A stretch of DNA of 64,000 nt, taken from contig CACHKQ010000001.1 of the NCBI GenBank assembly GCA_902580445.1, forward strand, positions 62,001 through 126,000. The letters run 5' to 3'. This document shows positions 1 through 64,000 of the stretch, piece by piece. The translations under genes were made by a program, and so were the position numbers. The notes under the pieces were generated by a model that saw only the letters and a program-made list of their open reading frames with translations, searched no databases and was not told where the DNA came from. Every line of letters starts with the position of its first letter. Within the stretch, counting starts at the first letter, position 1. The stretch is from an uncultured Pelagibacteraceae bacterium. Lineage in GTDB: Bacteria > Pseudomonadota > Alphaproteobacteria > Pelagibacterales > Pelagibacteraceae.

Positions 1-666
1 GGTGATGCCTTAAAAAAAAGAGTGACACCTTTAGCTGAGTCTATTAATTCAAAATTTCTTTTAAATTGTAATGTAGAAAACAAAGAAGATATTGTAAAAA
101 CTTTCCAAGAGGTCAAAAGCAAATGGAATGAAATCGATTTTGTTGTTCACGCAATTGCATTTTCAGATAGAGCGGAGCTATCAGGTCAATATATTGATAC
201 TTCAAGAGAAAATTTTACAAAAAGTATGTTGGTTTCATGTTTTTCTTTTACTGAAATAGCTAAAGAGGCTTCAAAAATAATGAAAAGTGGTTCTAGCATG
301 TTGACTCTAACTTACGAGTCAACAAAAGTAATTCCAAATTATAATGTAATGGGAGTATGTAAGGCTGCATTAGAGTCGAGTGTAAAGTATATTGCAAAAG
401 ATTTAGGTTCTAAAGGTATTAGGGTTAATGCAATAAGCGCTGGACCAATTAAAACATTAGCAGCTTCTGCTATTGGTGATGCAAAATTTTTATACAAATG
501 GAGTGCTGATCATTCTTTTTTAAAAAGAAATGTTGATATAAATGATGTGGGAAAATCAGCATTATATTTATTAAGTAATTTAAGCAATGGAGTAACTGGA
601 GAAATACACTATGTAGATGCGGGTTACAACAAAGCTGGGATGCCAGATCCAAAAAACATCACTTAA
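1..666 (+). CDS. fabI: Enoyl-[acyl-carrier-protein] reductase (NADH), 5' end outside window
   Basis: This is the 3' part of the gene; the frame is open from base 1, so about 40 N-terminal residues (the nucleotide-binding glycine motif) lie outside the window. FabI reduces enoyl-ACP in the last step of each fatty-acid elongation cycle in the cytoplasm. The visible 221 residues match the FabI type of short-chain reductase: VVHAIAFSD in the middle, then PNYNVMGVCK, where Tyr and Lys six residues apart form the catalytic pair, and the substrate-loop region ISAGPIKTLAAS. The GTG at 22 is internal, because conserved FabI sequence (ALKKRVTPLAE) continues upstream of it. Family assignment is secure. 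Confidence 0.95.
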   Translation, partial: GDALKKRVTPLAESINSKFLLNCNVENKEDIVKTFQEVKSKWNEIDFVVHAIAFSDRAELSGQYIDTSRENFTKSMLVSCFSFTEIAKEASKIMKSGSSMLTLTYESTKVIPNYNVMGVCKAALESSVKYIAKDLGSKGIRVNAISAGPIKTLAASAIGDAKFLYKWSADHSFLKRNVDINDVGKSALYLLSNLSNGVTGEIHYVDAGYNKAGMPDPKNIT

Positions 667-690
667 TAAAAAATTTAAAAAAATAATAAA

Positions 691-1209
691 ATGGTAAAAT
701 TTAATAAAAAAATAAAGGAAAAGTTTGAAAACTTTTTTGACTGGATAAAGGGAGCTGAATTAGTTGAACTTGATTCTTGTGATGTAAATGAAGACCCAAT
801 TAGGCCAGAACTTGATGTTAAATTTAGAACCAGCCATGGAAGAAAAATTTATGGTGTGAAATATAAAAAAGAAATATGTGCAATAATGTGCTTTGGTTTC
901 ACAAATGAAATTCCAAAAACAATTGAGGAATTTGACTTAATGACACGAGACGCACAATTGCAAAGTGCGTCATGGCGAAATCAAAATGTCGGTAAAATAG
1001 CGATTGCATACACTGTTTGGTCTAAGAAAAAAGGCGGAGGAAAATTGATTGTTAAAGAAGCATTTAAAAAAATAAAGAAATCTAATCATCTTAATAGATT
1101 GGTTACTTTGTCTCCTCTTACAGAAATGGCAAGAAATTTTCACTTGAGAAATGGTGCAAAAGAACTTAGCGTAAATGAAAAAACTCAAAATTTTGAATAT
1201 CAAATTTAG
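691..1209 (+). CDS. GNAT-fold-like protein, function unknown
   Basis: This 172-residue soluble protein follows fabI by 24 bp on the same strand, so it may be co-transcribed. The C-terminal half (about residues 100-165) reads like a GNAT acyltransferase core: a central strand and helix are followed by VTLSPLTEMARNFHLRNGAKEL. The TLSP motif and the spacing to NGA recall the C-terminal GNAT domain of malonyl-CoA decarboxylase, but the large N-terminal helical domain of that enzyme is absent. The N-terminus is Lys-rich and helical. There is no signal peptide or membrane segment. I do not recognise a named family, and an acyl-CoA-dependent activity is inference only. Confidence 0.75.
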   Translation: MVKFNKKIKEKFENFFDWIKGAELVELDSCDVNEDPIRPELDVKFRTSHGRKIYGVKYKKEICAIMCFGFTNEIPKTIEEFDLMTRDAQLQSASWRNQNVGKIAIAYTVWSKKKGGGKLIVKEAFKKIKKSNHLNRLVTLSPLTEMARNFHLRNGAKELSVNEKTQNFEYQI

Positions 1210-1211
1210 TC

Positions 1212-1319
1212 ATGAAACATAAAAAAAACCCCAAAAATGATAAATTCTTTGCGATATTTACTGCGTTATTTTTTTTAGTACTTTTTGCTATTATTAAGAC
1301 CTCGTGCGCAGCGCTTTAG
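1212..1319 (+). CDS. Small single-span membrane peptide (35 aa), unnamed
   Basis: An ATG at 1212, 2 bp after the stop of the GNAT-like gene, opens a 35-codon frame that ends at 1319, exactly one base before the stop codon of the convergent pnp. The peptide has a short basic start (MKHKKNPKNDK), one hydrophobic helix of about 17 residues (FFAIFTALFFLVLFAII), and a Cys near the end. It fills the gap precisely and has the layout of a small inner-membrane protein. Length is too short for a statistical argument, so it could still be a chance frame. Confidence 0.45.
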   Translation: MKHKKNPKNDKFFAIFTALFFLVLFAIIKTSCAAL

Positions 1320-3389
1320 TTAAACAGCTTCTTTTATAGAAAGTTTAACTTTACCTCGATCAAATCCAATTACTTTAACTGAGACTTCATCACCCTCTTT
1401 GACTACATCTGTAACTTTTTCAACTCTTTTTGCTGCTAACTGGGATATATGAACAAGTCCATCTTGTTTTCCTAAAAAGTTTACAAAAGCTCCAAATTCC
1501 ATAATTTTTACAACTTTACCTTTATATGTTTTTCCCATCTCAGGTTTTGCAACAAGGTCGTTTATCATCTGAACTGCAATCTTTCTTGTCTCATCGTTCG
1601 CGGCTGCAATAGTGACTTCCCCTGTATCATTAACATCAACTTTTGCGCCAGACTTTTCAACGATTTCTCTAATTGTAGCGCCACCTTTTCCAATAACAGT
1701 TGCAATATCTTTTTTATCGACTTTTATTTTCTCCATTTTTGGGGTGTGCTTTCCTACTTCTTTTCTTGAAGATTTAATAGTTTTATTCATTTCATTTAAG
1801 ATGTGCACTCGTCCTTCTTTTGCTTGTGCAAGAGCTTTTTCCATAATTTCAAAAGTGATGCCTGTAATTTTGATGTCCATTTGAAGAGACGTGATGCCAT
1901 CTTTTGTTCCTGCTACTTTAAAATCCATATCTCCCAAGTGATCTTCGTCTCCCAATATGTCTGATAAAATTGAAAAATCGTCTTTCTCTTTAATTAGCCC
2001 CATCGCAATTCCTGCGACTGGTTCAGCGATAGGTACTGCTGCGTCCATTAATGCAAGAGAAGATCCACATACCGTCGCCATCGATGATGATCCATTTGAC
2101 TCGGTAATTTCTGATACAATTCTCAAAGTATAAGGAAAATTTTCCTTTTTAGGCAATGAGGAGTTCAGCGCTCTCCAAGCTAATTTACCATGCCCCACCT
2201 CTCTTCTGCCAGTTCCTATCCTACCAGTTTCTCCTACAGAAAATGGAGGAAAATTATAATGCAACATGAATCTTTGCCTTTTTAATCCTTCCAAACTTTC
2301 TATTCTTTGTTCATCATCTGAGGTTCCCAAAGTAGTTGTTACTATTGCTTGTGTTTCACCTCTTGTGAATAAGGCCGAACCATGAACTCTGGGCAGTATA
2401 CCCACTTGACATTTTATCGGCCTTACATCTGAAAGACCTCTGCCATCAATTCTTTTTTTACTTTTTAAAATTCTTGATCTAACTATTTCTTTTTCTAAAT
2501 TTTTAAGCTGAGTCATAACCTCGTGTTCTAAAAGAGTCTCATCATCTTTAAATAATGATTTACATGTTTCTCCTGCTGTACTAATTAAATCGGATCTTTT
2601 CTTTTTATCTTTTTCTGTGAATGCTTTTTCTAAATCTTTAGTAAGCTCTTTTTTTATTTTTTTTGAAACTTTGCTAAAATCTTTTTCTTCGATTTTCCAT
2701 TTTTCTTTTGAAGCTTTTTTTGCCAACTTTTCTATACCTTTTATAACATTAGCAAAACTTTCGTGACCAAATTTAACAGCATCTAACATTTGTTTTTCTG
2801 TTAAGCCCGAGGCTTCTGACTCCACCATCAACACAGCATCTTTTGTTCCAGCTACAACCAGGTCTAGCTTTGAGTTTTCTAATTCTTGTTTCGTTGGATT
2901 CAATACATTTTTATTATCTATAAAGCCAACTCTTGATGCAGCTATAGGGCCTTTAAAAGGAAGTCCAGAAATTGCTAACGCTGCTGAACAAGCTATTATT
3001 GATAAAATATCAGCTTCATTTTCATGATCATACGAGAGAACTGTAGGTAAAACCTGTACCTCATTTTTAAAGTTTTCTGGAAATAGAGGTCTGATTGGTC
3101 GGTCAATTAATCTAGATATTAAAGTTTCGGACTCTGTTGGTCTTGCTTCCCTTTTAAAATAACCTCCGGGAATTTTTCCAGCTGCATAATATTTTTCTTG
3201 GTAATTTACTGAAAGAGGAAAATAATCAGTTTCTGGATTAACTTTTTTTGCACCTACTACTGTTGCAATAACAACGGTCTCACCACAAGTAGCAATAATA
3301 GCCCCATCAGCTTGACGAGCAATTTTACCTGTTTCTAAAATTACTTTTTTTCCACCAAAATCTATTTCTTCTTTAAATTCTTTAAACAT
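1320..3389 (-). CDS. pnp: Polyribonucleotide nucleotidyltransferase (PNPase)
   Basis: PNPase degrades RNA phosphorolytically from the 3' end and is a core part of the bacterial degradosome. The 689-residue protein is full length (about 700 in the family). It carries two RNase PH domains (roughly 1-140 and 310-540; the second has [18 protein letters not shown] and [12 protein letters not shown]), an all-helical linker between them, a KH domain around 550-610 with the GKGG loop, and an S1 domain in the last 70 residues ([17 protein letters not shown]). It lies 1 bp downstream of rpsO, the classic rpsO-pnp pairing, at the end of the nusA-infB operon. Confidence 0.98.
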
Positions 3390-3647
3390 TTATTTTCTTA
3401 AATTAAGTTTTTTTATTATCTCTGTATATGCTTTAGGATTTCTTTTACTTAAATACTGCAAAAGTTTCTTTCTTTGGTTTACAGACTTAGTTAGTCCCAT
3501 AGTTGAATGTTTATCTTTCTTAAATTTTTTAAAATGATCAGAAAGATATTTTATTTTTTCGCTTAGTATACCAATTTGAACTTCAGTTGATCCAACATCA
3601 TTTTTATGAATTGCTAACAATTTAATTATATCTTTTTTTGATTTCAT
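3390..3647 (-). CDS. rpsO: 30S ribosomal protein S15
   Basis: S15 binds the central domain of 16S rRNA early in 30S assembly. The 85-residue product is slightly shorter than the usual 88-89 but has the full helical signature: DVGSTEVQIGILSEKI near residue 16, the loop around HSTMGLTKSVNQRKKLLQYL, and a basic C-terminus. It sits between rbfA, whose end it overlaps by 4 bp, and pnp, with which it is contiguous. In many proteobacteria truB separates rbfA and rpsO; here there is no room for it. Confidence 0.98.
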   Translation of the reverse strand: MKSKKDIIKLLAIHKNDVGSTEVQIGILSEKIKYLSDHFKKFKKDKHSTMGLTKSVNQRKKLLQYLSKRNPKAYTEIIKKLNLRK

Positions 3648-4018
3648 TTGTTTTTGTTCTCTTTAATAAGTTTTTCAATTCTTTCTGCATAATCAAAAGA
3701 CTTGTCTTCTACAAAGTGCAAACGTGGAAGATATTTAATATCTAGTTTCTTTGATAAAGCTTTTCTAACAAGATAAGAAAACTCGGTCAATATATTAACT
3801 GTCTTTTTTGTTTCTTTGCCGCCAAGTGGAATTACATAGGCCCTTGCAGATTTTAAATCTGAACTCATTTTTACCTCGGTAACAGTCACCATTTTTGTAT
3901 TTAATGCGGGTATCTTAGCTTCATTTCTTAAAAAAATTTGACCCAGGTTTTGTTTAACAAGCTCACCCACTCTAAGATGTCTATGATTTGGTTGCCCCTC
4001 AATCGAATTTTTAATCAT
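3644..4018 (-). CDS. rbfA: Ribosome-binding factor A
   Basis: RbfA is a KH-type 16S rRNA-binding protein needed for late 30S maturation. The 124-residue product has the family features: RHLRVGELVKQNLGQIF near the N-terminus, VTVTEVKMSSDLKSARAYV in the core, and LDIKYLPRLHFVEDKSFDYAERIEKL at the C-terminal side, which is the usual RbfA ending. It overlaps the end of infB by 8 bp and the start of rpsO by 4 bp, so translation of the three is probably coupled. Confidence 0.95.
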   Translation of the reverse strand: MIKNSIEGQPNHRHLRVGELVKQNLGQIFLRNEAKIPALNTKMVTVTEVKMSSDLKSARAYVIPLGGKETKKTVNILTEFSYLVRKALSKKLDIKYLPRLHFVEDKSFDYAERIEKLIKENKNK

Positions 4019-6224
4019 TTATTTGTCTCTCTATCATATCAACTTTGTATGACTCGATCATATCTTTTTCTTTAAAATCTAAAAAATTTTTAAATGTAAT
4101 ACCACATTCAAGTCCACTTTTAACTTCTTTCGCAGCATTTTTTTCTCTAAAAATACTTGTTATTTGACCATCGTATACGATTTTTCCATCTCTTATAATT
4201 CTTGCCTTAGAATTATTTTTAATTTCACCATCAGTAACTTTTGATCCAGCAACTTTCCCAGATTTTGAAAGTTTAAAAATTTTAAGGATTTCAGCTGTAC
4301 CCTCAATTTTTTCCTTCCTTTCTGGCTCAAGGAGTCCTGAAAGTGATTTTTCAACAAATTCTAGAGCTTTATAAATTATATTAAAAAATTCTATTCTTAC
4401 TTTTTGAGACTCAGAAAGTTTTTTTGCTTCTTTGTTTGGTTTTACATTAAATCCAATAACTATTGCATTAGATGCTTTTGCCAATGAAATATCAGTTTCA
4501 TTTATCATTCCAATATCTGATAAAATAATTTTAGGACTAACTTCGGCGTGTTTAATTTTAATGATCGAGTTTTTTAAAGCTTCGCTAGATCCTTGAACAT
4601 CTGATTTTAAAATAATATTTAACTCCTCTTTTGTTGCTTGCTTATCAAAGAGCTTTGTATTGTCTTGAGAGATTAAATTTTTATTTTCTCTAACGCCTGA
4701 TTTTTCAAAATCAATTATTTTTTTAGCCTCCACCTCATTTTCAACTACAAAAAACTCATCGCCAGCTTTAGCTGATTCTTGCATACCAAGTATTTCAACT
4801 GGCATCGAAGGGTAGGCTATTTCAAGATTTTTTCCCTCATAATTGATCATTGCACGAATTTTGCCTAAAGTTTTTCCACAAACGAAATGATCACTTTTTT
4901 TTAAAGAGCCCTCAGTTAATAAAATAGTTGAGACTGGACCTTTTCCCTTGTCTATTTTGGACTCTAAAACTATTCCTTTGGCTTGACCATCTTTAAAAGC
5001 TTTTAAATCTAAAATTTCTGCTTGAAGTAAAATAGTTTCTTTTAATTTGTCTAAATTTGTTTTCTTAGTTGCTGATACCTCGACAAATAAAGTATCTCCA
5101 CTTAGTTCTTCAGCTACCAATTCATAACGCATCAAATCATTTTTTATTTTGCTAATATTAGAATTTGGTAAATCACATTTATTAATTGCGACAATTATTG
5201 GTACTTTCGCAGCTTTTGCATGTTGAATAGCCTCTACTGTTTGGGGTTTAACTCCATCATCGGCAGCTATCACTAGAACAACAATATCAGTGACTTTTGA
5301 TCCTCTTGCTCTCATTTCAGTAAAAGCAGCATGACCTGGTGTATCAATAAATGTGATTTCTTTCCCATCTGCATTTCTTACTTGGTAAGCTCCTATGTGT
5401 TGAGTTATGCCTCCGTGTTCACCGGAAACTACATTTGTACTTCTTAAAGAGTCTAATAAAGAAGTTTTACCGTGATCGACGTGGCCCATGATTGTTACTA
5501 TTGGCGATCTTGGAGATAAATTTTTTCCATTATTTTTAGTTATTTTATTTAATATTTTTTCTGGCACCTCTTCAAAAATAGCTTTATGACCAAATTCTTT
5601 AACAATATATTCTGATGTATCTTTATCTATGGTGTGATTAATCGTTGCTTTCACTCCCATATTTAACAAAAATTTAATAATATTTGTAGATTGCTCAGCC
5701 ATTCTGTTTGATAACTCCTGAATAGTAATTTGAGTAGGGATTTTGACTTCTCTTATGACTTTCTTAAATTCCTTTTTTTCATCAGTATTTAAACCTTTTT
5801 TATCTTTAAGTCTTGCTCTTTTAACAGAAGCTAAGCTTCTTTGCTTAATTTCAAATTCTTCAACATTCATTGCTGTTGAAATCGTTAGCTTTGATTCTCT
5901 TTTGTTATTAAAATTTTTGTCCCTTAAATTTCCTTTTCCTTTTGTTCTGTCTGCTTCATCTTTTTTGTTTTTATCTGATCTAATAAATCTTTTTGTAGCT
6001 TGTTGCTCAACAAATTTTCTATTGAAATTTTTTGTGTTTTGACTATTTTTGAAGCCAGAATTGGACGAAACGTTTTTATTTGATTTGAATGGAGTTTTAA
6101 AATTCTTTTTTCTATCAACTATATAAGATTTTTTTGAAGTCTTACCATAAGAACTAGGATTGAATTTTTTGGTAAAAGAACTTGATATTGTTAAAGTTTT
6201 TTTCTTATTTTTATCTTTTTGCAT
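4011..6224 (-). CDS. infB: Translation initiation factor IF-2
   Basis: IF-2 is the GTPase that brings initiator tRNA to the 30S subunit. The 737-residue protein starts with a Lys/Asn/Ser-rich low-complexity stretch (about 1-120), then an IF2_N domain near 165-200. The G domain has G1 GHVDHGKT at 247-254, G3 DTPGHAAF and G4 NKCD, followed by the beta-barrel and C-terminal tRNA-binding domains. It is shorter than E. coli IF2 (890 residues), the difference being in the disordered N-terminal region. It begins 3 bp after nusA, the normal alphaproteobacterial neighbour, although the small YlxR gene often found between them is absent. Confidence 0.98.
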
Positions 6225-6227
6225 ATA

Positions 6228-7781
6228 TTAATCAGCAAACACTATCTTTCTTGCATTCATTATAAGATTGTCAGCTTCTTCTTTGGATAAATTAAACTCC
6301 TCCAAATACCCATCTATTTTTATTCTTTTTCCTTTAATTTCATCCATTCCACCGACTAGTTCGTCAGATGAAAGTTCGGCGAAATCTTTCAATTTTTTTA
6401 TGTTTTTTTCTCCCAAAACAACGAGCATTCCCTGAGTCATTCCATCAAGTTTTGTTAAACTATCTTCCACACCAAGTTTTTTTAATTTTTCAGATATTTG
6501 TTGTTTTTCTTTAATTAAATATTCTTTTCCTCTATCTATCAGTTCTTTAGCAGTAGACTCTTCTATACCTTCTATCTTTGATAAATCATCTGCATTGGAT
6601 TGGGCTATTTCTTCAATATTCTGAAAATTTTCTGAAACCAAAAGCTGACCAAGAGTTTCGTCAACTTCCAATGCTTTTACGAGAAGATCTGTTCTTTCTT
6701 TAAATTCTTTTTGTCTTCTTTCAGAGTCCTCGGAGTCTGTTAATATATCTATCTCATAGTTGATCAATTTAGATGCAAGTCTAACGTTCTGTCCTCTTCT
6801 TCCAATAGCTTTACTTAAATTTTCCTCAGATAAAATTACTTCTATTCTCTTATTTTCTTCATCAATTAAAACTTTTTGAATTTCAGCAGGTGATAAGGAC
6901 TCCGCTACCAACGTTGGTAAGTCTTCTGTCCATTTAATAATATCAATTTTTTCACCCTGAAGTTCATTTACAACCGTTTGAACCCGGCTACCTCTCATTC
7001 CTACGCATGCACCAACTGGATCTAGAGAGGCATCTTTTGAGTTAACACATATTTTAGCTCTACTCCCTGGATCCCTAGAAACAGACTTTATTTCAATTAC
7101 CCCTTCATAAATTTCGGGAACCTCTTGAAAAAATAGTCTGGCTAAAAATTGTGGATGAGCTCTGGACAAAAATATTTGATGACCTTTTGTGTCTTGTTTA
7201 ACATCAAAACAATAAGCTTTAACCCTGTCTCCATTCTTTAAAACTTCCCTTTGTATCAATTCTTCTTTTCTTATAATTCCTTCGGCTCTACCAAGATCAA
7301 TAATAACGTTTCCGTATTCTGTTCTTTTGATTATTCCGCTAAGAATTTGACCCTGTTTATCTTTGAAATCCTCAAATTGTCTATTTTTTTCAGCTTCTCT
7401 TACTTTCTGAGAAATAACCTGTTTAGCACTTTGTGCTGCTATTCTCCCAAAATCTATTTGTGGCAGTTCTTCGTAAATTTTATCTCCAACTTTTAAATTT
7501 TTATTTTTTTTGTCTAGGCTTCCTGCTTGTTCTAAAGTAACCTGCTTTACTGGATCTTCAACATTTTCAACAATTTCAAGGACTTTTTGAATTTTAATAG
7601 TTCCGTCTTCTCTATTGATAGTTGCCTCAATAGCATTTTCAAAACCAAATTTACTATACGCAGCTCTTTGAATGGCTGTTTCCATAGAATTAAGTATTAG
7701 CTCCTTATCTATGGATTTCTCATTTGCCACGGAGTCTACTATTCTTAAAAGTTCTTGTTTATCTAAACCTCTGTTTAACAT
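6228..7781 (-). CDS. nusA: Transcription termination/antitermination factor NusA
   Basis: NusA binds RNA polymerase and nascent RNA, promotes pausing and intrinsic termination, and takes part in rRNA antitermination. The 517-residue protein has the N-terminal polymerase-binding domain, an S1 domain (about 135-200), two KH domains (about 205-345, including DPVGACVGMRGSRVQ and LSKAIGRRGQNVRLA), and two C-terminal helix-hairpin repeats (about 365-510). rimP, usually directly upstream, is absent. An intrinsic terminator lies 14 nt upstream of the ATG, so any mRNA from an upstream start must read through it. That fits feedback by NusA on its own operon, which is inference. Confidence 0.97.
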   Translation of the reverse strand: MLNRGLDKQELLRIVDSVANEKSIDKELILNSMETAIQRAAYSKFGFENAIEATINREDGTIKIQKVLEIVENVEDPVKQVTLEQAGSLDKKNKNLKVGDKIYEELPQIDFGRIAAQSAKQVISQKVREAEKNRQFEDFKDKQGQILSGIIKRTEYGNVIIDLGRAEGIIRKEELIQREVLKNGDRVKAYCFDVKQDTKGHQIFLSRAHPQFLARLFFQEVPEIYEGVIEIKSVSRDPGSRAKICVNSKDASLDPVGACVGMRGSRVQTVVNELQGEKIDIIKWTEDLPTLVAESLSPAEIQKVLIDEENKRIEVILSEENLSKAIGRRGQNVRLASKLINYEIDILTDSEDSERRQKEFKERTDLLVKALEVDETLGQLLVSENFQNIEEIAQSNADDLSKIEGIEESTAKELIDRGKEYLIKEKQQISEKLKKLGVEDSLTKLDGMTQGMLVVLGEKNIKKLKDFAELSSDELVGGMDEIKGKRIKIDGYLEEFNLSKEEADNLIMNARKIVFAD

Positions 7782-7795
7782 ATTTTGCCTTGCCT

Positions 7796-7822
7796 AAAAA
7801 AAAATGGGCAAAAGCCCATTTT
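7796..7822 (-). terminator. Intrinsic terminator between metK and nusA, inside the nusA leader
   Basis: On the minus strand the sequence reads AAAATGGGC, loop TTTT, GCCCATTTT, continuing into an unbroken run of nine T. This is a perfect hairpin with a T tract, the form of a Rho-independent terminator. It lies about 55 nt after the metK stop and ends 14 nt before the nusA ATG. The GGCAAAA directly before the ATG is the exact complement of TTTTGCC in the loop and 3' arm, so a competing pairing is possible. Confidence 0.85.
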
Positions 7823-7876
7823 CACTTCCAGGTAAATTATTAATAACTTAATTTAAATTGCCAGATTTTTCAAGAG

Positions 7877-9040
7877 CTACTTTTTAAAAATAGATATTTT
7901 ATCAGTTTTTTCCCACGAAAAAGAACCATCTTCTCTTGGTTTTCTTCCAAAATGTCCATAGGCAGCGGTGGACTCATAAATAGGTCTATTTAGATTTAGC
8001 ATTTCTCTTATGCCCCTTGGGCTCAAGTCAAAATTATTTGTTATTAATTTTTCAACATGCTTTTCTTTTTCTAAATCACCGTCAAAAAGATTTACATAAA
8101 TAGATAGTGGCTTTGAAACACCAATTGCATAAGATAATTGGATTTCACACTTTTTTGCAATTTTTGAAGCAACGATATTTTTTGCAACATATCTTGCAGC
8201 GTAAGCTGCAGATCTATCTACTTTACTTGGATCTTTTCCTGAAAAGGCTCCTCCTCCATGACGTGCTGCACCTCCGTAAGTATCAACTATAATTTTTCTT
8301 CCAGTCAATCCTGTATCACCATCAGGTCCACCAATTATAAATTGTCCAGTAGGATTTACGTAAAAATCTTTTTCATTTAAATTCATTAATAATTCTTTTG
8401 GAATTGCTTTTTCAAGATATGGTCTGACAATCTCTTTAACCTGTGACTGTGAAACTTTGGGAGAGTGTTGTGTTGAAACAACTACTGCTGTAACTTTTGA
8501 TGGAACTCCGTTTTCGTATTGTAATGTTACTTGGCTTTTAGAGTCTGGTTCTAGTTTGTCTGCTTTTCCGTTTTTTCTATCAATTGCCATTAACTCTAAT
8601 ATTTTGTGAGAATAATAAATTGGTGCTGGCATCAAGACTTCGGTTTCATCACATGCATATCCAAACATTATGCCCTGGTCACCAGCTCCTTCGTCTTTGT
8701 TACCTTTTGAATCGACGCCCATTGCTATATCTGATGATTGTGAATGTAGATTTATGTCTACACTGCAATTTTTCCAATGAAACCCGTCTTGCTCGTAACC
8801 TATATCTTTAATGCAGCTTCGAACTTTTTCCTCTAATTCATTTTTTTTAATCTCTGGTCCTCTGGTTTCCCCGGCTAATACTACTTTGTTTGTAGTTGTC
8901 AGAGTTTCACAAGCGACTCTTGAAAAAGGATCTTTTGACAGATAACTATCAACTACCATATCAGAAATTCTATCGCAAACTTTATCCGGATGACCTTCAG
9001 AAACTGATTCACTTGTAAAAAGGTAATTTTTTGAATTCAT
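7877..9040 (-). CDS. metK: S-adenosylmethionine synthetase
   Basis: MetK makes S-adenosylmethionine from methionine and ATP in the cytoplasm. The 387-residue length is typical. Seen motifs are [16 protein letters not shown] at the N-terminus, the [12 protein letters not shown] hexapeptide region (about 118-129), and the glycine-rich [20 protein letters not shown] loop (about 257-276) with the ATP and methionine site residues. The ATG overlaps the stop codon of lnt by one base, so it is the distal gene of the lnt operon. No SAM-sensing riboswitch fits upstream because there is no leader. Confidence 0.98.
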
Positions 9041-10590
9041 TAAATTTTAAATTTTCTTAAAATAAAAAAAGTAATTATAAATGTAGTTAAAAGTGACAAA
9101 AATATCAAATCATTTTTAATTCCCTTTTTATCTTTCTTTAAGATTGGCAAACTTAATTCTATATTGCCTATTTCGTTTGGCTGTAAGTTTTTTAAAATTT
9201 TCCCTTGAGGACTTATAAAAGCACTAATACCCATATTAGCAGCTCTTAAGGTAAAAACATTGGATTCAATTGATCTAAAAATAGCTTTTGCAAAATGCTG
9301 TTGGGGCCCAATACTCTTCCCAAACCAAGCATCTTCAGAGATATTTATCAAAAAATTGTATTTATTATTCTCTTCAATTATAGAAGGAAAAATTATTTCA
9401 TAACAAATTAAAGGAAGAATTGTTATTTTTTTTTCGTCAAAATTAAATTTTAGTAAAGAGTTTCCTTCACCGCTAGAAAAAGATTCATAACCTGGAGTAA
9501 TTTTTTTAAGACCTATAGAATTCAAAATAAATTCAAATGGCAAAAATTCACCAAACGGTACAAGTTTTTTCTTATCGTATTTTGTAATGAACTGAAAATT
9601 ATTGTTTGAAACAATCATACTATTATAATATTTATCACGTGAGGCAATTTTTTTTGAAGTATTAGCACCAAACACAATTAGATGATTCTTAGAAAAATTT
9701 TTTTTGAATAACTCTTCGATTTTCTCATTTTTATAAAAATTCTTATCTATAAAGACACCTTCAGGCCAAATGAAGATGGTTTTGATATTTTGATTCGGCT
9801 CACTATATTTAATTAGTTTAGATACAACATCCACTTCGTCCTTAAAATTCGCCATGTCAATTTTTGCTGAAACAATTTTGAAGTTAATTTCTTCTTGAGG
9901 ATATTGTTTTGTAGAATTTATTTTATACGAACCATAAAAGTAATTTGAGAATGATAAAACAATAAATATTGGAATTAAATAATATTTTAATTTATTTTTT
10001 AGGAAAATTAGGCTTGGAAGAAAAAAAATAAATATAACAAAAAAATTAAATGAAAAAATTCCAATAAATTTTAAAATTTGAAGAGTTTCAGTTGACCATG
10101 AAAGACTATAACTCCAAATATTCCACGGAAAACCTGTCAAAATTTTACTTCTGATAAAATCTGAAAAAGAAAATACTAAACTTATCAGTAAAATTGACGA
10201 AAAATCTTTTTCACAAAAATTACCAATAAAAACTATAGGTAATGAAAAAAATAAGGATAAAAATAATGGAATTAAGATCAAGCTAAACGGAATTAGAATT
10301 TTAAATGTTTGATCAAAAGTTAGTGAATGCGCAATCCAAAAAATACCAAAAAAGAAAAAACCAAAACCAAAAGATGATCCTAAGATAAATAAATTTTTAA
10401 GGAAGGGTTTTTTTCTATAGGTGCTTTTGGATTTTTTTTTTACGTACATTATTGTAAAAAATAATAGCGGTAATGAAAAAAAATTAACAAAAAATAAGTT
10501 AAATGGTTGAAAACCTAAAACAGTTACACCCCCTAAAATTAATGGAAATATAAAAATTATAAAAATTCTTTTATTAAAAAAGTCTAGCAT
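9040..10590 (-). CDS. lnt: Apolipoprotein N-acyltransferase
   Basis: Lnt adds the third acyl chain to the N-terminal cysteine of lipoproteins in the inner membrane. The 516-residue protein has an N-terminal block of about six to eight hydrophobic segments (1-215) and a periplasmic nitrilase domain. The catalytic triad is visible: Glu277 in FIWPEGVF, Lys340 before LVPFGEFLP, and Cys396 in [12 protein letters not shown] final hydrophobic segment closes the protein. It is flanked by ybeY and metK with one-base contacts. Its presence agrees with the several lipoproteins in the window (BON protein, DUF3576, LptE). Confidence 0.97.
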
Positions 10591-11042
10591 TAATTTTTTT
10601 TAATTTTTTTAAATATTAATTTTTCAAGCTCATTCATTTTAAAATAATCACTATTTTTTTTGTGTTTATACCCAATCAGGTGTAGAAAACCATGTATCCA
10701 CAATTTATTGAAATTTTCTTTAAAATTTTTTTTATTAATTTTATAATAATTTAAAATTATATCTCCCAAATAAATATCTTTTTTTTTTAACTTCTTGAGT
10801 TTGTTAAAATCGATCGAAGGAAAAGAAAGTACATCTGTAGTTTTATTTTTTTTTCTAAATTTTTTATTAAGAAGTTTTATTTCTTTATTTCCTGCCAATT
10901 GTAATGAAAAATTAATATTTTTATTTTTTAGAAAATTAATTGAACTTTTTAAATATTTAACTCTACTGTTCAAATATTTACTAGGATTGGATATTTTTTT
11001 TTTCCAATTTTTGTTTTTGATGAAAACATCAACTTTTATCAT
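10590..11042 (-). CDS. ybeY: Endoribonuclease YbeY (16S rRNA 3'-end maturation)
   Basis: YbeY is a small metallo-endoribonuclease acting on 16S rRNA maturation and ribosome quality control. The 150-residue product has the hallmark zinc motif as HGFLHLIGYKHKKNSD in the last third, giving the His-x3-His-x5-His ligands, although the Asp usually preceding the third His is Lys here. The core KTTDVLSFP and the LGDIILNY strand are also present. It overlaps phoH by 14 bp and abuts lnt. The phoH-ybeY-lnt order is standard for proteobacteria. Confidence 0.95.
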   Translation of the reverse strand: MIKVDVFIKNKNWKKKISNPSKYLNSRVKYLKSSINFLKNKNINFSLQLAGNKEIKLLNKKFRKKNKTTDVLSFPSIDFNKLKKLKKKDIYLGDIILNYYKINKKNFKENFNKLWIHGFLHLIGYKHKKNSDYFKMNELEKLIFKKIKKN

Positions 11043-12042
11043 CTGTTTTTTGTTGATAGGCCTGTATAATTTTAGATACCAATGGGTGCCTTACAACATC
11101 TGTATGGTCAAATTCAATGCATTTTACTTCTTTGACATCTTGTAAAATCTTTTTTGACTTAAGCAAACCAGAATGATTTTTATTTATAAGATCAACTTGT
11201 GAAGGATCACCATTTACTACTATTTTAGAGTTTTCACCTATCCTTGTTAAAAACATTTTGATTTGAGTTAAAGATGCATTTTGAGCCTCATCCAAGATTG
11301 CGAATGAATTTTTTAAAGTTCTTCCTCTCATAAATGCTAACGGTGCAATTTCTATTTCTCCTGTATCAATTTTTCTCTGAACTTTTTCGTATCCAAATAA
11401 ATCATGTAATGCGTCATATAACGGTTGTAGATATGGATCAACTTTCTCTTTTAAATCTCCAGGTAAAAATCCTAACCTCTCGCCCGCTTCAACAGCAGGT
11501 CTTGATAAAATTACTTTTTCTACTTTTTTTTCCATCAGCATATTGACAGCTGCAGATACAGCTAAATAACTTTTGCCCGTACCAGCTGGACCAAGTGAAA
11601 GAATTATATCTTCCTTTAACAAAGCTCTTAAATACTCAGACTGTTTTTTAGACTTTGGTATAACAGACCTTCGGGGGGTCTTAATTACTTGATCAATAGA
11701 TCTTATATTGCTTTTATCCATTAGATTTTGACTTTCAATTTTTTTAATAGAATAATCTACATCATTATCCTCTAAAGAACCAGTTACAAGGAATTTATTT
11801 ACTAAAAATATCAAAGCATTCGATACCGAAAGAACTGATTCTCTTTCTCCCTTTATGGTGAGAGAATTCCCTCTAAAAAAAATTTTTGTTTTAGTTAATT
11901 TTTCAATTTTGATTAAATTTTTGTTAAATTCACCAACAATTTCAGACAGAATATTATTATTAAAAATTTTTATGCTCGATGTTTCGTTATCAATTTTTTT
12001 AATAGAAATTTCCTTGTTTAAATTTTTTGCTTCTAACATCAA
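11029..12042 (-). CDS. phoH: PhoH-like ATPase (YbeZ)
   Basis: A cytoplasmic P-loop ATPase that works with YbeY in RNA metabolism in the organisms studied. The 337-residue protein has a KH-like N-terminal part (about 25-90) and the PhoH domain, with Walker A GPAGTGKS at 151-158, AFMRGRTLKNSFAILDEAQN covering Walker B, and the GDPSQVDL motif. It overlaps the end of miaB by 4 bp and the start of ybeY by 14 bp, so it belongs to the miaB-phoH-ybeY-lnt-metK operon. Confidence 0.95.
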   Translation of the reverse strand: MMLEAKNLNKEISIKKIDNETSSIKIFNNNILSEIVGEFNKNLIKIEKLTKTKIFFRGNSLTIKGERESVLSVSNALIFLVNKFLVTGSLEDNDVDYSIKKIESQNLMDKSNIRSIDQVIKTPRRSVIPKSKKQSEYLRALLKEDIILSLGPAGTGKSYLAVSAAVNMLMEKKVEKVILSRPAVEAGERLGFLPGDLKEKVDPYLQPLYDALHDLFGYEKVQRKIDTGEIEIAPLAFMRGRTLKNSFAILDEAQNASLTQIKMFLTRIGENSKIVVNGDPSQVDLINKNHSGLLKSKKILQDVKEVKCIEFDHTDVVRHPLVSKIIQAYQQKTDDKS

Positions 12043-13373
12043 GCTGCTACTTCCCTTTCCTTAGAATACTTTCTCCCAAATAATGATTTTTTATCACATT
12101 TATCAATTCTGACTTTTACAATATTTCCAATGTCATCATCATCTATATTATTTAATATTACAGGAGTTAAATCCCTGGTTCGGCCAAAATATTGGGTTTG
12201 ATTTTTTAATCTATTTTCTACTAAAACTTCCTCTACTTTTTTAATTTTGTCATAATTTTTTTTTACTTGAATTTTTTCTAATAGATTTTGTAAGATTGTT
12301 AGTCTTTTTTTTTGTATTTTTATATCTAGCATTTTCATTCTAGAGGCTGGGGTGCCAGGTCTTGGACTATAGATGAATGAAAATGAGTTAATAAAATTTA
12401 CTTTTTTAATAAGTGAAATTGTATCATTAAAATCTTTTTCGCTCTCTCCTGGATAGCCAACTATAAAATCACTCGAAAAACTTATTTCTGGGTTAATCCT
12501 TTGTAGTCTAGTTATTATATCTAAATATTCTTGTCTTGAATGTTTCCTATTCATGTTTTTAAGCACAGCATCTGAACCACTTTGTACTGGCAGATGGATA
12601 ATCGGCATTAATTTTTTTTCATACTTATAACAATTAATTAAATCATCTGTCATGTCTTTTGGGTGTGATGTGGTATATCTAATTCTTTTTAACTTTTTAT
12701 TTTTACAAACTTTCAAAATTAAATCTGAAAAATTAGTTTTATTTTTATATGAATACGCATTAACATTTTGACCCAACAACGTTATTTCTTTTGCACCATT
12801 TAAAACTAAATGATCTACCTCTTTTAAGATTTCTTCTGGTGACCTAGAATATTCGCTGCCTCTTGTATAAGGAACTACACAAAAATTACAAAATTTATCA
12901 CAACCTTCTTGGATAGTTACAAAAGCTGATACATTTGTGTCTGAATTTTTTAAACTATTTAATTTATCAAATTTATCTATAACTTCAAAATCAGTTAAAT
13001 TAAATTTTTTTGTTTTATTATTTAGTGAAGATAATATGTTAGGAATATTTTGATACGACTGTGGTCCAATCACAGCATCTATGTATGGTTCCCTTCTTAT
13101 CATTTCTTCATTTTCTGCCTGGGCAACACAACCTGTTATAAAAACAAATGGTTTATTTTTGTTTCTATAATTTTTTTTTAATCTTCCAATATCTGAATAT
13201 ACTTTCTCTGTTGCTTTTTCTCTTATGTGACAGGTGTTTAAGATGTAACAACTTATATCTTGAGAGTCAGAACTTTCTAAATATCCATTGGCTTTAAACA
13301 AATCAGAAATACGATTACTATCATATTCGTTCATTTGACAGCCAAAAGTTTTAATGAAAAATTTTTTAGACAA
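12039..13373 (-). CDS. miaB: tRNA-2-methylthio-N6-dimethylallyladenosine synthase
   Basis: MiaB is a radical-SAM methylthiotransferase that modifies A37 of tRNAs reading UNN codons. The 444-residue protein has all expected parts: the N-terminal UPF0004 domain with Cys12 (KTFGCQMNEYDS), Cys48 (LNTCHIREKA) and Cys82 (TGCVAQ) for the auxiliary cluster; the radical-SAM motif Cys158-x3-Cys162-x2-Cys165 (EGCDKFCNFC); and a C-terminal TRAM domain. It starts 4 bp after fur, and its end overlaps phoH. Confidence 0.97.
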   Translation of the reverse strand: MSKKFFIKTFGCQMNEYDSNRISDLFKANGYLESSDSQDISCYILNTCHIREKATEKVYSDIGRLKKNYRNKNKPFVFITGCVAQAENEEMIRREPYIDAVIGPQSYQNIPNILSSLNNKTKKFNLTDFEVIDKFDKLNSLKNSDTNVSAFVTIQEGCDKFCNFCVVPYTRGSEYSRSPEEILKEVDHLVLNGAKEITLLGQNVNAYSYKNKTNFSDLILKVCKNKKLKRIRYTTSHPKDMTDDLINCYKYEKKLMPIIHLPVQSGSDAVLKNMNRKHSRQEYLDIITRLQRINPEISFSSDFIVGYPGESEKDFNDTISLIKKVNFINSFSFIYSPRPGTPASRMKMLDIKIQKKRLTILQNLLEKIQVKKNYDKIKKVEEVLVENRLKNQTQYFGRTRDLTPVILNNIDDDDIGNIVKVRIDKCDKKSLFGRKYSKEREVAA

Positions 13374-13377
13374 ATTA

Positions 13378-13806
13378 TTAATTTTTTTTAATTTTGGATC
13401 CGTAAAGTTCTAATTTATGATCTACAAGTTTGTATCCGAGCTTTTGTGCAATTTTATTTTGAAGTTCTTCAACCTCTTTATCAACAAATTCAACTATCTC
13501 ACCAGAATTAATATCTATAAGATGATTATGGTGTTCTTCGGTTGTCGGCTCGTATCTAGACTTGCCTTCTTTAAAGTCATGTCTTATTAAGATGCCAGAC
13601 TCTTCGAATAGCTTAATTGTTCTATACACTGTTGCTATACTAATTTTTTTATCAATTAATGATGCTCTTTTATGAAGTTCATCCACATCTGGATGATCTT
13701 TCGATCCAAAGGTCTGTTTTGAGTCAGATATTACCTTAGCGATAATTTTTCGTTGATCGGTTAATCTTACACCTTTTTCTTTACATTTTTCTTCTATTTT
13801 ACTCAT
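13378..13806 (-). CDS. fur: Fur-family transcriptional regulator
   Basis: A 142-residue metal-responsive repressor. The N-terminal winged helix contains RLTDQRKIIAKVI and the recognition segment KISIATVYRTIKLFEESGI; the dimerisation half contains the metal motif EEHHNHLIDINSGEIVEF. The two Cys pairs that hold structural zinc in gamma-proteobacterial Fur are not present (Asp and Ser occupy the first CxxC), as is common in alphaproteobacterial Fur/Mur proteins, so whether iron or manganese is the effector cannot be told from sequence. It is placed between tsaB and miaB. A direct target is not evident. Confidence 0.9.
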   Translation of the reverse strand: MSKIEEKCKEKGVRLTDQRKIIAKVISDSKQTFGSKDHPDVDELHKRASLIDKKISIATVYRTIKLFEESGILIRHDFKEGKSRYEPTTEEHHNHLIDINSGEIVEFVDKEVEELQNKIAQKLGYKLVDHKLELYGSKIKKN

Positions 13807-13824
13807 TTTTTTAATTTAGTTAAT

Positions 13825-14208
13825 TTAACTTAAATATATAGGTTTAATCAATTTATTTTGTAATAAGTTTTTTTTAATTAGTAATTCAATATTTTTAAGG
13901 TTAAAATCGCCAAGATCGTTACCTTTATATCCATAAATATTGGCCCCTGTTACTATTTTAATGCCTTTTGCCGCAGCAATTGAAATTCTAATTCCTGAAA
14001 AACTTCCTGGTCCAACATTTACTAATATTGAAAAATTTCTGTCGATTTTAACTTTTTTTTCACTTATTAACTTAAAAATACTATTAACAAGTAGGTCATT
14101 TTTTCTAATATTTGTTTGAAGTTTTTTTACAAAAAAATTATTATCTGCTTTTAAACCGATTGAATCATTTTTGCCTGTGAAATTTATTATAAAAAAATTT
14201 TTAATCAT
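13825..14208 (-). CDS. tsaB: TsaB-like tRNA t6A biosynthesis protein, short form
   Basis: TsaB is the partner of TsaD in making N6-threonylcarbamoyl-A37 of tRNA. The product has the diagnostic loop VGPGSFSGIRISIAAAKGIK near residue 75 and an ASKHA-type start (MIKNFFIINFTGKNDSIGL). I chose the ATG at 14208 because it gives this canonical N-terminus; the frame stays open 36 bases further upstream. At 127 residues it is much shorter than the usual 200-230, lacking the C-terminal subdomain. Neighbouring rimI, common beside tsaB, is absent. The start overlaps the divergent deacetylase gene. Confidence 0.8.
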   Translation of the reverse strand: MIKNFFIINFTGKNDSIGLKADNNFFVKKLQTNIRKNDLLVNSIFKLISEKKVKIDRNFSILVNVGPGSFSGIRISIAAAKGIKIVTGANIYGYKGNDLGDFNLKNIELLIKKNLLQNKLIKPIYLS

Positions 14209-15226
14209 CTTAATATTTATAGTTAGTTTGAATATTTTTAACAATTCTTATTCGTATCCAAAAAATATCGCGGATTATGGCATAATTAGTATTATGTATC
14301 ACCGTTTCGAGGAAAATAAGTATCCCTCTACCAATATTAAAATAAAGGACTTTGTGTCTCATATAAATGAAATTAGAAATGCAAATCTTGAATTCATTTC
14401 ATTTGAAGAATTTGACACATCTTTTAGCAAAAATAATTCTTCCAGAAAAGTTTTATTGACAATTGATGATGCCTTTTCATCTTTTTATAAGAATGCTTGG
14501 CCTATATTAAAAAAAGAAAAGATACCATTTATAATTTTTATAAATACAGAAACAGTTGGTGCAAGAGGGTACATGAATTGGGAACAAATAAAAATTATCT
14601 CAAAATACGATTTTGTTTATATTGGAAATCACAGTCATAGTCATGATTATCTAGTCGATAAATCTGATGATGAGATAAGAAAAGATCTTACTATTGCTAA
14701 AAAAATTCTAAAAAAAAAATTAGACTATGAAACAAAAATTTTTGCATATCCTTTCGGTGAATACAAAAGTTCTTATATAGAAATCGTTAAGGATCTTGGC
14801 TTTAAATATGCATTTGGACAGCATTCTGGTGTAATAGATAAAACCAAAAGTAAATTTGAGTTACCAAGATTTCCAATAAATGAAAAATACGGAGAAATAA
14901 AAAGATTCAAAAGCCTGCTTAAAAATATTCCATTTCCTTACAAAAAAATCTTACCTGAAGAGAAATACTTAGCTGAAAATAATAACCCACCAAATGTTGA
15001 AATTTATTTTTTTGATAATCAAATAAATTTGGAGAATATTAATTGTTACTCTAACGAACAAAATGAGTGGAGAAAATCAAAATTACTTTTTGCTAAGAAA
15101 AATCAATTAAAAATAATTTTGGATGGAAAATTTACTACTGAAAGAGGGAGAATTAATTGTTCTTTAAGAGATCAAAGTGGATACTGGAGATGGTTAGGTA
15201 TTCAATTTGTAATTGCTGATTTATAA
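14171..15226 (+). CDS. Secreted polysaccharide deacetylase family protein
   Basis: A 351-residue protein with a signal peptide (basic KFIIKK, then LIILIFIVSLNIF, cleavage likely after NNSYS) and a carbohydrate esterase 4 (NodB-type) domain. Seen are GIISIMYHRF, LTIDDAFSSFY (the Asp-Asp metal/catalytic pair), the HSHSHDY motif with metal-binding His residues, and FAYPFGEY. The likely substrate is an N-acetylated envelope polysaccharide or peptidoglycan, which is inference. The start is TTG at 14171 or GTG at 14177; no ATG precedes the signal peptide. The 5' end overlaps tsaB on the other strand by up to 38 bp. Confidence 0.88.
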   Translation: MPVKFIIKKFLIILIFIVSLNIFNNSYSYPKNIADYGIISIMYHRFEENKYPSTNIKIKDFVSHINEIRNANLEFISFEEFDTSFSKNNSSRKVLLTIDDAFSSFYKNAWPILKKEKIPFIIFINTETVGARGYMNWEQIKIISKYDFVYIGNHSHSHDYLVDKSDDEIRKDLTIAKKILKKKLDYETKIFAYPFGEYKSSYIEIVKDLGFKYAFGQHSGVIDKTKSKFELPRFPINEKYGEIKRFKSLLKNIPFPYKKILPEEKYLAENNNPPNVEIYFFDNQINLENINCYSNEQNEWRKSKLLFAKKNQLKIILDGKFTTERGRINCSLRDQSGYWRWLGIQFVIADL

Positions 15227-15227
15227 A

Positions 15228-16412
15228 TTACAAAGTAAGAGATTTTGATCTGCTTGAATTCATTAGAATTGAGTTATCAAAATCAGTTAGATCATTCTGT
15301 TCTATTATTTTTTTAAGAATTTTTACATACTCTGAACCTGTTTGTGCATAGTTGTATAGATATGCAACAAGATCTATCCCTTTAACGGTTTTATTTTTTT
15401 CTCTGATCTTAGATCTCTCTTTCCTGAACTCTGAATATCCCCTGTGCGTATTCAAATTTTTCATATAAGCACTTACAGAAGATTGAAGCTTGGGAAATTT
15501 TAAAATTTTGTGTTCTTTCTTCTCATCTTTCTGTGATGGTTCAATACCGTCTCCGCCCCAGGTCCACTGTCCATACATTGCATTACCCTCTAGCGCAAAT
15601 CTAGAAGTCCCCCAGCCGCTTTCTTTAGCTGCTTGAGCTATAGCAATTGAAGTTGGAATTATATCCAATCTTAATTTAAGTTCTGATATATCCTCCCCTT
15701 TTATGTCATAATCTTTAAACCGTCTTTTTAACCAAACTTTTTCGCCCATAGTATTCGACTGTTTGCCTAAAATTTTAAATAATTTTTTTCTGTCCTCTAT
15801 TATCTTCTCATTTTCGATTAAAATTAGTGGCATTACAATTTTAATAAATGTTTCTTTTCTTTTATTGGTGCTTTTAATTTTTTTAAGATCTTTAGGCAAC
15901 TTTGTAAGATAAATTGGCTTTACTGATTGTCCTAGTCTGATACTTTTTAAGTCGTATTTAAGATTTTCAAATAAATTTAAGGTAATTTGTGTGTCTATAC
16001 CAATATAATTTTCATCTTGGTTTTTATTAGCTGAAAATTCAGTACTATCCTTTTTTTTGTAATCATCATTATTAAAATTTGACTTATATTCTTTTGCTAC
16101 ATAAGTAAATTTAATCTCATTTGTAACTGTTTTGATAAATGGTCTGACAGAAATTAAGCTAATTACAAATGTAATTAAAAATAAAGTTATTAAAATATTT
16201 GTAACTACTTGCTCTTTAAATTTGATTTCTGCAATCTTTTTTTTATTATAACTTTGTTCAGGTAATCTTATCTTATTTTTTAATAAGATTAATTCAATCT
16301 GAGATGTAGTTAATTTTTTTTTTGATTTAGCGTATAATTTGATTTCATCAACTTTATAAAGTTTACCCAATTCTAATAGTTGATCTATATAAGGTATTTG
16401 CTTATTTTTCAT
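15228..16412 (-). CDS. Bax-like protein with glucosaminidase domain
   Basis: A 394-residue protein with one transmembrane segment near residues 70-92 (VVTNILITLFLITFVISLI) and a C-terminal periplasmic glucosaminidase domain (about 240-380): SIAIAQAAKESGWGTSRFALEGNAMYGQWTW holds the expected catalytic Glu. This matches the Bax/FlgJ-like beta-N-acetylglucosaminidases that cut peptidoglycan glycan strands. The N-terminal 65 residues are a Lys-rich cytoplasmic region with no recognised domain. It ends 1 bp from the convergent deacetylase gene, another cell-wall enzyme, and follows nfuA by 4 bp. Confidence 0.85.
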   Translation of the reverse strand: MKNKQIPYIDQLLELGKLYKVDEIKLYAKSKKKLTTSQIELILLKNKIRLPEQSYNKKKIAEIKFKEQVVTNILITLFLITFVISLISVRPFIKTVTNEIKFTYVAKEYKSNFNNDDYKKKDSTEFSANKNQDENYIGIDTQITLNLFENLKYDLKSIRLGQSVKPIYLTKLPKDLKKIKSTNKRKETFIKIVMPLILIENEKIIEDRKKLFKILGKQSNTMGEKVWLKRRFKDYDIKGEDISELKLRLDIIPTSIAIAQAAKESGWGTSRFALEGNAMYGQWTWGGDGIEPSQKDEKKEHKILKFPKLQSSVSAYMKNLNTHRGYSEFRKERSKIREKNKTVKGIDLVAYLYNYAQTGSEYVKILKKIIEQNDLTDFDNSILMNSSRSKSLTL

Positions 16413-16416
16413 TTAA

Positions 16417-16968
16417 TTAAATGGCTTCTACGTTTTTTACTTCTTTAATATAATGACGTAAAAGGTTTTGAACTCCATTTTTTAGAGTAACAATTGAACT
16501 TGGGCAGCCCGAGCAACTTCCTTTTAATTCTACCTTAACCGTTCCCTCCTGAAAAGATATAAACTTTATATCTCCACCATCTTTGGCAACAGCAGGTCTA
16601 ATTTTACTATCAAGAACTTTTTTAATTTCCTCTACTATTAAATTGCTTTCTTTTTTTGGTTTTTCTAAGATTTCTGAATTTTTTAGAAGGATTGGTTTTT
16701 TGTTTTTTACTAAATGGTCGTTTATCTCTGATATTATTGAAGGTTTAAGACTATCCCATTTGGCATTCTCAAATTTTTTAACACTTATGAAGTTATCTGA
16801 TACTAGGATTAATTCAACTCCATCAAATTCTAATAGATTTTTAATTAAATTATTAGTGTTAGGTTTAATGTCTTTTTTCTGAAATTCCTTTGCTCCGATT
16901 TCAGAAAATTTATTTTCTGAAATAAATTTTAAAGCATTTGGATTCGGTGTTGTTTCAGTTTGTATCAT
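16417..16968 (-). CDS. nfuA: Nfu-type iron-sulfur cluster scaffold/carrier
   Basis: Carries a 4Fe-4S cluster from the assembly system to target enzymes. The 183-residue protein has the Nfu N-terminal domain (MIQTETTPNPNALKFI, about 1-90) and the NifU C-terminal domain (about 110-183) with the cluster-binding CxxC in LKGSCSGCPSSIVTLKNG. This two-domain form is the alphaproteobacterial/mitochondrial Nfu1 type. Possible clients in the window are MiaB and Nth. It lies between trpS and the Bax-like gene, and the symbol is by family rather than strict orthology to E. coli NfuA. Confidence 0.92.
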   Translation of the reverse strand: MIQTETTPNPNALKFISENKFSEIGAKEFQKKDIKPNTNNLIKNLLEFDGVELILVSDNFISVKKFENAKWDSLKPSIISEINDHLVKNKKPILLKNSEILEKPKKESNLIVEEIKKVLDSKIRPAVAKDGGDIKFISFQEGTVKVELKGSCSGCPSSIVTLKNGVQNLLRHYIKEVKNVEAI

Positions 16969-16994
16969 TATAAATTAATAACATATTTAAATTG

Positions 16995-18005
16995 TTAAAT
17001 AAATCCTACAATTTCTTTAATTTCTTTTAAATTTTTATCTGCAATTACTTTTGCTTTTGCAGTACCATCTTTTAAAATACCTAATAATTGATGCTTATCT
17101 TTATTTAATTCTTTTATCTTTTTTCCAATGGGACAAATTGTTGCAATTAATGCATCAGAGAGTTTTTTTTTAAATTTTGAAAAATCCTTGCCATCCATTT
17201 CTTTTAAAGTTGTTTCTAATGACGTTTTAGTTACAGATGAATATATATTAAGAAGATTCAACGCCTCAGGTCGGTTTTCTAAATCTTTCTTATTTGATGT
17301 AATAGGGGAAGAGTCGGTTTTTGCTTTTTTAATTTTTTTTTCAATTTCATCTTCGGTATCTTGAAGATTGATCCTTGAAAAATCCGACTCTTCTGATTTA
17401 CTCATTTTCTTTTTTCCATTTCTTAAACTCATCACCCGTGAGAAATTTTTTTGTATTAAAGGTTCTGGTAGCGGAAAAAATTCAGATTTATTGAAATCAT
17501 TATTAAATTTACTTGCAATATCTCTGCAAAGTTCTAAATGCTGTTTTTGATCATCGCCAACTGGGACATGTGTTGCTTTATATAAGAGTATATCTGCTGC
17601 CATCAAGTTTGGATAGACATATAACCCAACACTCGCGTTTTCTTTATTTGATCCCGCCTTTTCTTTAAATTGTGTCATTCTATTAAGCCAACCTAATCTT
17701 GAAACACAATTAAAAATCCAAGCAAGCTCAGCATGTGCACTGACTGAAGACTGATTGAAAATTATACTTTTTTTAAAATCTAATCCACAAGCGATAAAAC
17801 TTGAAACAGTCTCCATTATACTTTTTTCAAGTTTTTTTGGGTCTTGAAATACTGTTATAGCGTGAAGATCTACTATAGAATAAATACAATCCATTTTTTT
17901 TTGAAGTTCAACAAAATTTCTCATAGCTCCTAGGTAGTTACCTAAATGAAGATTTCCAGAAGGTTGAACGCCTGAGAAAACTAAATTTTTTAATTTTTTA
18001 TTCAT
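16995..18005 (-). CDS. trpS: Tryptophanyl-tRNA synthetase
   Basis: A class I aminoacyl-tRNA synthetase charging tRNA-Trp. The 336-residue length is typical. Motifs are SGVQPSGNLHLGNYLGAM (the HIGH-equivalent region, residues 12-29), the tryptophan pocket segment YPNLMAADILLYKATHVPVG, and KMSKSE (about residue 203) as the KMSKS loop. Its ATG overlaps the end of murJ by 4 bp; murJ-trpS-nfuA is a frequent alphaproteobacterial order. Confidence 0.97.
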   Translation of the reverse strand: MNKKLKNLVFSGVQPSGNLHLGNYLGAMRNFVELQKKMDCIYSIVDLHAITVFQDPKKLEKSIMETVSSFIACGLDFKKSIIFNQSSVSAHAELAWIFNCVSRLGWLNRMTQFKEKAGSNKENASVGLYVYPNLMAADILLYKATHVPVGDDQKQHLELCRDIASKFNNDFNKSEFFPLPEPLIQKNFSRVMSLRNGKKKMSKSEESDFSRINLQDTEDEIEKKIKKAKTDSSPITSNKKDLENRPEALNLLNIYSSVTKTSLETTLKEMDGKDFSKFKKKLSDALIATICPIGKKIKELNKDKHQLLGILKDGTAKAKVIADKNLKEIKEIVGFI

Positions 18006-19528
18006 TTTATCTTATAACTTTTTAGATTTAAAATTCCAAAAATCTTAGTAAACATAAGGTATAAAGCTGATGATAAACCTATCATAATTAACAAATAAAT
18101 TAATTTAAATTTATTTGCATATTCAAACTTATCCTCAAAATTATTAAGACCATAATAAAGAAAAACTGACATTAAAAATGTTGAAAACAAAATTTTTAAA
18201 AAATTTGAGTTAAACACGTTATTTAAAAATAAAATTTTATTTTTCTTTAAATAAACTAAATAAATTACAACTGCTAACCAAGTAGATAGGGAAGTTGCGA
18301 TTGGTATGATAATGAAACCGTATTTTTTAAATAATGACAAACTAATTATAATATTAACAATCATGGTTATAAAAGATATATAAAATGGTAATTTAGTGTT
18401 ATTTCGTGCAAAATAAAAATTTGATAAAACCTTTATTAATGCAAAAGCTGGTACACCTATTGAGAAATATATCAGCGCTAATGAGGTGTAATAAATATCT
18501 TCTTTAGTAAAAGATCCATAACCAAAAAGTGAGTTAACTATTTGCTCTGATGCTATTAGTAATCCCAATGACGCAGGAATCGATAATAACAAACATAGTT
18601 CGATCGATTTAATCTGTAACTTATCAACTAAATTTTGTTTTTTTAATTTAATGCTCCTTGCTAAGTTAGGTAAAGCCACAGTTCCAATAGCAATACCAGC
18701 AATTGCCAAATTTATTTGGTATATCCTGTCTGCATAATATAAATATGAAACAGCGCCAGATTGAAACGAAGCTATTATAGTTCCAATTAAAATATTAATC
18801 TGAGTTATTCCAGATGAAAAAATGCTGGGTAATAATTTTCTAAAAAAAAGCTTTATATTATTGTTAAATTTTTTAACAAACTTTATTGAAGGTAAATAAA
18901 ATTTACGAGTAAAAAAAATTAGAATAATAAATTGAAATACTCCTGCAAGTGTAACTCCGATTGACAGATTTTTTGCAATATTAAGTTCATAAAAAAAAGA
19001 GATAAAAAGTGATGCAATTAAAACTATATTTAAAATTATTGGTGCTGCTGCTGCAGCAGCAAACTTATTATTAGTATTTAAAATTCCTGATAATAAAGAG
19101 GATAAACTAACAAAAAGTAAAAACGGAAATGTGATCCTAGTAAATTCTACTGCTAAATTAAATTTTTCAAGGTTATCGTAAAACCCCGGAGCTATAATAT
19201 AAACAATAAACGGAGTAAAAATTTCAATTATTACAATTAAAAATATAATAAAAATTGAGATCAAGCTAAAGACTTCATCCGCAAATTCTTTTCCTTGCTT
19301 TTTTCCTCTAATTTTTTGTTGCGTATAACTTGGTATAAATGCTGCATTAAAAGTACCTTCAGCGAACAATCTTCTGAAAGTGTTTGGTAGCCTAAATGCA
19401 ACAAAAAAGGCATCAGCGTAAATACTTGTTCCTAAAAAAATTGCTATTAAAATATCTCTTAAGTACCCTAAAACCCTACTTACTAAAGTGTAAAACCCAA
19501 AAAGTGATGTAGAAGACAATAAATTCAT
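18002..19528 (-). CDS. murJ: Lipid II flippase MurJ
   Basis: MurJ flips the peptidoglycan precursor lipid II across the inner membrane. The 508-residue protein has about 14 hydrophobic segments throughout, typical of the MviN/MurJ MOP-superfamily transporter. Conserved parts include FGFYTLVSRVLGYLRDILIA at the N-terminus, DAFFVAFRLPNTFRRLFAEG with the essential Arg residues, and NAAFIPSY. It is the first gene of a minus-strand set (murJ-trpS-nfuA-Bax), divergent from maeB with a 58-bp AT-rich gap between the starts. Confidence 0.97.
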   Translation of the reverse strand: MNLLSSTSLFGFYTLVSRVLGYLRDILIAIFLGTSIYADAFFVAFRLPNTFRRLFAEGTFNAAFIPSYTQQKIRGKKQGKEFADEVFSLISIFIIFLIVIIEIFTPFIVYIIAPGFYDNLEKFNLAVEFTRITFPFLLFVSLSSLLSGILNTNNKFAAAAAAPIILNIVLIASLFISFFYELNIAKNLSIGVTLAGVFQFIILIFFTRKFYLPSIKFVKKFNNNIKLFFRKLLPSIFSSGITQINILIGTIIASFQSGAVSYLYYADRIYQINLAIAGIAIGTVALPNLARSIKLKKQNLVDKLQIKSIELCLLLSIPASLGLLIASEQIVNSLFGYGSFTKEDIYYTSLALIYFSIGVPAFALIKVLSNFYFARNNTKLPFYISFITMIVNIIISLSLFKKYGFIIIPIATSLSTWLAVVIYLVYLKKNKILFLNNVFNSNFLKILFSTFLMSVFLYYGLNNFEDKFEYANKFKLIYLLIMIGLSSALYLMFTKIFGILNLKSYKIK

Positions 19529-19586
19529 ATTTAAGACAAATTAATATAGTGATTTAATATCATTTATATTACATAATTAAATTTTA

Positions 19587-21881
19587 ATGACAAAAAAATC
19601 AAAAATTGACCATTATACCGATAAAGAAGCACTTGATTTTCATAATAGAGGAAAGTCTGGCAAAATTGAGATAATATCTTCTAAATCTTTAACTACTAAA
19701 AGAGATCTTTCTCTCGCTTACTCTCCGGGTGTAGCAGTTCCTGTTTTGGAAATTTCAAAAAACCCTGACGCTGCATATGAGTATACAAGTAAAGGAAACT
19801 TGGTGGCTGTGATAAGTAATGGTTCAGCTATTCTTGGATTAGGAAATCTGGGTGCATTGGCATCAAAACCTGTAATGGAAGGAAAGGCTGTATTATTTAA
19901 AAGATTTGCCGATATTGATGCAATTGATATTGAAATAGATAATAAGGATTCCGATGAGATAATTAAATGTATAAAAAATATTGGAAATAGTTTTGGTGGA
20001 ATAAATTTAGAGGATATAGCTGCGCCAGATTGTTTTGTTATTGAGAAAAAATTGAGAGAAAGCTTGGATATTCCAATTTTCCATGATGACCAGCATGGTA
20101 CAGCGATTATAACTTCCGCTGCTCTTATAAATGCATTAGATTTATCAAATAAAAAACCAGGTGATGTTAAAATTGTTATAAATGGAGCAGGTGCTTCAGC
20201 ATTGGCTTGTGCAAATCTATTTAAAAGTATTGGTATAAAAACTAAGAATATAATTATGCTCGACAGAAAGGGAGTAATTTATAAAGGCAGAGACAATGTC
20301 GACCAGTTCAAATCTGCATATGCAGTTGAAACAAAATTAAGAACACTTAAGGATGCAATAAAAGGTGCTGATGTATTTTTAGGTTTATCAGCAAAAAATG
20401 TTTTAAATAAAGATATGGTAAAGTCTATGGCTAAGAATCCGATTATATTTGCATGCGCAAATCCAGATCCAGAGATTAAACCTGAATTGGTTGATGAAGT
20501 GAGATCAGATGCGATAGTAGCAACTGGTAGATCTGATTACCCTAATCAAGTTAATAATTTGATTGGATTTCCGTATATATTTCGTGGTGCACTAGACGTA
20601 AGAGCAAAAGAAATAAATGAAGAAATGAAAATAGCAGCGGCTAAGGCAATAGCTACACTTGCTCGTGAGGAAGTTCCAGATGAAGTAGTTAATGCTTATG
20701 GTGGAGAGAGACCTCATTATGGAAAAGAATATATTATTCCATCTACTTTTGACCCAAGATTAATTAGTCGAATACCTGCGGCAGTCGCGCAAGCTGCAAT
20801 GGATAGTGGAGTTGCAAGAAAAAAAATTGCAGATATTGAGACATACAAAGATCAATTAACAAACAGACTTGATCCGTCCATGAGTATCATGCAAGGTATT
20901 AATGCTCAGGTAAAAAAAAGACCAAAAACCGTTGTTTTTGCTGAGGGAGAGGACCAGAATATGCTTAAAGCAGCGGTCGCTTATAAAAATAGTCGATTGG
21001 GAACACCAATTGTAATTGGAAATGAAAAGAGAGTTCAAGAGCAGTTAAAGGAAATAGGATTAGATGAAAATTACAAAATTAAAATTGTGAATTCGACTGA
21101 TAAAGAAAAAAGAGAAATGTATACAAAAAAATTATATGCAAAGTTACAGAGACAAGGACTTCTTGAAAGAGATGTCGATCGGCTTATAAGGAACGATAGA
21201 ATTATTTGGGGATCTTCAATGGTAGAATGTGGAGATGCAGACGCAATGGTGACAGGAAATATTAGACATTATGCTGCCTCTATTGAAAGTTTAAAAAAAG
21301 TTGTTGATGCTAGACCTGGTGAGATTTTATTTGGTCTCAATTTACTTATAACACCAAAAAAAACTGTATTTATTGCAGACACTCAAGTAAATGATTTTCC
21401 ATCTGCAGACAGTTTAATAAAGATTGCAATGTCTAGTGTTAGAGTAGCAAGATTATTTGGTTTTGATCCCAAAGTAGCTTTTTTATCTCATTCCACATTT
21501 GGAAAACCATCATCTAGAAATACAAAGCATGTTAGAGAGGCTATTGAAATTCTAAAGAAAAAGGATGTCGATTTTGATTTTGATGGAGAGATGCAGCCAG
21601 ATGTGGCCTTAAATCCCAAATATAAGGAAACATATCCTTTTTCTAAAATTGTAGGTAATGCAAACATCCTAATTATGCCTGCTCTTCACAGTGCTGCAAT
21701 ATCAACTAAACTTATGAAGACTATTGGCGGCGCTAAAACAATTGGTCCGCTTTTAATTGGACTTGGTTTACCAATTGAAATAGCTCCTTTGAGGTCGTCT
21801 TCAAATGATATTTTGAACTTGGCATCAATTGCTGCCTTCTCCTCTGAAGTTATAGATTATAATAATAAAAAAAAGAATTAG
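19587..21881 (+). CDS. maeB: NADP-dependent malic enzyme with phosphotransacetylase-like domain
   Basis: Converts malate to pyruvate and CO2. The 764-residue protein is the long MaeB form: a malic enzyme part (about 1-430, with LAYSPGVAVPVLEI, FHDDQHGTAIITSAAL and the NAD(P) loop VINGAGASALACANL) fused to a phosphotransacetylase-like domain (about 440-760). In characterised MaeB proteins the second domain is regulatory (acetyl-CoA binding) rather than catalytic. The gene stands alone, divergent from murJ, and its last 4 bp overlap the convergent BON lipoprotein gene. Confidence 0.96.
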   Translation: MTKKSKIDHYTDKEALDFHNRGKSGKIEIISSKSLTTKRDLSLAYSPGVAVPVLEISKNPDAAYEYTSKGNLVAVISNGSAILGLGNLGALASKPVMEGKAVLFKRFADIDAIDIEIDNKDSDEIIKCIKNIGNSFGGINLEDIAAPDCFVIEKKLRESLDIPIFHDDQHGTAIITSAALINALDLSNKKPGDVKIVINGAGASALACANLFKSIGIKTKNIIMLDRKGVIYKGRDNVDQFKSAYAVETKLRTLKDAIKGADVFLGLSAKNVLNKDMVKSMAKNPIIFACANPDPEIKPELVDEVRSDAIVATGRSDYPNQVNNLIGFPYIFRGALDVRAKEINEEMKIAAAKAIATLAREEVPDEVVNAYGGERPHYGKEYIIPSTFDPRLISRIPAAVAQAAMDSGVARKKIADIETYKDQLTNRLDPSMSIMQGINAQVKKRPKTVVFAEGEDQNMLKAAVAYKNSRLGTPIVIGNEKRVQEQLKEIGLDENYKIKIVNSTDKEKREMYTKKLYAKLQRQGLLERDVDRLIRNDRIIWGSSMVECGDADAMVTGNIRHYAASIESLKKVVDARPGEILFGLNLLITPKKTVFIADTQVNDFPSADSLIKIAMSSVRVARLFGFDPKVAFLSHSTFGKPSSRNTKHVREAIEILKKKDVDFDFDGEMQPDVALNPKYKETYPFSKIVGNANILIMPALHSAAISTKLMKTIGGAKTIGPLLIGLGLPIEIAPLRSSSNDILNLASIAAFSSEVIDYNNKKKN

Positions 21882-22489
21882 TTTTTATTTCTGCTTAAAT
21901 CTTCAACTAAAATAATACTTGGTATTACTTCTTTCAAACCATAAATATTTTTAGTTTCATTGATGACTGCCTTTTTTTCATCTTTTGTAATTGAAATTCC
22001 AAATATATAGGTTTTCCCATTAATTGTATCAATATTATAGTTTGAGGCTTTAATCGATTTATTAAAAATCATTGCAGTTCTTAACTGTGAGGTTATTAAA
22101 ATATCTTTGGCAGTACTTTTAAAATTAGTCTCTCCTTTTATATTAATTGCACTTTTCACAGATCTAACACCTTTTGTTTCCCATGCTAATTTAGTAATTT
22201 TAAGTTTATCCTCAGGTTCATCTACTTTGCCTGATAAAAAAATATTTCCATCTAAAACCTTAACCCCTATCGAAACAAGATATTTTTTTTTAGTCAACGC
22301 AAGTCTTCCAATTAAATTTTTTTGCATAATTGAGTCATCAATTTGCATTCCAACCGTCCTTGGATCAAAAGCCACACTTACACCTGAACCGAATACACCA
22401 ACTGATGAACTCCCTACACAGGAATTTAATAACAAATTGATTAAAATTAATTTAAATAAAATCGAAATTATTTTTTTATTTGCAAACAT
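21878..22489 (-). CDS. BON-domain outer-membrane lipoprotein (DolP/OsmY-like)
   Basis: A 203-residue lipoprotein: signal peptide with lipobox LLLNSC (Cys24), a short Gly/Ser/Val linker, then two BON domains (about 55-125 and 130-195; the first reads VKVLDGNIFLSGKVDEPEDK...AWETKGVRSVKSAI). In E. coli the two-BON lipoprotein DolP (YraP) supports outer-membrane integrity and is encoded near rsmI and lpoA. The same neighbours are present here: rsmI overlaps it by 22 bp and an LpoA-like gene follows divergently. Function by analogy only. Confidence 0.88.
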   Translation of the reverse strand: MFANKKIISILFKLILINLLLNSCVGSSSVGVFGSGVSVAFDPRTVGMQIDDSIMQKNLIGRLALTKKKYLVSIGVKVLDGNIFLSGKVDEPEDKLKITKLAWETKGVRSVKSAINIKGETNFKSTAKDILITSQLRTAMIFNKSIKASNYNIDTINGKTYIFGISITKDEKKAVINETKNIYGLKEVIPSIILVEDLSRNKN

Positions 22490-23307
22490 AAGTTATAAAT
22501 TTCTTTTTTCGGCAATTTATTTTTTTCTGAGACTAAATTTACTACATCACGTACAGAATATCTTTTTAAATATTTGCTAATTTCAAGTTTTAGGTTTTTT
22601 TTATCAACATTGTTGTCTTTTAAAACACTTTTTTTTCCTATATTTGATATTATAACTGTTAATTCACCCTTTAATTTAGTCTTGAAGCTGTTAAGATTTT
22701 TTAAATTTGTCCTGTAAAAATTCTCATGTATCTTTGTCATTTCTTTTGCAATAAATATATCCCTTTCGCCAAAATATTTTTTAAAAAATTTTATATAATA
22801 ATTGATTTTTATTGATGGTATAAAAAAAACAATACAAAAATTATAATTTTTTAAATTAATAAATACTTTTTCAATTTCTTTTTCCTTTTTGGGTAAAAAA
22901 CCATAAAAAAAATATTTGTCATCAAAACCGGACATGCTGGTCGCTGTTGTAATTGCTGAAACACCGGGTACTGGAAATATTTTGAAATTTTTTTTAATAC
23001 ATTCCTTTAAGAGAAGTGAGCCAGGGTCAGATAAAATGGGTGTACCAGCATCTGAGATTAAAGCAATTTTTTCACCACCCATAATTGAGTTAATTACATA
23101 TGGTAATAATTTTTTTTCATTAAATTTGTGATAAGAGACAAGTTTGTTTTTAATTTTATAATGATTTAATAATTTTATTGATCTTCGTGTATCCTCACAC
23201 AAAATTTTATCAGAATTTTTAAGTACATTTAAAGCTCTTAATGTAATATCTTCAAGGTTACCTATTGGTGTTGAAACAATATATAAACCTGGTAATAAAT
23301 TATTCAT
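22468..23307 (-). CDS. rsmI: 16S rRNA (cytidine-1402-2'-O)-methyltransferase
   Basis: RsmI methylates the ribose of C1402 in the 30S decoding centre. The 279-residue tetrapyrrole-methylase-fold protein shows GLYIVSTPIGNLEDITLRAL at the N-terminus, LCEDTRRSIKLLNHY, and the SAM-site segment ALISDAGTPILSDPGSLLLKE. The C-terminal region is Lys-rich. Its start lies only 4 bp from the start of the divergent LpoA-like gene, so neither gene has a separate promoter region in the gap. Confidence 0.96.
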   Translation of the reverse strand: MNNLLPGLYIVSTPIGNLEDITLRALNVLKNSDKILCEDTRRSIKLLNHYKIKNKLVSYHKFNEKKLLPYVINSIMGGEKIALISDAGTPILSDPGSLLLKECIKKNFKIFPVPGVSAITTATSMSGFDDKYFFYGFLPKKEKEIEKVFINLKNYNFCIVFFIPSIKINYYIKFFKKYFGERDIFIAKEMTKIHENFYRTNLKNLNSFKTKLKGELTVIISNIGKKSVLKDNNVDKKNLKLEISKYLKRYSVRDVVNLVSEKNKLPKKEIYNLCLQIKK

Positions 23308-23311
23308 ATTT

Positions 23312-24475
23312 ATGAAAAAAAAAAATTTATTAATTTTAACTTATCTACTAATAAGTTTTAATACTTATGTTTTTTCAGCTGAGGATAAAAATAGAAATTT
23401 ATTAAAAATTGGGGTTTTGGCACCTTTTTCTGGTGAGCTAAAAGATTTAGGAGAAGAAATACTCTATTCAATTAACATTGCTTTACACGACTTAGGAAAT
23501 CCAAATATTAAAATATTTCCTCGCGATTCAGGATCTCAAAATGAAAAAATACTTGATGCATGTAGTAAGTTTCAAAATAATGAGATAAAAATCGTAATTG
23601 GTCCTGTACAATCAAAACAAATAAATAAGCTTAGTGGGTGCGAAAATATAATCTTCCTGTCTTTGTCTAACATGAGCTCAGATGTAAATAAAAATATTAT
23701 AATGTTAGGCATTAATCTTGAATCTCAGTTATTATCAATAAAAAATTTTATAGAAAAGAAAAAGAGAAATAAAACATTAATACTATTTCCTAAGAATAAC
23801 TATACAAAACATATAGAAAAAAATATTTCAGATGTTAATTTTACTAATTCAAAAATATTTAAATACGACCAAGATCCAGAAAAATTAACCAAACAAATTG
23901 AGAAACTAACAAATTACAAGCAAAGAAAAATAAATTTAGAAACAAGAATTAAAAAACTGGAGGGATCAGATCAACCAAAAGAATTGAAAGAATTAAATAG
24001 GTTAAAACAAAAATATACTCTTGGGAAAATAAACTTTGACTCAATTATAATTCTGGATTTCGGTGATAGTCTTAAAAGTGTTCTTACTTCATTAGCCTAT
24101 ACAGATGTGTCAGGTGAAGAAATATTAATTGTAACTAGTAATCAATGGTTTGACCAAAGTCTTATAGCGGAAACGTCAATTAAAAATCTTTACTTCCCAT
24201 CAATAGATTTTAAAAATTTTAAAAATTTTAAAGAAAATTTCTTTAAAATTTATAAATATAATCCAACTGAAATATCTATATTAGGTTATGATGCTGTTGG
24301 ATTGGTTTATTATGCCTGGAGAAAGTCTGGTGAAATAAAATCTGTAAATGATTTTAATTTTAAAAAGGATATCAAGGGAAAAGTTGGAGAATTTAATATT
24401 TCAGATAATAAAGTAATTCAAAAATTAAATGTTTATAATATTAAAGATGGTAATTTTACTAAATATAATTTTTAA
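23312..24475 (+). CDS. LpoA/LppC-like periplasmic penicillin-binding-protein activator
   Basis: A 387-residue exported protein with signal peptide (LLILTYLLISFNTYVFSA, cut near residue 22) and a type 1 periplasmic-binding fold: LKIGVLAPFSGELKDLGEEI, IKIFPRDSGSQNEKIL and late in the protein ILGYDAVGLVYYAWRKSG. No lipobox Cys is visible, unlike E. coli LpoA. Position beside rsmI matches the conserved rsmI-lpoA neighbourhood, so an activator of peptidoglycan synthases is the best guess. An alternative is an orphan Leu/Ile/Val-type binding protein, but no transporter genes are adjacent. Confidence 0.8.
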   Translation: MKKKNLLILTYLLISFNTYVFSAEDKNRNLLKIGVLAPFSGELKDLGEEILYSINIALHDLGNPNIKIFPRDSGSQNEKILDACSKFQNNEIKIVIGPVQSKQINKLSGCENIIFLSLSNMSSDVNKNIIMLGINLESQLLSIKNFIEKKKRNKTLILFPKNNYTKHIEKNISDVNFTNSKIFKYDQDPEKLTKQIEKLTNYKQRKINLETRIKKLEGSDQPKELKELNRLKQKYTLGKINFDSIIILDFGDSLKSVLTSLAYTDVSGEEILIVTSNQWFDQSLIAETSIKNLYFPSIDFKNFKNFKENFFKIYKYNPTEISILGYDAVGLVYYAWRKSGEIKSVNDFNFKKDIKGKVGEFNISDNKVIQKLNVYNIKDGNFTKYNF

Positions 24476-25049
24476 TTTTTCCTTCTAATTTTTTATAAGC
24501 TATATATCTGTGGTCAATAAGAAGTTTTTTTTTATAATCCATTTCAGCAAAAGTTTTTGAGTATCCATTAGGAACAAATATTGGATCATAACCAAAACCG
24601 TTTAAACCCTTTTTTTCAGATATATTGCCTTCAATCTTTCCAACCTCGGTTATAAATTTCTTATTCCCCCAGTAAATTGTTAGGCTGCTAATGAATCTTG
24701 CTTTAGTGCCTTTGTTTGCTTTTTTAACTTTTTTCAAAATTTCTGTCATAGCTTTATCAAAACTACCAAAATCTTTTGCCCATCTTGCCGAGTAAATACC
24801 TGGTTGATTATTTAAGCATTCAACTTCTAACCCAGAGTCATCTGATAATGTAATTAATTTTGACTTTTCATTAAAATATTTAGCTTTAAGTAAAGAATTG
24901 GCAGCAAAAGTTTTTCCGGTCTCATCTGGACTTTCAATATTTAAACTATTTGGTGAAATTTTATATATTTTCGCAGGTAATAAGTCAGAAATCTCCTTAA
25001 ATTTACCCTTATTATGGGTGCCAATTAAAATTTTATCTATTTTATACAT
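24459..25049 (-). CDS. rdgB: dITP/XTP pyrophosphatase
   Basis: Cleans the nucleotide pool by hydrolysing ITP, dITP and XTP to monophosphates. The 196-residue HAM1-family protein has ILIGTHNKGKFKEISDLL at the N-terminus, ITLSDDSGLEVECLNNQPG (about residues 68-86) with the metal-binding acidic residues, and NGFGYDPIFVPNGYSKTFAEM near the C-terminus. The 3' end overlaps the convergent LpoA-like gene by 17 bp, and it diverges from grpE with a 39-bp gap. Confidence 0.97.
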   Translation of the reverse strand: MYKIDKILIGTHNKGKFKEISDLLPAKIYKISPNSLNIESPDETGKTFAANSLLKAKYFNEKSKLITLSDDSGLEVECLNNQPGIYSARWAKDFGSFDKAMTEILKKVKKANKGTKARFISSLTIYWGNKKFITEVGKIEGNISEKKGLNGFGYDPIFVPNGYSKTFAEMDYKKKLLIDHRYIAYKKLEGKIKNYI

Positions 25050-25053
25050 GCAT

Positions 25054-25081
25054 CTGGAAATTAAATAAATTGTAACTATAT
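25054..25081 (+). promoter_or_regulatory. Putative heat-shock (RpoH-type) promoter of grpE
   Basis: CTGGAA at 25054-25059 and CTATAT at 25076-25081 are separated by exactly 16 nt, and the grpE ATG follows 7 nt later. The same layout occurs before dnaK and hslV. The match to a sigma-32 consensus (CTTGAA / CCCATAT-like) is imperfect in the second half-site, so the call depends mainly on the shared geometry. Confidence 0.5.
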
Positions 25082-25088
25082 AGCAAGT

Positions 25089-25655
25089 ATGAATGATTTA
25101 AATGATGAAAGAAAACTAGAAGAAAGTGAAGAAAAAAAAGATGATAAATTATCTGTCGAAGAAAAATTAAAGAATTCAGAAGATAAATTATTAAGATCAT
25201 TGGCGGAGATTGAAAACCAACGAAATAGATTTGAGAAGGAAATTAAAGAGGCTATTGATTTTGGAAGTTTTAATTTTGCACGAGAAAGTTTGGCAATACT
25301 AGACAATCTTAGAAGGGCACATAGTTCTATAAAGAATGATCAGGCGTTTAAAAATAATAAAGATATAGACAAGTTTTTAGAAAACATAGAAATTATTGAA
25401 AAGGATATTCTCTCAATTTTCAAAAAAAATAAAATAGAAAAAATTGACACGAGTAACAAAAAATTTGACCCCAATTTTCACCAAGCAATGACTGAAATTG
25501 AAAATGACAAAGTTGAGCCTGGTAAGATAATTCAAGAGATACAAGCTGGATATATGTATGGTGACAGACTGCTTAGACCTTCTTTAGTTGCTGTTTCAAA
25601 AAAAATTGTGCAAAAAGATGAAAAAAATAAGGAAAATGATGAAAAAAAATCTTAG
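25089..25655 (+). CDS. grpE: Nucleotide exchange factor GrpE
   Basis: GrpE releases ADP from DnaK in the Hsp70 cycle. The 188-residue protein has a Glu/Lys-rich coiled-coil N-terminus (about 1-75, including [19 protein letters not shown]) and the C-terminal beta domain, with [13 protein letters not shown] and [18 protein letters not shown], the conserved family signature. It is followed by dnaK after 44 bp and dnaJ, forming a complete KJE chaperone set. hrcA, often upstream of grpE in alphaproteobacteria, is absent here. Confidence 0.97.
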
Positions 25656-25661
25656 TAATCC

Positions 25662-25689
25662 CTTGTATAAAGCAAATCAAGCACCATAT
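25662..25689 (+). promoter_or_regulatory. Putative heat-shock (RpoH-type) promoter of dnaK
   Basis: CTTGTA at 25662-25667 and CCATAT at 25684-25689 are 16 nt apart; the dnaK ATG is 10 nt further on. The half-sites resemble the sigma-32 recognition sequence. A start about 7 nt after the second half-site would leave a leader of only a few bases, and no Shine-Dalgarno sequence is seen before the ATG. Confidence 0.6.
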
Positions 25690-25699
25690 ACCATTTATT

Positions 25700-27634
25700 A
25701 TGAGTAGAGTAATAGGAATAGATTTAGGAACAACAAATTCGTGCGTTGCTATAATGGACGGCAAGCAAGCTAAAGTTATTGAAAATGCTGAGGGTCAAAG
25801 AACAACTCCTTCGGTAGTTGCCTTTCTTGAAAAAGATGAGAAATTAGTTGGACAGCCTGCGAAGAGACAAGCGGTAACTAATCCAAATGATACAATTTTT
25901 GCTGCTAAAAGACTTATAGGCAGAACTTTCGATGATCAATCAGTAAAGAAAGACATTGAAAAAGTTCCTTTTAAGATAGTCAAGTCAGATAAAAATGATG
26001 CGTGGATAGAGGCTAAAGGTAAAAAATATTCTCCATCACAAATATCAGCTTTTATTCTTCAGAAGATGAAAGAAACGGCAGAAAAATATTTAGGTCAGCC
26101 AGTTACACAGGCTGTAATTACTGTTCCTGCATATTTCAATGATGCTCAAAGACAGGCTACGAAAGACGCAGGTAAAATTGCTGGTCTTGAAGTTTTAAGA
26201 ATTATTAATGAACCAACTGCAGCCTCTTTGGCTTATGGTCTAGATAAAAAGGGTGGACAGAAAATTGCTGTTTATGATTTAGGTGGCGGCACTTTTGATG
26301 TTTCTGTTTTAGAAATAGGCGATGGTGTATTTGAAGTAAAGTCGACTAATGGGGACACTTTTTTAGGCGGAGAAGATTTTGACGATACAATTGTAGACTA
26401 CTTGGTTTCAGAATTTAAAAAAGATAGCGGTATTGATTTAAAAACAGATAAGCTTGCTTTGCAAAGATTGAAGGAAGCAGCGGAAAAGGCTAAAATTGAG
26501 TTATCGTCTGCAACTCAAACTGAAATTAATTTGCCCTTTATTACGGCTGATAAAACAGGTCCAAAACATATAAATTTAAAATTTACAAGAGCTAAACTCG
26601 AAGCTTTAGTTGAAAGCTTAGTCGAAAGAACTTTAGAACCTTGTAAAACAGCTCTTAAGGACTCTGGTTTTTCAGCAGCAGAGATAAACGAAGTTGTTCT
26701 TGTTGGTGGAATGACAAGAATGCCAAAAATAGTTGAAACTGTAAAAAATTTCTTTGGTAAAGATCCAAACAAAAGTGTCAACCCAGATGAAGTAGTTGCA
26801 ATGGGGGCGGCTATTCAAGCTGGAGTTTTGCAGGGTGATGTGAAAGATGTCTTGTTATTAGATGTAACTCCATTGTCTCTTGGTATTGAAACTTTAGGGG
26901 GTGTTTCTACAAAATTAATAGATAAAAATACAACTATTCCTACAAAAAAAAGCCAAACTTTTTCTACTGCTGAAGATAATCAGCCAGCTGTCTCTATAAG
27001 AGTTCTCCAAGGTGAAAGAGAAATGGCTGCAGACAATAAAGTTTTAGGTAATTTTGAACTTGTGGGTATTGCACCTGCACCAAGAGGTGTTCCGCAGATT
27101 GAGGTAACTTTTGATATAGATGCTAACGGTATTGTTAATGTTTCTGCAAAAGATAAAGGCACAGGAAAGGAACAAAAAATACAAATTCAAGCTTCCGGCG
27201 GCCTATCAGAAGATGAAATAAAAAATATGGTAAAAGATGCTGAGGCAAATAAAGAAACTGACAAAAAAAAGAGAGAGTCTGTTGATGCAAGAAATCAAGC
27301 AGATACAATGATACACTCTACAGAAAAAAACCTTAAAGAACATGGTTCTAAAATAAGTGAAGCCGAAAAGAAAGCTATAGAAACAGCAGTTTCAGATTTA
27401 AGAAACTCATTAAAAGGCACTGATACTGAAGATGTGAAGAAAAAAACCCAATCTTTGATCCAGGCGTCAATGAAACTGGGCGAAGCAGTTTATAAAGATC
27501 AGCAAAAAGCTAATGAAAAATCAGGTAAAGATCAGAACAATAAAGTCAATAAGGGTAGTGATGAAAAGGAAAAAGATAACGTTGTTGATGCTGAAGTTGT
27601 AGATTCAAAAGAAGATAAAGAAAAAAGAGCTTAA
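25700..27634 (+). CDS. dnaK: Molecular chaperone DnaK (Hsp70)
   Basis: The central Hsp70 chaperone. At 644 residues it is full length, with [17 protein letters not shown] at the N-terminus, [20 protein letters not shown] (about 192-211), [12 protein letters not shown] (about 334-345), and the substrate-binding domain with [14 protein letters not shown] (about 390-403). The C-terminal lid ends in a Lys/Glu-rich tail with VVDAEVVD before a non-standard Lys-Arg-Ala end. It is encoded between grpE and dnaJ. Confidence 0.99.
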
Positions 27635-27661
27635 GACTAAATAATAGGGGCAAAGTTTCTT

Positions 27662-28795
27662 ATGTCAAAAAGAGATTATTACGAAGTCTTAGGTGTAAAT
27701 AAATCCGCGAAAAAAGAAGAAATCAAAAAAGCATATAGAAAATTAGCTCTTAAATTTCACCCCGATAAAAATAAAGGGGATAAAGCAGCTGAAGAAAAAT
27801 TTAAAGAAGCAAGTGAGGCCTACCATGTCTTGTCAGACGAAAAAAGGAAGGCAAATTATGATCAATTCGGTCACGCAGCTTTTCAAAGTGGTGGGCAAGG
27901 AGGATTTGGTAATTTTGATTTTTCTTCATCATTTTCCGACATTTTTGAAGATGTATTTGGTGACTTCGGAGATTTTGGTTTCGGTGGCGCGAGATCTGGA
28001 AGAGGTAGAACCATCAACAGAGGTAGTGATCTAAGATACGATATTTCTATTGGACTTCATGATGCTTTCTCAGGTACAGAAAAAAATATTAGTTATACGA
28101 CTTACAAAAAATGTAAAACGTGTTCTGGCAGCGGTGCCAAACCAGGTTCTAAACCAACTTCTTGCAGCTATTGTAATGGACAAGGCAAGGTAAGATCTAG
28201 CCAAGGTTTTTTTACAATTCAACAAACTTGTCCTGAGTGTAGTGGTGAAGGTGAAAAAATTTCAAACCCATGTTCGAGTTGCACAGGTATTGGCAAAACT
28301 CAATCAAATGAGTCAGTTTCTGTTAAAATTCCAAAAGGGGTTGATGATGGTACCAGAATAAGACTTGCTGGAAAGGGTGAGGCTGGCATCAAAGGTGGTT
28401 CGAATGGTGACTTATATTTATTTATTTCAGTAGAACCTCATAATATTTTTAAAAGATCAGAAGAAAATCTTTATTATGAATTGCCAATTTCTATAGCTGA
28501 TGCAGCTTTAGGAACAACTGTTGAAGTGCCTTCAATTGACGGTGGCAAAACAAAAATTAAAATTCCATCAGGAACTCAAAGTGGCAAACAACTCAGACTA
28601 AAAGGTAAAGGAATGCCAATATTAAGAAGAAATATAATAGGGGACCTTTATATAAGAATTGTTACAGAAGTACCAACATCTTTAACCAAGAAACAGAAAG
28701 AATTACTTGTTGAATTTAAAACTTTAGAAGATACTAAATCTAATCCACTAATTAAAAATTTTTTTGAAAAAGCAAAAAAATTTTGGAGAAATTAG
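27662..28795 (+). CDS. dnaJ: Chaperone protein DnaJ
   Basis: The Hsp40 partner that stimulates DnaK ATPase activity. The 377-residue protein has a J domain with the HPDK motif ([10 protein letters not shown], about residues 31-40), a Gly/Phe-rich linker (about 72-115), four zinc-binding CxxCxGxG repeats (starting [24 protein letters not shown] and CSSCTGIG), and the C-terminal beta domains. An AGGGG sequence precedes the ATG by about 13 nt. It starts 27 bp after dnaK and abuts dapB without a gap. Confidence 0.98.
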
Positions 28796-29572
28796 ATGAA
28801 AAAAATTAAATTGGCTATAACTGGGGGTCTTGGAAGAATGGGCCAACAAATTATCAATTCTTCAAAAAAAGATAAAAAATTTAAAATTATTTCTGTAACC
28901 GAAAGTAAAATTTTTAATAAAAAAATTTCAGGCTTTAAACTTCAGATTAATTCAAAAAATGTATTTAGAAATGCACAAGTTATTATAGATTTTTCAACAC
29001 CTAAATGTACTTTAGAAATTTTGAAAATTGCATCAGTATTGAGAAAAAAAGTAATTATTGGAACAACGGGTTTTTCAAACAAAGAAGAAAAATTAATAAA
29101 AAAATATTCAAGGAAAATACCTATTTTAAAAGCTGGAAACATGAGCCTTGGGGTTAATTTATTAGTTTATTTAACAGAAATAGCGTCTAGATCTCTCGGT
29201 AATAGTTTTTTAAGTAAAGTTTACGAAGTACACCATAAACATAAAAAAGATCATCCATCGGGCACAGCTTTGATGCTTGGAAAAGGTATAGCAACAGGTA
29301 AAAAATTAAATCTAAATAGAATTATGGGAAAAAAATATTTAAATAAAAAATCATTTCCTTTTAGCAAAAAAACTAATTTTAACTCTCTCAGAAAAGGCAA
29401 AGTTGTTGGTGAGCATGAGGTAAAATTCTCCAGCGGAAAAGAAATAGTCACTTTAAACCATGAGTCATTTGATCGGGCATTATACTCTGAAGGTGCTTTG
29501 GCTGCTGCAAAATGGTTAATTAATAAAAAACCAGGTTTATACTCTATGAAAAATGTTTTAAATTTTAAATAA
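28796..29572 (+). CDS. dapB: 4-hydroxy-tetrahydrodipicolinate reductase
   Basis: Catalyses the second committed step of the diaminopimelate/lysine pathway. The 258-residue protein has the NAD(P)-binding start KLAITGGLGRMGQQII, VIIDFSTPKCTLEIL, VIIGTTGFSNKEEKLIKK, the GNMSLGVNLL segment, and the substrate-site signature EVHHKHKKDHPSGTALMLGK (about 144-163). It follows dnaJ directly, with its ATG next to the dnaJ stop, so it is probably transcribed with the chaperone genes. Confidence 0.97.
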   Translation: MKKIKLAITGGLGRMGQQIINSSKKDKKFKIISVTESKIFNKKISGFKLQINSKNVFRNAQVIIDFSTPKCTLEILKIASVLRKKVIIGTTGFSNKEEKLIKKYSRKIPILKAGNMSLGVNLLVYLTEIASRSLGNSFLSKVYEVHHKHKKDHPSGTALMLGKGIATGKKLNLNRIMGKKYLNKKSFPFSKKTNFNSLRKGKVVGEHEVKFSSGKEIVTLNHESFDRALYSEGALAAAKWLINKKPGLYSMKNVLNFK

Positions 29573-29582
29573 ATTTAAAACA

Positions 29583-30236
29583 ATGGATCAAATAAAAAGA
29601 GCAAAAATAATTTTAAAAATTTTAAATAAAATTTATCCTAAAACACCAATACCTCTTAAGCACAAAAATACTTTTACTCTATTAGTTTCAGTAGCATTAT
29701 CTGCTCAAACAACAGATCTTAATGTTAATAATGTTACAAAGGATATTTATAAAAAATATTACAAGCCAATTCATTTTGTAAAACTGGGTAGAAAAAGAAT
29801 TGAAGCACTAATTAAAAGAATTGGACTCTTTAGAAATAAAGCTAAAAGTGTTTACTTGCTTTCAAAACAATTAATTGAAAAACATGATGGCAAAGTTCCA
29901 AAAAACTTTAAGGATTTAGAAAATTTGCACGGTGTAGGTCATAAGACTGCTAGTGTGCTTATGTCACAAAAATTTGGGGTACCTGCATTTCCGGTTGATA
30001 CGCATATTCATCGATTAGCACAGAGATGGGGCTTAACAAATGGAAAAAATGTTATTCAAACTGAAAAAGATCTTAAAAGGCTTTTCCCTAAAAAGACATG
30101 GACTAAGTTACATCTTCAAATCATTTACTACGGTAGAGAGTATTGTAAAGCAAGAGAATGCTATGGTGTCACTTGTAAAATTTGTACTACTTGTTATCCT
30201 GCTAGAAAGAAACCCATAAAAACCAAAAAGGCATAA
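29583..30236 (+). CDS. nth: Endonuclease III (DNA glycosylase/AP lyase)
   Basis: Removes oxidised pyrimidines and cleaves the abasic site. The 217-residue protein has the helix-hairpin-helix LHGVGHKTASVLMS with the catalytic Lys and the catalytic Asp in FPVDTHIHRLAQRWGL. The C-terminal Cys cluster reads CKARECYGVTCKICTTC, giving spacings x4, x4, x2, x2 rather than the usual x6, x2, x5 of the 4Fe-4S loop, so cluster ligation may differ. It lies 10 bp after dapB and 1 bp before the PfkB kinase gene. Confidence 0.93.
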   Translation: MDQIKRAKIILKILNKIYPKTPIPLKHKNTFTLLVSVALSAQTTDLNVNNVTKDIYKKYYKPIHFVKLGRKRIEALIKRIGLFRNKAKSVYLLSKQLIEKHDGKVPKNFKDLENLHGVGHKTASVLMSQKFGVPAFPVDTHIHRLAQRWGLTNGKNVIQTEKDLKRLFPKKTWTKLHLQIIYYGREYCKARECYGVTCKICTTCYPARKKPIKTKKA

Positions 30237-30237
30237 T

Positions 30238-31167
30238 ATGAAAGTTCTAGGAATAGGAAATGCAATAGTGGATGTTATCTGCAAAGTAGAGGATAATTTT
30301 TTAATTAAAAACAAACTAACAAAAAGTACAATGAAATTAGTCGACGAAAATGAATTTAAAGCTATTATATCAAATTTAAAAATTGAAGATACAGTTTCAG
30401 GTGGGTCAGTTGCAAATTCAATTGTTGGACTTTCACAATTAAATAATGAGGTTGGTTTTATTGGGAAAATAAATAACGACAAATTTGGTAACAAATATGA
30501 AGAAGGATTAAAAAAAGAGAAAGTAAATTTTTTTTATACGAAAAAAAATGAGGAAACACCGACTGGTACGTGTTTAATTTTAATAACTCCAGATTCTGAG
30601 AGGACAATGTGCACTTTTTTAGGGATTGCAGGAAAGATAAGTGAGACTGATATTAACATTGAAGCAGTAAGAAAAAGTGAAATTACTTTTTTTGAAGGTT
30701 ATCTTTGGGATGAGGGACATCCGAAAAAAGCTTTTGAAAAAGCGATAAAAAACTCAAAAAAAACTGCAATGTCACTTTCTGATAAATTTTGTGTTGATAG
30801 ACACAAACAAAATTTTTTAGATTTGGTGAAAAATTCTTTGGATGTAATATTTGCAAACGAGCAAGAAGTTTTATCATTAATTAATGCAAAAACTTTTGAT
30901 GAAGTTATTTCGTTTGGAAAAAGTCTAAAAAAATTAATTATTATTACACGAGGTGAAAAAGGTAGCATAGCAATTAAAGATGACGAGATTGTTCAATTTG
31001 GAATTCAAAAGAATTTAAAAATTGTAGACTTAACAGGTGCAGGAGATTTATTTGCAGCTGGTTTTCTTCATGGACATATTAATAATCTATCAATTAAAGA
31101 AAGTTTGCAAAAAGGCACGGAGATGTCTTCAAAAATTATTCAAAAAATTGGAGCTAGACTTTCTTAA
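30238..31167 (+). CDS. PfkB-family carbohydrate/nucleoside kinase (adenosine kinase-like)
   Basis: A 309-residue ribokinase-fold protein. Seen are VLGIGNAIVDVICKVED at the start, VSGGSVANSIVGLSQLNNEVGFIGKI, and the anion-hole and catalytic-base motif VDLTGAGDLFAAGFLHGHI (about 264-282). The length and the N-terminal pattern are those of the bacterial adenosine kinase-like group, but the substrate cannot be fixed from sequence; ribose, fructose or adenosine are all possible. The last 14 bp overlap the convergent ArfA-like ORF. Confidence 0.88.
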   Translation: MKVLGIGNAIVDVICKVEDNFLIKNKLTKSTMKLVDENEFKAIISNLKIEDTVSGGSVANSIVGLSQLNNEVGFIGKINNDKFGNKYEEGLKKEKVNFFYTKKNEETPTGTCLILITPDSERTMCTFLGIAGKISETDINIEAVRKSEITFFEGYLWDEGHPKKAFEKAIKNSKKTAMSLSDKFCVDRHKQNFLDLVKNSLDVIFANEQEVLSLINAKTFDEVISFGKSLKKLIIITRGEKGSIAIKDDEIVQFGIQKNLKIVDLTGAGDLFAAGFLHGHINNLSIKESLQKGTEMSSKIIQKIGARLS

Positions 31168-31270
31168 ATTTTTTTCGATTATAACTTCCTTTTCCTTTTT
31201 TTGGTTTAACAACTCTTTTTTTATACTTTACTGAAAATAAATCTTTGGCAATGATATTTCTTTTTTTCAA
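31154..31270 (-). CDS. arfA: ArfA-like alternative ribosome-rescue factor (38 aa)
   Basis: A very short frame starting with TTG at 31270, whose start overlaps the stop of the upstream regulator gene as TTGA, and ending with TAG at 31154. The product has a LFSVKYKKRVVKPKKGKGSY core followed by NRKKFKKV. The RVVK..KGKGSY.RK pattern is the signature of ArfA, which recruits release factor 2 to ribosomes stalled on mRNA lacking a stop codon. Compared with E. coli ArfA it lacks the C-terminal hydrophobic tail, so it resembles the already truncated, active form. The end lies inside the 3' end of the PfkB gene. Confidence 0.75.
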   Translation of the reverse strand: MKKRNIIAKDLFSVKYKKRVVKPKKGKGSYNRKKFKKV

Positions 31271-31896
31271 AGCGAATAGCCAAATTTAGTATTTTTAATA
31301 AAATTTTGATCTTCAAATATTTTGTTAACTTTATGTCTTAATCTATATATATGAGTCTCAATCGTATGAGTTTCCGTTCCAGGTGAGTAAAACCAAATTT
31401 TTTCTAAGATATATTTTTTACTTAAAGGAGATTTTGAATTATTTAAAGTGCATAGAAAATCAATTTCTTTTTCAGTAATTTTAAGAGTTTTATCTCCTTT
31501 TTTTAAAATTCTTTCATTTTTATCAAGGATATAGTCTTTTATTTTAATTAAGGAATTCTTTTGAAACTCATTTTTTTTACATAATTCAATAATCTCCCTA
31601 TTAAACTTAATAATATTTAATGGTAGTTTAAATATTATTTTAGCTTGGCTATTTATATTCTTAAAATTTTTTTTACTATTTATTAAAATCTTTGGTAGAC
31701 TCATTAGACTGTTTGGAATTTTATTTGACATTTCATGATCTATTATTATTGCATCGAAATTTGAGCTTTGGTGGTTTTTGAAGTTCAGATCTATTGTTGA
31801 CATTTGAAATGTAAAAAAAGATTTTACTTCTTCTAAATACTTGTTAAAGTTTTTATCACACAAACAGGCAATATTAACTGAATAATTATTATGCAT
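31267..31896 (-). CDS. OmpR-type response regulator with degenerate receiver
   Basis: A 209-residue DNA-binding protein. The C-terminal winged helix (about 115-209) is clear: LKITEKEIDFLCTL, then SPGTETHTIETHIYRLRHKV as recognition helix, ending in TKFGYSL. The N-terminal 100 residues look like a shortened receiver: Asp53 (FDAIIIDHEM) could be the phosphoacceptor and Lys90 (IIFKLPLNI) the conserved lysine, but of the usual acidic pair only Asp14 remains. No histidine kinase is nearby. The start codon overlaps that of the divergent L,D-transpeptidase region. Confidence 0.82.
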   Translation of the reverse strand: MHNNYSVNIACLCDKNFNKYLEEVKSFFTFQMSTIDLNFKNHQSSNFDAIIIDHEMSNKIPNSLMSLPKILINSKKNFKNINSQAKIIFKLPLNIIKFNREIIELCKKNEFQKNSLIKIKDYILDKNERILKKGDKTLKITEKEIDFLCTLNNSKSPLSKKYILEKIWFYSPGTETHTIETHIYRLRHKVNKIFEDQNFIKNTKFGYSL

Positions 31897-32382
31897 ATAA
31901 TCTTAAACAAAAATTATCTTTACTTTTATAACTATAAAATAAAATGCTCAATAGGAAAAAACGGTTTGACCTACATGAAAAGAGAGGGTGACCAGAGAAC
32001 ACCCAGGGGTAAATTTAAATTTATATTATTGCTTTATCGAAAAGACAGGGTTAATTATTTTCATTCGAAAATAAAAAAAAAAATTATAAAAAAAAATATG
32101 GGATGGTGTGATGATCCAAAATCAAATAATTATAATAAGTTAATAAAGTTTCCTTTTAACTTTAGTGCAGAAAAGTTATATTTAAAAAAAAATATTTATG
32201 ATTTAATTTTAGTTTTAGACTTTAATAGAAAACCAATAAAAAAGGGATTGGGAAGTGCAATTTTTTTGCATATTTCAGATAGGAATTTTAAAGCTACCAA
32301 AGGATGTATTGCTGTTAGAAAGAGGGACTTTTTAAAGATTTTAAAAAAAATTACAAAAAAAACAAATTTAATAATTAATTAA
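31891..32382 (+). CDS. L,D-transpeptidase (YkuD-family) protein
   Basis: A 163-residue YkuD-domain protein. Seen are CSIGKNGLTYMKREGDQRTP near the N-terminus (residues 19-38), His127 in FLHISD, and the catalytic Cys139 in KATKGCIAVRKRDF. This corresponds to the signal-less COG3786-like type common in alphaproteobacteria; there is no signal peptide or membrane anchor, so its location is unclear. L,D-transpeptidases form 3-3 crosslinks or attach proteins to peptidoglycan. The 3' end overlaps yggS by 8 bp, and the first two codons overlap the first two codons of the divergent regulator. Confidence 0.85.
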   Translation: MHIILNKNYLYFYNYKIKCSIGKNGLTYMKREGDQRTPRGKFKFILLLYRKDRVNYFHSKIKKKIIKKNMGWCDDPKSNNYNKLIKFPFNFSAEKLYLKKNIYDLILVLDFNRKPIKKGLGSAIFLHISDRNFKATKGCIAVRKRDFLKILKKITKKTNLIIN

Positions 32383-33040
32383 ATTTTCTGTCTCCAAATA
32401 TAGCGGAACCAATTCTAACAAAAGTAGATTGGTATTTAAGAGCAGTGGCATAATCATTTGACATGCCTAAGCTTAGATGTTTAAGACCTAATTTTGAATT
32501 TAAATCTGAAATTTCACTAAAATACTTTTCTGGATTTTGATTAAAGGGCGGTATTGCCATCAAGCCTATTACATTTATTCTTAAGTCCTTCTTGCAAAAA
32601 ATTAGAAAATCTTCAGTTTCATTTTTATTGATTCCTCCTTTTTGACTCTCATTACCAAGATTTATTTGAATAAAATAAGAAAGTTTTTTATTAATTTCGT
32701 CTTCTCTTTTTTTTAAAGTTTCTGCTAATTTTTTACTATCTACAGAATGTATAAAATCAAATATTTGAACTGCTTTTTTAACTTTATTGGTCTGGAGCCT
32801 TCCAACCATATGTAATTTAATATTTTTATTTTTTTTTTTTACTTCAGCCCATTTTTGTTCTGCCTCTTGCACTTTATTTTCACCAAAGTGTATATGACCA
32901 TAATCTATTAAAGGAGATATTTTGGACAATCCAAATGTTTTTGAAATACAAATTATTTGTGGAAGAGTCTCATTTTTAATATTTAGTTTTTTTATATTTT
33001 CTTGTATTAAAATTAATTTATTTATAGTTTTATCGCTCAT
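32375..33040 (-). CDS. YggS-family PLP homeostasis protein
   Basis: A 221-residue single-domain fold-type III PLP-binding protein (YggS/PLPBP), involved in vitamin B6 and amino-acid homeostasis. Seen are QIICISKTF with the PLP lysine, HFGENKVQEAEQKW, LHMVGRLQTNKVKKAVQIFDFIHSVDS, and LSLGMSNDYATALKYQSTFVRIGSAIFG at the C-terminus. I start it at the ATG at 33040 because this gives the usual N-terminus; the frame is open 33 bases further. That ATG overlaps the start codon of the divergent ThiE-like gene within CATG. Confidence 0.95.
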   Translation of the reverse strand: MSDKTINKLILIQENIKKLNIKNETLPQIICISKTFGLSKISPLIDYGHIHFGENKVQEAEQKWAEVKKKNKNIKLHMVGRLQTNKVKKAVQIFDFIHSVDSKKLAETLKKREDEINKKLSYFIQINLGNESQKGGINKNETEDFLIFCKKDLRINVIGLMAIPPFNQNPEKYFSEISDLNSKLGLKHLSLGMSNDYATALKYQSTFVRIGSAIFGDRKFN

Positions 33041-33614
33041 GGTATCAAAAAAAATATATTTCTTTATTGACAAAATTAATGAGATTAACCTAGATCAAGT
33101 AAAAAAGACAGGTGCTATTTTAATCTTTAGGAGATCAAAAAATATTAGTCATAAAAATTTGAAAAAATTTGCTTCAAATTGTAAAAGTAAAAGGATCGAT
33201 TTATTTGTGGCCAACAGCTTAACACTTCTATCTTTGCTTAAAACCAATAAATTTTATATATCTGCTTGGAACAAAAAATATTACAAAAATCTAAGAAAAT
33301 TTAATAGCAACATTGAGATAGTCGGTAGTGCCCATAATGTTAAGGAAATTAAGGAAAAAATCGACCAAGGTTGTTCTCAAATTTTCCTGTCCAGAATTTT
33401 TGAAACGAAATACAAATTTAAAAAAGGATTTTTGGGCGTGACTAAGTTTAACTTAATAACTCGAAGGTTTAGAACAAATTTTATAGCTCTTGGAGGTATA
33501 AATATCAAAAATTTTAATCAAATTAAAAATTTAAATATTATCGGTTTCGCTATGTCTTCAGATAAAAAAAAAGCCGGTAAATACATACCGGCTTTTTTTA
33601 AAAAAACTTATTAG
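33039..33614 (+). CDS. ThiE/TenI-like TIM-barrel protein
   Basis: A 191-residue protein resembling thiamine phosphate synthase/TenI barrels: YISAWNKKYYKN, then IVGSAHNVKEIKEKIDQGCSQIFLSRIFET and TNFIALGGINIKNFNQI, the phosphate-binding end of the barrel. The expected catalytic residues of ThiE are not all evident, so thiamine phosphate synthase activity is uncertain. SAR11 bacteria are known for reduced thiamine synthesis, which makes the exact role worth caution. The last codons form a terminator hairpin. Confidence 0.72.
   Translation: MVSKKIYFFIDKINEINLDQVKKTGAILIFRRSKNISHKNLKKFASNCKSKRIDLFVANSLTLLSLLKTNKFYISAWNKKYYKNLRKFNSNIEIVGSAHNVKEIKEKIDQGCSQIFLSRIFETKYKFKKGFLGVTKFNLITRRFRTNFIALGGINIKNFNQIKNLNIIGFAMSSDKKKAGKYIPAFFKKTY
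33563..33599 (-). terminator. Bidirectional intrinsic terminator of the porin gene
   Basis: GCCGGTA at 33573-33579 pairs with TACCGGC at 33586-33592 around a 6-nt loop, flanked by a ten-A run and a seven-T run. On the minus strand it lies 25 nt after the porin stop codon with a T tract. It is the most GC-rich hairpin seen in the window and lies inside the coding end of the ThiE-like gene. Confidence 0.9.
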
Positions 33615-33617
33615 TCT

Positions 33618-34628
33618 TTAGAACGCAACTGATAAAGAAACTGATCTTGCAGATTGTGTCTTACCAACTGTGTAAGAAGCATTGTCCGCTTCAGCATCTA
33701 CGAAACCAATAGTCATTCCACCCATTGTGTATGAAATGCTTATTGAATCCATGTCTTGTTCAACATTCGTACCTTCTTGTGATTTTCTTGATTCAATTTC
33801 GTTGTAAGAAACTGAAAGATTATCACTGACAGCATATGAAATACCTAGATATACGTTGTCAAAAGAAAGATCGTTTGCACCTGGTTGTGAAACTACACCT
33901 CTTTGAGCACCTAGACTTAGAGCACCAATGCTATATTTAGCATATAAAGTACCTTCGTGGTCGTCCTCATCATCAGAGTTTGCTGTAGCTTGCGCACTAT
34001 TAGCAAGCATTGCATAACCAGCTCCAAGACTTAGTCCATCAACCATAGGAACTGAACCTTGTAGGGTAATTTCGTAACCTTCTTCCTTCCCGTTGTCAGC
34101 AGAAGCTGTAGCGTTGTCGGCATTAGCGTCTCCAGCACCGTGTTGGTAGAAGTACATAGCGTCAACTTTTACTCCAGAACCAAAAGCGTCAGCTAATGTG
34201 TATCTGATACCGTAAGTACCATCTGAACCATTAACATCGTCAATTGATCCAACTGTAGCGTTCGCTTCTTCGAAAGCTGTTGGAGTTACGTCATCGATCG
34301 CACTGATTGGTGAACCAGTTGATGTCAACGCAATTGAAGCATCGCCTAAGAATGGAACGCCCGTGAACACAAGTTCCGAGTCGCTAAATGCTAAAGCGTC
34401 TGTTGTAGTTTGTTTGTATGCAACACCAACTCCATTATCAAGTTCTCCTGAACCAGTAATTGAAAGTTCTTTGTCCATACCAAGTGGCTGTGAAGAAGTA
34501 TTCATTCCACCTTTTTTAGTAAAGCTACCTTCCATTGAACCAGAAATTGACATTTCACCTGCGTTAACAGATGTAAATGCAAGAGCTCCAGCTAATGCAG
34601 ATAGACCTACTTTTGTTATGTTTTTCAT
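33618..34628 (-). CDS. Major outer-membrane porin
   Basis: A 336-residue exported protein: signal peptide of 23 residues (KNITKVGLSALAGALAFTSVNA) followed by a mature part rich in Gly, Ser, Asp, Asn and Ala with alternating beta strands (MSISGSMEGSF, LSITGSGELDNGVGVAYKQ) and a C-terminal strand ending in SVSLSVAF with the terminal Phe typical of porins. The composition and codon choice are less AT-biased than the neighbours, consistent with high expression. I start at 34628 because GGAG sits 8 nt before it; the upstream ATG at 34640 overlaps that ribosome site. Substrates are not predictable. Confidence 0.9.
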   Translation of the reverse strand: MKNITKVGLSALAGALAFTSVNAGEMSISGSMEGSFTKKGGMNTSSQPLGMDKELSITGSGELDNGVGVAYKQTTTDALAFSDSELVFTGVPFLGDASIALTSTGSPISAIDDVTPTAFEEANATVGSIDDVNGSDGTYGIRYTLADAFGSGVKVDAMYFYQHGAGDANADNATASADNGKEEGYEITLQGSVPMVDGLSLGAGYAMLANSAQATANSDDEDDHEGTLYAKYSIGALSLGAQRGVVSQPGANDLSFDNVYLGISYAVSDNLSVSYNEIESRKSQEGTNVEQDMDSISISYTMGGMTIGFVDAEADNASYTVGKTQSARSVSLSVAF

Positions 34629-34647
34629 GTTTATCTCCATGTTGTTT

Positions 34648-34663
34648 GTTTATTTAAATAAAC
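34648..34663 (-). repeat. 16-bp perfect palindrome in the porin mRNA leader
   Basis: GTTTATTTAAATAAAC is a perfect palindrome whose near edge lies 19 bp upstream of the porin ATG, 8 bp before its GGAG ribosome site. It could be a protein-binding operator or, in RNA, a short stem near the ribosome site. An AT-only core makes chance formation possible. Confidence 0.5.
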
Positions 34664-34727
34664 TGTGTGAAAATTACCTAAAATTGCTGAATTATTCATA
34701 ATTAATTGATATTTATTGATTTTTTTT

Positions 34728-34755
34728 ATATTAGTGTTGTATAAATAGCACACAA
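34728..34755 (-). promoter_or_regulatory. Candidate promoter of the porin gene
   Basis: On the minus strand TTGTGT (34755-34750) and TAATAT (34733-34728) are 16 nt apart, which gives a leader of about 90 nt before the porin ATG. The 186-bp gap between the porin and DUF3576 gene starts is unusually wide for this genome and must hold both promoters. The exact elements are tentative in such AT-rich DNA. Confidence 0.35.
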
Positions 34756-34814
34756 AAATATGTGTTTTTTGGTGTTATTCTACAACCTTTGAGATTATAA
34801 AAAATTATCAAACT

Positions 34815-35351
34815 ATGAAGACTTTAAACAGAATTTTACTAATTTTTTTTATTCCGATATTTTTAATCTCTTGCGGAGGTGGATTTAAACTTCCAAAACC
34901 AGGTGATGCTAGAAATATTCCATCAGACGGTAGGGAGAGAGCTAGAAAGAATATTGAGGAAGGCCGAGGAGTAAGTGCAGGCGATCTTTTTGGAGGTAAT
35001 AAGTCTACAAATTATGAATTTAGTTCTTCAAATCCACTTTGGAGAGCAACGTTTGATGTAATAGATTTTATGCCTTTAGTAACTGTAGATTACTCTGGCG
35101 GTATGATAATCACTGATTGGTACACAGATTCCAATACTACAAATGACTCACTTAAATTTACCATAAGGTTTCTTTCTAATGATATAAGAGCCGACAGTTT
35201 GAAAATAATTATTCATAAAAAAACCTGTAAAACACAATCAAGTTGTATAATTACAAAAATAAATTCAAATAGACTAGAGGATACTATCAGGTCAGATATC
35301 ATTAAAAAAGCAGCTATATTGGATGCAGTCTCAAAAAAGAAGAAGGGTTAA
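34815..35351 (+). CDS. DUF3576 lipoprotein
   Basis: A 178-residue lipoprotein with lipobox FLISC (Cys20) after a hydrophobic signal (LLIFFIPIFLIS), then a Pro/Gly-rich linker and a beta-rich domain (WRATFDVIDFMPLVTVDYSGG, then IITDWYT). This is the alphaproteobacterial DUF3576 family, which is typically encoded just before leuS, as here; its function is unknown. An outer-membrane location is likely because it is followed by leuS-lptE, where LptE is also an outer-membrane lipoprotein. A Cys pair (CKTQSSC) may form a disulfide. Confidence 0.88.
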   Translation: MKTLNRILLIFFIPIFLISCGGGFKLPKPGDARNIPSDGRERARKNIEEGRGVSAGDLFGGNKSTNYEFSSSNPLWRATFDVIDFMPLVTVDYSGGMIITDWYTDSNTTNDSLKFTIRFLSNDIRADSLKIIIHKKTCKTQSSCIITKINSNRLEDTIRSDIIKKAAILDAVSKKKKG

Positions 35352-35383
35352 TTTAAAACAAAATTTTAGAAAATTTTATTTCT

Positions 35384-37921
35384 ATGGATAAAATCAATAC
35401 CTCTGACATAGATAAAAAATGGCAATCTTTTTGGGCTCAGAAAAAAAATAAATTTAAGCATACGAATAAAGAAAAAAAATTTTATTGCCTTGAGATGTTT
35501 CCTTATCCTTCCGGAAAAATCCATATGGGACATGTCAGAAATTACGCAATTGGTGATGTGCTGGCAAGATACAAAATGATAAATGGATTTAATGTTCTAC
35601 ATCCAATGGGATGGGACGCTTTTGGTCTTCCAGCCGAGAATGCTGCAAAAGAAAATAATTTAAATCCAAAAGACTGGACAAAAAAAAATATATCCACAAT
35701 GAAACATCAACTTCAGTTATTAGGTCTTTCTATAGACTGGGATTTAGAAATATCCACTTGTGATGAGGATTATTACAAGCATCAACAAGAATTATTTATT
35801 GATTTTTATAATAAGGGCTTAGTTGTTAGAAAAGAAACATATGTGAACTGGGATCCAGTAGAAAAAACCGTTCTTGCCAATGAACAAGTTATTGACGGTA
35901 AAGGTTGGCGTTCAAATGCTGCAGTTGAAAGAAAAAAATTATTTCAATGGTTTTTTAATATTTCTAAATTTTCAAATGAATTACTTGAGGATTTAAGTGC
36001 CTTAAAAGAATGGCCAGAAAGAGTAAAATTAATGCAAAAAAATTGGATAGGTAAATCTGTGGGGTGTGAAATAGATTTTAAAATATATAAAAATGAAAAA
36101 TCAGTTAAAGTTTTTACTACTCGTCCTGATACAATATTTGGCGCAACTTTTTTAGCTATATCTGTTGACCATCCTTTATGTAAAGATTACTTAAAACGCT
36201 CGGATTTCTTAGATTTCAAAAAAAAATGCTCTCAGGTCGGAACTACTGAAGAGGCGATTGCTAATGCTGAAAAGATTGGTTTTAAAACAGATTTAAAGGC
36301 TGAGCATCCATTTATTAAAGGGAAAAAAATTCCAATTTATGTTTCTAATTTTATACTTATGGACTATGGAACTGGCGCAATATTTGGGTGTCCTGCTCAT
36401 GACCAAAGAGATTTTGATTTTGCAACTAAATACAAAATTGAAGTAATACAAGTAGTCAAACCTGAAGATAAAAATAATGAAAAAATACATAATGGAGCTT
36501 ACACAGGTGACGGATCAATAATTAATTCTGATTTTTTAAATAATTTAACAATTTCTGAAGCGAAAGAAAAAATTGTAAAAGAAATTGAAAAAAAGAAAAT
36601 CGGAAAAAAAAAGATCACATATAGACTTAAAGATTGGGGTGTATCAAGGCAAAGATATTGGGGTTGTCCGATCCCAATGATATATTTAAAAAATGGTAAT
36701 GTTATTCCAGTTGATAAAAGTGAACTTCCGATAAGATTGCCAGATGATATTGATATAAATTCTAAAGGTAATCCTCTTGATAATCATCCAAAATGGAAAA
36801 AAACCAGATGCAAAAAAACAGGTGAGGAAGCCACAAGAGAAACGGACACATTGGACACATTCGTAGACTCTTCATGGTATTTTTTGAGGTTTTGTTCTCC
36901 AAAACTGAAATCTAAGCCTTTTGATGAAGAAGCATTTAAATACTGGATGCCTGTAGATCAATATATAGGTGGTATAGAGCATGCTATTTTGCATTTGCTT
37001 TATTCAAGATTTTTTATGAGAGCAATAAAGTTTTGCAAAAAAGACATTAAAATTAAAGAACCATTCAAGGGGTTATTTACACAAGGTATGGTTTGTCACG
37101 AAACATACAAGAGCGAGAAAGGTAAGTGGTTAAGTCCAGATCAAGTTGAAAATACAAAACTTGGTATGAGATCAAAAATTGATGGATCTAAAATAAAAGT
37201 AGGTCCTTCAGAAGCAATGTCAAAATCAAAAAAAAATATAGTTGATCCTGAAAGTATGATCAAAATTTTTGGGGCTGATGCAGTTAGATGGTTTATTCTT
37301 TCGGATAGCCCTCCAGAAAGGGATGTACAATGGTCGACTGCCGGGGTTTCTGCATCTCATAAATTTATTCAAAGAATATGGAGCCTTAATCAAAAGGTTT
37401 TGAATAGAAAACAAGGAGAGATAAGCTCCGCTGACGAAAAAAAACTTCAATTAAAATTTAATGAGTACATTTTTAAAATTACAGATTTAATTGAAAATTT
37501 TCAACTTAATGTAGCTGTAGCCAAAATTTATGAAATAGCATCGCTTATGGAAACTAATTTAGAAAAAAAAATAAAAAATGAAAATCTATTTATTTTGCAA
37601 AATAAATTTATGAAAATATTGCTACCTTTTGCTCCACATTTATCCTGTGAATGTTTGTCTAAACTTGAAGGAAAAAATTTCTATGAAGAAATTCAGTGGC
37701 CCAAAGCCGACAAATCATTGTTAGGGAAACAAGAAGTTACATTAGTTGTACAAATAAATGGTAAAAAAAGGGGCTTAATTGTTACAAAAAAGGACCTTTC
37801 TGAGAAAGATGTGTTAGCTGAAGCAAAAAAAATAGAAAATATTAAAAAAAATCTTAAAGGCAAAAAGATTATAAAAAATATTTTCGTTAAAAATAAAATA
37901 ATAAATTTAATAATTAATTGA
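35384..37921 (+). CDS. leuS: Leucyl-tRNA synthetase
   Basis: Class I synthetase charging tRNA-Leu. The 845-residue protein is full length. Motifs are [20 protein letters not shown] (HIGH region, about residues 38-57), [13 protein letters not shown], the CP1 editing domain (about 220-420) with [14 protein letters not shown] and [16 protein letters not shown], and [11 protein letters not shown] (KMSKS loop, about 612). The C-terminal anticodon region ends Lys/Ile-rich. The stop overlaps the lptE start as TGATG. Confidence 0.98.
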
Positions 37922-38394
37922 TGAAAATGAAAATTTTTAAAAGAATATTTTCTGTTATTTTATTTTTAAGTTTTTTGCAAAGTTGCGGTTATCAACCTTT
38001 GTTATCAAGTAAAAATCAGAAGTTTAGCATAGTTAATGTAAACATATATGGGGACAAAAAATTAGGTCGATCTTTGGGAAATTATTTTACGGAAATAGAA
38101 AATACTGATAATAATTTAATTCTTGAGATCGTGGCGGAGAAAAAGAAATTGGTTTCAAACAGAACCTCTATAGGCGCCACTTCTGAATATACCGTGACTA
38201 TCAACTTTAAAGTGAAAGTGATAACTGAAACAAATAATGAAATGGTTTTTACACAAAATTTCACCAGCATTAACTCTTTTAAAACTTCAAAAGTGCATTT
38301 AGACACTCTAAGGCGGGAGAATAAAATTGTGGATAATAGCATAAAAAATATAGCTGAACAGATATCAAAAAGGCTAAGTGTTATTTTTAATTAA
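37921..38394 (+). CDS. lptE: LPS-assembly lipoprotein LptE
   Basis: LptE is the lipoprotein plug of the LptD outer-membrane translocon. The 157-residue product has a signal peptide with lipobox FLQSC (Cys22) followed by GYQPLL, the family's typical start of the mature protein, and a mixed alpha/beta domain (SNRTSIGATSEYTVTINF, then VDNSIKNIAEQISKRL). I start it at the ATG at 37921, which overlaps the leuS stop. leuS-lptE-holA is a conserved proteobacterial order and supports the call. Confidence 0.93.
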   Translation: MKMKIFKRIFSVILFLSFLQSCGYQPLLSSKNQKFSIVNVNIYGDKKLGRSLGNYFTEIENTDNNLILEIVAEKKKLVSNRTSIGATSEYTVTINFKVKVITETNNEMVFTQNFTSINSFKTSKVHLDTLRRENKIVDNSIKNIAEQISKRLSVIFN

Positions 38395-38396
38395 AA

Positions 38397-39401
38397 ATGA
38401 TTATAAAAAGTTTTTTAATCGAAAAAGATTTATCTCTTGCAGACAATTATAATTTATTACTGTTTTATGGTGAAAATATTGGTTTAAAAGATGAGATCAA
38501 ATCTAAGCTTAAAAAAAAGCACAGTAGTTTCGAACAAATAACGTTTGTTCAGGACGAGATAATTAAAAATGAAAAGTTACTTTACGAACAAATTAATAAC
38601 GTATCAATGTTTAATGATAGTAAACTTATAATTATAAATGAAGTATCCGATAAATTATTTCCAAAAATAGAGGTTTTACTTGAAAAACTTCCGAATCATA
38701 TTTTATTAATTCTTTTTGCGCAAAACCTTGAAAAAAAATCAAAAATTAGATCCTACTTAGAGAAAGACAAAAAAGGAGGGATAGTTCCATGTTACCAGGA
38801 CAATCAGAGAACCCTTTCGGAATATGTGAGAGACAAACTGAAAGATTATTCCGGAATAAGTCAAAACATAATAAATTTATTGATAAGTAATTCAGGTTTA
38901 GACAGAAAAGTTCTATTTAGTGAAATTGAAAAAATTAAATCACTATTTCAAGATAAAAAAATTAATGAAGAAAAGATACTAAACCTTTTGAATGAGGAGA
39001 ATAACTTAAATTTTGAGGACCTTAGAGACTCTTGTTTGGAAGGAAATGCTGAAAAGTTAAATAAAAATTTAGGTTCTATTTCAATAAATAGTGAGAATAT
39101 TTATTTATACCTAAATAGTCTTAATCAAAGAGTTCAAAAACTATCGATGCTGATCAAACAAAATGAAAAAGACAAAAATATTGCTTACGCTTTAGACAAT
39201 TTGAAGCCAAAAGTATTCTGGAAAGATAAACCAGTGATGCTAAGACAAATAAAAAGATGGGATTATCTTAAATTAGAAAAAGTAAAAGATATCATTTTAG
39301 ATACAGAGATAAATATGAAAACTAAAATGAATACTCACAACCCAATTATACTTAAGAATTTGTTGGTGAGAATTTTTAATATTGCTAATTCTACTTCCTG
39401 A
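38397..39401 (+). CDS. holA: DNA polymerase III subunit delta
   Basis: The delta subunit opens the beta sliding clamp as part of the clamp loader. The 334-residue protein is divergent but shows the family layout: the N-terminal LLFYGENIGLKDEIKSKL, MFNDSKLIIINEVSDKL, the middle segment SNSGLDRKVLFSEIEKIKS, and a helical C-terminus. It is placed 2 bp after lptE as in most proteobacteria. The end overlaps the convergent parB by 11 bp. Confidence 0.9.
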   Translation: MIIKSFLIEKDLSLADNYNLLLFYGENIGLKDEIKSKLKKKHSSFEQITFVQDEIIKNEKLLYEQINNVSMFNDSKLIIINEVSDKLFPKIEVLLEKLPNHILLILFAQNLEKKSKIRSYLEKDKKGGIVPCYQDNQRTLSEYVRDKLKDYSGISQNIINLLISNSGLDRKVLFSEIEKIKSLFQDKKINEEKILNLLNEENNLNFEDLRDSCLEGNAEKLNKNLGSISINSENIYLYLNSLNQRVQKLSMLIKQNEKDKNIAYALDNLKPKVFWKDKPVMLRQIKRWDYLKLEKVKDIILDTEINMKTKMNTHNPIILKNLLVRIFNIANSTS

Positions 39402-40236
39402 GCAATTTGGAGATCAGCTCGAACTGTTCCAAGGTTTTATATTTAATAACTATTTTTCCTGAATTATTTTTTTTATTTAATATTTCAACATTCAATCCGA
39501 GTTTACTCTCTATTTCGTTTTGGACAAAAGAAATATTTGGATCTTCAATTTTTTCAGAAATTTTGTTCTTTTTTTGCTTTGCTAGAGCTTCGACCTGTCT
39601 TGCAGCTACCTTCTTTTTTACTATATTTTCTGCGACTTCTGAGGCATTTGGCATTCCAATCAAAGGCCGTGCTTGTCCAGCTGTTAACTTTCCTTCCTGC
39701 AAAAGACCAATTACATCATTTGGTAAACTTAATAATCTAATTGTATTGCTTATATGGCTTCGGCTTTTGGACATGAGCTTTGAAATTTTATCGTGATCAT
39801 ATCCAAACTCCATGTGAAGTCTTTGATAACCCTTGGCTTCTTCAACAATATTTAGATCTTGTCTTTGAACATTCTCAACTATAGCAATTTCCAAGCTCTT
39901 CTGGTCATCTACATCTAAAATGACAACTGGCACCTCATTCAATCCTGCTTTCTGAGCAGCAAGCCATCTCCGTTCACCTGCGATTATCTCATATTTACCA
40001 GTTTCATATTTGTTTGGTCTCACCGCTATCGGTTGGATGACTCCACTTTCTTTTATAGACATGCTCAACTCTTCTAATTTGTCTTGATCAAAAATTATTC
40101 TGGGTTGATATTTATTTCTTCTAAGATCCGAAATTGCGAGGGTATTTTTTTGATTTTTATCATTATCGATTTGATTTTCTATATCGCCAAATAATGCTGA
40201 TAATCCTTTTCCAAGTCCTTTTTTTTGAACACTCAT
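39391..40236 (-). CDS. parB: Chromosome-partitioning protein ParB
   Basis: ParB binds parS and spreads as a CTP-dependent clamp to segregate the origin region. The 281-residue protein has GLGKGLSALFG at the N-terminus, ISDLRRNKYQPRIIFDQDKL, the CTP-binding EIIAGERRWLAAQKAGL (about 90-106), the helix-turn-helix DHDKISKLMSKSRSHISNTIRLLSLP, and a C-terminal dimerisation region. It overlaps parA by 4 bp, and two parS-like sites lie about 1 kb upstream in rsmG. Confidence 0.98.
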   Translation of the reverse strand: MSVQKKGLGKGLSALFGDIENQIDNDKNQKNTLAISDLRRNKYQPRIIFDQDKLEELSMSIKESGVIQPIAVRPNKYETGKYEIIAGERRWLAAQKAGLNEVPVVILDVDDQKSLEIAIVENVQRQDLNIVEEAKGYQRLHMEFGYDHDKISKLMSKSRSHISNTIRLLSLPNDVIGLLQEGKLTAGQARPLIGMPNASEVAENIVKKKVAARQVEALAKQKKNKISEKIEDPNISFVQNEIESKLGLNVEILNKKNNSGKIVIKYKTLEQFELISKLLRK

Positions 40237-41033
40237 GCGGCACTTCCTATTTCTTGACTATTTTGTTCAAGGAATTCTTCAGCCAGTTTAATATAAGATT
40301 TGCTTCCAGAACAATTTTTGTCGTAAACAATACATGGCATTCCATGTGAAGGCGCTTCTGATAATCTGACATTTCTTGGAACTACTGTCTTATAAACTTT
40401 GTCCCCAAAATGCTTTCTTGCCTCCAAATCAACTTGGGATGACAGCTTATTTCGCTTGTCATACATAGTAAGTAGCACACCTCTGATTCCAAGTTCGCTA
40501 TTGAGGTTGATCTTAATTCTGTCGATAGTTTTAACTAATTGAGAAATTCCTTCTAAAGCAAAAAATTCTGTTTGCAGCGGTATCAATAAATCATCAGCTA
40601 AGACTAATGACATAACTGTTAAGAGGCTCAGTGAGGGTGGGCAGTCAATAAAGATGTTCTCGTAACTTCTTAATAATGATTGATTTTCCTCTAATAAAAT
40701 CTTCTTTAAAAGAAAAGCTCTATTTGCATCATTAGCTGTTTCAACTTCTAGGCCGGATAGATTCACGTTGGATGCGATTAAGTCTAAATTTTTTATGTTA
40801 CTTTCCTGGATTGCATTTTGAACCGAAGTTTTACCGATTAGCACGTTGTAAATACTTTTAGACTCATCATTGTTAGATTTGCCTAAACCAGTAGTAGCGT
40901 TCCCTTGCGGGTCTAGGTCTACCACTAAAATCCTCTTGCCTTTTTGAGCTAGAGCACTAGCAAGATTTATTACAGTCGTTGTCTTTCCGACCCCGCCTTT
41001 TTGATTTATCACTGATATTACAGATCTAGCCAC
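40233..41033 (-). CDS. parA: Chromosome-partitioning ATPase ParA (Soj)
   Basis: A deviant-Walker ATPase that drives movement of ParB-parS complexes. The 266-residue protein has INQKGGVGKTTTVINLASAL at residues 9-28 with the signature lysine, VDLDPQGNATTGLG, and FIDCPPSLSLLT (about 131-142). It is encoded between rsmG (3-bp gap) and parB in the standard mnmG-rsmG-parA-parB order, which places this region near the replication origin. Confidence 0.98.
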   Translation of the reverse strand: MARSVISVINQKGGVGKTTTVINLASALAQKGKRILVVDLDPQGNATTGLGKSNNDESKSIYNVLIGKTSVQNAIQESNIKNLDLIASNVNLSGLEVETANDANRAFLLKKILLEENQSLLRSYENIFIDCPPSLSLLTVMSLVLADDLLIPLQTEFFALEGISQLVKTIDRIKINLNSELGIRGVLLTMYDKRNKLSSQVDLEARKHFGDKVYKTVVPRNVRLSEAPSHGMPCIVYDKNCSGSKSYIKLAEEFLEQNSQEIGSAA

Positions 41034-41036
41034 AAT

Positions 41037-41675
41037 TTATTTTTGTACATCCACCAGTAAAATTTTAGAATCACTACTGGTAATGCTATTAACTAGCTTA
41101 TACTTATAAATTAAACCCTTTGAAGCTTTATTTATCTCGTCCTGTGCACTCTTTCCAAGCATCACGATAAGTTTGTGAGGTTTTTTATGAGTTTCACGTG
41201 AAATTCTCAGTATTTCAGGCAATTTTTTAAAGGCGCGACAAACAATATATTCTGTATCTATTATATGAGATTGATAATCATTATCATATATATCAACATT
41301 TCTCAAGTTTATTTTGTCTATAATATATTTAATAAATTTTACTTTAACCTTTGATTTATCATAAAGTTTCACGTGAAACTTTAGAATATCATTAAAAAAG
41401 ATAGATAATATAATTCCAGGAAACCCCCCTCCAGTACCTAGGTCAGATAAACTATTAAAATTTTTATGGTCTATATAATTCACAAGCTGAGCAGAATCCA
41501 GGACGTGCCTGTTCCAAATATCTTTTTCTGAACTTTTTGAGATTAAATTGTACTTTTTATTATAATTTAGAACTTCTTTAACGTAAATTTCAATAAGTTT
41601 AATTTTTTCGTCGCTGAAATTGAGACTTTTAGACAAATATAACTTTGATTTAGAATTAAATTCACTAGAATACAT
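41037..41675 (-). CDS. rsmG: 16S rRNA (guanine-527-N7)-methyltransferase
   Basis: RsmG (GidB) methylates G527 of 16S rRNA. The 212-residue protein has KYNLISKSSEKDIWNRHVLDS at the N-terminal side, the SAM-binding SDLGTGGGFPGIILSI (about 78-93), and the later AFKKLPEILRISRETHKKPHK. Loss of RsmG gives low-level streptomycin resistance in other bacteria. Two CACGTG-centred palindromes that fit the parS consensus are embedded in the coding sequence. Confidence 0.95.
   Translation of the reverse strand: MYSSEFNSKSKLYLSKSLNFSDEKIKLIEIYVKEVLNYNKKYNLISKSSEKDIWNRHVLDSAQLVNYIDHKNFNSLSDLGTGGGFPGIILSIFFNDILKFHVKLYDKSKVKVKFIKYIIDKINLRNVDIYDNDYQSHIIDTEYIVCRAFKKLPEILRISRETHKKPHKLIVMLGKSAQDEINKASKGLIYKYKLVNSITSSDSKILLVDVQK
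41191..41204. promoter_or_regulatory. parS site, 13 of 14 match
   Basis: GTTTCACGTGAAAT differs from the ParB-binding consensus GTTTCACGTGAAAC in the final base. It lies inside rsmG, 158 bp from the parA start, and is paired with a perfect copy 175 bp away. ParB and ParA are encoded immediately downstream. Confidence 0.85.
41366..41379. promoter_or_regulatory. parS site, perfect match
   Basis: GTTTCACGTGAAAC matches the parS consensus exactly and is part of a longer 20-bp palindrome (41363-41382, AAA and TTT extensions). It lies inside the rsmG coding sequence beside parA-parB. Confidence 0.93.
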
Positions 41676-41682
41676 AAGGATT

Positions 41683-43554
41683 CTAGGCTGATATTCTGCT
41701 TTTTGCCTTTTTTATTGCTCCCAACAATATTATTGCAGCTGCAGGAGTGATTCCATCGATCCTTAGAGCTTGTCCCAAAGTCTTTGGTCTAATTAGTTTC
41801 AATTTGGACTTCACCTCATTAGACAGTCCACTAAAGGAGTCATAATCAATCTCGTTTGGTATTAACAAGCTCTCATCTTTTTTAAAGGTTCTAATATCAC
41901 TCTCTTGTCTAGGTAGATAACCAGAGTAATGCGCGTTTATTTCAACCTGCTTTTCAATGTTATGTCCATAATGGGGTATTTCTGCCCAAATTTCTCTTAA
42001 CTTATCTAAAGTGACGTTTTTTATTGCTAAGATATCTAGTCCTGATCGTTTGACGCCATCCATTGCAATTTTAATAGAATGCTTTGCGGCAGCATTTGGT
42101 GTTATAAATTTTTTAGATAAAGACATTTCAAGAGTATTAATTTTTTTTCTTTTCTCATTAAATAATTTTTTTCGTTTATCTTTGACCAGATTTATTTTTA
42201 TACCTAAGGATGTGAGCCTTTGATCTGCATTATCTGCCCTCAATGAAAGTCGGTATTCAGCCCTTGAGGTAAACATCCTATAAGGTTCGGTTACACCCTT
42301 CGTGATAAGATCATCTATCATAACTCCAATATATGAACTAGATCTGTCTAAGATAAACTCTTCACCTTTTTTAATTTTTAGAGCAGCATTAACTCCTGCT
42401 ATCAATCCTTGAGCTGCTGCTTCCTCATAACCTGTTGTGCCATTAATTTGACCCGCAAGAAAAAGAGAGTCTATTTTTTTGGCTTCTAGACTCGCTTTTA
42501 GCTCCCTTGGATCGACATAATCGTACTCTATAGCGTATCCAGATCTCACCATTTTAACGTCTTCTAGACCCTTAATTTTGGCCAATATTTTGAGCTGAAC
42601 GTCCTCTGGTAGAGAGGTCGAGATCCCATTAGGATAAACTGTATGATCATCTAATCCTTCGGGTTCTAAAAAAATTTGATGTTTTTGTTTTTCCTTAAAT
42701 TTAACAATTTTGTCTTCAATGGACGGGCAGTATCTCGGGCCTACCCCTTTGATGTTGCCAGAGTACATAGCGCTTCTTGAAATGTTATCACTTATAATTT
42801 TATGTACGGCGTCGTTAGTATAAGTCATACCACAACTAATTTGTTTATTGATAGCTCTGGTAGTTAGAAATGAAAAAAAATATGGTTCCTCATCGGCTGG
42901 CTGCATTTCAAGATTTTTATAATTAATAGTTCTACCGTCTAACCGTGGAGGTGTGCCAGTTTTAAGTCTTCCAATTTTGATGTTAAATTTTTCCAATTGT
43001 TCACTTAATCCTGTAGAGGGTTTTTCATCATATCTGCCAGCTGGTATCTGCTTTTCCCCTATGTGTATTAAGCCATTTAAAAAAGTTCCTGTGGTAAGAA
43101 TTAGCTGACTACACTCTACCTCTTTTCCGCTTTGACAAATGAAGCCTTTAATTTTGTCTTTCTCGAAGATGAACTTCACAACGGGATCAGCTATCACCTC
43201 TAAATTTTCGTAATTGAGCAATAGCTCCTGCATATATTTCTTGTAAAGCTTTCTGTCTGATTGAGTTCGTGGTCCTCGAACTGCAGGACCTCTACTTCTA
43301 TTCAACAATCTAAACTGAATACCCGATTTGTCAGCTACATCGCCCATGACACCATCCAAGGCATCAATTTCTCGAACCAAGTGACCCTTGCCTAGTCCGC
43401 CGATGGCCGGATTGCACGACATTTCACCTATAGTCTCTATTTTATGTGTAAAAAGACCAGTATTTACGCCCATTCTGGCCGATGCTGCTGCTGCTTCGCA
43501 TCCAGCGTGTCCACCACCTATTACAGCCACATCAAAGGTCATTTTATTGTTCAT
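41683..43554 (-). CDS. mnmG: tRNA uridine-34 carboxymethylaminomethyl modification enzyme MnmG (GidA)
   Basis: FAD enzyme that, with MnmE, installs the cmnm5 group at U34 of several tRNAs. The 623-residue protein is full length, with the FAD-binding [20 protein letters not shown] at residues 9-28, [54 protein letters not shown], and the C-terminal MnmE/tRNA-binding region. It lies 47 bp after mnmE and 7 bp before rsmG, the standard arrangement. Confidence 0.98.
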
Positions 43555-43601
43555 TTAGAGAATGTATCGATGAAATATGATTTTACAAGCTCAAAGATGA
43601 G

Positions 43602-44936
43602 TTATTTACCGATACAAAAGTCCTGGAATATAGATCCCAGTATTTCTTCCACATCAACCTTGCCTACTATGCTTCCAAGATGTCTTGTGGCAAGTCTAAG
43701 GTCTTCTGCAGCTGTCTCTATCTCTTTTTTTTGATCTTTCTTTAAAAATTTTTCTATTTCCTTTAACGCTGCATTAAGTTTTGCTCGATGCCTCTCTCTT
43801 GTAACTAAAATATTGTTCGCTTTCATAAATTTTTTACTTAGCTTCTCTTTTATTGTCTTTATGAGCTTATCGATGTTTTTACTATTTTTAACGGATATTA
43901 AAATTTGATCATTATTCTTAAATTCATTTTTTGGAGTTTTTTTACTTAAATCGGATTTATTAAAAACTAATATACAGTCTTTATTAATTAATTTTTTAAC
44001 GTCACTATTGATTGTTTTTTTTGATACATCGATCATGACTAAAGTTAAATCAGCTTCTTTTGCTTTTTTAATAGCTCTTTTAATACCCTCTTTTTCAACC
44101 TTGTTTTTAGCTTTTCTTATACCCGCAGTATCAGCCAAAATAACAGGATATCCATCTATATTTAAATAGGTTTCAACCACATCTCTTGTGGTACCTTCCT
44201 CCTCCGAGACGATTGCAGCATCTCTTTTTGAAAGAAGATTTAATAAAGATGACTTGCCAGCGTTAACGTCTCCTATGATAGATATTCTAAAACCATCTCT
44301 TATTTTTTCCCCAACTTTTTGGTCCTCTAGAATCTTTTTAATATCAGTGTGAACTTGTTTAATTGATTTCTGAACTTCCTTTAAAACACTCCCAGGAAGA
44401 TCATCTTCTGCAAAGTCTATTTTAGCCTCTATATACGATAATGATTTAACTAATTTTTCTCTTAAGTTTTCATAATATTTGGATGCATGTCCTTGAACTA
44501 AATTTGCTGCTTGTTCCCTCTGTAATTCTGTTTCGGAATGTATTAAATCCCCAATACTTTCTGCCTTAACTAAATCAATCTTATTATTTTGAAAGGCAAT
44601 TTTAGTGAATTCACCAGGCTCAGCTAATCTACAATTTTTTTGATCAGATAAGACCTTTAAAAGATAAGTTATTACTGCATTACCTCCATGTATGTGTAGT
44701 TCAGCTAAATCATCTCCTGTGAAACTGTGCGGCTTTGGAAACCATAAAAGTAGTGCTTCAGGATCAATGATTTTTTTATTTTTTGGATCTATAAATTTAC
44801 ATAAATTTATCTCATTTGATTTAATATTTTTTTCATTTGTTAGAGCTTTGCAAATATTGAGTGTCTGCGGACCAGATATTCTAACTATAGCTATACCGCT
44901 TGGGCCTTTTCCAGAGGATAATGCAAAAATATTCAT
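43602..44936 (-). CDS. mnmE: tRNA modification GTPase MnmE (TrmE)
   Basis: Works with MnmG on U34 modification. The 444-residue protein has an N-terminal THF-binding domain (about 1-118), a helical domain, and an inserted G domain (about 215-370) with G1 GDVNAGKSS, G3 DTAG and G4 NKSD. It ends in the invariant CIGK, whose Cys is needed for activity. Its start is 49 bp from the divergent hypothetical gene at 44986. Confidence 0.97.
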   Translation of the reverse strand: MNIFALSSGKGPSGIAIVRISGPQTLNICKALTNEKNIKSNEINLCKFIDPKNKKIIDPEALLLWFPKPHSFTGDDLAELHIHGGNAVITYLLKVLSDQKNCRLAEPGEFTKIAFQNNKIDLVKAESIGDLIHSETELQREQAANLVQGHASKYYENLREKLVKSLSYIEAKIDFAEDDLPGSVLKEVQKSIKQVHTDIKKILEDQKVGEKIRDGFRISIIGDVNAGKSSLLNLLSKRDAAIVSEEEGTTRDVVETYLNIDGYPVILADTAGIRKAKNKVEKEGIKRAIKKAKEADLTLVMIDVSKKTINSDVKKLINKDCILVFNKSDLSKKTPKNEFKNNDQILISVKNSKNIDKLIKTIKEKLSKKFMKANNILVTRERHRAKLNAALKEIEKFLKKDQKKEIETAAEDLRLATRHLGSIVGKVDVEEILGSIFQDFCIGK

Positions 44937-44985
44937 ATTAACTAGGTTTTATATTATTGATATCATATAATATATAAGTTTTTAG

Positions 44986-45366
44986 ATGACTTATTTAAAA
45001 AAAAACAAATTAATAATTTTTTTTTTTATACTAGGAATTCTCCAAATTCTTTATTATTGGAGTGAAAGAAGCAATTTTAAGCTTCAGATACTAAGTAATC
45101 CCTTTAAAAAAAATTCTTATTTGTCCTATATTTTGCCTGAGAGAATAATTGAAACTAGAAAAATACTAATTTCAAACAATATAAATAAATTTAACTTAAG
45201 TACAAAATTAAGAAATGAAATGTATTTTTTTCAAAGAGTTATTGAATTAAATTATCCAATCAGATTTGATCCTAAATCAAAATATATCTTAGTGTCTTTA
45301 GAAGAAAATCAAAATTGTGAAAGTATATTTAAAGGACAATACATAGAACTACAAAAATGCCCATAG
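44986..45366 (+). CDS. Hypothetical membrane-anchored protein (126 aa)
   Basis: I do not recognise this protein. It has one N-terminal transmembrane segment (LIIFFFILGILQILYYW, about residues 8-24) and a roughly 100-residue Lys/Asn/Ile-rich domain, probably periplasmic, with two Cys near the C-terminus (ENQNCESIF and QKCP) that could form a disulfide. The end overlaps the following membrane glycosyltransferase gene by 10 bp, so the two are almost certainly co-translated and may act together. A role as an accessory subunit of that enzyme is inference. Confidence 0.7.
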   Translation: MTYLKKNKLIIFFFILGILQILYYWSERSNFKLQILSNPFKKNSYLSYILPERIIETRKILISNNINKFNLSTKLRNEMYFFQRVIELNYPIRFDPKSKYILVSLEENQNCESIFKGQYIELQKCP

Positions 45367-46550
45367 AATTAAAAAGTTTTAATAATAAAATCTCAATAAT
45401 ACTTTTGTTGCTAATTCTTAGTAATTATTTTTTTATGAGTTTGGGTTTTTTTAATTTGATTTTAAAAACTAATACAATTTTATTTTTTGTGTCAATTATA
45501 TATTTTTACGCAAAAAATTTTAAAAACAATTTATCACTTAAAATTTATTTTTTACTAATAGTAATAATTTGTTTGGGCACTGCTGCAGAGGGTTGGGATC
45601 TTAGAAGTTTGTACTTATTTCATGCAAAAAGAATTTTTTTCGATGAGTCACTTTATTCTGTGGCAGATAATTATGCAGTTTTTAGCCATAACGATTATCC
45701 ATTATTACCACATGCTTTTTCAGCTTCCTTTGCTTTTTTAAGTGGCTATTGGCACGAAGTATTCCCCAAAAGTGCCTATACATTTTTTTATCTCCCCCCG
45801 CTAATTTTTTTATCTAGCCATATTGATAAAAAAAAATACTTAATTTTATTATCTTTAATAATATTTTTTTTAGGCACCCATTTGTATGATGGTGGAATTG
45901 ATGGGTTAGTAGCTATTTATTTTATTACTACAGGATATTGTATATATGAAATATTTTTTTCTAAAAAGAATGAAAAAAATAATCCAATTTTTATTTTTTC
46001 AACATTTTTGTTTTGCATTAGTCTTTCATTATTAAAAAACGAGGGATTTGCACTATTAGTATTAATTTTCCTTACTGCTATATTTGTAAGCCTTCTTGAA
46101 AAAAAATTACTTTTTAATTTAAGTAGACTATTAATACTTTGTTTTTCTTTCATGCCTTTCGTAGTTTGGAAAATATTTTGTTACAGAAATGGTATTTCAA
46201 ATACAGACTTTACTTTTAGTTTATTAAATGAAAATTTATTTGAGAGAGTATTAGTTCTAGAGAATTTTTTACTCTTCTTTCAATATCTAATAATATCAAA
46301 TGAAAAAGTAATTATTGCTTTACTATTCTTTGTTTTTTCATTTTATTTAAATTTTGATAAGAAATTATTTTATTTTGTAATTTTATTATTTAGCTCATAT
46401 TTATCCTTATTACTGATAATTTATTTCTCAACACCGTATGATATAAATTATCATCTAGAAACAAGTGCCAATAGAGTTGTGGAGTCTCTCACTCTTCTTC
46501 TGGGCTTCTTTTCACTATATAATTTAGATATTTTAAATAAAACGTCTTAA
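45357..46550 (+). CDS. Polytopic membrane protein, probable GT-C-type glycosyltransferase
   Basis: A 397-residue protein with about ten hydrophobic segments. Between segments 3 and 4 is an extracytoplasmic loop with GWDLRSLYLFHAKRIFFDE and then FSHNDYPLLPHAF. An acidic residue near the end of the first loop followed by a DYPLL-type motif is characteristic of GT-C glycosyltransferases that use polyprenyl-phosphate sugars. The convergent neighbour is a GT2 enzyme of the type that makes such donors, which supports the reading. The acceptor is unknown. The 3' ends of the two genes overlap by 18 bp. Confidence 0.65.
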   Translation: MPIELKSFNNKISIILLLLILSNYFFMSLGFFNLILKTNTILFFVSIIYFYAKNFKNNLSLKIYFLLIVIICLGTAAEGWDLRSLYLFHAKRIFFDESLYSVADNYAVFSHNDYPLLPHAFSASFAFLSGYWHEVFPKSAYTFFYLPPLIFLSSHIDKKKYLILLSLIIFFLGTHLYDGGIDGLVAIYFITTGYCIYEIFFSKKNEKNNPIFIFSTFLFCISLSLLKNEGFALLVLIFLTAIFVSLLEKKLLFNLSRLLILCFSFMPFVVWKIFCYRNGISNTDFTFSLLNENLFERVLVLENFLLFFQYLIISNEKVIIALLFFVFSFYLNFDKKLFYFVILLFSSYLSLLLIIYFSTPYDINYHLETSANRVVESLTLLLGFFSLYNLDILNKTS

Positions 46551-47222
46551 AAAAATTTGGTATATGACAGAAAAAAAATGGCGAGGTCTGATTTTCTTTC
46601 CTTCGGAATATGATCTTCCACTGTAATTTATTGGAACTTCATAAAATTTTTTTCCACTTTTTACAACTTTGCAAAGTATTTCTGCGTGTTGTTCAAATCC
46701 AGATGTTTGGAGAAAATTGGGGTCAATGAGTTCTTTCTTAAATGCAAAATAGCATGAATAAATATCAGTGAAAGTTGTATTGTACAAAAGATTAAAAGTT
46801 AAGGTAATTAAATGGTTCGCAAATTTATTTAGTATATTATGGGATCTTGTATAATCAGAATAATTAAATCTAGAACCTAAAACTCCATCGGCATCAAAAT
46901 CTGCAAAAATTTTTTCAAATTTTAAAATATCTTTTGGATTATATTCTAAATCTGCATCATGACAGATTATATATGTGCCTTTTGCCTCGATTATTCCTTT
47001 TTTAATTGAAAAACCTTTACCTTTATTTGTTTCATTTGTTAAAAGTTTGTCATACAAATTTTTATTCTCATTTAAAATTTTACTTGTGCTATCTTGTGAG
47101 CCATCGTTTACAACGATTACTTCATGTTGAAACAAATTTTTATTTAAATCTTTGACTGATTGTAGTGATTTAAGTAACGTTTTTTCTTCATTATAAACGG
47201 GAATTATAATACTTAAAATCAT
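46533..47222 (-). CDS. GT2 family glycosyltransferase (polyprenyl-phosphate sugar synthase-like)
   Basis: A 229-residue GT-A-fold enzyme: LSIIIPVYNEEKTLLKSL, VIVVNDGSQDSTSKIL, NKGKGFSIKKGI, and the DxD-type metal site in HDADLEYNPKDI (about 92-103). It resembles dolichol-phosphate mannose/glucose synthase without the C-terminal membrane segments, so it likely transfers a sugar from a nucleotide donor to a lipid phosphate at the cytoplasmic face. The neighbouring GT-C-like protein could use the product. It lies 22 bp after rho on the same strand. Confidence 0.85.
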   Translation of the reverse strand: MILSIIIPVYNEEKTLLKSLQSVKDLNKNLFQHEVIVVNDGSQDSTSKILNENKNLYDKLLTNETNKGKGFSIKKGIIEAKGTYIICHDADLEYNPKDILKFEKIFADFDADGVLGSRFNYSDYTRSHNILNKFANHLITLTFNLLYNTTFTDIYSCYFAFKKELIDPNFLQTSGFEQHAEILCKVVKSGKKFYEVPINYSGRSYSEGKKIRPRHFFSVIYQIFLRRFI

Positions 47223-47244
47223 AATTTTAATGAATTGGTAACAG

Positions 47245-48516
47245 CTATCCCGGTTTGTTCATTGAAACAAAAAAATCTGCGTTATTTTTTGTATTTTTTA
47301 ATTTCGACATTAAAAATTCTATTCCATCCATAGTTCCCATTGGACTAATAATTCTTCTTAGCACATTCACTTTAGTCAAATCTTCTTTTTTAAATAACAG
47401 TTCCTCTCTTCTTGTTCCTGACCTTGTAATATCAATTGCTGGGTAAATTCTTTTATCTGCAATCTTTCTATCAAGTATTAACTCTGAGTTACCTGTGCCT
47501 TTAAACTCCTCAAATATTACTTCATCCATTCTACTACCTGTATCAACAAGGGCGGTCGATATAATTGTTAGGGATCCCCCTTGCTCCACATTTCTAGCTG
47601 CTCCAAAAAATCTTTTTGGACGCTGTAGAGCATTGGCATCTACACCTCCAGTTAAAACTTTACCAGAGCTCGGTACTACAGCATTATAAGCTCTGCCAAG
47701 TCGTGTTATTGAATCTAATAGAATGACCACATCTTTTTTGTGTTCAACAAGCCTTTTAGCTTTTTCTATTACCATCTCTGCCACAGCAACGTGTCTAGAT
47801 GCAGGTTCATCAAATGTAGAACTTATAACTTCTCCTTTAACTGTCCTCTGCATATCAGTTACTTCCTCTGGTCTTTCATCAATCAATAAAACCATCAGAT
47901 AACACTCTGGATGATTTAATTCTAAGGAATTCGCAATATTTTGTAAAATTATGGTCTTTCCTGCTTTTGGCGGGGAAATAATTAATGATCTTTGACCCTT
48001 TCCAATTGGACTAACTAAATCAATCAATCTTGCTGTTTGGTCAGGTTTTTTTTCAGTAGTATTTTTTTCAACTTCCATTTTTAGTTGTTGATCAGGATAA
48101 AGTGGGGTCAAATTATCAAATGCAATTTTATTTCTTCCCTTGTCAGAGTCTTCAAAATTAATTTGGCTTACTTTTAAAAGAGCAAAATATCTTTCTGCAT
48201 CTTTAGGCGCTCTTATCTCACCCTCTACAGAGTCTCCAGTTCTCAATCCAAATTTTCTTATCTGACTTGGACTAACATAAATATCATCCGGTCCAGGAAG
48301 ATAGTTAGATTCTATTGCTCTTAAAAAGCCAAAACCATCTTGTAAAACTTCTAAAACTCCACCTCCGGTTATTTGCTCTTTTTTATCTGCCAATTTCTTT
48401 AATATGGAAAACAGAATTTCTTGTTTTCTTAAAGTGCTAGGGTTTTCGATTCCTAGTTTTTCTGCTTGAGAAATTAACTCTGATGGAGATTTTTGCTTAA
48501 GTTCTTGTAAATTCAT
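47245..48516 (-). CDS. rho: Transcription termination factor Rho
   Basis: Hexameric RNA helicase that terminates transcripts. The 423-residue protein has the RNA-binding OB domain (about 50-120: [14 protein letters not shown], then [20 protein letters not shown]), Walker A in SPPKAGKT (about 180-187), Walker [17 protein letters not shown] and the Q loop. It has no N-terminal insertion. Dependence on Rho may matter here because most convergent genes overlap and have no room for hairpin terminators. It follows hemJ by 62 bp. Confidence 0.98.
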
Positions 48517-48574
48517 AATGATTTGTTTTTGATTAGGTAAGTAGTTTAAATATAATGATTAAAAATTATTATTC

Positions 48575-48590
48575 AAGCCTAAATAGGCTT
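48575..48590 (-). terminator. Weak hairpin at the hemJ stop codon
   Basis: AAGCCT and AGGCTT form a 6-bp stem around a 4-nt loop that includes the hemJ stop region, followed on the minus strand by an interrupted T-rich stretch. It could slow RNA polymerase or protect the 3' end before rho, but it lacks a continuous T tract. Confidence 0.35.
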
Positions 48591-49013
48591 AAAAACCACA
48601 ATAAATATTATAAATATTAACAATATAGTTGGTACCTCATTAATAAATCTGTAAAATTTAGATGAATGAGAGTTGGTATTTTCAGAAAACCTTTTATGAC
48701 AACTAAATAGGTAAAAATGGTAAAAAGTTAAAGCCAATACTAAAATTATTTTAATAATCATCCATAACTCCCCAATGCTCTTAATACCAATGGAATGTAT
48801 AAGCAGTAAACCAAATATCCATGAAAGAATCATCGAAGGGTTCATTATGTAAATAAGTAACCTTCTTTCCATTACTAGAAATGTGTCGTATTTATCTTTA
48901 TTATTTACTGTTTCGGCATGATAGACAAAAATTCTTGGTAAATATAAAAGTCCAGCCATCCAAGATATGACTGCAATAAGATGTAATGACTTAAATAAAA
49001 GATAGGTATTCAT
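48579..49013 (-). CDS. hemJ: Protoporphyrinogen IX oxidase HemJ
   Basis: HemJ oxidises protoporphyrinogen IX in the penultimate step of haem synthesis. The 144-residue membrane protein has four hydrophobic segments and the conserved FKSLHLIAVISWMAGLLYLP start with the essential His, plus the RIFVYHAE segment. It overlaps the end of hemH by 4 bp, and the rho-hemJ-hemH set agrees with hemE at the right end of the window. Together three late haem genes lie in the same origin-proximal region. Confidence 0.92.
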   Translation of the reverse strand: MNTYLLFKSLHLIAVISWMAGLLYLPRIFVYHAETVNNKDKYDTFLVMERRLLIYIMNPSMILSWIFGLLLIHSIGIKSIGELWMIIKIILVLALTFYHFYLFSCHKRFSENTNSHSSKFYRFINEVPTILLIFIIFIVVFKPI

Positions 49014-50017
49014 TTTTTTTCAATAAGAAATTTATTTATTAAGTGTTGTAGCAGATTTATATGGTCTTCTTTGTCATTTAAACAAGATACAGTTTCAAAA
49101 TTTTTTCCACCTTTTTCCAGAAAAGTCTCCTTGCCTTGTATAGAAATTTCTTCCAATGTTTCCACACAGTCTGAGGAAAAACCTGGACAAATAACTAATA
49201 TATTTTTCTTTCCTTCTCCAGGCAACTTTTCAAATGTTTTATCAGTGTAAGGTGTCAACCATTCTTGTGGTCCAAACCTGGATTGAAAAGTTGTAATAAT
49301 TGGTATGTTGCTGCTAAAACTCTCCTTGATTAGGCGAGAAGTTTTTTGACAATAACAATGATACGGATCTCCCTTTTCAAAATATTTTTTTGGTATACCA
49401 TGATAAGAAGCTATAACTAAATCTGGTTTCCAACTTAATTTTGAAATTTTTTCATCAAGACTTTTTACCAACGCTTTTATATACAGTGGTTCAGATTCAT
49501 AATGTGGTATGATCTGCAAACTTGGTTGCCATCGCATTTTTATCAAACATCTATAAACCTCATCACAGACTGTTGCTGTGGTAGCTGCAGCATATTGTGG
49601 GTATAAAGGTAAAATTATTAGATTTTCGCATCCATTTTTTTGCAAATTTATAATTTTATCTTTGATGCTAGGATTTCCATAGCGCATTGCATAATCTATT
49701 ATAATATTCTTATTGCCAATTTTATTTTGGAGTTTTTTTGTCTGCATGATTGTGTAATGTCTCAGTGGTGACATATTTTCTTTTTGCATCCAAATTTTCT
49801 TGTATGCTTTTGCTGTTTTAGAAGGTCTAAAAGTTAGAATGAATGCATTTAAAATTATTTTCCAAATTAATGGATTTACTTCTATTACTCTTCTATCAGA
49901 TAAGAATTCTTTCAAATATTTTCGGATATCAAACCAACTTGTTGAGTCAGGGGTGCCTAAATTTATTAATAAAATACCGGTTTTTCCGAAATTTACTTTT
50001 GGATGGTTTTTTTCCAT
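49010..50017 (-). CDS. hemH: Ferrochelatase
   Basis: Inserts Fe2+ into protoporphyrin IX to make haem. The 335-residue protein has TGILLINLGTPDSTSWFDIR, FLSDRRVIEVNP, ASYHGIPKKYFEKGDPYHCY (about 205-224) with the catalytic His, and FQSRFGPQEWLTPYTDKT. The CPGFSSDCVETLEEI segment is also present. It is divergent from ftsK with a 61-bp gap and overlaps hemJ. Confidence 0.97.
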   Translation of the reverse strand: MEKNHPKVNFGKTGILLINLGTPDSTSWFDIRKYLKEFLSDRRVIEVNPLIWKIILNAFILTFRPSKTAKAYKKIWMQKENMSPLRHYTIMQTKKLQNKIGNKNIIIDYAMRYGNPSIKDKIINLQKNGCENLIILPLYPQYAAATTATVCDEVYRCLIKMRWQPSLQIIPHYESEPLYIKALVKSLDEKISKLSWKPDLVIASYHGIPKKYFEKGDPYHCYCQKTSRLIKESFSSNIPIITTFQSRFGPQEWLTPYTDKTFEKLPGEGKKNILVICPGFSSDCVETLEEISIQGKETFLEKGGKNFETVSCLNDKEDHINLLQHLINKFLIEKK

Positions 50018-50078
50018 GATTTTTTCATCTTTTTTAAAAACTTTATCAATTTTTTAATAATGATACAAAGTAAAGAAA

Positions 50079-52151
50079 ATGATTCGAAAACTTAAAGTAA
50101 ATAAAGACATTTATTACAATACTTTAGACTTTTTTAAAAAAAGGATCATTGAGGTATGTGGTCTCATATTAGTCAGTGTTTTTGGAGTTTTTTCATATTC
50201 TTTGGTTAATTACTCGCCAAATAATGAGACGCTTATTTATAAAATTGACGAAGAAATCACAGGAGGTTTGTTCGAAATTTACTCAAACATATCAGCTGAT
50301 TTTTTTCTTCAATCCTTTGGTCTTATGTCGTTTTTAATTGCATTAAGTATTTTTTCATGGGGGATCAGTTTAATATTTAATAAGAAAATTGATAACTTTT
50401 TAAGTAAATTATTTTATACCGTGAGCTATATAATTTTTGGATGCCTATTTGTGTATATTACAAATAACAACTCATTTTGGTTGATTGATAATGGAAATTC
50501 AGGTTTTGTTGGTGAGAGAAGTTACTTATTACTTGATGGATTTGAACATATAATTGATAGTAATTTATCAAAAATTTTTCTTCTTTTTCTAACTTTAACT
50601 TTCTTTATTTTAGCTTCAAATATAAATATTAAATATATTTTAGTTAAAGCCTTAAAGAAAAAGAGAGCTGTCGAAGAAAAAAATATTCTTACTGAATCTG
50701 ATTTAGAAAAAGAGTCTAATAATATTGAATCAAAACAACAGTCTTTTTTATTTAAAAATAGTACAGAAACAGAAAATGGTAAAAAAAATATTTTTGAAAC
50801 ACCATCTATTAAATTATTAGAAAAAAAACAACCATCAAAAAATTTAAATTCTAAAAATCCAAGTACTGAATTTATTGAAAAAATTCTTTTGGACTTTGGA
50901 ATTAAAGGAAAAATTAAAAAAGTAAGTAATGGTCCTGTTGTAAGTTTATATGAATTTGAACCTGCAGCTGGTATTAAAGTGTCTAAAATAATAAATTTGT
51001 CAGAGGATATTGCAAGAAATACAAGCTCTTTATCAGCCAGAGTAGCAATAATACCTGGAAAAAATACTGTTGGTATAGAAATACCTAATGAAAAAAGAGA
51101 CGGAGTAGTGTTATCGGAAATTTTACAATCTGATAATTTTAATAAAAATGATATAAAGCTTCCTATAGCTCTTGGAAAAAGTATATCGGGATCCCCAATA
51201 ATTGCTGATTTAACATCTATGCCTCATTTGCTTATTGCTGGAACAACTGGATCTGGAAAATCAGTTTGTATTAACACCATTATATCGTCTTTGCTGTTTA
51301 AGCATAATCCAGATATATGTAAATTTATCTTGATTGATCCAAAAATGTTAGAATTGTCTTCTTATGAGGGAATACCCCATCTTTTAACTCCAGTTATAAC
51401 TGATGCAAAAAAAGCGACTGCAGCTTTGAGTTGGACCGTAAGAGAAATGGAAAATAGATATAAACTAATGAGTTCGGTTGGGGTTAGAAATATTGATGGC
51501 TACAATCAAAAACATAAAATTAAAATGCCTTATATAGTTGTAGTGGTAGATGAGATGTCGGATTTAATGCTTATTTCTGGAAAAGAAATTGAAAGTTGTG
51601 TTCAAAAACTATCTGCTATGGCAAGAGCTGCGGGAATTCATATAATAATGGCTACCCAAAGACCAAGCGTTGATGTCATAACTGGAACTATTAAAGCAAA
51701 TTTCCCTACAAGGATTTCATTTCAAGTAAGTTCGAAGATAGACAGTAAAACTATTTTAGGGGAACAGGGTGCAGAGCAGCTTCTTGGTAAAGGTGACATG
51801 CTATTTATGTCATCTGCAAATAAGATATTTAGAATACATGGTCCATACATGTCAGAGAATGAGATAGAAAAAATTACTAGTTTTCTAAGAGCACAAGGAA
51901 GTCCAGATTATATTGAGGAAATTACACAACAAAAGAAGAGTGGGACTAATGATGGAGATATAAATGACTCAGATGATGACTTATACCAAACAGCAATTCA
52001 AATCGTAAAAAATGAGAAAAAAGCATCTACAAGCTTTTTACAAAGGAAACTACAAATTGGATACAATAGGGCAGCTAGAATGATTGATCAAATGGAAGAA
52101 AGTGGGATCGTTAGCAAAGCCAATCATACTGGTAAAAGAGAGGTTCTGTAG
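50079..52151 (+). CDS. ftsK: DNA translocase FtsK
   Basis: FtsK links cell division to chromosome segregation by pumping DNA at the septum. The 690-residue protein has four N-terminal membrane segments (about 22-190), a short linker (about 195-265), the alpha/beta motor domain with HLLIAGTTGSGKSVCINTII (Walker A) and IVVVVDEMSDLMLI (Walker B), and the C-terminal winged-helix gamma domain (DLYQTAIQIVKNEKKASTSF, then REVL). The linker is much shorter than in E. coli. lolA follows 3 bp downstream, as in other alphaproteobacteria. Confidence 0.97.
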   Translation: MIRKLKVNKDIYYNTLDFFKKRIIEVCGLILVSVFGVFSYSLVNYSPNNETLIYKIDEEITGGLFEIYSNISADFFLQSFGLMSFLIALSIFSWGISLIFNKKIDNFLSKLFYTVSYIIFGCLFVYITNNNSFWLIDNGNSGFVGERSYLLLDGFEHIIDSNLSKIFLLFLTLTFFILASNINIKYILVKALKKKRAVEEKNILTESDLEKESNNIESKQQSFLFKNSTETENGKKNIFETPSIKLLEKKQPSKNLNSKNPSTEFIEKILLDFGIKGKIKKVSNGPVVSLYEFEPAAGIKVSKIINLSEDIARNTSSLSARVAIIPGKNTVGIEIPNEKRDGVVLSEILQSDNFNKNDIKLPIALGKSISGSPIIADLTSMPHLLIAGTTGSGKSVCINTIISSLLFKHNPDICKFILIDPKMLELSSYEGIPHLLTPVITDAKKATAALSWTVREMENRYKLMSSVGVRNIDGYNQKHKIKMPYIVVVVDEMSDLMLISGKEIESCVQKLSAMARAAGIHIIMATQRPSVDVITGTIKANFPTRISFQVSSKIDSKTILGEQGAEQLLGKGDMLFMSSANKIFRIHGPYMSENEIEKITSFLRAQGSPDYIEEITQQKKSGTNDGDINDSDDDLYQTAIQIVKNEKKASTSFLQRKLQIGYNRAARMIDQMEESGIVSKANHTGKREVL

Positions 52152-52154
52152 TTT

Positions 52155-52721
52155 TTGATTAGAAAATCTACCTTAATTTTAATAATTATTTTACTATTTA
52201 TATTTAATAAAACTCTTAGTGCTAATGAGAAAGAAAAAATAACAGAAAATTTAAATAGTATTGACACTTTAAAATTCGAGTTTGACCAGATTTCTTTTGA
52301 TAAAAAAGAATCTGGTAAATGTTTTTTAAAAAGACCTCATTTTTTAAAATGCATTTACGAGGATAAAAATCAGAAAGAATTAATAGTAAATAAAAATATC
52401 TTAATTATTTATCATGCTAGATATGACAAGAGCTATTTTTATCCAACAAAAAAATCTTATTTTTTGGATATTTTAGATAAAAAAAAATTTGAAAATTTAA
52501 TTTTATCCGGGTCAATAACTCAAAATAACAATCATTTTGAAATTATATATTCAGATAAAAATAAAGGTGAAATAGTACTTTTTTTTGATTTGATTAATTT
52601 TGATTTAGAAGGATGGAAAATCGTAAATTTAGACGGAAGCAAAATAACTTTTATATTGAAAAATATTTTTAAAAATCTAGAAATTGATAATAAGTTATTT
52701 CAAATACCAAATGCTAGTTAG
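52155..52721 (+). CDS. lolA: Outer-membrane lipoprotein carrier LolA
   Basis: Periplasmic chaperone that carries lipoproteins to the outer membrane. The 188-residue protein uses a TTG start, 3 bp after the ftsK stop, and has a signal peptide (STLILIIILLFIFNKTLSA). The mature part has the LolA pattern TLKFEFDQISFDKKESGKCFLKRP, followed by LIVNKNILIIYHARYDKSYF. The ftsK-lolA order is typical. It overlaps the convergent hinT by 8 bp. Low sequence conservation is normal for this family. Confidence 0.88.
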   Translation: MIRKSTLILIIILLFIFNKTLSANEKEKITENLNSIDTLKFEFDQISFDKKESGKCFLKRPHFLKCIYEDKNQKELIVNKNILIIYHARYDKSYFYPTKKSYFLDILDKKKFENLILSGSITQNNNHFEIIYSDKNKGEIVLFFDLINFDLEGWKIVNLDGSKITFILKNIFKNLEIDNKLFQIPNAS

Positions 52722-53079
52722 ACACCATTTTACCAACGTGTTCTCCTCCAAATAAATGGAAATGAAGGTGAGGCACTTCTTGTCCCCCATTTTTACTTAT
52801 ATTAGATAGAGTTCTATACCCGCCTTCAACATTTGATATTTTCAATAATTTAGCGATATACGATATTGCCTTAAAAAATTCTAAAATTTCTTTTTCTTTA
52901 GCATTTTCAATAAAATCATCTAAATCAATGTATGACCCTTTGGGAATTACTAAAGCATGAATTTTTTTTTGAGGGTTTATATCGTAAAAAGAAAGTACGA
53001 ATTCATTTTCAAAAATTTTTTTACAAGGTATTTCTCCTCTTAAAATTTTAGCAAATATATTATTTTTATCGTATTTCAT
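52714..53079 (-). CDS. HIT-family (histidine triad) nucleotide hydrolase
   Basis: A 121-residue HINT-like protein with IFAKILRGEIPCKKIFENE at the start, HALVIPKGSYIDLDDF, and the histidine triad in EVPHLHFHLFGGEHVG close to the C-terminus. Such proteins hydrolyse AMP-lysine or AMP-amine linkages. It lies 1 bp after hisE and is often associated with the his genes in alphaproteobacteria. Confidence 0.95.
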   Translation of the reverse strand: MKYDKNNIFAKILRGEIPCKKIFENEFVLSFYDINPQKKIHALVIPKGSYIDLDDFIENAKEKEILEFFKAISYIAKLLKISNVEGGYRTLSNISKNGGQEVPHLHFHLFGGEHVGKMVSN

Positions 53080-53080
53080 T

Positions 53081-53356
53081 TTATTTTTTTTTCCTTTTTT
53101 TTAATTCATCCATAACATCTTCAATTTTAATATTGTTTGCCTCTAAAAGAACCATTAAATGATATAAGACATCAGCTGTTTCATGTACTTTATTTGAATT
53201 TACCTCAATAGCTTCGAGAAGCTCTGAGATTTCCTCTTTTACCTTATCAACGCTTAATTTTTTATCACTTAATAATTTATTTGTATAAGATTTCTCATTG
53301 GATGAGTTTTTCCTTTGACGAATGATATTTATTAATTCTTCTAAAGTTTTAAGCAT
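53081..53356 (-). CDS. hisE: Phosphoribosyl-ATP pyrophosphatase
   Basis: Second step of histidine synthesis, an all-helical MazG-like enzyme. The 91-residue protein has LEELINIIRQRKNSSNEKSYTNKLL, the metal-binding KVKEEISELLEAIEVN (EExxE type, about 39-54), and HETADVLYHLMVLLEANNI (about 59-77). It lies 2 bp after hisF. The separate HisI cyclohydrolase is not in the window. Confidence 0.95.
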   Translation of the reverse strand: MLKTLEELINIIRQRKNSSNEKSYTNKLLSDKKLSVDKVKEEISELLEAIEVNSNKVHETADVLYHLMVLLEANNIKIEDVMDELKKRKKK

Positions 53357-53358
53357 TG

Positions 53359-54117
53359 CTAAATTCTTACAGGAATTCCCTTCGAGTCTAAATATTTTTT
53401 TGCATCATTTATAGAAAATTCGCCAAAGTGAAATATAGATGCAGCCAATACAGCGCTTGCTTTACCTTTTTTGAGACCATCATATAAGTGATCGAGTTTT
53501 CCAACACCGCCAGATGCAATAACTGGAATATTAACAGAACTAGAAACCATCTCGGTTAGCTCTAAATCATAACCTTTTTTTGTTCCATCCTTATCCATTG
53601 AGGTTAATAAAATTTCTCCTGCTCCAAGTTCTTCAATTTCTTTAGCATAATTGAGAACATCCAAACCAGTAGAGTTTCTGCCTCCATGGGTAAATACTTC
53701 CCATTTTTTTTCAGTTATTTTCTTAGCATCTATTGCGATAACAATGCATTGTGACCCAAAATTTTCTGCTGACTCTTTTATAATATTTTTATTATTCACC
53801 GCCGCTGTATTAATAGATACTTTGTCTGCTCCCGATTTTAGTAAATTAGAAATATCTACAATATTCCTTACTCCACCTCCGACTGTCAAAGGCACAAAAC
53901 ACTCTTGAGATGTTTTTTTAACTACATCTAAAATAGTGTCTCTATTTTCGTTGGATGCTGTTATGTCTAAAAAACAAATCTCATCTGCTCCACCTTCACT
54001 GTAAATCTTAGCTTGCTCAACTGGATCACCAGCATCTTTTAATTCAACAAAATTAATTCCTTTAACAACTCTTCCGTTTTTAACATCTAAACAAGGTATA
54101 ATTCTATTTTTTAGCAT
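53359..54117 (-). CDS. hisF: Imidazole glycerol phosphate synthase subunit HisF
   Basis: The synthase/cyclase TIM barrel that forms imidazole glycerol phosphate and AICAR. The 252-residue protein has [19 protein letters not shown] with catalytic Asp11, [34 protein letters not shown] with Asp130-equivalent, and [15 protein letters not shown]. HisF normally works with the glutaminase HisH, whose gene is missing from this cluster; without it HisF can use ammonia. Its ATG overlaps the preceding small ORF by 14 bp. Confidence 0.97.
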
Positions 54118-54238
54118 TTTTCTTTTTTTTTACTTTACTAGGAAGTAACCCCTTACTCACGGCTCTAGCTCTTTCAGAGAAACCAAGTTTATCTCCATTT
54201 TTGATTTTTCTTCTTATCGTAGATAGTCTTGCAACCAT
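54104..54238 (-). CDS. Small basic protein (44 aa) inside the his operon, unnamed
   Basis: An ATG at 54238, 3 bp after the hisA stop, opens a 44-codon frame that ends inside the hisF start (14-bp overlap). The product is strongly basic: [20 protein letters not shown], then [14 protein letters not shown] and a [10 protein letters not shown] tail. The tight spacing on both sides argues for a real, translationally coupled gene. A nucleic-acid-binding role is possible from charge alone. It occupies a position in the cluster where a his gene might be expected but has no resemblance to HisH. Confidence 0.6.
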
Positions 54239-54241
54239 AAT

Positions 54242-54964
54242 TTAATCTATTTCTTTTACCAACTCGTTAAGTTCAATGTCACCATCATAAATAGCTTTGC
54301 CAACTATTATACCTTCAATTTTTTTATTATTTAATTTTTTACACTTTATAATATCGTTTATTGTAGAAACCCCGCCTGAAATTACTACTGGACAATTAGA
54401 AACTTCAGCGATTTTTATTGTTTCCCCAAAGTTAGGCCCAATTTTCATTCCATCTTTATTAATATCTGTATAAATAATTCTGCTAATACCAAAATTATTT
54501 ACCTCTTTTAGATAATCAATAGTTTTTATATTGGAATTTTCTTTCCAGCCTGAAATAGATAAGTAACCATCTTTAGAGTCTAATCCTAAGGCAATTTTAT
54601 TTTTAAACTTTATGCAGGCATCTTTTAAGAATTCTTTATTTTTAACTGCCCCACTCCCTAAAATAACCTTCTCTACGCCTGTATCAATATACTGCTTGAT
54701 ACTATCAAGAGATCTTATGCCTCCACCTACTTCAATTTTTAAATTATAATTGCTTATTATTTCACAAATTATGTCTAAGTTAACTGTCTTGCCCTTTAAA
54801 GCGCCATCTAAATCAACGATATGCAAATCTTTAAAACCTAAGTTTAAGAACTCTTTTGCTTGATCTGTAGGAGATTTTTTATATTCAGTGGCTTTTTCAA
54901 AATCCCCTTTTAAAAGCCGAACACACTTCCCCCCTCTAATATCTATAGCAGGAAATATTTTCAT
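54242..54964 (-). CDS. hisA: Phosphoribosylformimino-AICAR ribotide isomerase
   Basis: Amadori isomerase of histidine synthesis, a TIM barrel. The product is 240 residues from the ATG at 54964, chosen because MKIFPAIDIRGGKCVRL is the canonical start; the frame stays open 57 bases further, into hisB. Also seen are IEVGGGIRSLDSIKQYIDTG, then TDINKDGMKIGPN and VVISGGVSTINDI. It starts 7 bp after hisB; hisH, usually between hisB and hisA, is absent. Confidence 0.96.
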   Translation of the reverse strand: MKIFPAIDIRGGKCVRLLKGDFEKATEYKKSPTDQAKEFLNLGFKDLHIVDLDGALKGKTVNLDIICEIISNYNLKIEVGGGIRSLDSIKQYIDTGVEKVILGSGAVKNKEFLKDACIKFKNKIALGLDSKDGYLSISGWKENSNIKTIDYLKEVNNFGISRIIYTDINKDGMKIGPNFGETIKIAEVSNCPVVISGGVSTINDIIKCKKLNNKKIEGIIVGKAIYDGDIELNELVKEID

Positions 54965-54971
54965 CTTTATT

Positions 54972-55562
54972 TTAAAGTTTTCCTTTTGTCGAAGGAAGAA
55001 TATTTTTGACCCGTTTATCAAGCTCTAAAGCCTCTCTTAAAGATCGCGCTAGTGCTTTAAAACAAGATTCAATTTTATGATGGCTGTTTTCACCGTAAAT
55101 ATTTTCAACATGTAATGTTATGCCCGCTGACTGTGAAAAAGCTTGAAACCATTCTTTAAAAAGTTCAGTATCCATTTCACCTAATTTCTCTACCTTAAGA
55201 TCAACTTTCCATATTAAGTAAGGTCTATTGGAAATATCAATCGAAACCCTGGTCAAAGTTTCATCCATTGGAATAACAGCACTTGCATATCTACGTATGC
55301 CTTTTCGGTTTCCTGCGGCTTTTTTTATTGCTTCACCAAGCACAATACCCGAGTCCTCTGTGGTATGATGTAAATCAATATGAGTATCCCCTTTTGCTAT
55401 TAATTTAATGTCAATGAGAGAATGTTTTGATAACTGTTCTAGCATATGATCTAAAAAGCCTATTTTTGTCTTTATTTGGTATTTTCCTTTACCATCTAAA
55501 TTAACTTCGGCTGCAATGTTTGTTTCTTTAGTTTTTCTTAAAATTTTAGCTTTTCTGCTCAT
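54972..55562 (-). CDS. hisB: Imidazoleglycerol-phosphate dehydratase
   Basis: Seventh step of histidine synthesis. The 196-residue single-domain enzyme has two conserved metal-binding repeats: [14 protein letters not shown] with [16 protein letters not shown], and [19 protein letters not shown] with [20 protein letters not shown] start it at the ATG at 55562 rather than the TTG 9 bases upstream. It is the first gene of the hisB-hisA-ORF-hisF-hisE-HIT set and diverges from hslV with a 101-bp gap. Confidence 0.97.
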
Positions 55563-55628
55563 ATCTACCAAGATTAAAACTAAGATATATAGCTAAATTA
55601 TGATTTTAGCAATAAATCCAGTTCACCT

Positions 55629-55656
55629 CTTGAAGATTCAAATTAAATCTCCACAT
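55629..55656 (+). promoter_or_regulatory. Putative heat-shock (RpoH-type) promoter of hslV
   Basis: CTTGAA at 55629-55634 and CCACAT at 55651-55656 are 16 nt apart, and the hslV ATG follows 7 nt later. The first half-site is a perfect sigma-32 match. Spacing is identical to that before grpE and dnaK. Confidence 0.6.
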
Positions 55657-55663
55657 ATTAGTC

Positions 55664-56203
55664 ATGGATACAAACAAAAATTGGCACGGAACTACTATAG
55701 TTTTAATTAGAAAAGATGGGCAAACTATTGTTGCTGGTGATGGGCAAGTTAGTTTGGGGAATACAGTATTAAAAAGTAAAGCAAAAAAAGTAAGAAAGAT
55801 TGAGAAAAGAAATGTGATTGCAGGATTTGCAGGATCAACTGCTGATGCTTTGACTCTCTTTGAAAGACTAGAGGCAAAATTAGAAAAGCATGCGGGAAAT
55901 TTAACTCGGGCAGCTGTTGAACTTGCTAAAGATTGGAGAACAGATAAATATTTGAGAAGACTTGAAGCTTTAATGGCTGTAGCTGATAAAGAAAAAAGCT
56001 TCATAATTTCTGGAACAGGTGATGTCCTTGAACCGGAAGATGGATTAATTGGAATTGGCTCCGGAGGAAATTACGCCTTAGCAGCTGCCAAAGTTTTAAT
56101 CGAAACAAAAATGACTGCTGAAGAGATTGCTAAAAAATCATTGAAAGTTGCATCAGAAATTTGTGTGTTTACAAACAACAATATAACTACAGAAAAAATT
56201 TAA
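55664..56203 (+). CDS. hslV: ATP-dependent protease subunit HslV (ClpQ)
   Basis: The N-terminal-nucleophile peptidase of the HslUV protease, a heat-shock complex. The 179-residue protein has a short propeptide before the catalytic Thr in [20 protein letters not shown], then [15 protein letters not shown] and [19 protein letters not shown]. It ends 2 bp before hslU. The his-hslVU neighbourhood is common in alphaproteobacteria. Confidence 0.98.
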
Positions 56204-56205
56204 TT

Positions 56206-57576
56206 ATGAGTCAAAAAGTAACAAATTTAAAAGTTGTTAAAGATAATGATAATAAAAAATCATCAAAAACAAGTGCTCTTTCACCTAGAGAAATAGTTTC
56301 TGAATTAGACAGATACGTAATTGGACAAACAGAAGCTAAGAGGGCTGTTGCAGTAGCATTAAGGAACAGGTGGAGAAGACAAGCCCTTTCAGATGATATG
56401 AAACAAGAAGTACTGCCAAAAAATATTTTAATGATTGGCCCAACAGGCGTTGGAAAAACAGAAATTTCTAGAAGACTTTCGAAATTGGCTCAAGCTCCAT
56501 TTATTAAGGTTGAAGCAACTAGATTTACAGAAGTTGGGTATGTAGGTAGGGATGTTGAGCAAATTATAAGGGATCTGCTTGAAATAGCAATTGCGATGGA
56601 AAAAGTAAAGAAGAGAAAAGAAGTTTACGCAAAAGCACAACAGTTAGCAGAAGAAAAAGTTTTAGACGCTCTTGTTGGAAAAAAAGCAAGCTTGGCTACA
56701 AGAGAAAGCTTTAGGAAAAGACTTCGTTCTGGTGATTTGGATAAAAATGAGATTGAGATAGAGGTTAATGAAATTAAATCAGGTATGCCAAGCTTTGAAA
56801 TACCGGGTATGCCAGGAGCAAATATAGGAATGGTGAACTTAGGGGAAATGCTTGGTAAATCTATAGGCCAAAAAGGAAAAAAGAAAAAAATGAGTGTAAA
56901 AGAGTCTCACGAAATTTTAATAGCTCAGGAATCTGATAAAATGATTGAACAAGACAAAATAATTAAGGAGGCTGTTGAGTCTACAGAAAATAACGGGATA
57001 GTATTTTTAGATGAAATTGACAAGGTATCTGCAAGAACAGATAGAGCAGGCGGGGATGTGTCTAGAGAAGGAGTTCAAAGAGACTTGCTGCCTTTAATAG
57101 AAGGAACAACTGTTAATACAAAGTATGGGCCAGTAAAAACAGATCATGTTTTATTTATTGCCTCAGGGGCTTTCCAACTTGCAAAACCTTCGGATCTTTT
57201 ACCAGAATTACAAGGTCGTCTTCCTATAAGAGTAGAATTAAAAGCACTTACGGAGGAAGATTTTAAAAGAATTTTAAAAGAACCAGACAATAGTTTAATA
57301 AAACAATACAAGGCTTTACTAAAAACAGAAAATGTTGACCTTGAGTTTTCTGATGATGGTATAGATATGCTTGCCAAATTATCTACCGAAATAAATTCTA
57401 CAGTGGAAAACATTGGTGCAAGAAGATTACATACAATTATTGAAAAAGTTTTGGATGAAATTAGCTTTACAGCCTCTGACAAATCGGGACAGAAAATTAT
57501 AATTGACAAGGATTACGTTAAGAAAAATTTAGGCAATCTAGTTAAAGATACCGATCTATCAAAATTTATTTTGTAA
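56206..57576 (+). CDS. hslU: ATP-dependent protease ATPase subunit HslU (ClpY)
   Basis: AAA+ unfoldase that feeds HslV. The 456-residue protein starts at the ATG at 56206; the open frame extends 45 bases upstream into hslV. It shows [20 protein letters not shown], Walker A in [37 protein letters not shown] with the pore GYVG loop, Walker [11 protein letters not shown] and sensor residues in [14 protein letters not shown]. The final Leu-rich C-terminus is the HslV-activating tail. It overlaps the convergent Smr gene by 11 bp. Confidence 0.98.
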
Positions 57577-57991
57577 GTTTTTTAAGCTTGATTATCAAAG
57601 CCCCTTCACCACCTTGCTCGGATGGCGCAGTAGTAATTTTTTTAATTTTTGAAGCTAACTCTGGTTTGTTTTTAATGAATAACGGTATTGTGTTTTTAAG
57701 CTTATTATATTCACTAGATATAAATACGTTACCTTCGTTTTTAGAATGAATTCCTTTTCCTGTTATTACCAAAATTTGGTGTATACCATTTTTATAACAC
57801 TTCGAAATTATTTGATCTATGGCTGAGTTTGCTTTTTCGATTGAATAACCATGAAGATCAAATCTAAATTTTTTATTTAAATTTAAATCTGCTACTTCAT
57901 CATTGTCCTTGTTGTGTATTATGCCTGGGTCCTCTAAAAATTTCTCCCAGTCTTTTAGGTCTGATTTTTTTTTTTCTGAATTTTTAATCAA
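57566..57991 (-). CDS. Smr-domain protein
   Basis: A 141-residue protein with a disordered, charged N-terminus (about 1-45) and a C-terminal Smr domain: [20 protein letters not shown], then [15 protein letters not shown] and the end segment [18 protein letters not shown]. The LDxH-type and TGxG motifs are those of MutS2-associated Smr nucleases; standalone versions act on DNA or RNA ends. It overlaps the Tim44-like gene by 4 bp. In alphaproteobacteria this gene is often beside tim44-like and mltA genes. Confidence 0.92.
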
Positions 57992-58593
57992 GAATTTTTG
58001 ATTTCAGCAAGATACCAATTTGGGCTAGAGCTAGATATTTTTTTCGTGAATTTCCAGTGATCTATTACTGTTGTAATTTTATTTGGATCCCCTTCTACTA
58101 CTTTGTTGTCTTTGTCTTTTTTAACTGAAATTATCTCACTGACAAATTTCACGGTGAAATATAAAGCTTCTGCTGTCTTTTCAAAGTTTTCAATTGCAGA
58201 AGATTTGATTCCAACAAAAGTTAGCTCTGACTTAATTTTTTTTGCTTTTCTATCTTCAATGGCTGACCAAAAATTATTTTGCATTTTTTCTGTCAGGAGA
58301 GTTTTTAAATTTTCTTTATCGCCTTTCGAAAAAGACGTGAGAATTGTTTCGTATGCTATTTCTGCTCCTTTTAGAAATTGTTTCTTATCTTTGGCATCGA
58401 ATTCATTTTTTGTTTTAACGTCTCCCGCGGTAGCAGCTTTTTTAAACTGCTCGAATTTTTTATCTGTAAAATCAGAAAAGGCTTTTTCTTGGTGTCCGGT
58501 TTTTCTGCCTAGAATGTTTCTTAATCTTAATATTATAAAACCAGCAATCATGGCTAATAATATTATGTCTAAGTATCCAAAATTATTACTCAT
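57988..58593 (-). CDS. Tim44-like domain membrane protein
   Basis: A 201-residue protein with one N-terminal membrane segment (LDIILLAMIAGFIILRL, about 8-24), a basic region (RNILGRKTGHQEKAF) and a C-terminal Tim44-like domain (about 70-200: AYETILTSFSKGDKENLKTL, then VKFVSEIISV and WYLAEIKNS). The start is the ATG at 58593; the frame extends 75 bases into the divergent gap. Alphaproteobacterial TimA proteins are homologues of the mitochondrial import factor Tim44. secB, another protein-export factor, lies nearby. Confidence 0.88.
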   Translation of the reverse strand: MSNNFGYLDIILLAMIAGFIILRLRNILGRKTGHQEKAFSDFTDKKFEQFKKAATAGDVKTKNEFDAKDKKQFLKGAEIAYETILTSFSKGDKENLKTLLTEKMQNNFWSAIEDRKAKKIKSELTFVGIKSSAIENFEKTAEALYFTVKFVSEIISVKKDKDNKVVEGDPNKITTVIDHWKFTKKISSSSPNWYLAEIKNS

Positions 58594-58637
58594 TATTTGA
58601 TAAATATACATTAATAATATAATTTGGAAACCGTCAA

Positions 58638-59054
58638 ATGAACACAGTGCTATTACTAATAATCGCAATACCAGCGGTAGAAATATTTTTAATGATTAAA
58701 ATTGGGCAAAATATTGGTGCTTTGAGTACAATAGGTCTAATATTTTTAACTGCCGTAATAGGTATATATTTTGCAAAGCTTGAAGGTCTTAATACTTTGA
58801 GATCAGGAATTAATAACCTGTACAAAAATAAAATACCAATTTATGAAATGATGTCTGGGGCATCTATAGCATTTGCAGCTTTGTTGTTAATAATACCTGG
58901 TTTTATTACTGACTTTTTGGGTTTTCTTTTGCTTATCCCATTTACAAGAAAAAAAATAATTAACTTATTTCTTAAAAAAGAGGGACCAGTAACAGATAAA
59001 AAAGATTATATTGAAGGAGAAATTTTAGATAGAGATAAAAAAGATGACTTATGA
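58638..59054 (+). CDS. fxsA: FxsA-family membrane protein
   Basis: A 138-residue cytoplasmic membrane protein with three hydrophobic segments, including LLLIIAIPAVEIFLMIKIG and SIAFAALLLIIPGFITDFLG. These are the FxsA signatures (AIPAVEIFLM and IPGFITDxLG). E. coli FxsA suppresses exclusion of phage T7 by the F plasmid when overproduced; its normal role is unknown. It is divergent from the Tim44-like gene (44-bp gap) and overlaps secB by 11 bp, an arrangement that is frequent in alphaproteobacteria. Confidence 0.92.
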   Translation: MNTVLLLIIAIPAVEIFLMIKIGQNIGALSTIGLIFLTAVIGIYFAKLEGLNTLRSGINNLYKNKIPIYEMMSGASIAFAALLLIIPGFITDFLGFLLLIPFTRKKIINLFLKKEGPVTDKKDYIEGEILDRDKKDDL

Positions 59055-59466
59055 AATTGTAACAAAATATATAAAAGATTTAAGTTTTAAAATAAATGAT
59101 GCAAAATCTTATTTTCTTCTAGAAAAGGATATTAAAAATTATAGCTTTGTGTGTGATATAAAGAGCAAAAAGCTTAAAGAGAAAATTGTTCAGTGCGATA
59201 TAAATTTACGTTTAATTCCTGTAAATAAAACATCAAATAGAAACTTAGATGTAAAAGTTGAGCTGACATCAATAATTCAGTTCGACAAAATTGATAATAA
59301 AGATGAAATGGAAAAAATTATACTAATTAAAGTGCCGGAAGAGATATATCCAAGTATGAGAGAAATAATAACATTTTTATTTAAAAGTTCTGGGTTCAAC
59401 AAAATAAATATACCTGAAAAAATTGATTTTCAGAAACTTTACGATAATAGACAGGTTCAAAAATAA
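59044..59466 (+). CDS. secB: Protein-export chaperone SecB
   Basis: Cytosolic chaperone that keeps preproteins unfolded for SecA. The 140-residue protein has TKYIKDLSFKINDAKSYFLL at the N-terminus, then alternating strands (YSFVCDIKSKKLKEKIVQCD) and VPEEIYPSMREIITFLFKSSGF near the C-terminus, matching the SecB core where the family usually has FP..R..I. The overlap with fxsA and the nearby tim44-like and dnaQ genes are typical. The 3' end overlaps dnaQ by 10 bp. Confidence 0.9.
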   Translation: MTYEIVTKYIKDLSFKINDAKSYFLLEKDIKNYSFVCDIKSKKLKEKIVQCDINLRLIPVNKTSNRNLDVKVELTSIIQFDKIDNKDEMEKIILIKVPEEIYPSMREIITFLFKSSGFNKINIPEKIDFQKLYDNRQVQK

Positions 59467-60125
59467 TTTTTTTTAATTTCTTTTTTCAAATACTCTGAAT
59501 GTGAACTAATTTCTGATTTTGAAGGTAAAATTATTTTTTTTAAATATAGCTTTATTGGATTTTCTTTATCATCATTTACCACTTCATCTTGGTTAAACTG
59601 CAAAGATGGTTCTTTTTCTCCAACAAGGTTTATATATACTTGTCTTAGTAATTCACAATCCAATAAGGCATTATGTTTCGTCCTTTTTGACAGATCAATA
59701 TTAAATTTTTTACAAAGATTATCTAAAGAATTAGAAGATCCAGGAAATTTGGATCTCGCAATTTCTAGGCTATCAATTACATTTTTTTTAATATTTATCT
59801 TTTCTAAATTTAATCTCGTTAATTCAGAATTAATAAATGAAATATCAAAAGGTGCATTATGAATAATGAGTTTTTTATCAGCAATAAAATCTTTAAACTC
59901 TTTTGCTATATCTGAGAATTTATCTTTATTTTTTAAAATCTCATATGTATAACCATGAATTCTTGATGCATCAGCTGAAACCTCTCTTTCAGGATTAATA
60001 AGTTTGTAAAAGACCCTTTTTGTTGGGATCAAATTTTCAGTTTCAATACAAGCAATTTCTAATATTCTGTGACCGTCTTTTACTGAAAGACCAGTGGTCT
60101 CTGTGTCGAGTATTATTTCACTCAT
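59457..60125 (-). CDS. dnaQ: DNA polymerase III subunit epsilon (3'-5' proofreading exonuclease)
   Basis: Proofreading subunit of the replicative polymerase. The 222-residue protein has Exo I ILDTETTGLSVKDGHRILEI at residues 4-23, Exo II LIIHNAPFDISFINSEL, and the Exo III region KRTKHNALLDCELLRQVY with the catalytic His and Asp. The C-terminal tail is shorter than in E. coli. It overlaps coaE by 4 bp in the conserved order maf-aroE-coaE-dnaQ next to the origin. Confidence 0.97.
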   Translation of the reverse strand: MSEIILDTETTGLSVKDGHRILEIACIETENLIPTKRVFYKLINPEREVSADASRIHGYTYEILKNKDKFSDIAKEFKDFIADKKLIIHNAPFDISFINSELTRLNLEKINIKKNVIDSLEIARSKFPGSSNSLDNLCKKFNIDLSKRTKHNALLDCELLRQVYINLVGEKEPSLQFNQDEVVNDDKENPIKLYLKKIILPSKSEISSHSEYLKKEIKKNYF

Positions 60126-60685
60126 AATTTATTTTTTACAGATTTAATTTTTCTTTTCAATTTATTTAACGTTCCGTTGTTGTTGATAACATAATCACAA
60201 AACTTAATTTTTTTTGCAGGCAGGAGTTGTCTTCTATCTAATATATTGAAAATTTTCTTGCTTTTGCCTCTTTTTAGAAATCTTTTTAATCTTAGATATT
60301 TCTTTGAATTAACAAATATAATCTTATCATAATTTTTCATTAATTTACTTTCGATGAGTAATGGTATTTCAAAAAATAAAAAACGTTTTTTTTTATTTTT
60401 TTTTGAAAAACTTCTTATTTCTTTCCTAACTAGAGGATGAATAATTTTTTCTAATTCAAATAAAGACTTACTATTTTTAAGTATTATTTTTTTGAGGTCG
60501 TTTTTAATATTGCTTCTATTTTTTAATTTAAATTTTTTTAAAACTTTAGATTTAAAGGTATTGGATTGATAAATTCTTTTAACAGATTTATCGGCGTCAA
60601 AAAGCGGATTTTTTTTTGATGAAATTATTTTTGCAACAGTTGTTTTGCCAGATGCTAAAGATCCTGTGATTCCAATTTTAATCAT
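60122..60685 (-). CDS. coaE: Dephospho-CoA kinase
   Basis: Final step of coenzyme A synthesis. The 187-residue protein has the P-loop GITGSLASGKTTVAKIISSK at residues 4-23, PLFDADKSVKRIY, LFFEIPLLIESKLMKNYDKIIFV and the later RRQLLPAKKIKFCDYVINNN. It is highly Lys-rich even for this genome. It overlaps aroE by 4 bp and dnaQ by 4 bp. Confidence 0.95.
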   Translation of the reverse strand: MIKIGITGSLASGKTTVAKIISSKKNPLFDADKSVKRIYQSNTFKSKVLKKFKLKNRSNIKNDLKKIILKNSKSLFELEKIIHPLVRKEIRSFSKKNKKKRFLFFEIPLLIESKLMKNYDKIIFVNSKKYLRLKRFLKRGKSKKIFNILDRRQLLPAKKIKFCDYVINNNGTLNKLKRKIKSVKNKL

Positions 60686-61473
60686 TCTACTAACTTGATG
60701 ACTTCCTCGTTGATCTCAGGTTTGATTTTAAACCACAATTCAAATGCCAATTGTGCTTGATATAGAAACATCATTTTTCCGTTTTCAATGAGGTTCCCTT
60801 TCTTTTTCGCCTCAATTAAAAAATTTGTTTCTTTTGGGTTGTAAATAATATCGTAAAAAAGTCTACCTGGTTTTGCATTATTAAAATTTATTGGGATTTT
60901 ATCATTTTTATTAAGGCCGATGCTTGTAGCATTAATAATCATATCAAAATCCTGTAATTGACCCCAATTTACTAAATTTATAAAAGGAAATTTTTTTTTT
61001 AAATATATTGCTTTATCATTTGATCTATTACTTAGAATAATTTTAGATACACTCAAATGATTGAGGGCGACAATAAGTGATGGCACAACACCGCCTGCCC
61101 CTAAAATAAAAACTGTTTTTCCTTTCAAATTGTAATTAATATATTTTAATGAAGCACTAAAACCACCTATGTCAGTATTTCCGCCTACTATTTTATCTTT
61201 TTCTTTATAAATGGTATTTACAGACTGTGTTTCACTTGCAAAAGGACTTAGATCGTCCAAAAACTTTATAACTGATTTTTTAAATGGAACCGTAACATTC
61301 ATACCTTCCAAAATTCCATTTCTAATTTCTGACACTATATGCTTTATATCCTCTTCTTCGATTTGTCTTTTTTCGTAAACAGCATCAATGTTATTTTGCT
61401 TAAACCAATAATTATGCAATTTGGGCGACAAAGAATGATTTATTGGATTACCAATCACTAAAAGTTTTTTCAT
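60682..61473 (-). CDS. aroE: Shikimate dehydrogenase
   Basis: Reduces 3-dehydroshikimate in aromatic amino-acid synthesis. The 263-residue protein has VIGNPINHSLSPKLHNYWF with the substrate-binding Ser residues, MNVTVPFKKSVIKFLDDL with the catalytic Lys, VGGNTDIGGFSASL with the catalytic Asp, and the NADP loop VFILGAGGVVPSLIVAL. Its ATG overlaps the stop of the upstream small membrane ORF as ATGA. Confidence 0.97.
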   Translation of the reverse strand: MKKLLVIGNPINHSLSPKLHNYWFKQNNIDAVYEKRQIEEEDIKHIVSEIRNGILEGMNVTVPFKKSVIKFLDDLSPFASETQSVNTIYKEKDKIVGGNTDIGGFSASLKYINYNLKGKTVFILGAGGVVPSLIVALNHLSVSKIILSNRSNDKAIYLKKKFPFINLVNWGQLQDFDMIINATSIGLNKNDKIPINFNNAKPGRLFYDIIYNPKETNFLIEAKKKGNLIENGKMMFLYQAQLAFELWFKIKPEINEEVIKLVE

Positions 61474-61622
61474 TTTTTTGTTTTTCTGCTAAATCTATCA
61501 ATAAAAAATAATGCTAATGCTGTAAATAAAGCAAATAGTTCTAATGCATGTCCAGAATTACCAAGAACTTTTTGGACTAAATAAAAAATAATACAAACTA
61601 CAAACCAAATTAAAATTAGCAT
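61470..61622 (-). CDS. Small two-helix membrane protein (50 aa), unnamed
   Basis: An ATG at 61622 overlaps the last codons of maf (ATGCTAA), and the frame ends in TGA overlapping the aroE ATG. The product has two hydrophobic helices, LILIWFVVCIIFYLVQKVLG and HALELFALFTALALFFI, with a short NSG turn and a basic end (RFSRKTKK), giving both ends probably in the cytoplasm. Overlap at both ends and the clean topology support a real gene. I do not recognise its family. Confidence 0.72.
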   Translation of the reverse strand: MLILIWFVVCIIFYLVQKVLGNSGHALELFALFTALALFFIDRFSRKTKK

Positions 61623-62200
61623 TTCAAACTACTTAAATACTCCTTTATTTTTTTCACGGGCAGTCCCATGATTGAATCTTCGTCTCCTTCAATTTTTGAG
61701 AACAAATCCTTTCCACCAGCTTCGATCTGATAGACTCCATAAGCATATAAATTTTTGTCATCTACTTTTTTTAAATAAACTTTGATTTCGTCTAAATTAA
61801 GTTTTTTCATTGTTAAAGTGGAGGCGTCTGTATAATTCCAAATCATTGATCCATTTTTAGATATACATACCGAACTTATCAATTGATGTTTTTTTCCATT
61901 TAATTTTTGTAGAATTTCAAATCCTTCATCTCTTGATTTTGGTTTTGATATTAGCTCTCCACCTAAATCAATAACGCTGTCTGCTCCAAGAACAATTTGG
62001 TCGGGTGCTTTGTAACTTACTTTGTTTGCTTTAAGTTCTGCTAGATTTTTAGATATCAACATTGGACTGGCGCCCTCCGCTAGCAAAGAAACCTTTACTT
62101 CGTCTTCATTTACATTTGATTCAACGACCTGGTTTTCGATATTATTTTGATCTAAAATTTTTTTTCTTACACCGCTTTTAGAAGCTAAAATTATTTTCAT
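61616..62200 (-). CDS. maf: Maf-family nucleoside triphosphate pyrophosphatase
   Basis: Hydrolyses non-canonical or modified nucleotides such as dTTP/UTP analogues. The 194-residue protein has IILASKSGVRKKILDQNNIE at the N-terminus, IVLGADSVIDLGGELISKP with the catalytic Asp (about 70-88), and the C-terminal segment KIEGDEDSIMGLPVKKIKEYL. Conserved Gly and Asp residues are kept. It overlaps ppsR by 4 bp and lies second in the set running away from the predicted origin. Confidence 0.95.
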   Translation of the reverse strand: MKIILASKSGVRKKILDQNNIENQVVESNVNEDEVKVSLLAEGASPMLISKNLAELKANKVSYKAPDQIVLGADSVIDLGGELISKPKSRDEGFEILQKLNGKKHQLISSVCISKNGSMIWNYTDASTLTMKKLNLDEIKVYLKKVDDKNLYAYGVYQIEAGGKDLFSKIEGDEDSIMGLPVKKIKEYLSSLKC

Positions 62201-63018
62201 TTATTTTTCTTAATTTCAAATATTTTAATTATCGAAGCTGCGGTTTCCTCTACCGACCTTCGCGTCACATCAATTGTTGGCCAACTATACTGTTTCATCA
62301 TTTTCTTTGAATTTTCTACTTCAACCTTTATCGCCTCTGCATCGGTATAAGTTTTTAGATCTATTGCCTGGTTTACACTTGCTCGTGTCTTCCTAATTTC
62401 AGATAATCTCTCTGGATCTGCTACTAAACCAATAACGCAAAAATTAGAAAAGTTTTCTTTAAGTGTTTCTGGAATTGTTTGATCAAGAACTAAGGGTATA
62501 TTCAAGGTTTTGTAACCCCGATTTGCTAAATAAATTGAAGTGGGTGTTTTGCTAGTTCTGCTTACGCCAAGCAAAATTATATCTGCTTGGCTAAGATCTT
62601 CTGTTTTCTTTCCATCGTCATGTGACATTGTAAATTGTATTGCCTCTATCCTTTTGTAATAATCTTCGTCCAAAACATGTTGGGCGCTAGGCTTATGTAT
62701 GGCCTTTTGATTTAGTAATTTGGAAAAACTAAGTATTAAATTTCCAAGAACTCCAAAGCAAGGAATGGTTTTTTTAATACTTTGACTAGCAAGATATTTA
62801 GCTAATTTTGTATCTACTATAGTGTATAAAATAATTGTATTTTTCTTTTCTTTATGTTCGTTTAATATTTTGTCTATTTGTTGTTCAGTTCTAATAAAAA
62901 CATACTCTTTTTTATCATATTCAAAACTTGCAAACTGAGATTGTATAGCAAGGAAGATTCTTCCTAGGGTTTCCCCGGTTGAATCCGAAATCAGAACTAT
63001 TTGGTATTTTCCTGTCAT
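62197..63018 (-). CDS. ppsR: Bifunctional PEP synthase/PPDK regulatory protein (DUF299)
   Basis: A kinase/pyrophosphorylase that switches PEP synthase or pyruvate phosphate dikinase on and off. The 273-residue protein has VLISDSTGETLGRIFLAI at the start, the FTMSHDDGK segment and the P-loop-like GVSRTSKTPTSIYLANRGYK (about 154-173), then the later VADPERLSEIRKTR. This is the homologue of the gene that borders the origin opposite hemE in Rickettsia (RP001) and Caulobacter. Confidence 0.93.
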   Translation of the reverse strand: MTGKYQIVLISDSTGETLGRIFLAIQSQFASFEYDKKEYVFIRTEQQIDKILNEHKEKKNTIILYTIVDTKLAKYLASQSIKKTIPCFGVLGNLILSFSKLLNQKAIHKPSAQHVLDEDYYKRIEAIQFTMSHDDGKKTEDLSQADIILLGVSRTSKTPTSIYLANRGYKTLNIPLVLDQTIPETLKENFSNFCVIGLVADPERLSEIRKTRASVNQAIDLKTYTDAEAIKVEVENSKKMMKQYSWPTIDVTRRSVEETAASIIKIFEIKKNK

Positions 63019-63291
63019 TAATATTGTTAATTAAATTATAATAATTAATAGTTATACATATAGATTAATAGAAATATTTTTTTTATTCACGCAAGATTAA
63101 CAAATTGCGAACATTTTATCCTATGTTAATAGTTTTATAACTTTTATTAAACATTGTGTATAATTACTCAAATCTGAGTAAATATTATCATTCAAAATGT
63201 ATAAAAATGTAGATAAATGAATAATTATTCAAAATATACTAACCAACATACCCTATTACATCAATTATAATTTAAAACTATAATATATAAT
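63019..63291. other. Predicted chromosomal replication origin (oriC) between ppsR and hemE
   Basis: The longest non-coding stretch in the window. It holds six 9-mers close to the DnaA box TTATNCACA: TTATACATA (63052), TTATTCACG (63083) and TTATCCTAT (63116) on the plus strand; TTATACACA (63155-63163, an exact match), TTATACATT (63196) and TTATCTACA (63208) on the minus strand. Between them are an inverted repeat TTACTCA-AATC-TGAGTAA (63164-63181) and a palindrome TGAATAATTATTCA (63218-63231). An AT-only run lies next to hemE (about 63265-63291) and could be the unwinding element. hemE and the ppsR gene flank oriC in Caulobacter and Rickettsia. Promoters for both genes must also be here. Confidence 0.82.
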
Positions 63292-64000
63292 ATGAATAAA
63301 ATAACAGACTGTATAATTAATAAAGATGTTTCTATTAAACCTATTTGGTTTATGAGACAAGCTGGTAGATATCTTCCTGAATTTAGAAAAATTAGAAGTG
63401 AAAATAAAGATTTTATAAAACTATGCCTAAATCCTGATCTAGTAAGGGAAATTACACTACAACCCATAAATAGATTTAAATTAGATGCAGCTATAATTTT
63501 TTCTGATATTTTAATAATACCTTATGGTTTAAACCAGAAAGTAGAATTTAAAAAAGGACACGGACCTATTCTAGGGGATATAGATTTTGATGAAATAATA
63601 AATTTTAAAGAAGATAATTTCATTGATCGTGTATCCCCAGTTTACAAAGGAATAAAAAAAACAAAAGAAAAGCTAAAAAATACAAATCTGATTGGTTTTG
63701 CAGGGGCTCCATGGACTCTCTTGGTCTATATGATTAACAAAGAGTCACCAAAGAAAAATTTTAATATTAAAAATTTTTTTAAAGAAGAAGAAAAAATAGA
63801 AAAATTAATGCACAAAATTGAAGATTTAATATTCCTACACCTTAAAAAACAAATAGAATCAGGAGCAGATATTGTTCAAATATTCGATTCATGGGCAGGA
63901 TTGCTCCCAGAAAGTAAAATAAAAAACTTTTGTTTTGATCCAACCAAAAGAATTGTCGAAAGACTAAAGAAACTAAACAAGCCAATTATTTGCTTTCCAA
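63292..64000 (+). CDS. hemE: Uroporphyrinogen decarboxylase, 3' end outside window
   Basis: Converts uroporphyrinogen III to coproporphyrinogen III in haem synthesis. The visible 236 residues from the ATG at 63292 cover about two thirds of the usual 345-355. Motifs are PIWFMRQAGRYLPEFRKIR, ALDAAIIFSDILIIPYGL-like sequence with the catalytic Asp, GFAGAPWTLLVYMI and IVQIFDSWAGLLP. The frame is open to the last base of the window. It begins just after the predicted origin. Confidence 0.97.
   Translation, partial: MNKITDCIINKDVSIKPIWFMRQAGRYLPEFRKIRSENKDFIKLCLNPDLVREITLQPINRFKLDAAIIFSDILIIPYGLNQKVEFKKGHGPILGDIDFDEIINFKEDNFIDRVSPVYKGIKKTKEKLKNTNLIGFAGAPWTLLVYMINKESPKKNFNIKNFFKEEEKIEKLMHKIEDLIFLHLKKQIESGADIVQIFDSWAGLLPESKIKNFCFDPTKRIVERLKKLNKPIICFP

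Follow-up and report, generated by a model that had tools for sequence, protein, structure and literature searches.

In Caulobacter and Rickettsia, the chromosomal origin of replication (oriC) is situated between hemE and a gene of the COG1806 family (PMC1914354). Caulobacter Cori contains five CtrA sites and one IHF site (PMC1914354), and the origin of R. prowazekii, according to PMC1914354 and the title of Brassinga 2002 (cited in PMC4468827), exceeds 400 bp and also carries CtrA and IHF sites. In Wolbachia, ori is found between COG1253 and hemE, and CtrA sites are missing in one strain (PMC1914354). An oriC of this hemE type is recognized by its hemE/COG1806 setting, AT-rich DNA, more DnaA boxes than other intergenic regions, a GC-skew switch, and an origin-proximal parS. 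A search of the available literature yielded no description of a SAR11 origin, although DoriC may contain an entry.

We analyzed a window of 64,000 nucleotides (G000:C1:62001-126000) from a SAR11 (Pelagibacteraceae) genome of 847 kb (35 contigs, 82% complete). A first-pass annotation had interpreted the noncoding gap between ppsR and hemE as oriC. This interpretation was supported, and from its sequence we consider the gap almost certain to be the chromosomal replication origin. The locus is organized as follows.

62197-63018, minus strand: ppsR (DUF299/Kinase-PPPase; PF03618; COG1806), flanking the gap
63019-63291, no strand assigned: predicted oriC, a 273-bp noncoding gap with 16.5% GC
63292-64000, plus strand: hemE (uroporphyrinogen decarboxylase; PF01208), flanking the gap and continuing past the end of the window

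The gap coordinates had been given correctly, with ppsR (minus) ending at 63018 and hemE (plus) starting at 63292. The two genes are divergent, as in the hemE/COG1806-type setting, and maf, aroE, coaE, dnaQ, and secB are found beyond ppsR. The gap ranked lowest in duplex stability among all 273-bp stretches of the window. The proposed synteny with the Caulobacter and Rickettsia origins is documented (PMC1914354), and of 29 alphaproteobacterial loci sampled, 23 showed the hemE/COG1806 arrangement, with 83 boxes versus 15 in the control. Since its location was thus predictable from the class, the gap represents a further case of a known oriC type. It shares with C. crescentus Cori the flanking genes, several DnaA boxes, an AT-rich tract, and linked parABS, but is only 273 bp long, lacks CtrA and IHF sites, and belongs to a genome in which no CtrA protein was found. 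Similarly, R. prowazekii has the same hemE/COG1806 setting within an AT-rich genome, whereas the window's gap is shorter (273 bp versus >400 bp) and without CtrA and IHF sites. Wolbachia resembles a SAR11 sister family lacking ppsR in that the flank is rearranged and the origin stays beside hemE, but differs in the other neighbor gene and in box layout. Judged by its sequence, the predicted origin falls within the known hemE-type alphaproteobacterial oriC as a compact representative free of CtrA, and is of interest for being short and lacking CtrA input.

Within the gap, the following elements were distinguished.

63025-63033, minus strand: box A (TAATTAACA), ppsR-proximal; TTATTCACA/TTATTAACA-like in most relatives
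63052-63060, plus strand: DnaA-box-like TTATACATA, 1 mismatch to TTATNCACA; conservation not clear
63083-63091, plus strand: DnaA-box-like TTATTCACG, 1 mismatch; column kept within the genus
63124-63132, minus strand: DnaA-box-like CTATTAACA, 1 mismatch to TTATNNACA
63155-63163, minus strand: box B, exact TTATACACA, conserved in the genus and the sister family
63198-63206, minus strand: box C1 (TTTTATACA), first member of a tandem pair
63208-63216, minus strand: box C2 (TTATCTACA), second member of the pair; at most 1 mismatch from TTATNNACA in 22/22 of the genus
63225-63233, plus strand: DnaA-box-like TTATTCAAA, 1 mismatch
63239-63261, plus strand: element D (CTAACCAACATACCCTATTACAT), the best-conserved block of the gap
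63263-63291, no strand assigned: AT tract adjoining element D, a candidate unwinding element

The first-pass annotation had counted six DnaA-box-like 9-mers, three on each strand. Five of them (3 plus, 2 minus) were within one mismatch of TTATNCACA, while the sixth required two; the one box described as exact was indeed exact (TTATACACA, 63155-63163, minus strand). Dinucleotide shuffles of the gap yielded 0.96 such 9-mers, and only 0.4% of them reached five. With two mismatches allowed, 13 boxes compared with 8.6 in shuffles (P = 0.07), and because this count was not significant, the earlier caution that AT-rich DNA produces box-like matches by chance was justified. Conservation and control patterns settled the question. 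The tract reported as AT-only on the hemE side was present, although only nearly AT-only, and ranked second lowest in stability among 40-bp stretches of the window. Of the reported 14-bp palindrome and 7-bp inverted repeat, the palindrome was perfect (TGAATAATTATTCA, 63218-63231) and several short inverted repeats were found; however, the palindrome was lost beyond the nearest relatives and therefore carries no weight. Palindromes and inverted repeats, not being conserved, were dropped as origin evidence.

Conservation was assessed in 104 aligned gaps from ∼100 genomes, at least three of which were present twice (two collections were used). Gap length was between 261 and 286 bp. Boxes with at most one mismatch averaged 4.44 per gap, compared with 0.78 when the pattern was reversed; for exact TTATNNACA, the corresponding values were 3.12 and 0.26, a 12-fold excess. 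Box positions were fixed relative to the hemE start (B at ∼-137, C1 at ∼-94, C2 at ∼-83, and D at ∼-50), with A located near ppsR. At ∼-130 to -138 from hemE, box B differed from TTATNNACA by no more than one mismatch in all 22 gaps from the genus and in 20 of 21 from the sister family, and it was present in only 41% of the family's other genera; boxes A and C were weak in the sister family. Same-strand box pairs with 11-bp spacing occurred in 64 gaps (control, 8) and those with 22-bp spacing in 43 (control, 9), as expected from helical phasing of DnaA. Since the gap sequences are related, these conservation and pair counts do not represent independent events. In E. coli oriC, low-affinity DnaA arrays consist of same-strand boxes ∼11 bp apart. 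The SAR11 gaps share this spacing at a different locus, and GATC, the SeqA/Dam site of E. coli oriC, was absent from the window's gap.

No CtrA site (TTAA-N7-TTAA) was present in the window's gap; across the family, this motif occurred 0.39 times per gap versus 0.18 in shuffled sequences. Four OmpR-type regulators were found (PhoB, a ChvI-like protein, an OmpR-like protein, and an orphan winged-helix protein), none of which was identified as CtrA by an NCBIfam scan, whose CtrA model is of the Rhodobacter type, together with sequence reading. “Candidatus Pelagibacter ubique” is likewise reported to lack a CtrA ortholog (PMC7987155). The IHF consensus WATCAANNNNTTR was absent from the window's gap and occurred 0.13 times per gap in the family, a provisional result because the consensus is weak. 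GANTC was also missing from the window's gap. In SAR11 family gaps (L032-L139) it was depleted (0.05 per gap versus 0.35 in shuffles), and more strongly so than in the whole window (123 versus 174 expected). GcrA is present, and a CcrM homolog has been reported for SAR11 (PMC3973325). As separate observations, gcrA adjoined phoB in two SAR11 genera (L188 and L185 loci; G034 and G029), and the orphan OmpR-type winged-helix protein (window 31267-31896, minus strand), with counterparts in other SAR11 genera (L206 and L207), had an N-terminal half without a recognizable receiver domain. The frame of the ChvI-like regulator (L194; G000:C1:35139-35348) appeared to be broken by a frameshift, which may be a sequencing error; open frames in relatives span ∼233 to 243 amino acids.

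With four OmpR-type regulators remaining in the genome, one of them might have replaced CtrA and still control the origin by binding element D, which would refine rather than contradict the oriC assignment. In favor of such control, element D in the window's own genus has drifted from a DnaA box to TAACTAACA and carries AACAT and TACAT as a pair of similar half-sites. In other genera, however, the block corresponds to a plus-strand box (ATATACACA, TTATTCACA, or TTATAAACA) and is simply a DnaA box, and we regard control by such a regulator as unlikely.

The gap might instead be merely the divergent promoter region of ppsR and hemE, with the conserved blocks acting as promoter or operator elements. 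A -10-like TATAAT is indeed present within the AT tract (63279-63284), 7 nt of sequence separate its end from the hemE ATG, and element D occupies the position expected of a -35 region or regulator site. Similar TATAAT motifs upstream of the hemE ATG (window 63279-63294) were seen in many relatives. The position of the motif suggests, at the level of sequence, a leaderless hemE mRNA beginning inside the origin, and a hemE promoter can overlap the origin. A promoter function alone is nevertheless very improbable in view of two natural rearrangements. All 24 genomes of the sister family of the same order lacked a ppsR match, but in the 21 of these genomes with a hemE locus the maf-hemE gap still measured 271 to 281 bp, with a minus-strand box at ∼-130 in most and a plus-strand box at ∼-52 in nearly all. 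In the complete genome G132, hemE (718 kb) has moved 577 kb away from ppsR (141 kb), yet the gap between ppsR and rho, the latter identified from its sequence (G132:C1:140516-142000, L264), is 353 bp long, has 17% GC, and retains an element D-like block, ATAAACATGACCTAATAAC. The predicted origin of G132 thus adjoins rho rather than hemE. Because the gap was kept both without ppsR and with hemE moved, the constraint belongs to the gap and not to one flanking gene. Promoter function would also leave the box phasing, the skew minimum, and the nearby parS unexplained.

The oriC assignment was also examined at the chromosome scale. For GC skew, three complete genomes (G032, G034, and G132) were each sampled as 20 stretches of 20 kb, and third-position skew (GC3) corrected for gene strand was evaluated by permutation. 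The best skew origin was at 1.100 Mb in G034, where the gap is at 1.090 Mb (P = 0.004), and at 150 kb in G132, where the gap is at 141 kb (P = 0.006). In G032, the corrected skew was compatible with the gap without being significant (P = 0.47), and the raw cumulative skew peaked near the antipode. The window and two genomes of its own genus gave no signal in strand-corrected third-position skew, and their raw skew was dominated by gene direction. The predicted GC-skew minimum was therefore confirmed in G034 and G132, whereas G032 was only compatible with it and the window's own genus provided no usable signal; the skew switch of a hemE-type oriC was seen to the same extent. Partitioning genes and sites were located in the window as follows.

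39391-40236, minus strand: parB
40233-41033, minus strand: parA, named from its sequence
41191-41204, no strand assigned: parS GTTTCACGTGAAAT (near-perfect), inside rsmG
41366-41379, no strand assigned: parS GTTTCACGTGAAAC (perfect), inside rsmG, ∼22 kb from the gap

Perfect parS GTTTCACGTGAAAC occurred once per complete genome, at a distance from the gap of 8 kb in G032, 17 kb in G034, and 20 kb in G132. In these genomes and that of the window, parB was within ∼2 kb of parS, and an origin-proximal parS (8 to 22 kb) was common to all four.

Box clusters were scored in every 275-bp stretch of 324 kb of the 847-kb genome (most of contigs C1 to C3). As the first-pass annotation had predicted, the gap ranked first, scoring 7 versus 3 for the runner-up, and in this portion of the genome exceeded other intergenic regions in DnaA boxes, albeit weak ones. 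In G032 and G034, of which one third each was sampled, the gap was also the top cluster; in G132 it only tied for the top score. Six candidate regions elsewhere with neighboring exact boxes were weaker than the gap. Single strong boxes were uninformative, since genome-wide counts of exact TTWTNCACA in the window's genus did not clearly exceed those of the reversed pattern. DnaA carries the DHTTVIHA motif, and its box-reading DNA-binding domain looked ordinary by inspection. Origins linked to dnaA are common in other phyla, and box clusters also occur outside origins; that the true origin is located beside dnaA (C1:50211-50684, domain match; 75 kb from the gap) or elsewhere, the gap being a DnaA-titrating or regulatory site, is nonetheless extremely unlikely, because a search of the dnaA neighborhood for a denser cluster, named earlier as a potential refutation, found none, the skew origins of G034 and G132 were within ∼10 kb of the gap, and a perfect parS is close to it.

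For the gap as oriC, the conserved, 11/22-bp-phased boxes are consistent with a mechanism in which DnaA would bind them. The complex would probably be anchored by box B, a stronger box on the minus strand, and by box A on the ppsR side. The same-strand pair C1-C2 could let DnaA-ATP extend toward hemE. Strand opening and DnaB loading probably take place in the AT tract, which is bordered by element D as the plus-strand box closest to hemE. Forks would depart in both directions, as indicated indirectly by GC skew in the complete relatives, and new origins may be segregated by parS and parAB within ∼8 to 22 kb, by analogy with parABS in other bacteria. With no sign of CtrA input, the timing of replication would depend on the amount of DnaA and on its nucleotide state. 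Chances seem about even that this is a minimal, ∼270-bp DnaA-only origin that lost its CtrA, GANTC-methylation, and IHF inputs during genome streamlining and kept an old box layout despite the loss or relocation of flanking genes.

SAR11 bacteria are among the ocean's most abundant cells. Previous work placed the terminus by coverage minima and, in the accessible part of the report, does not name the origin sequence (PMC9589681). An origin map at base level provides a fixed reference point when growth is read from metagenomic coverage, and SAR11 offers a small, testable origin for asking how an alphaproteobacterium times its replication without CtrA.
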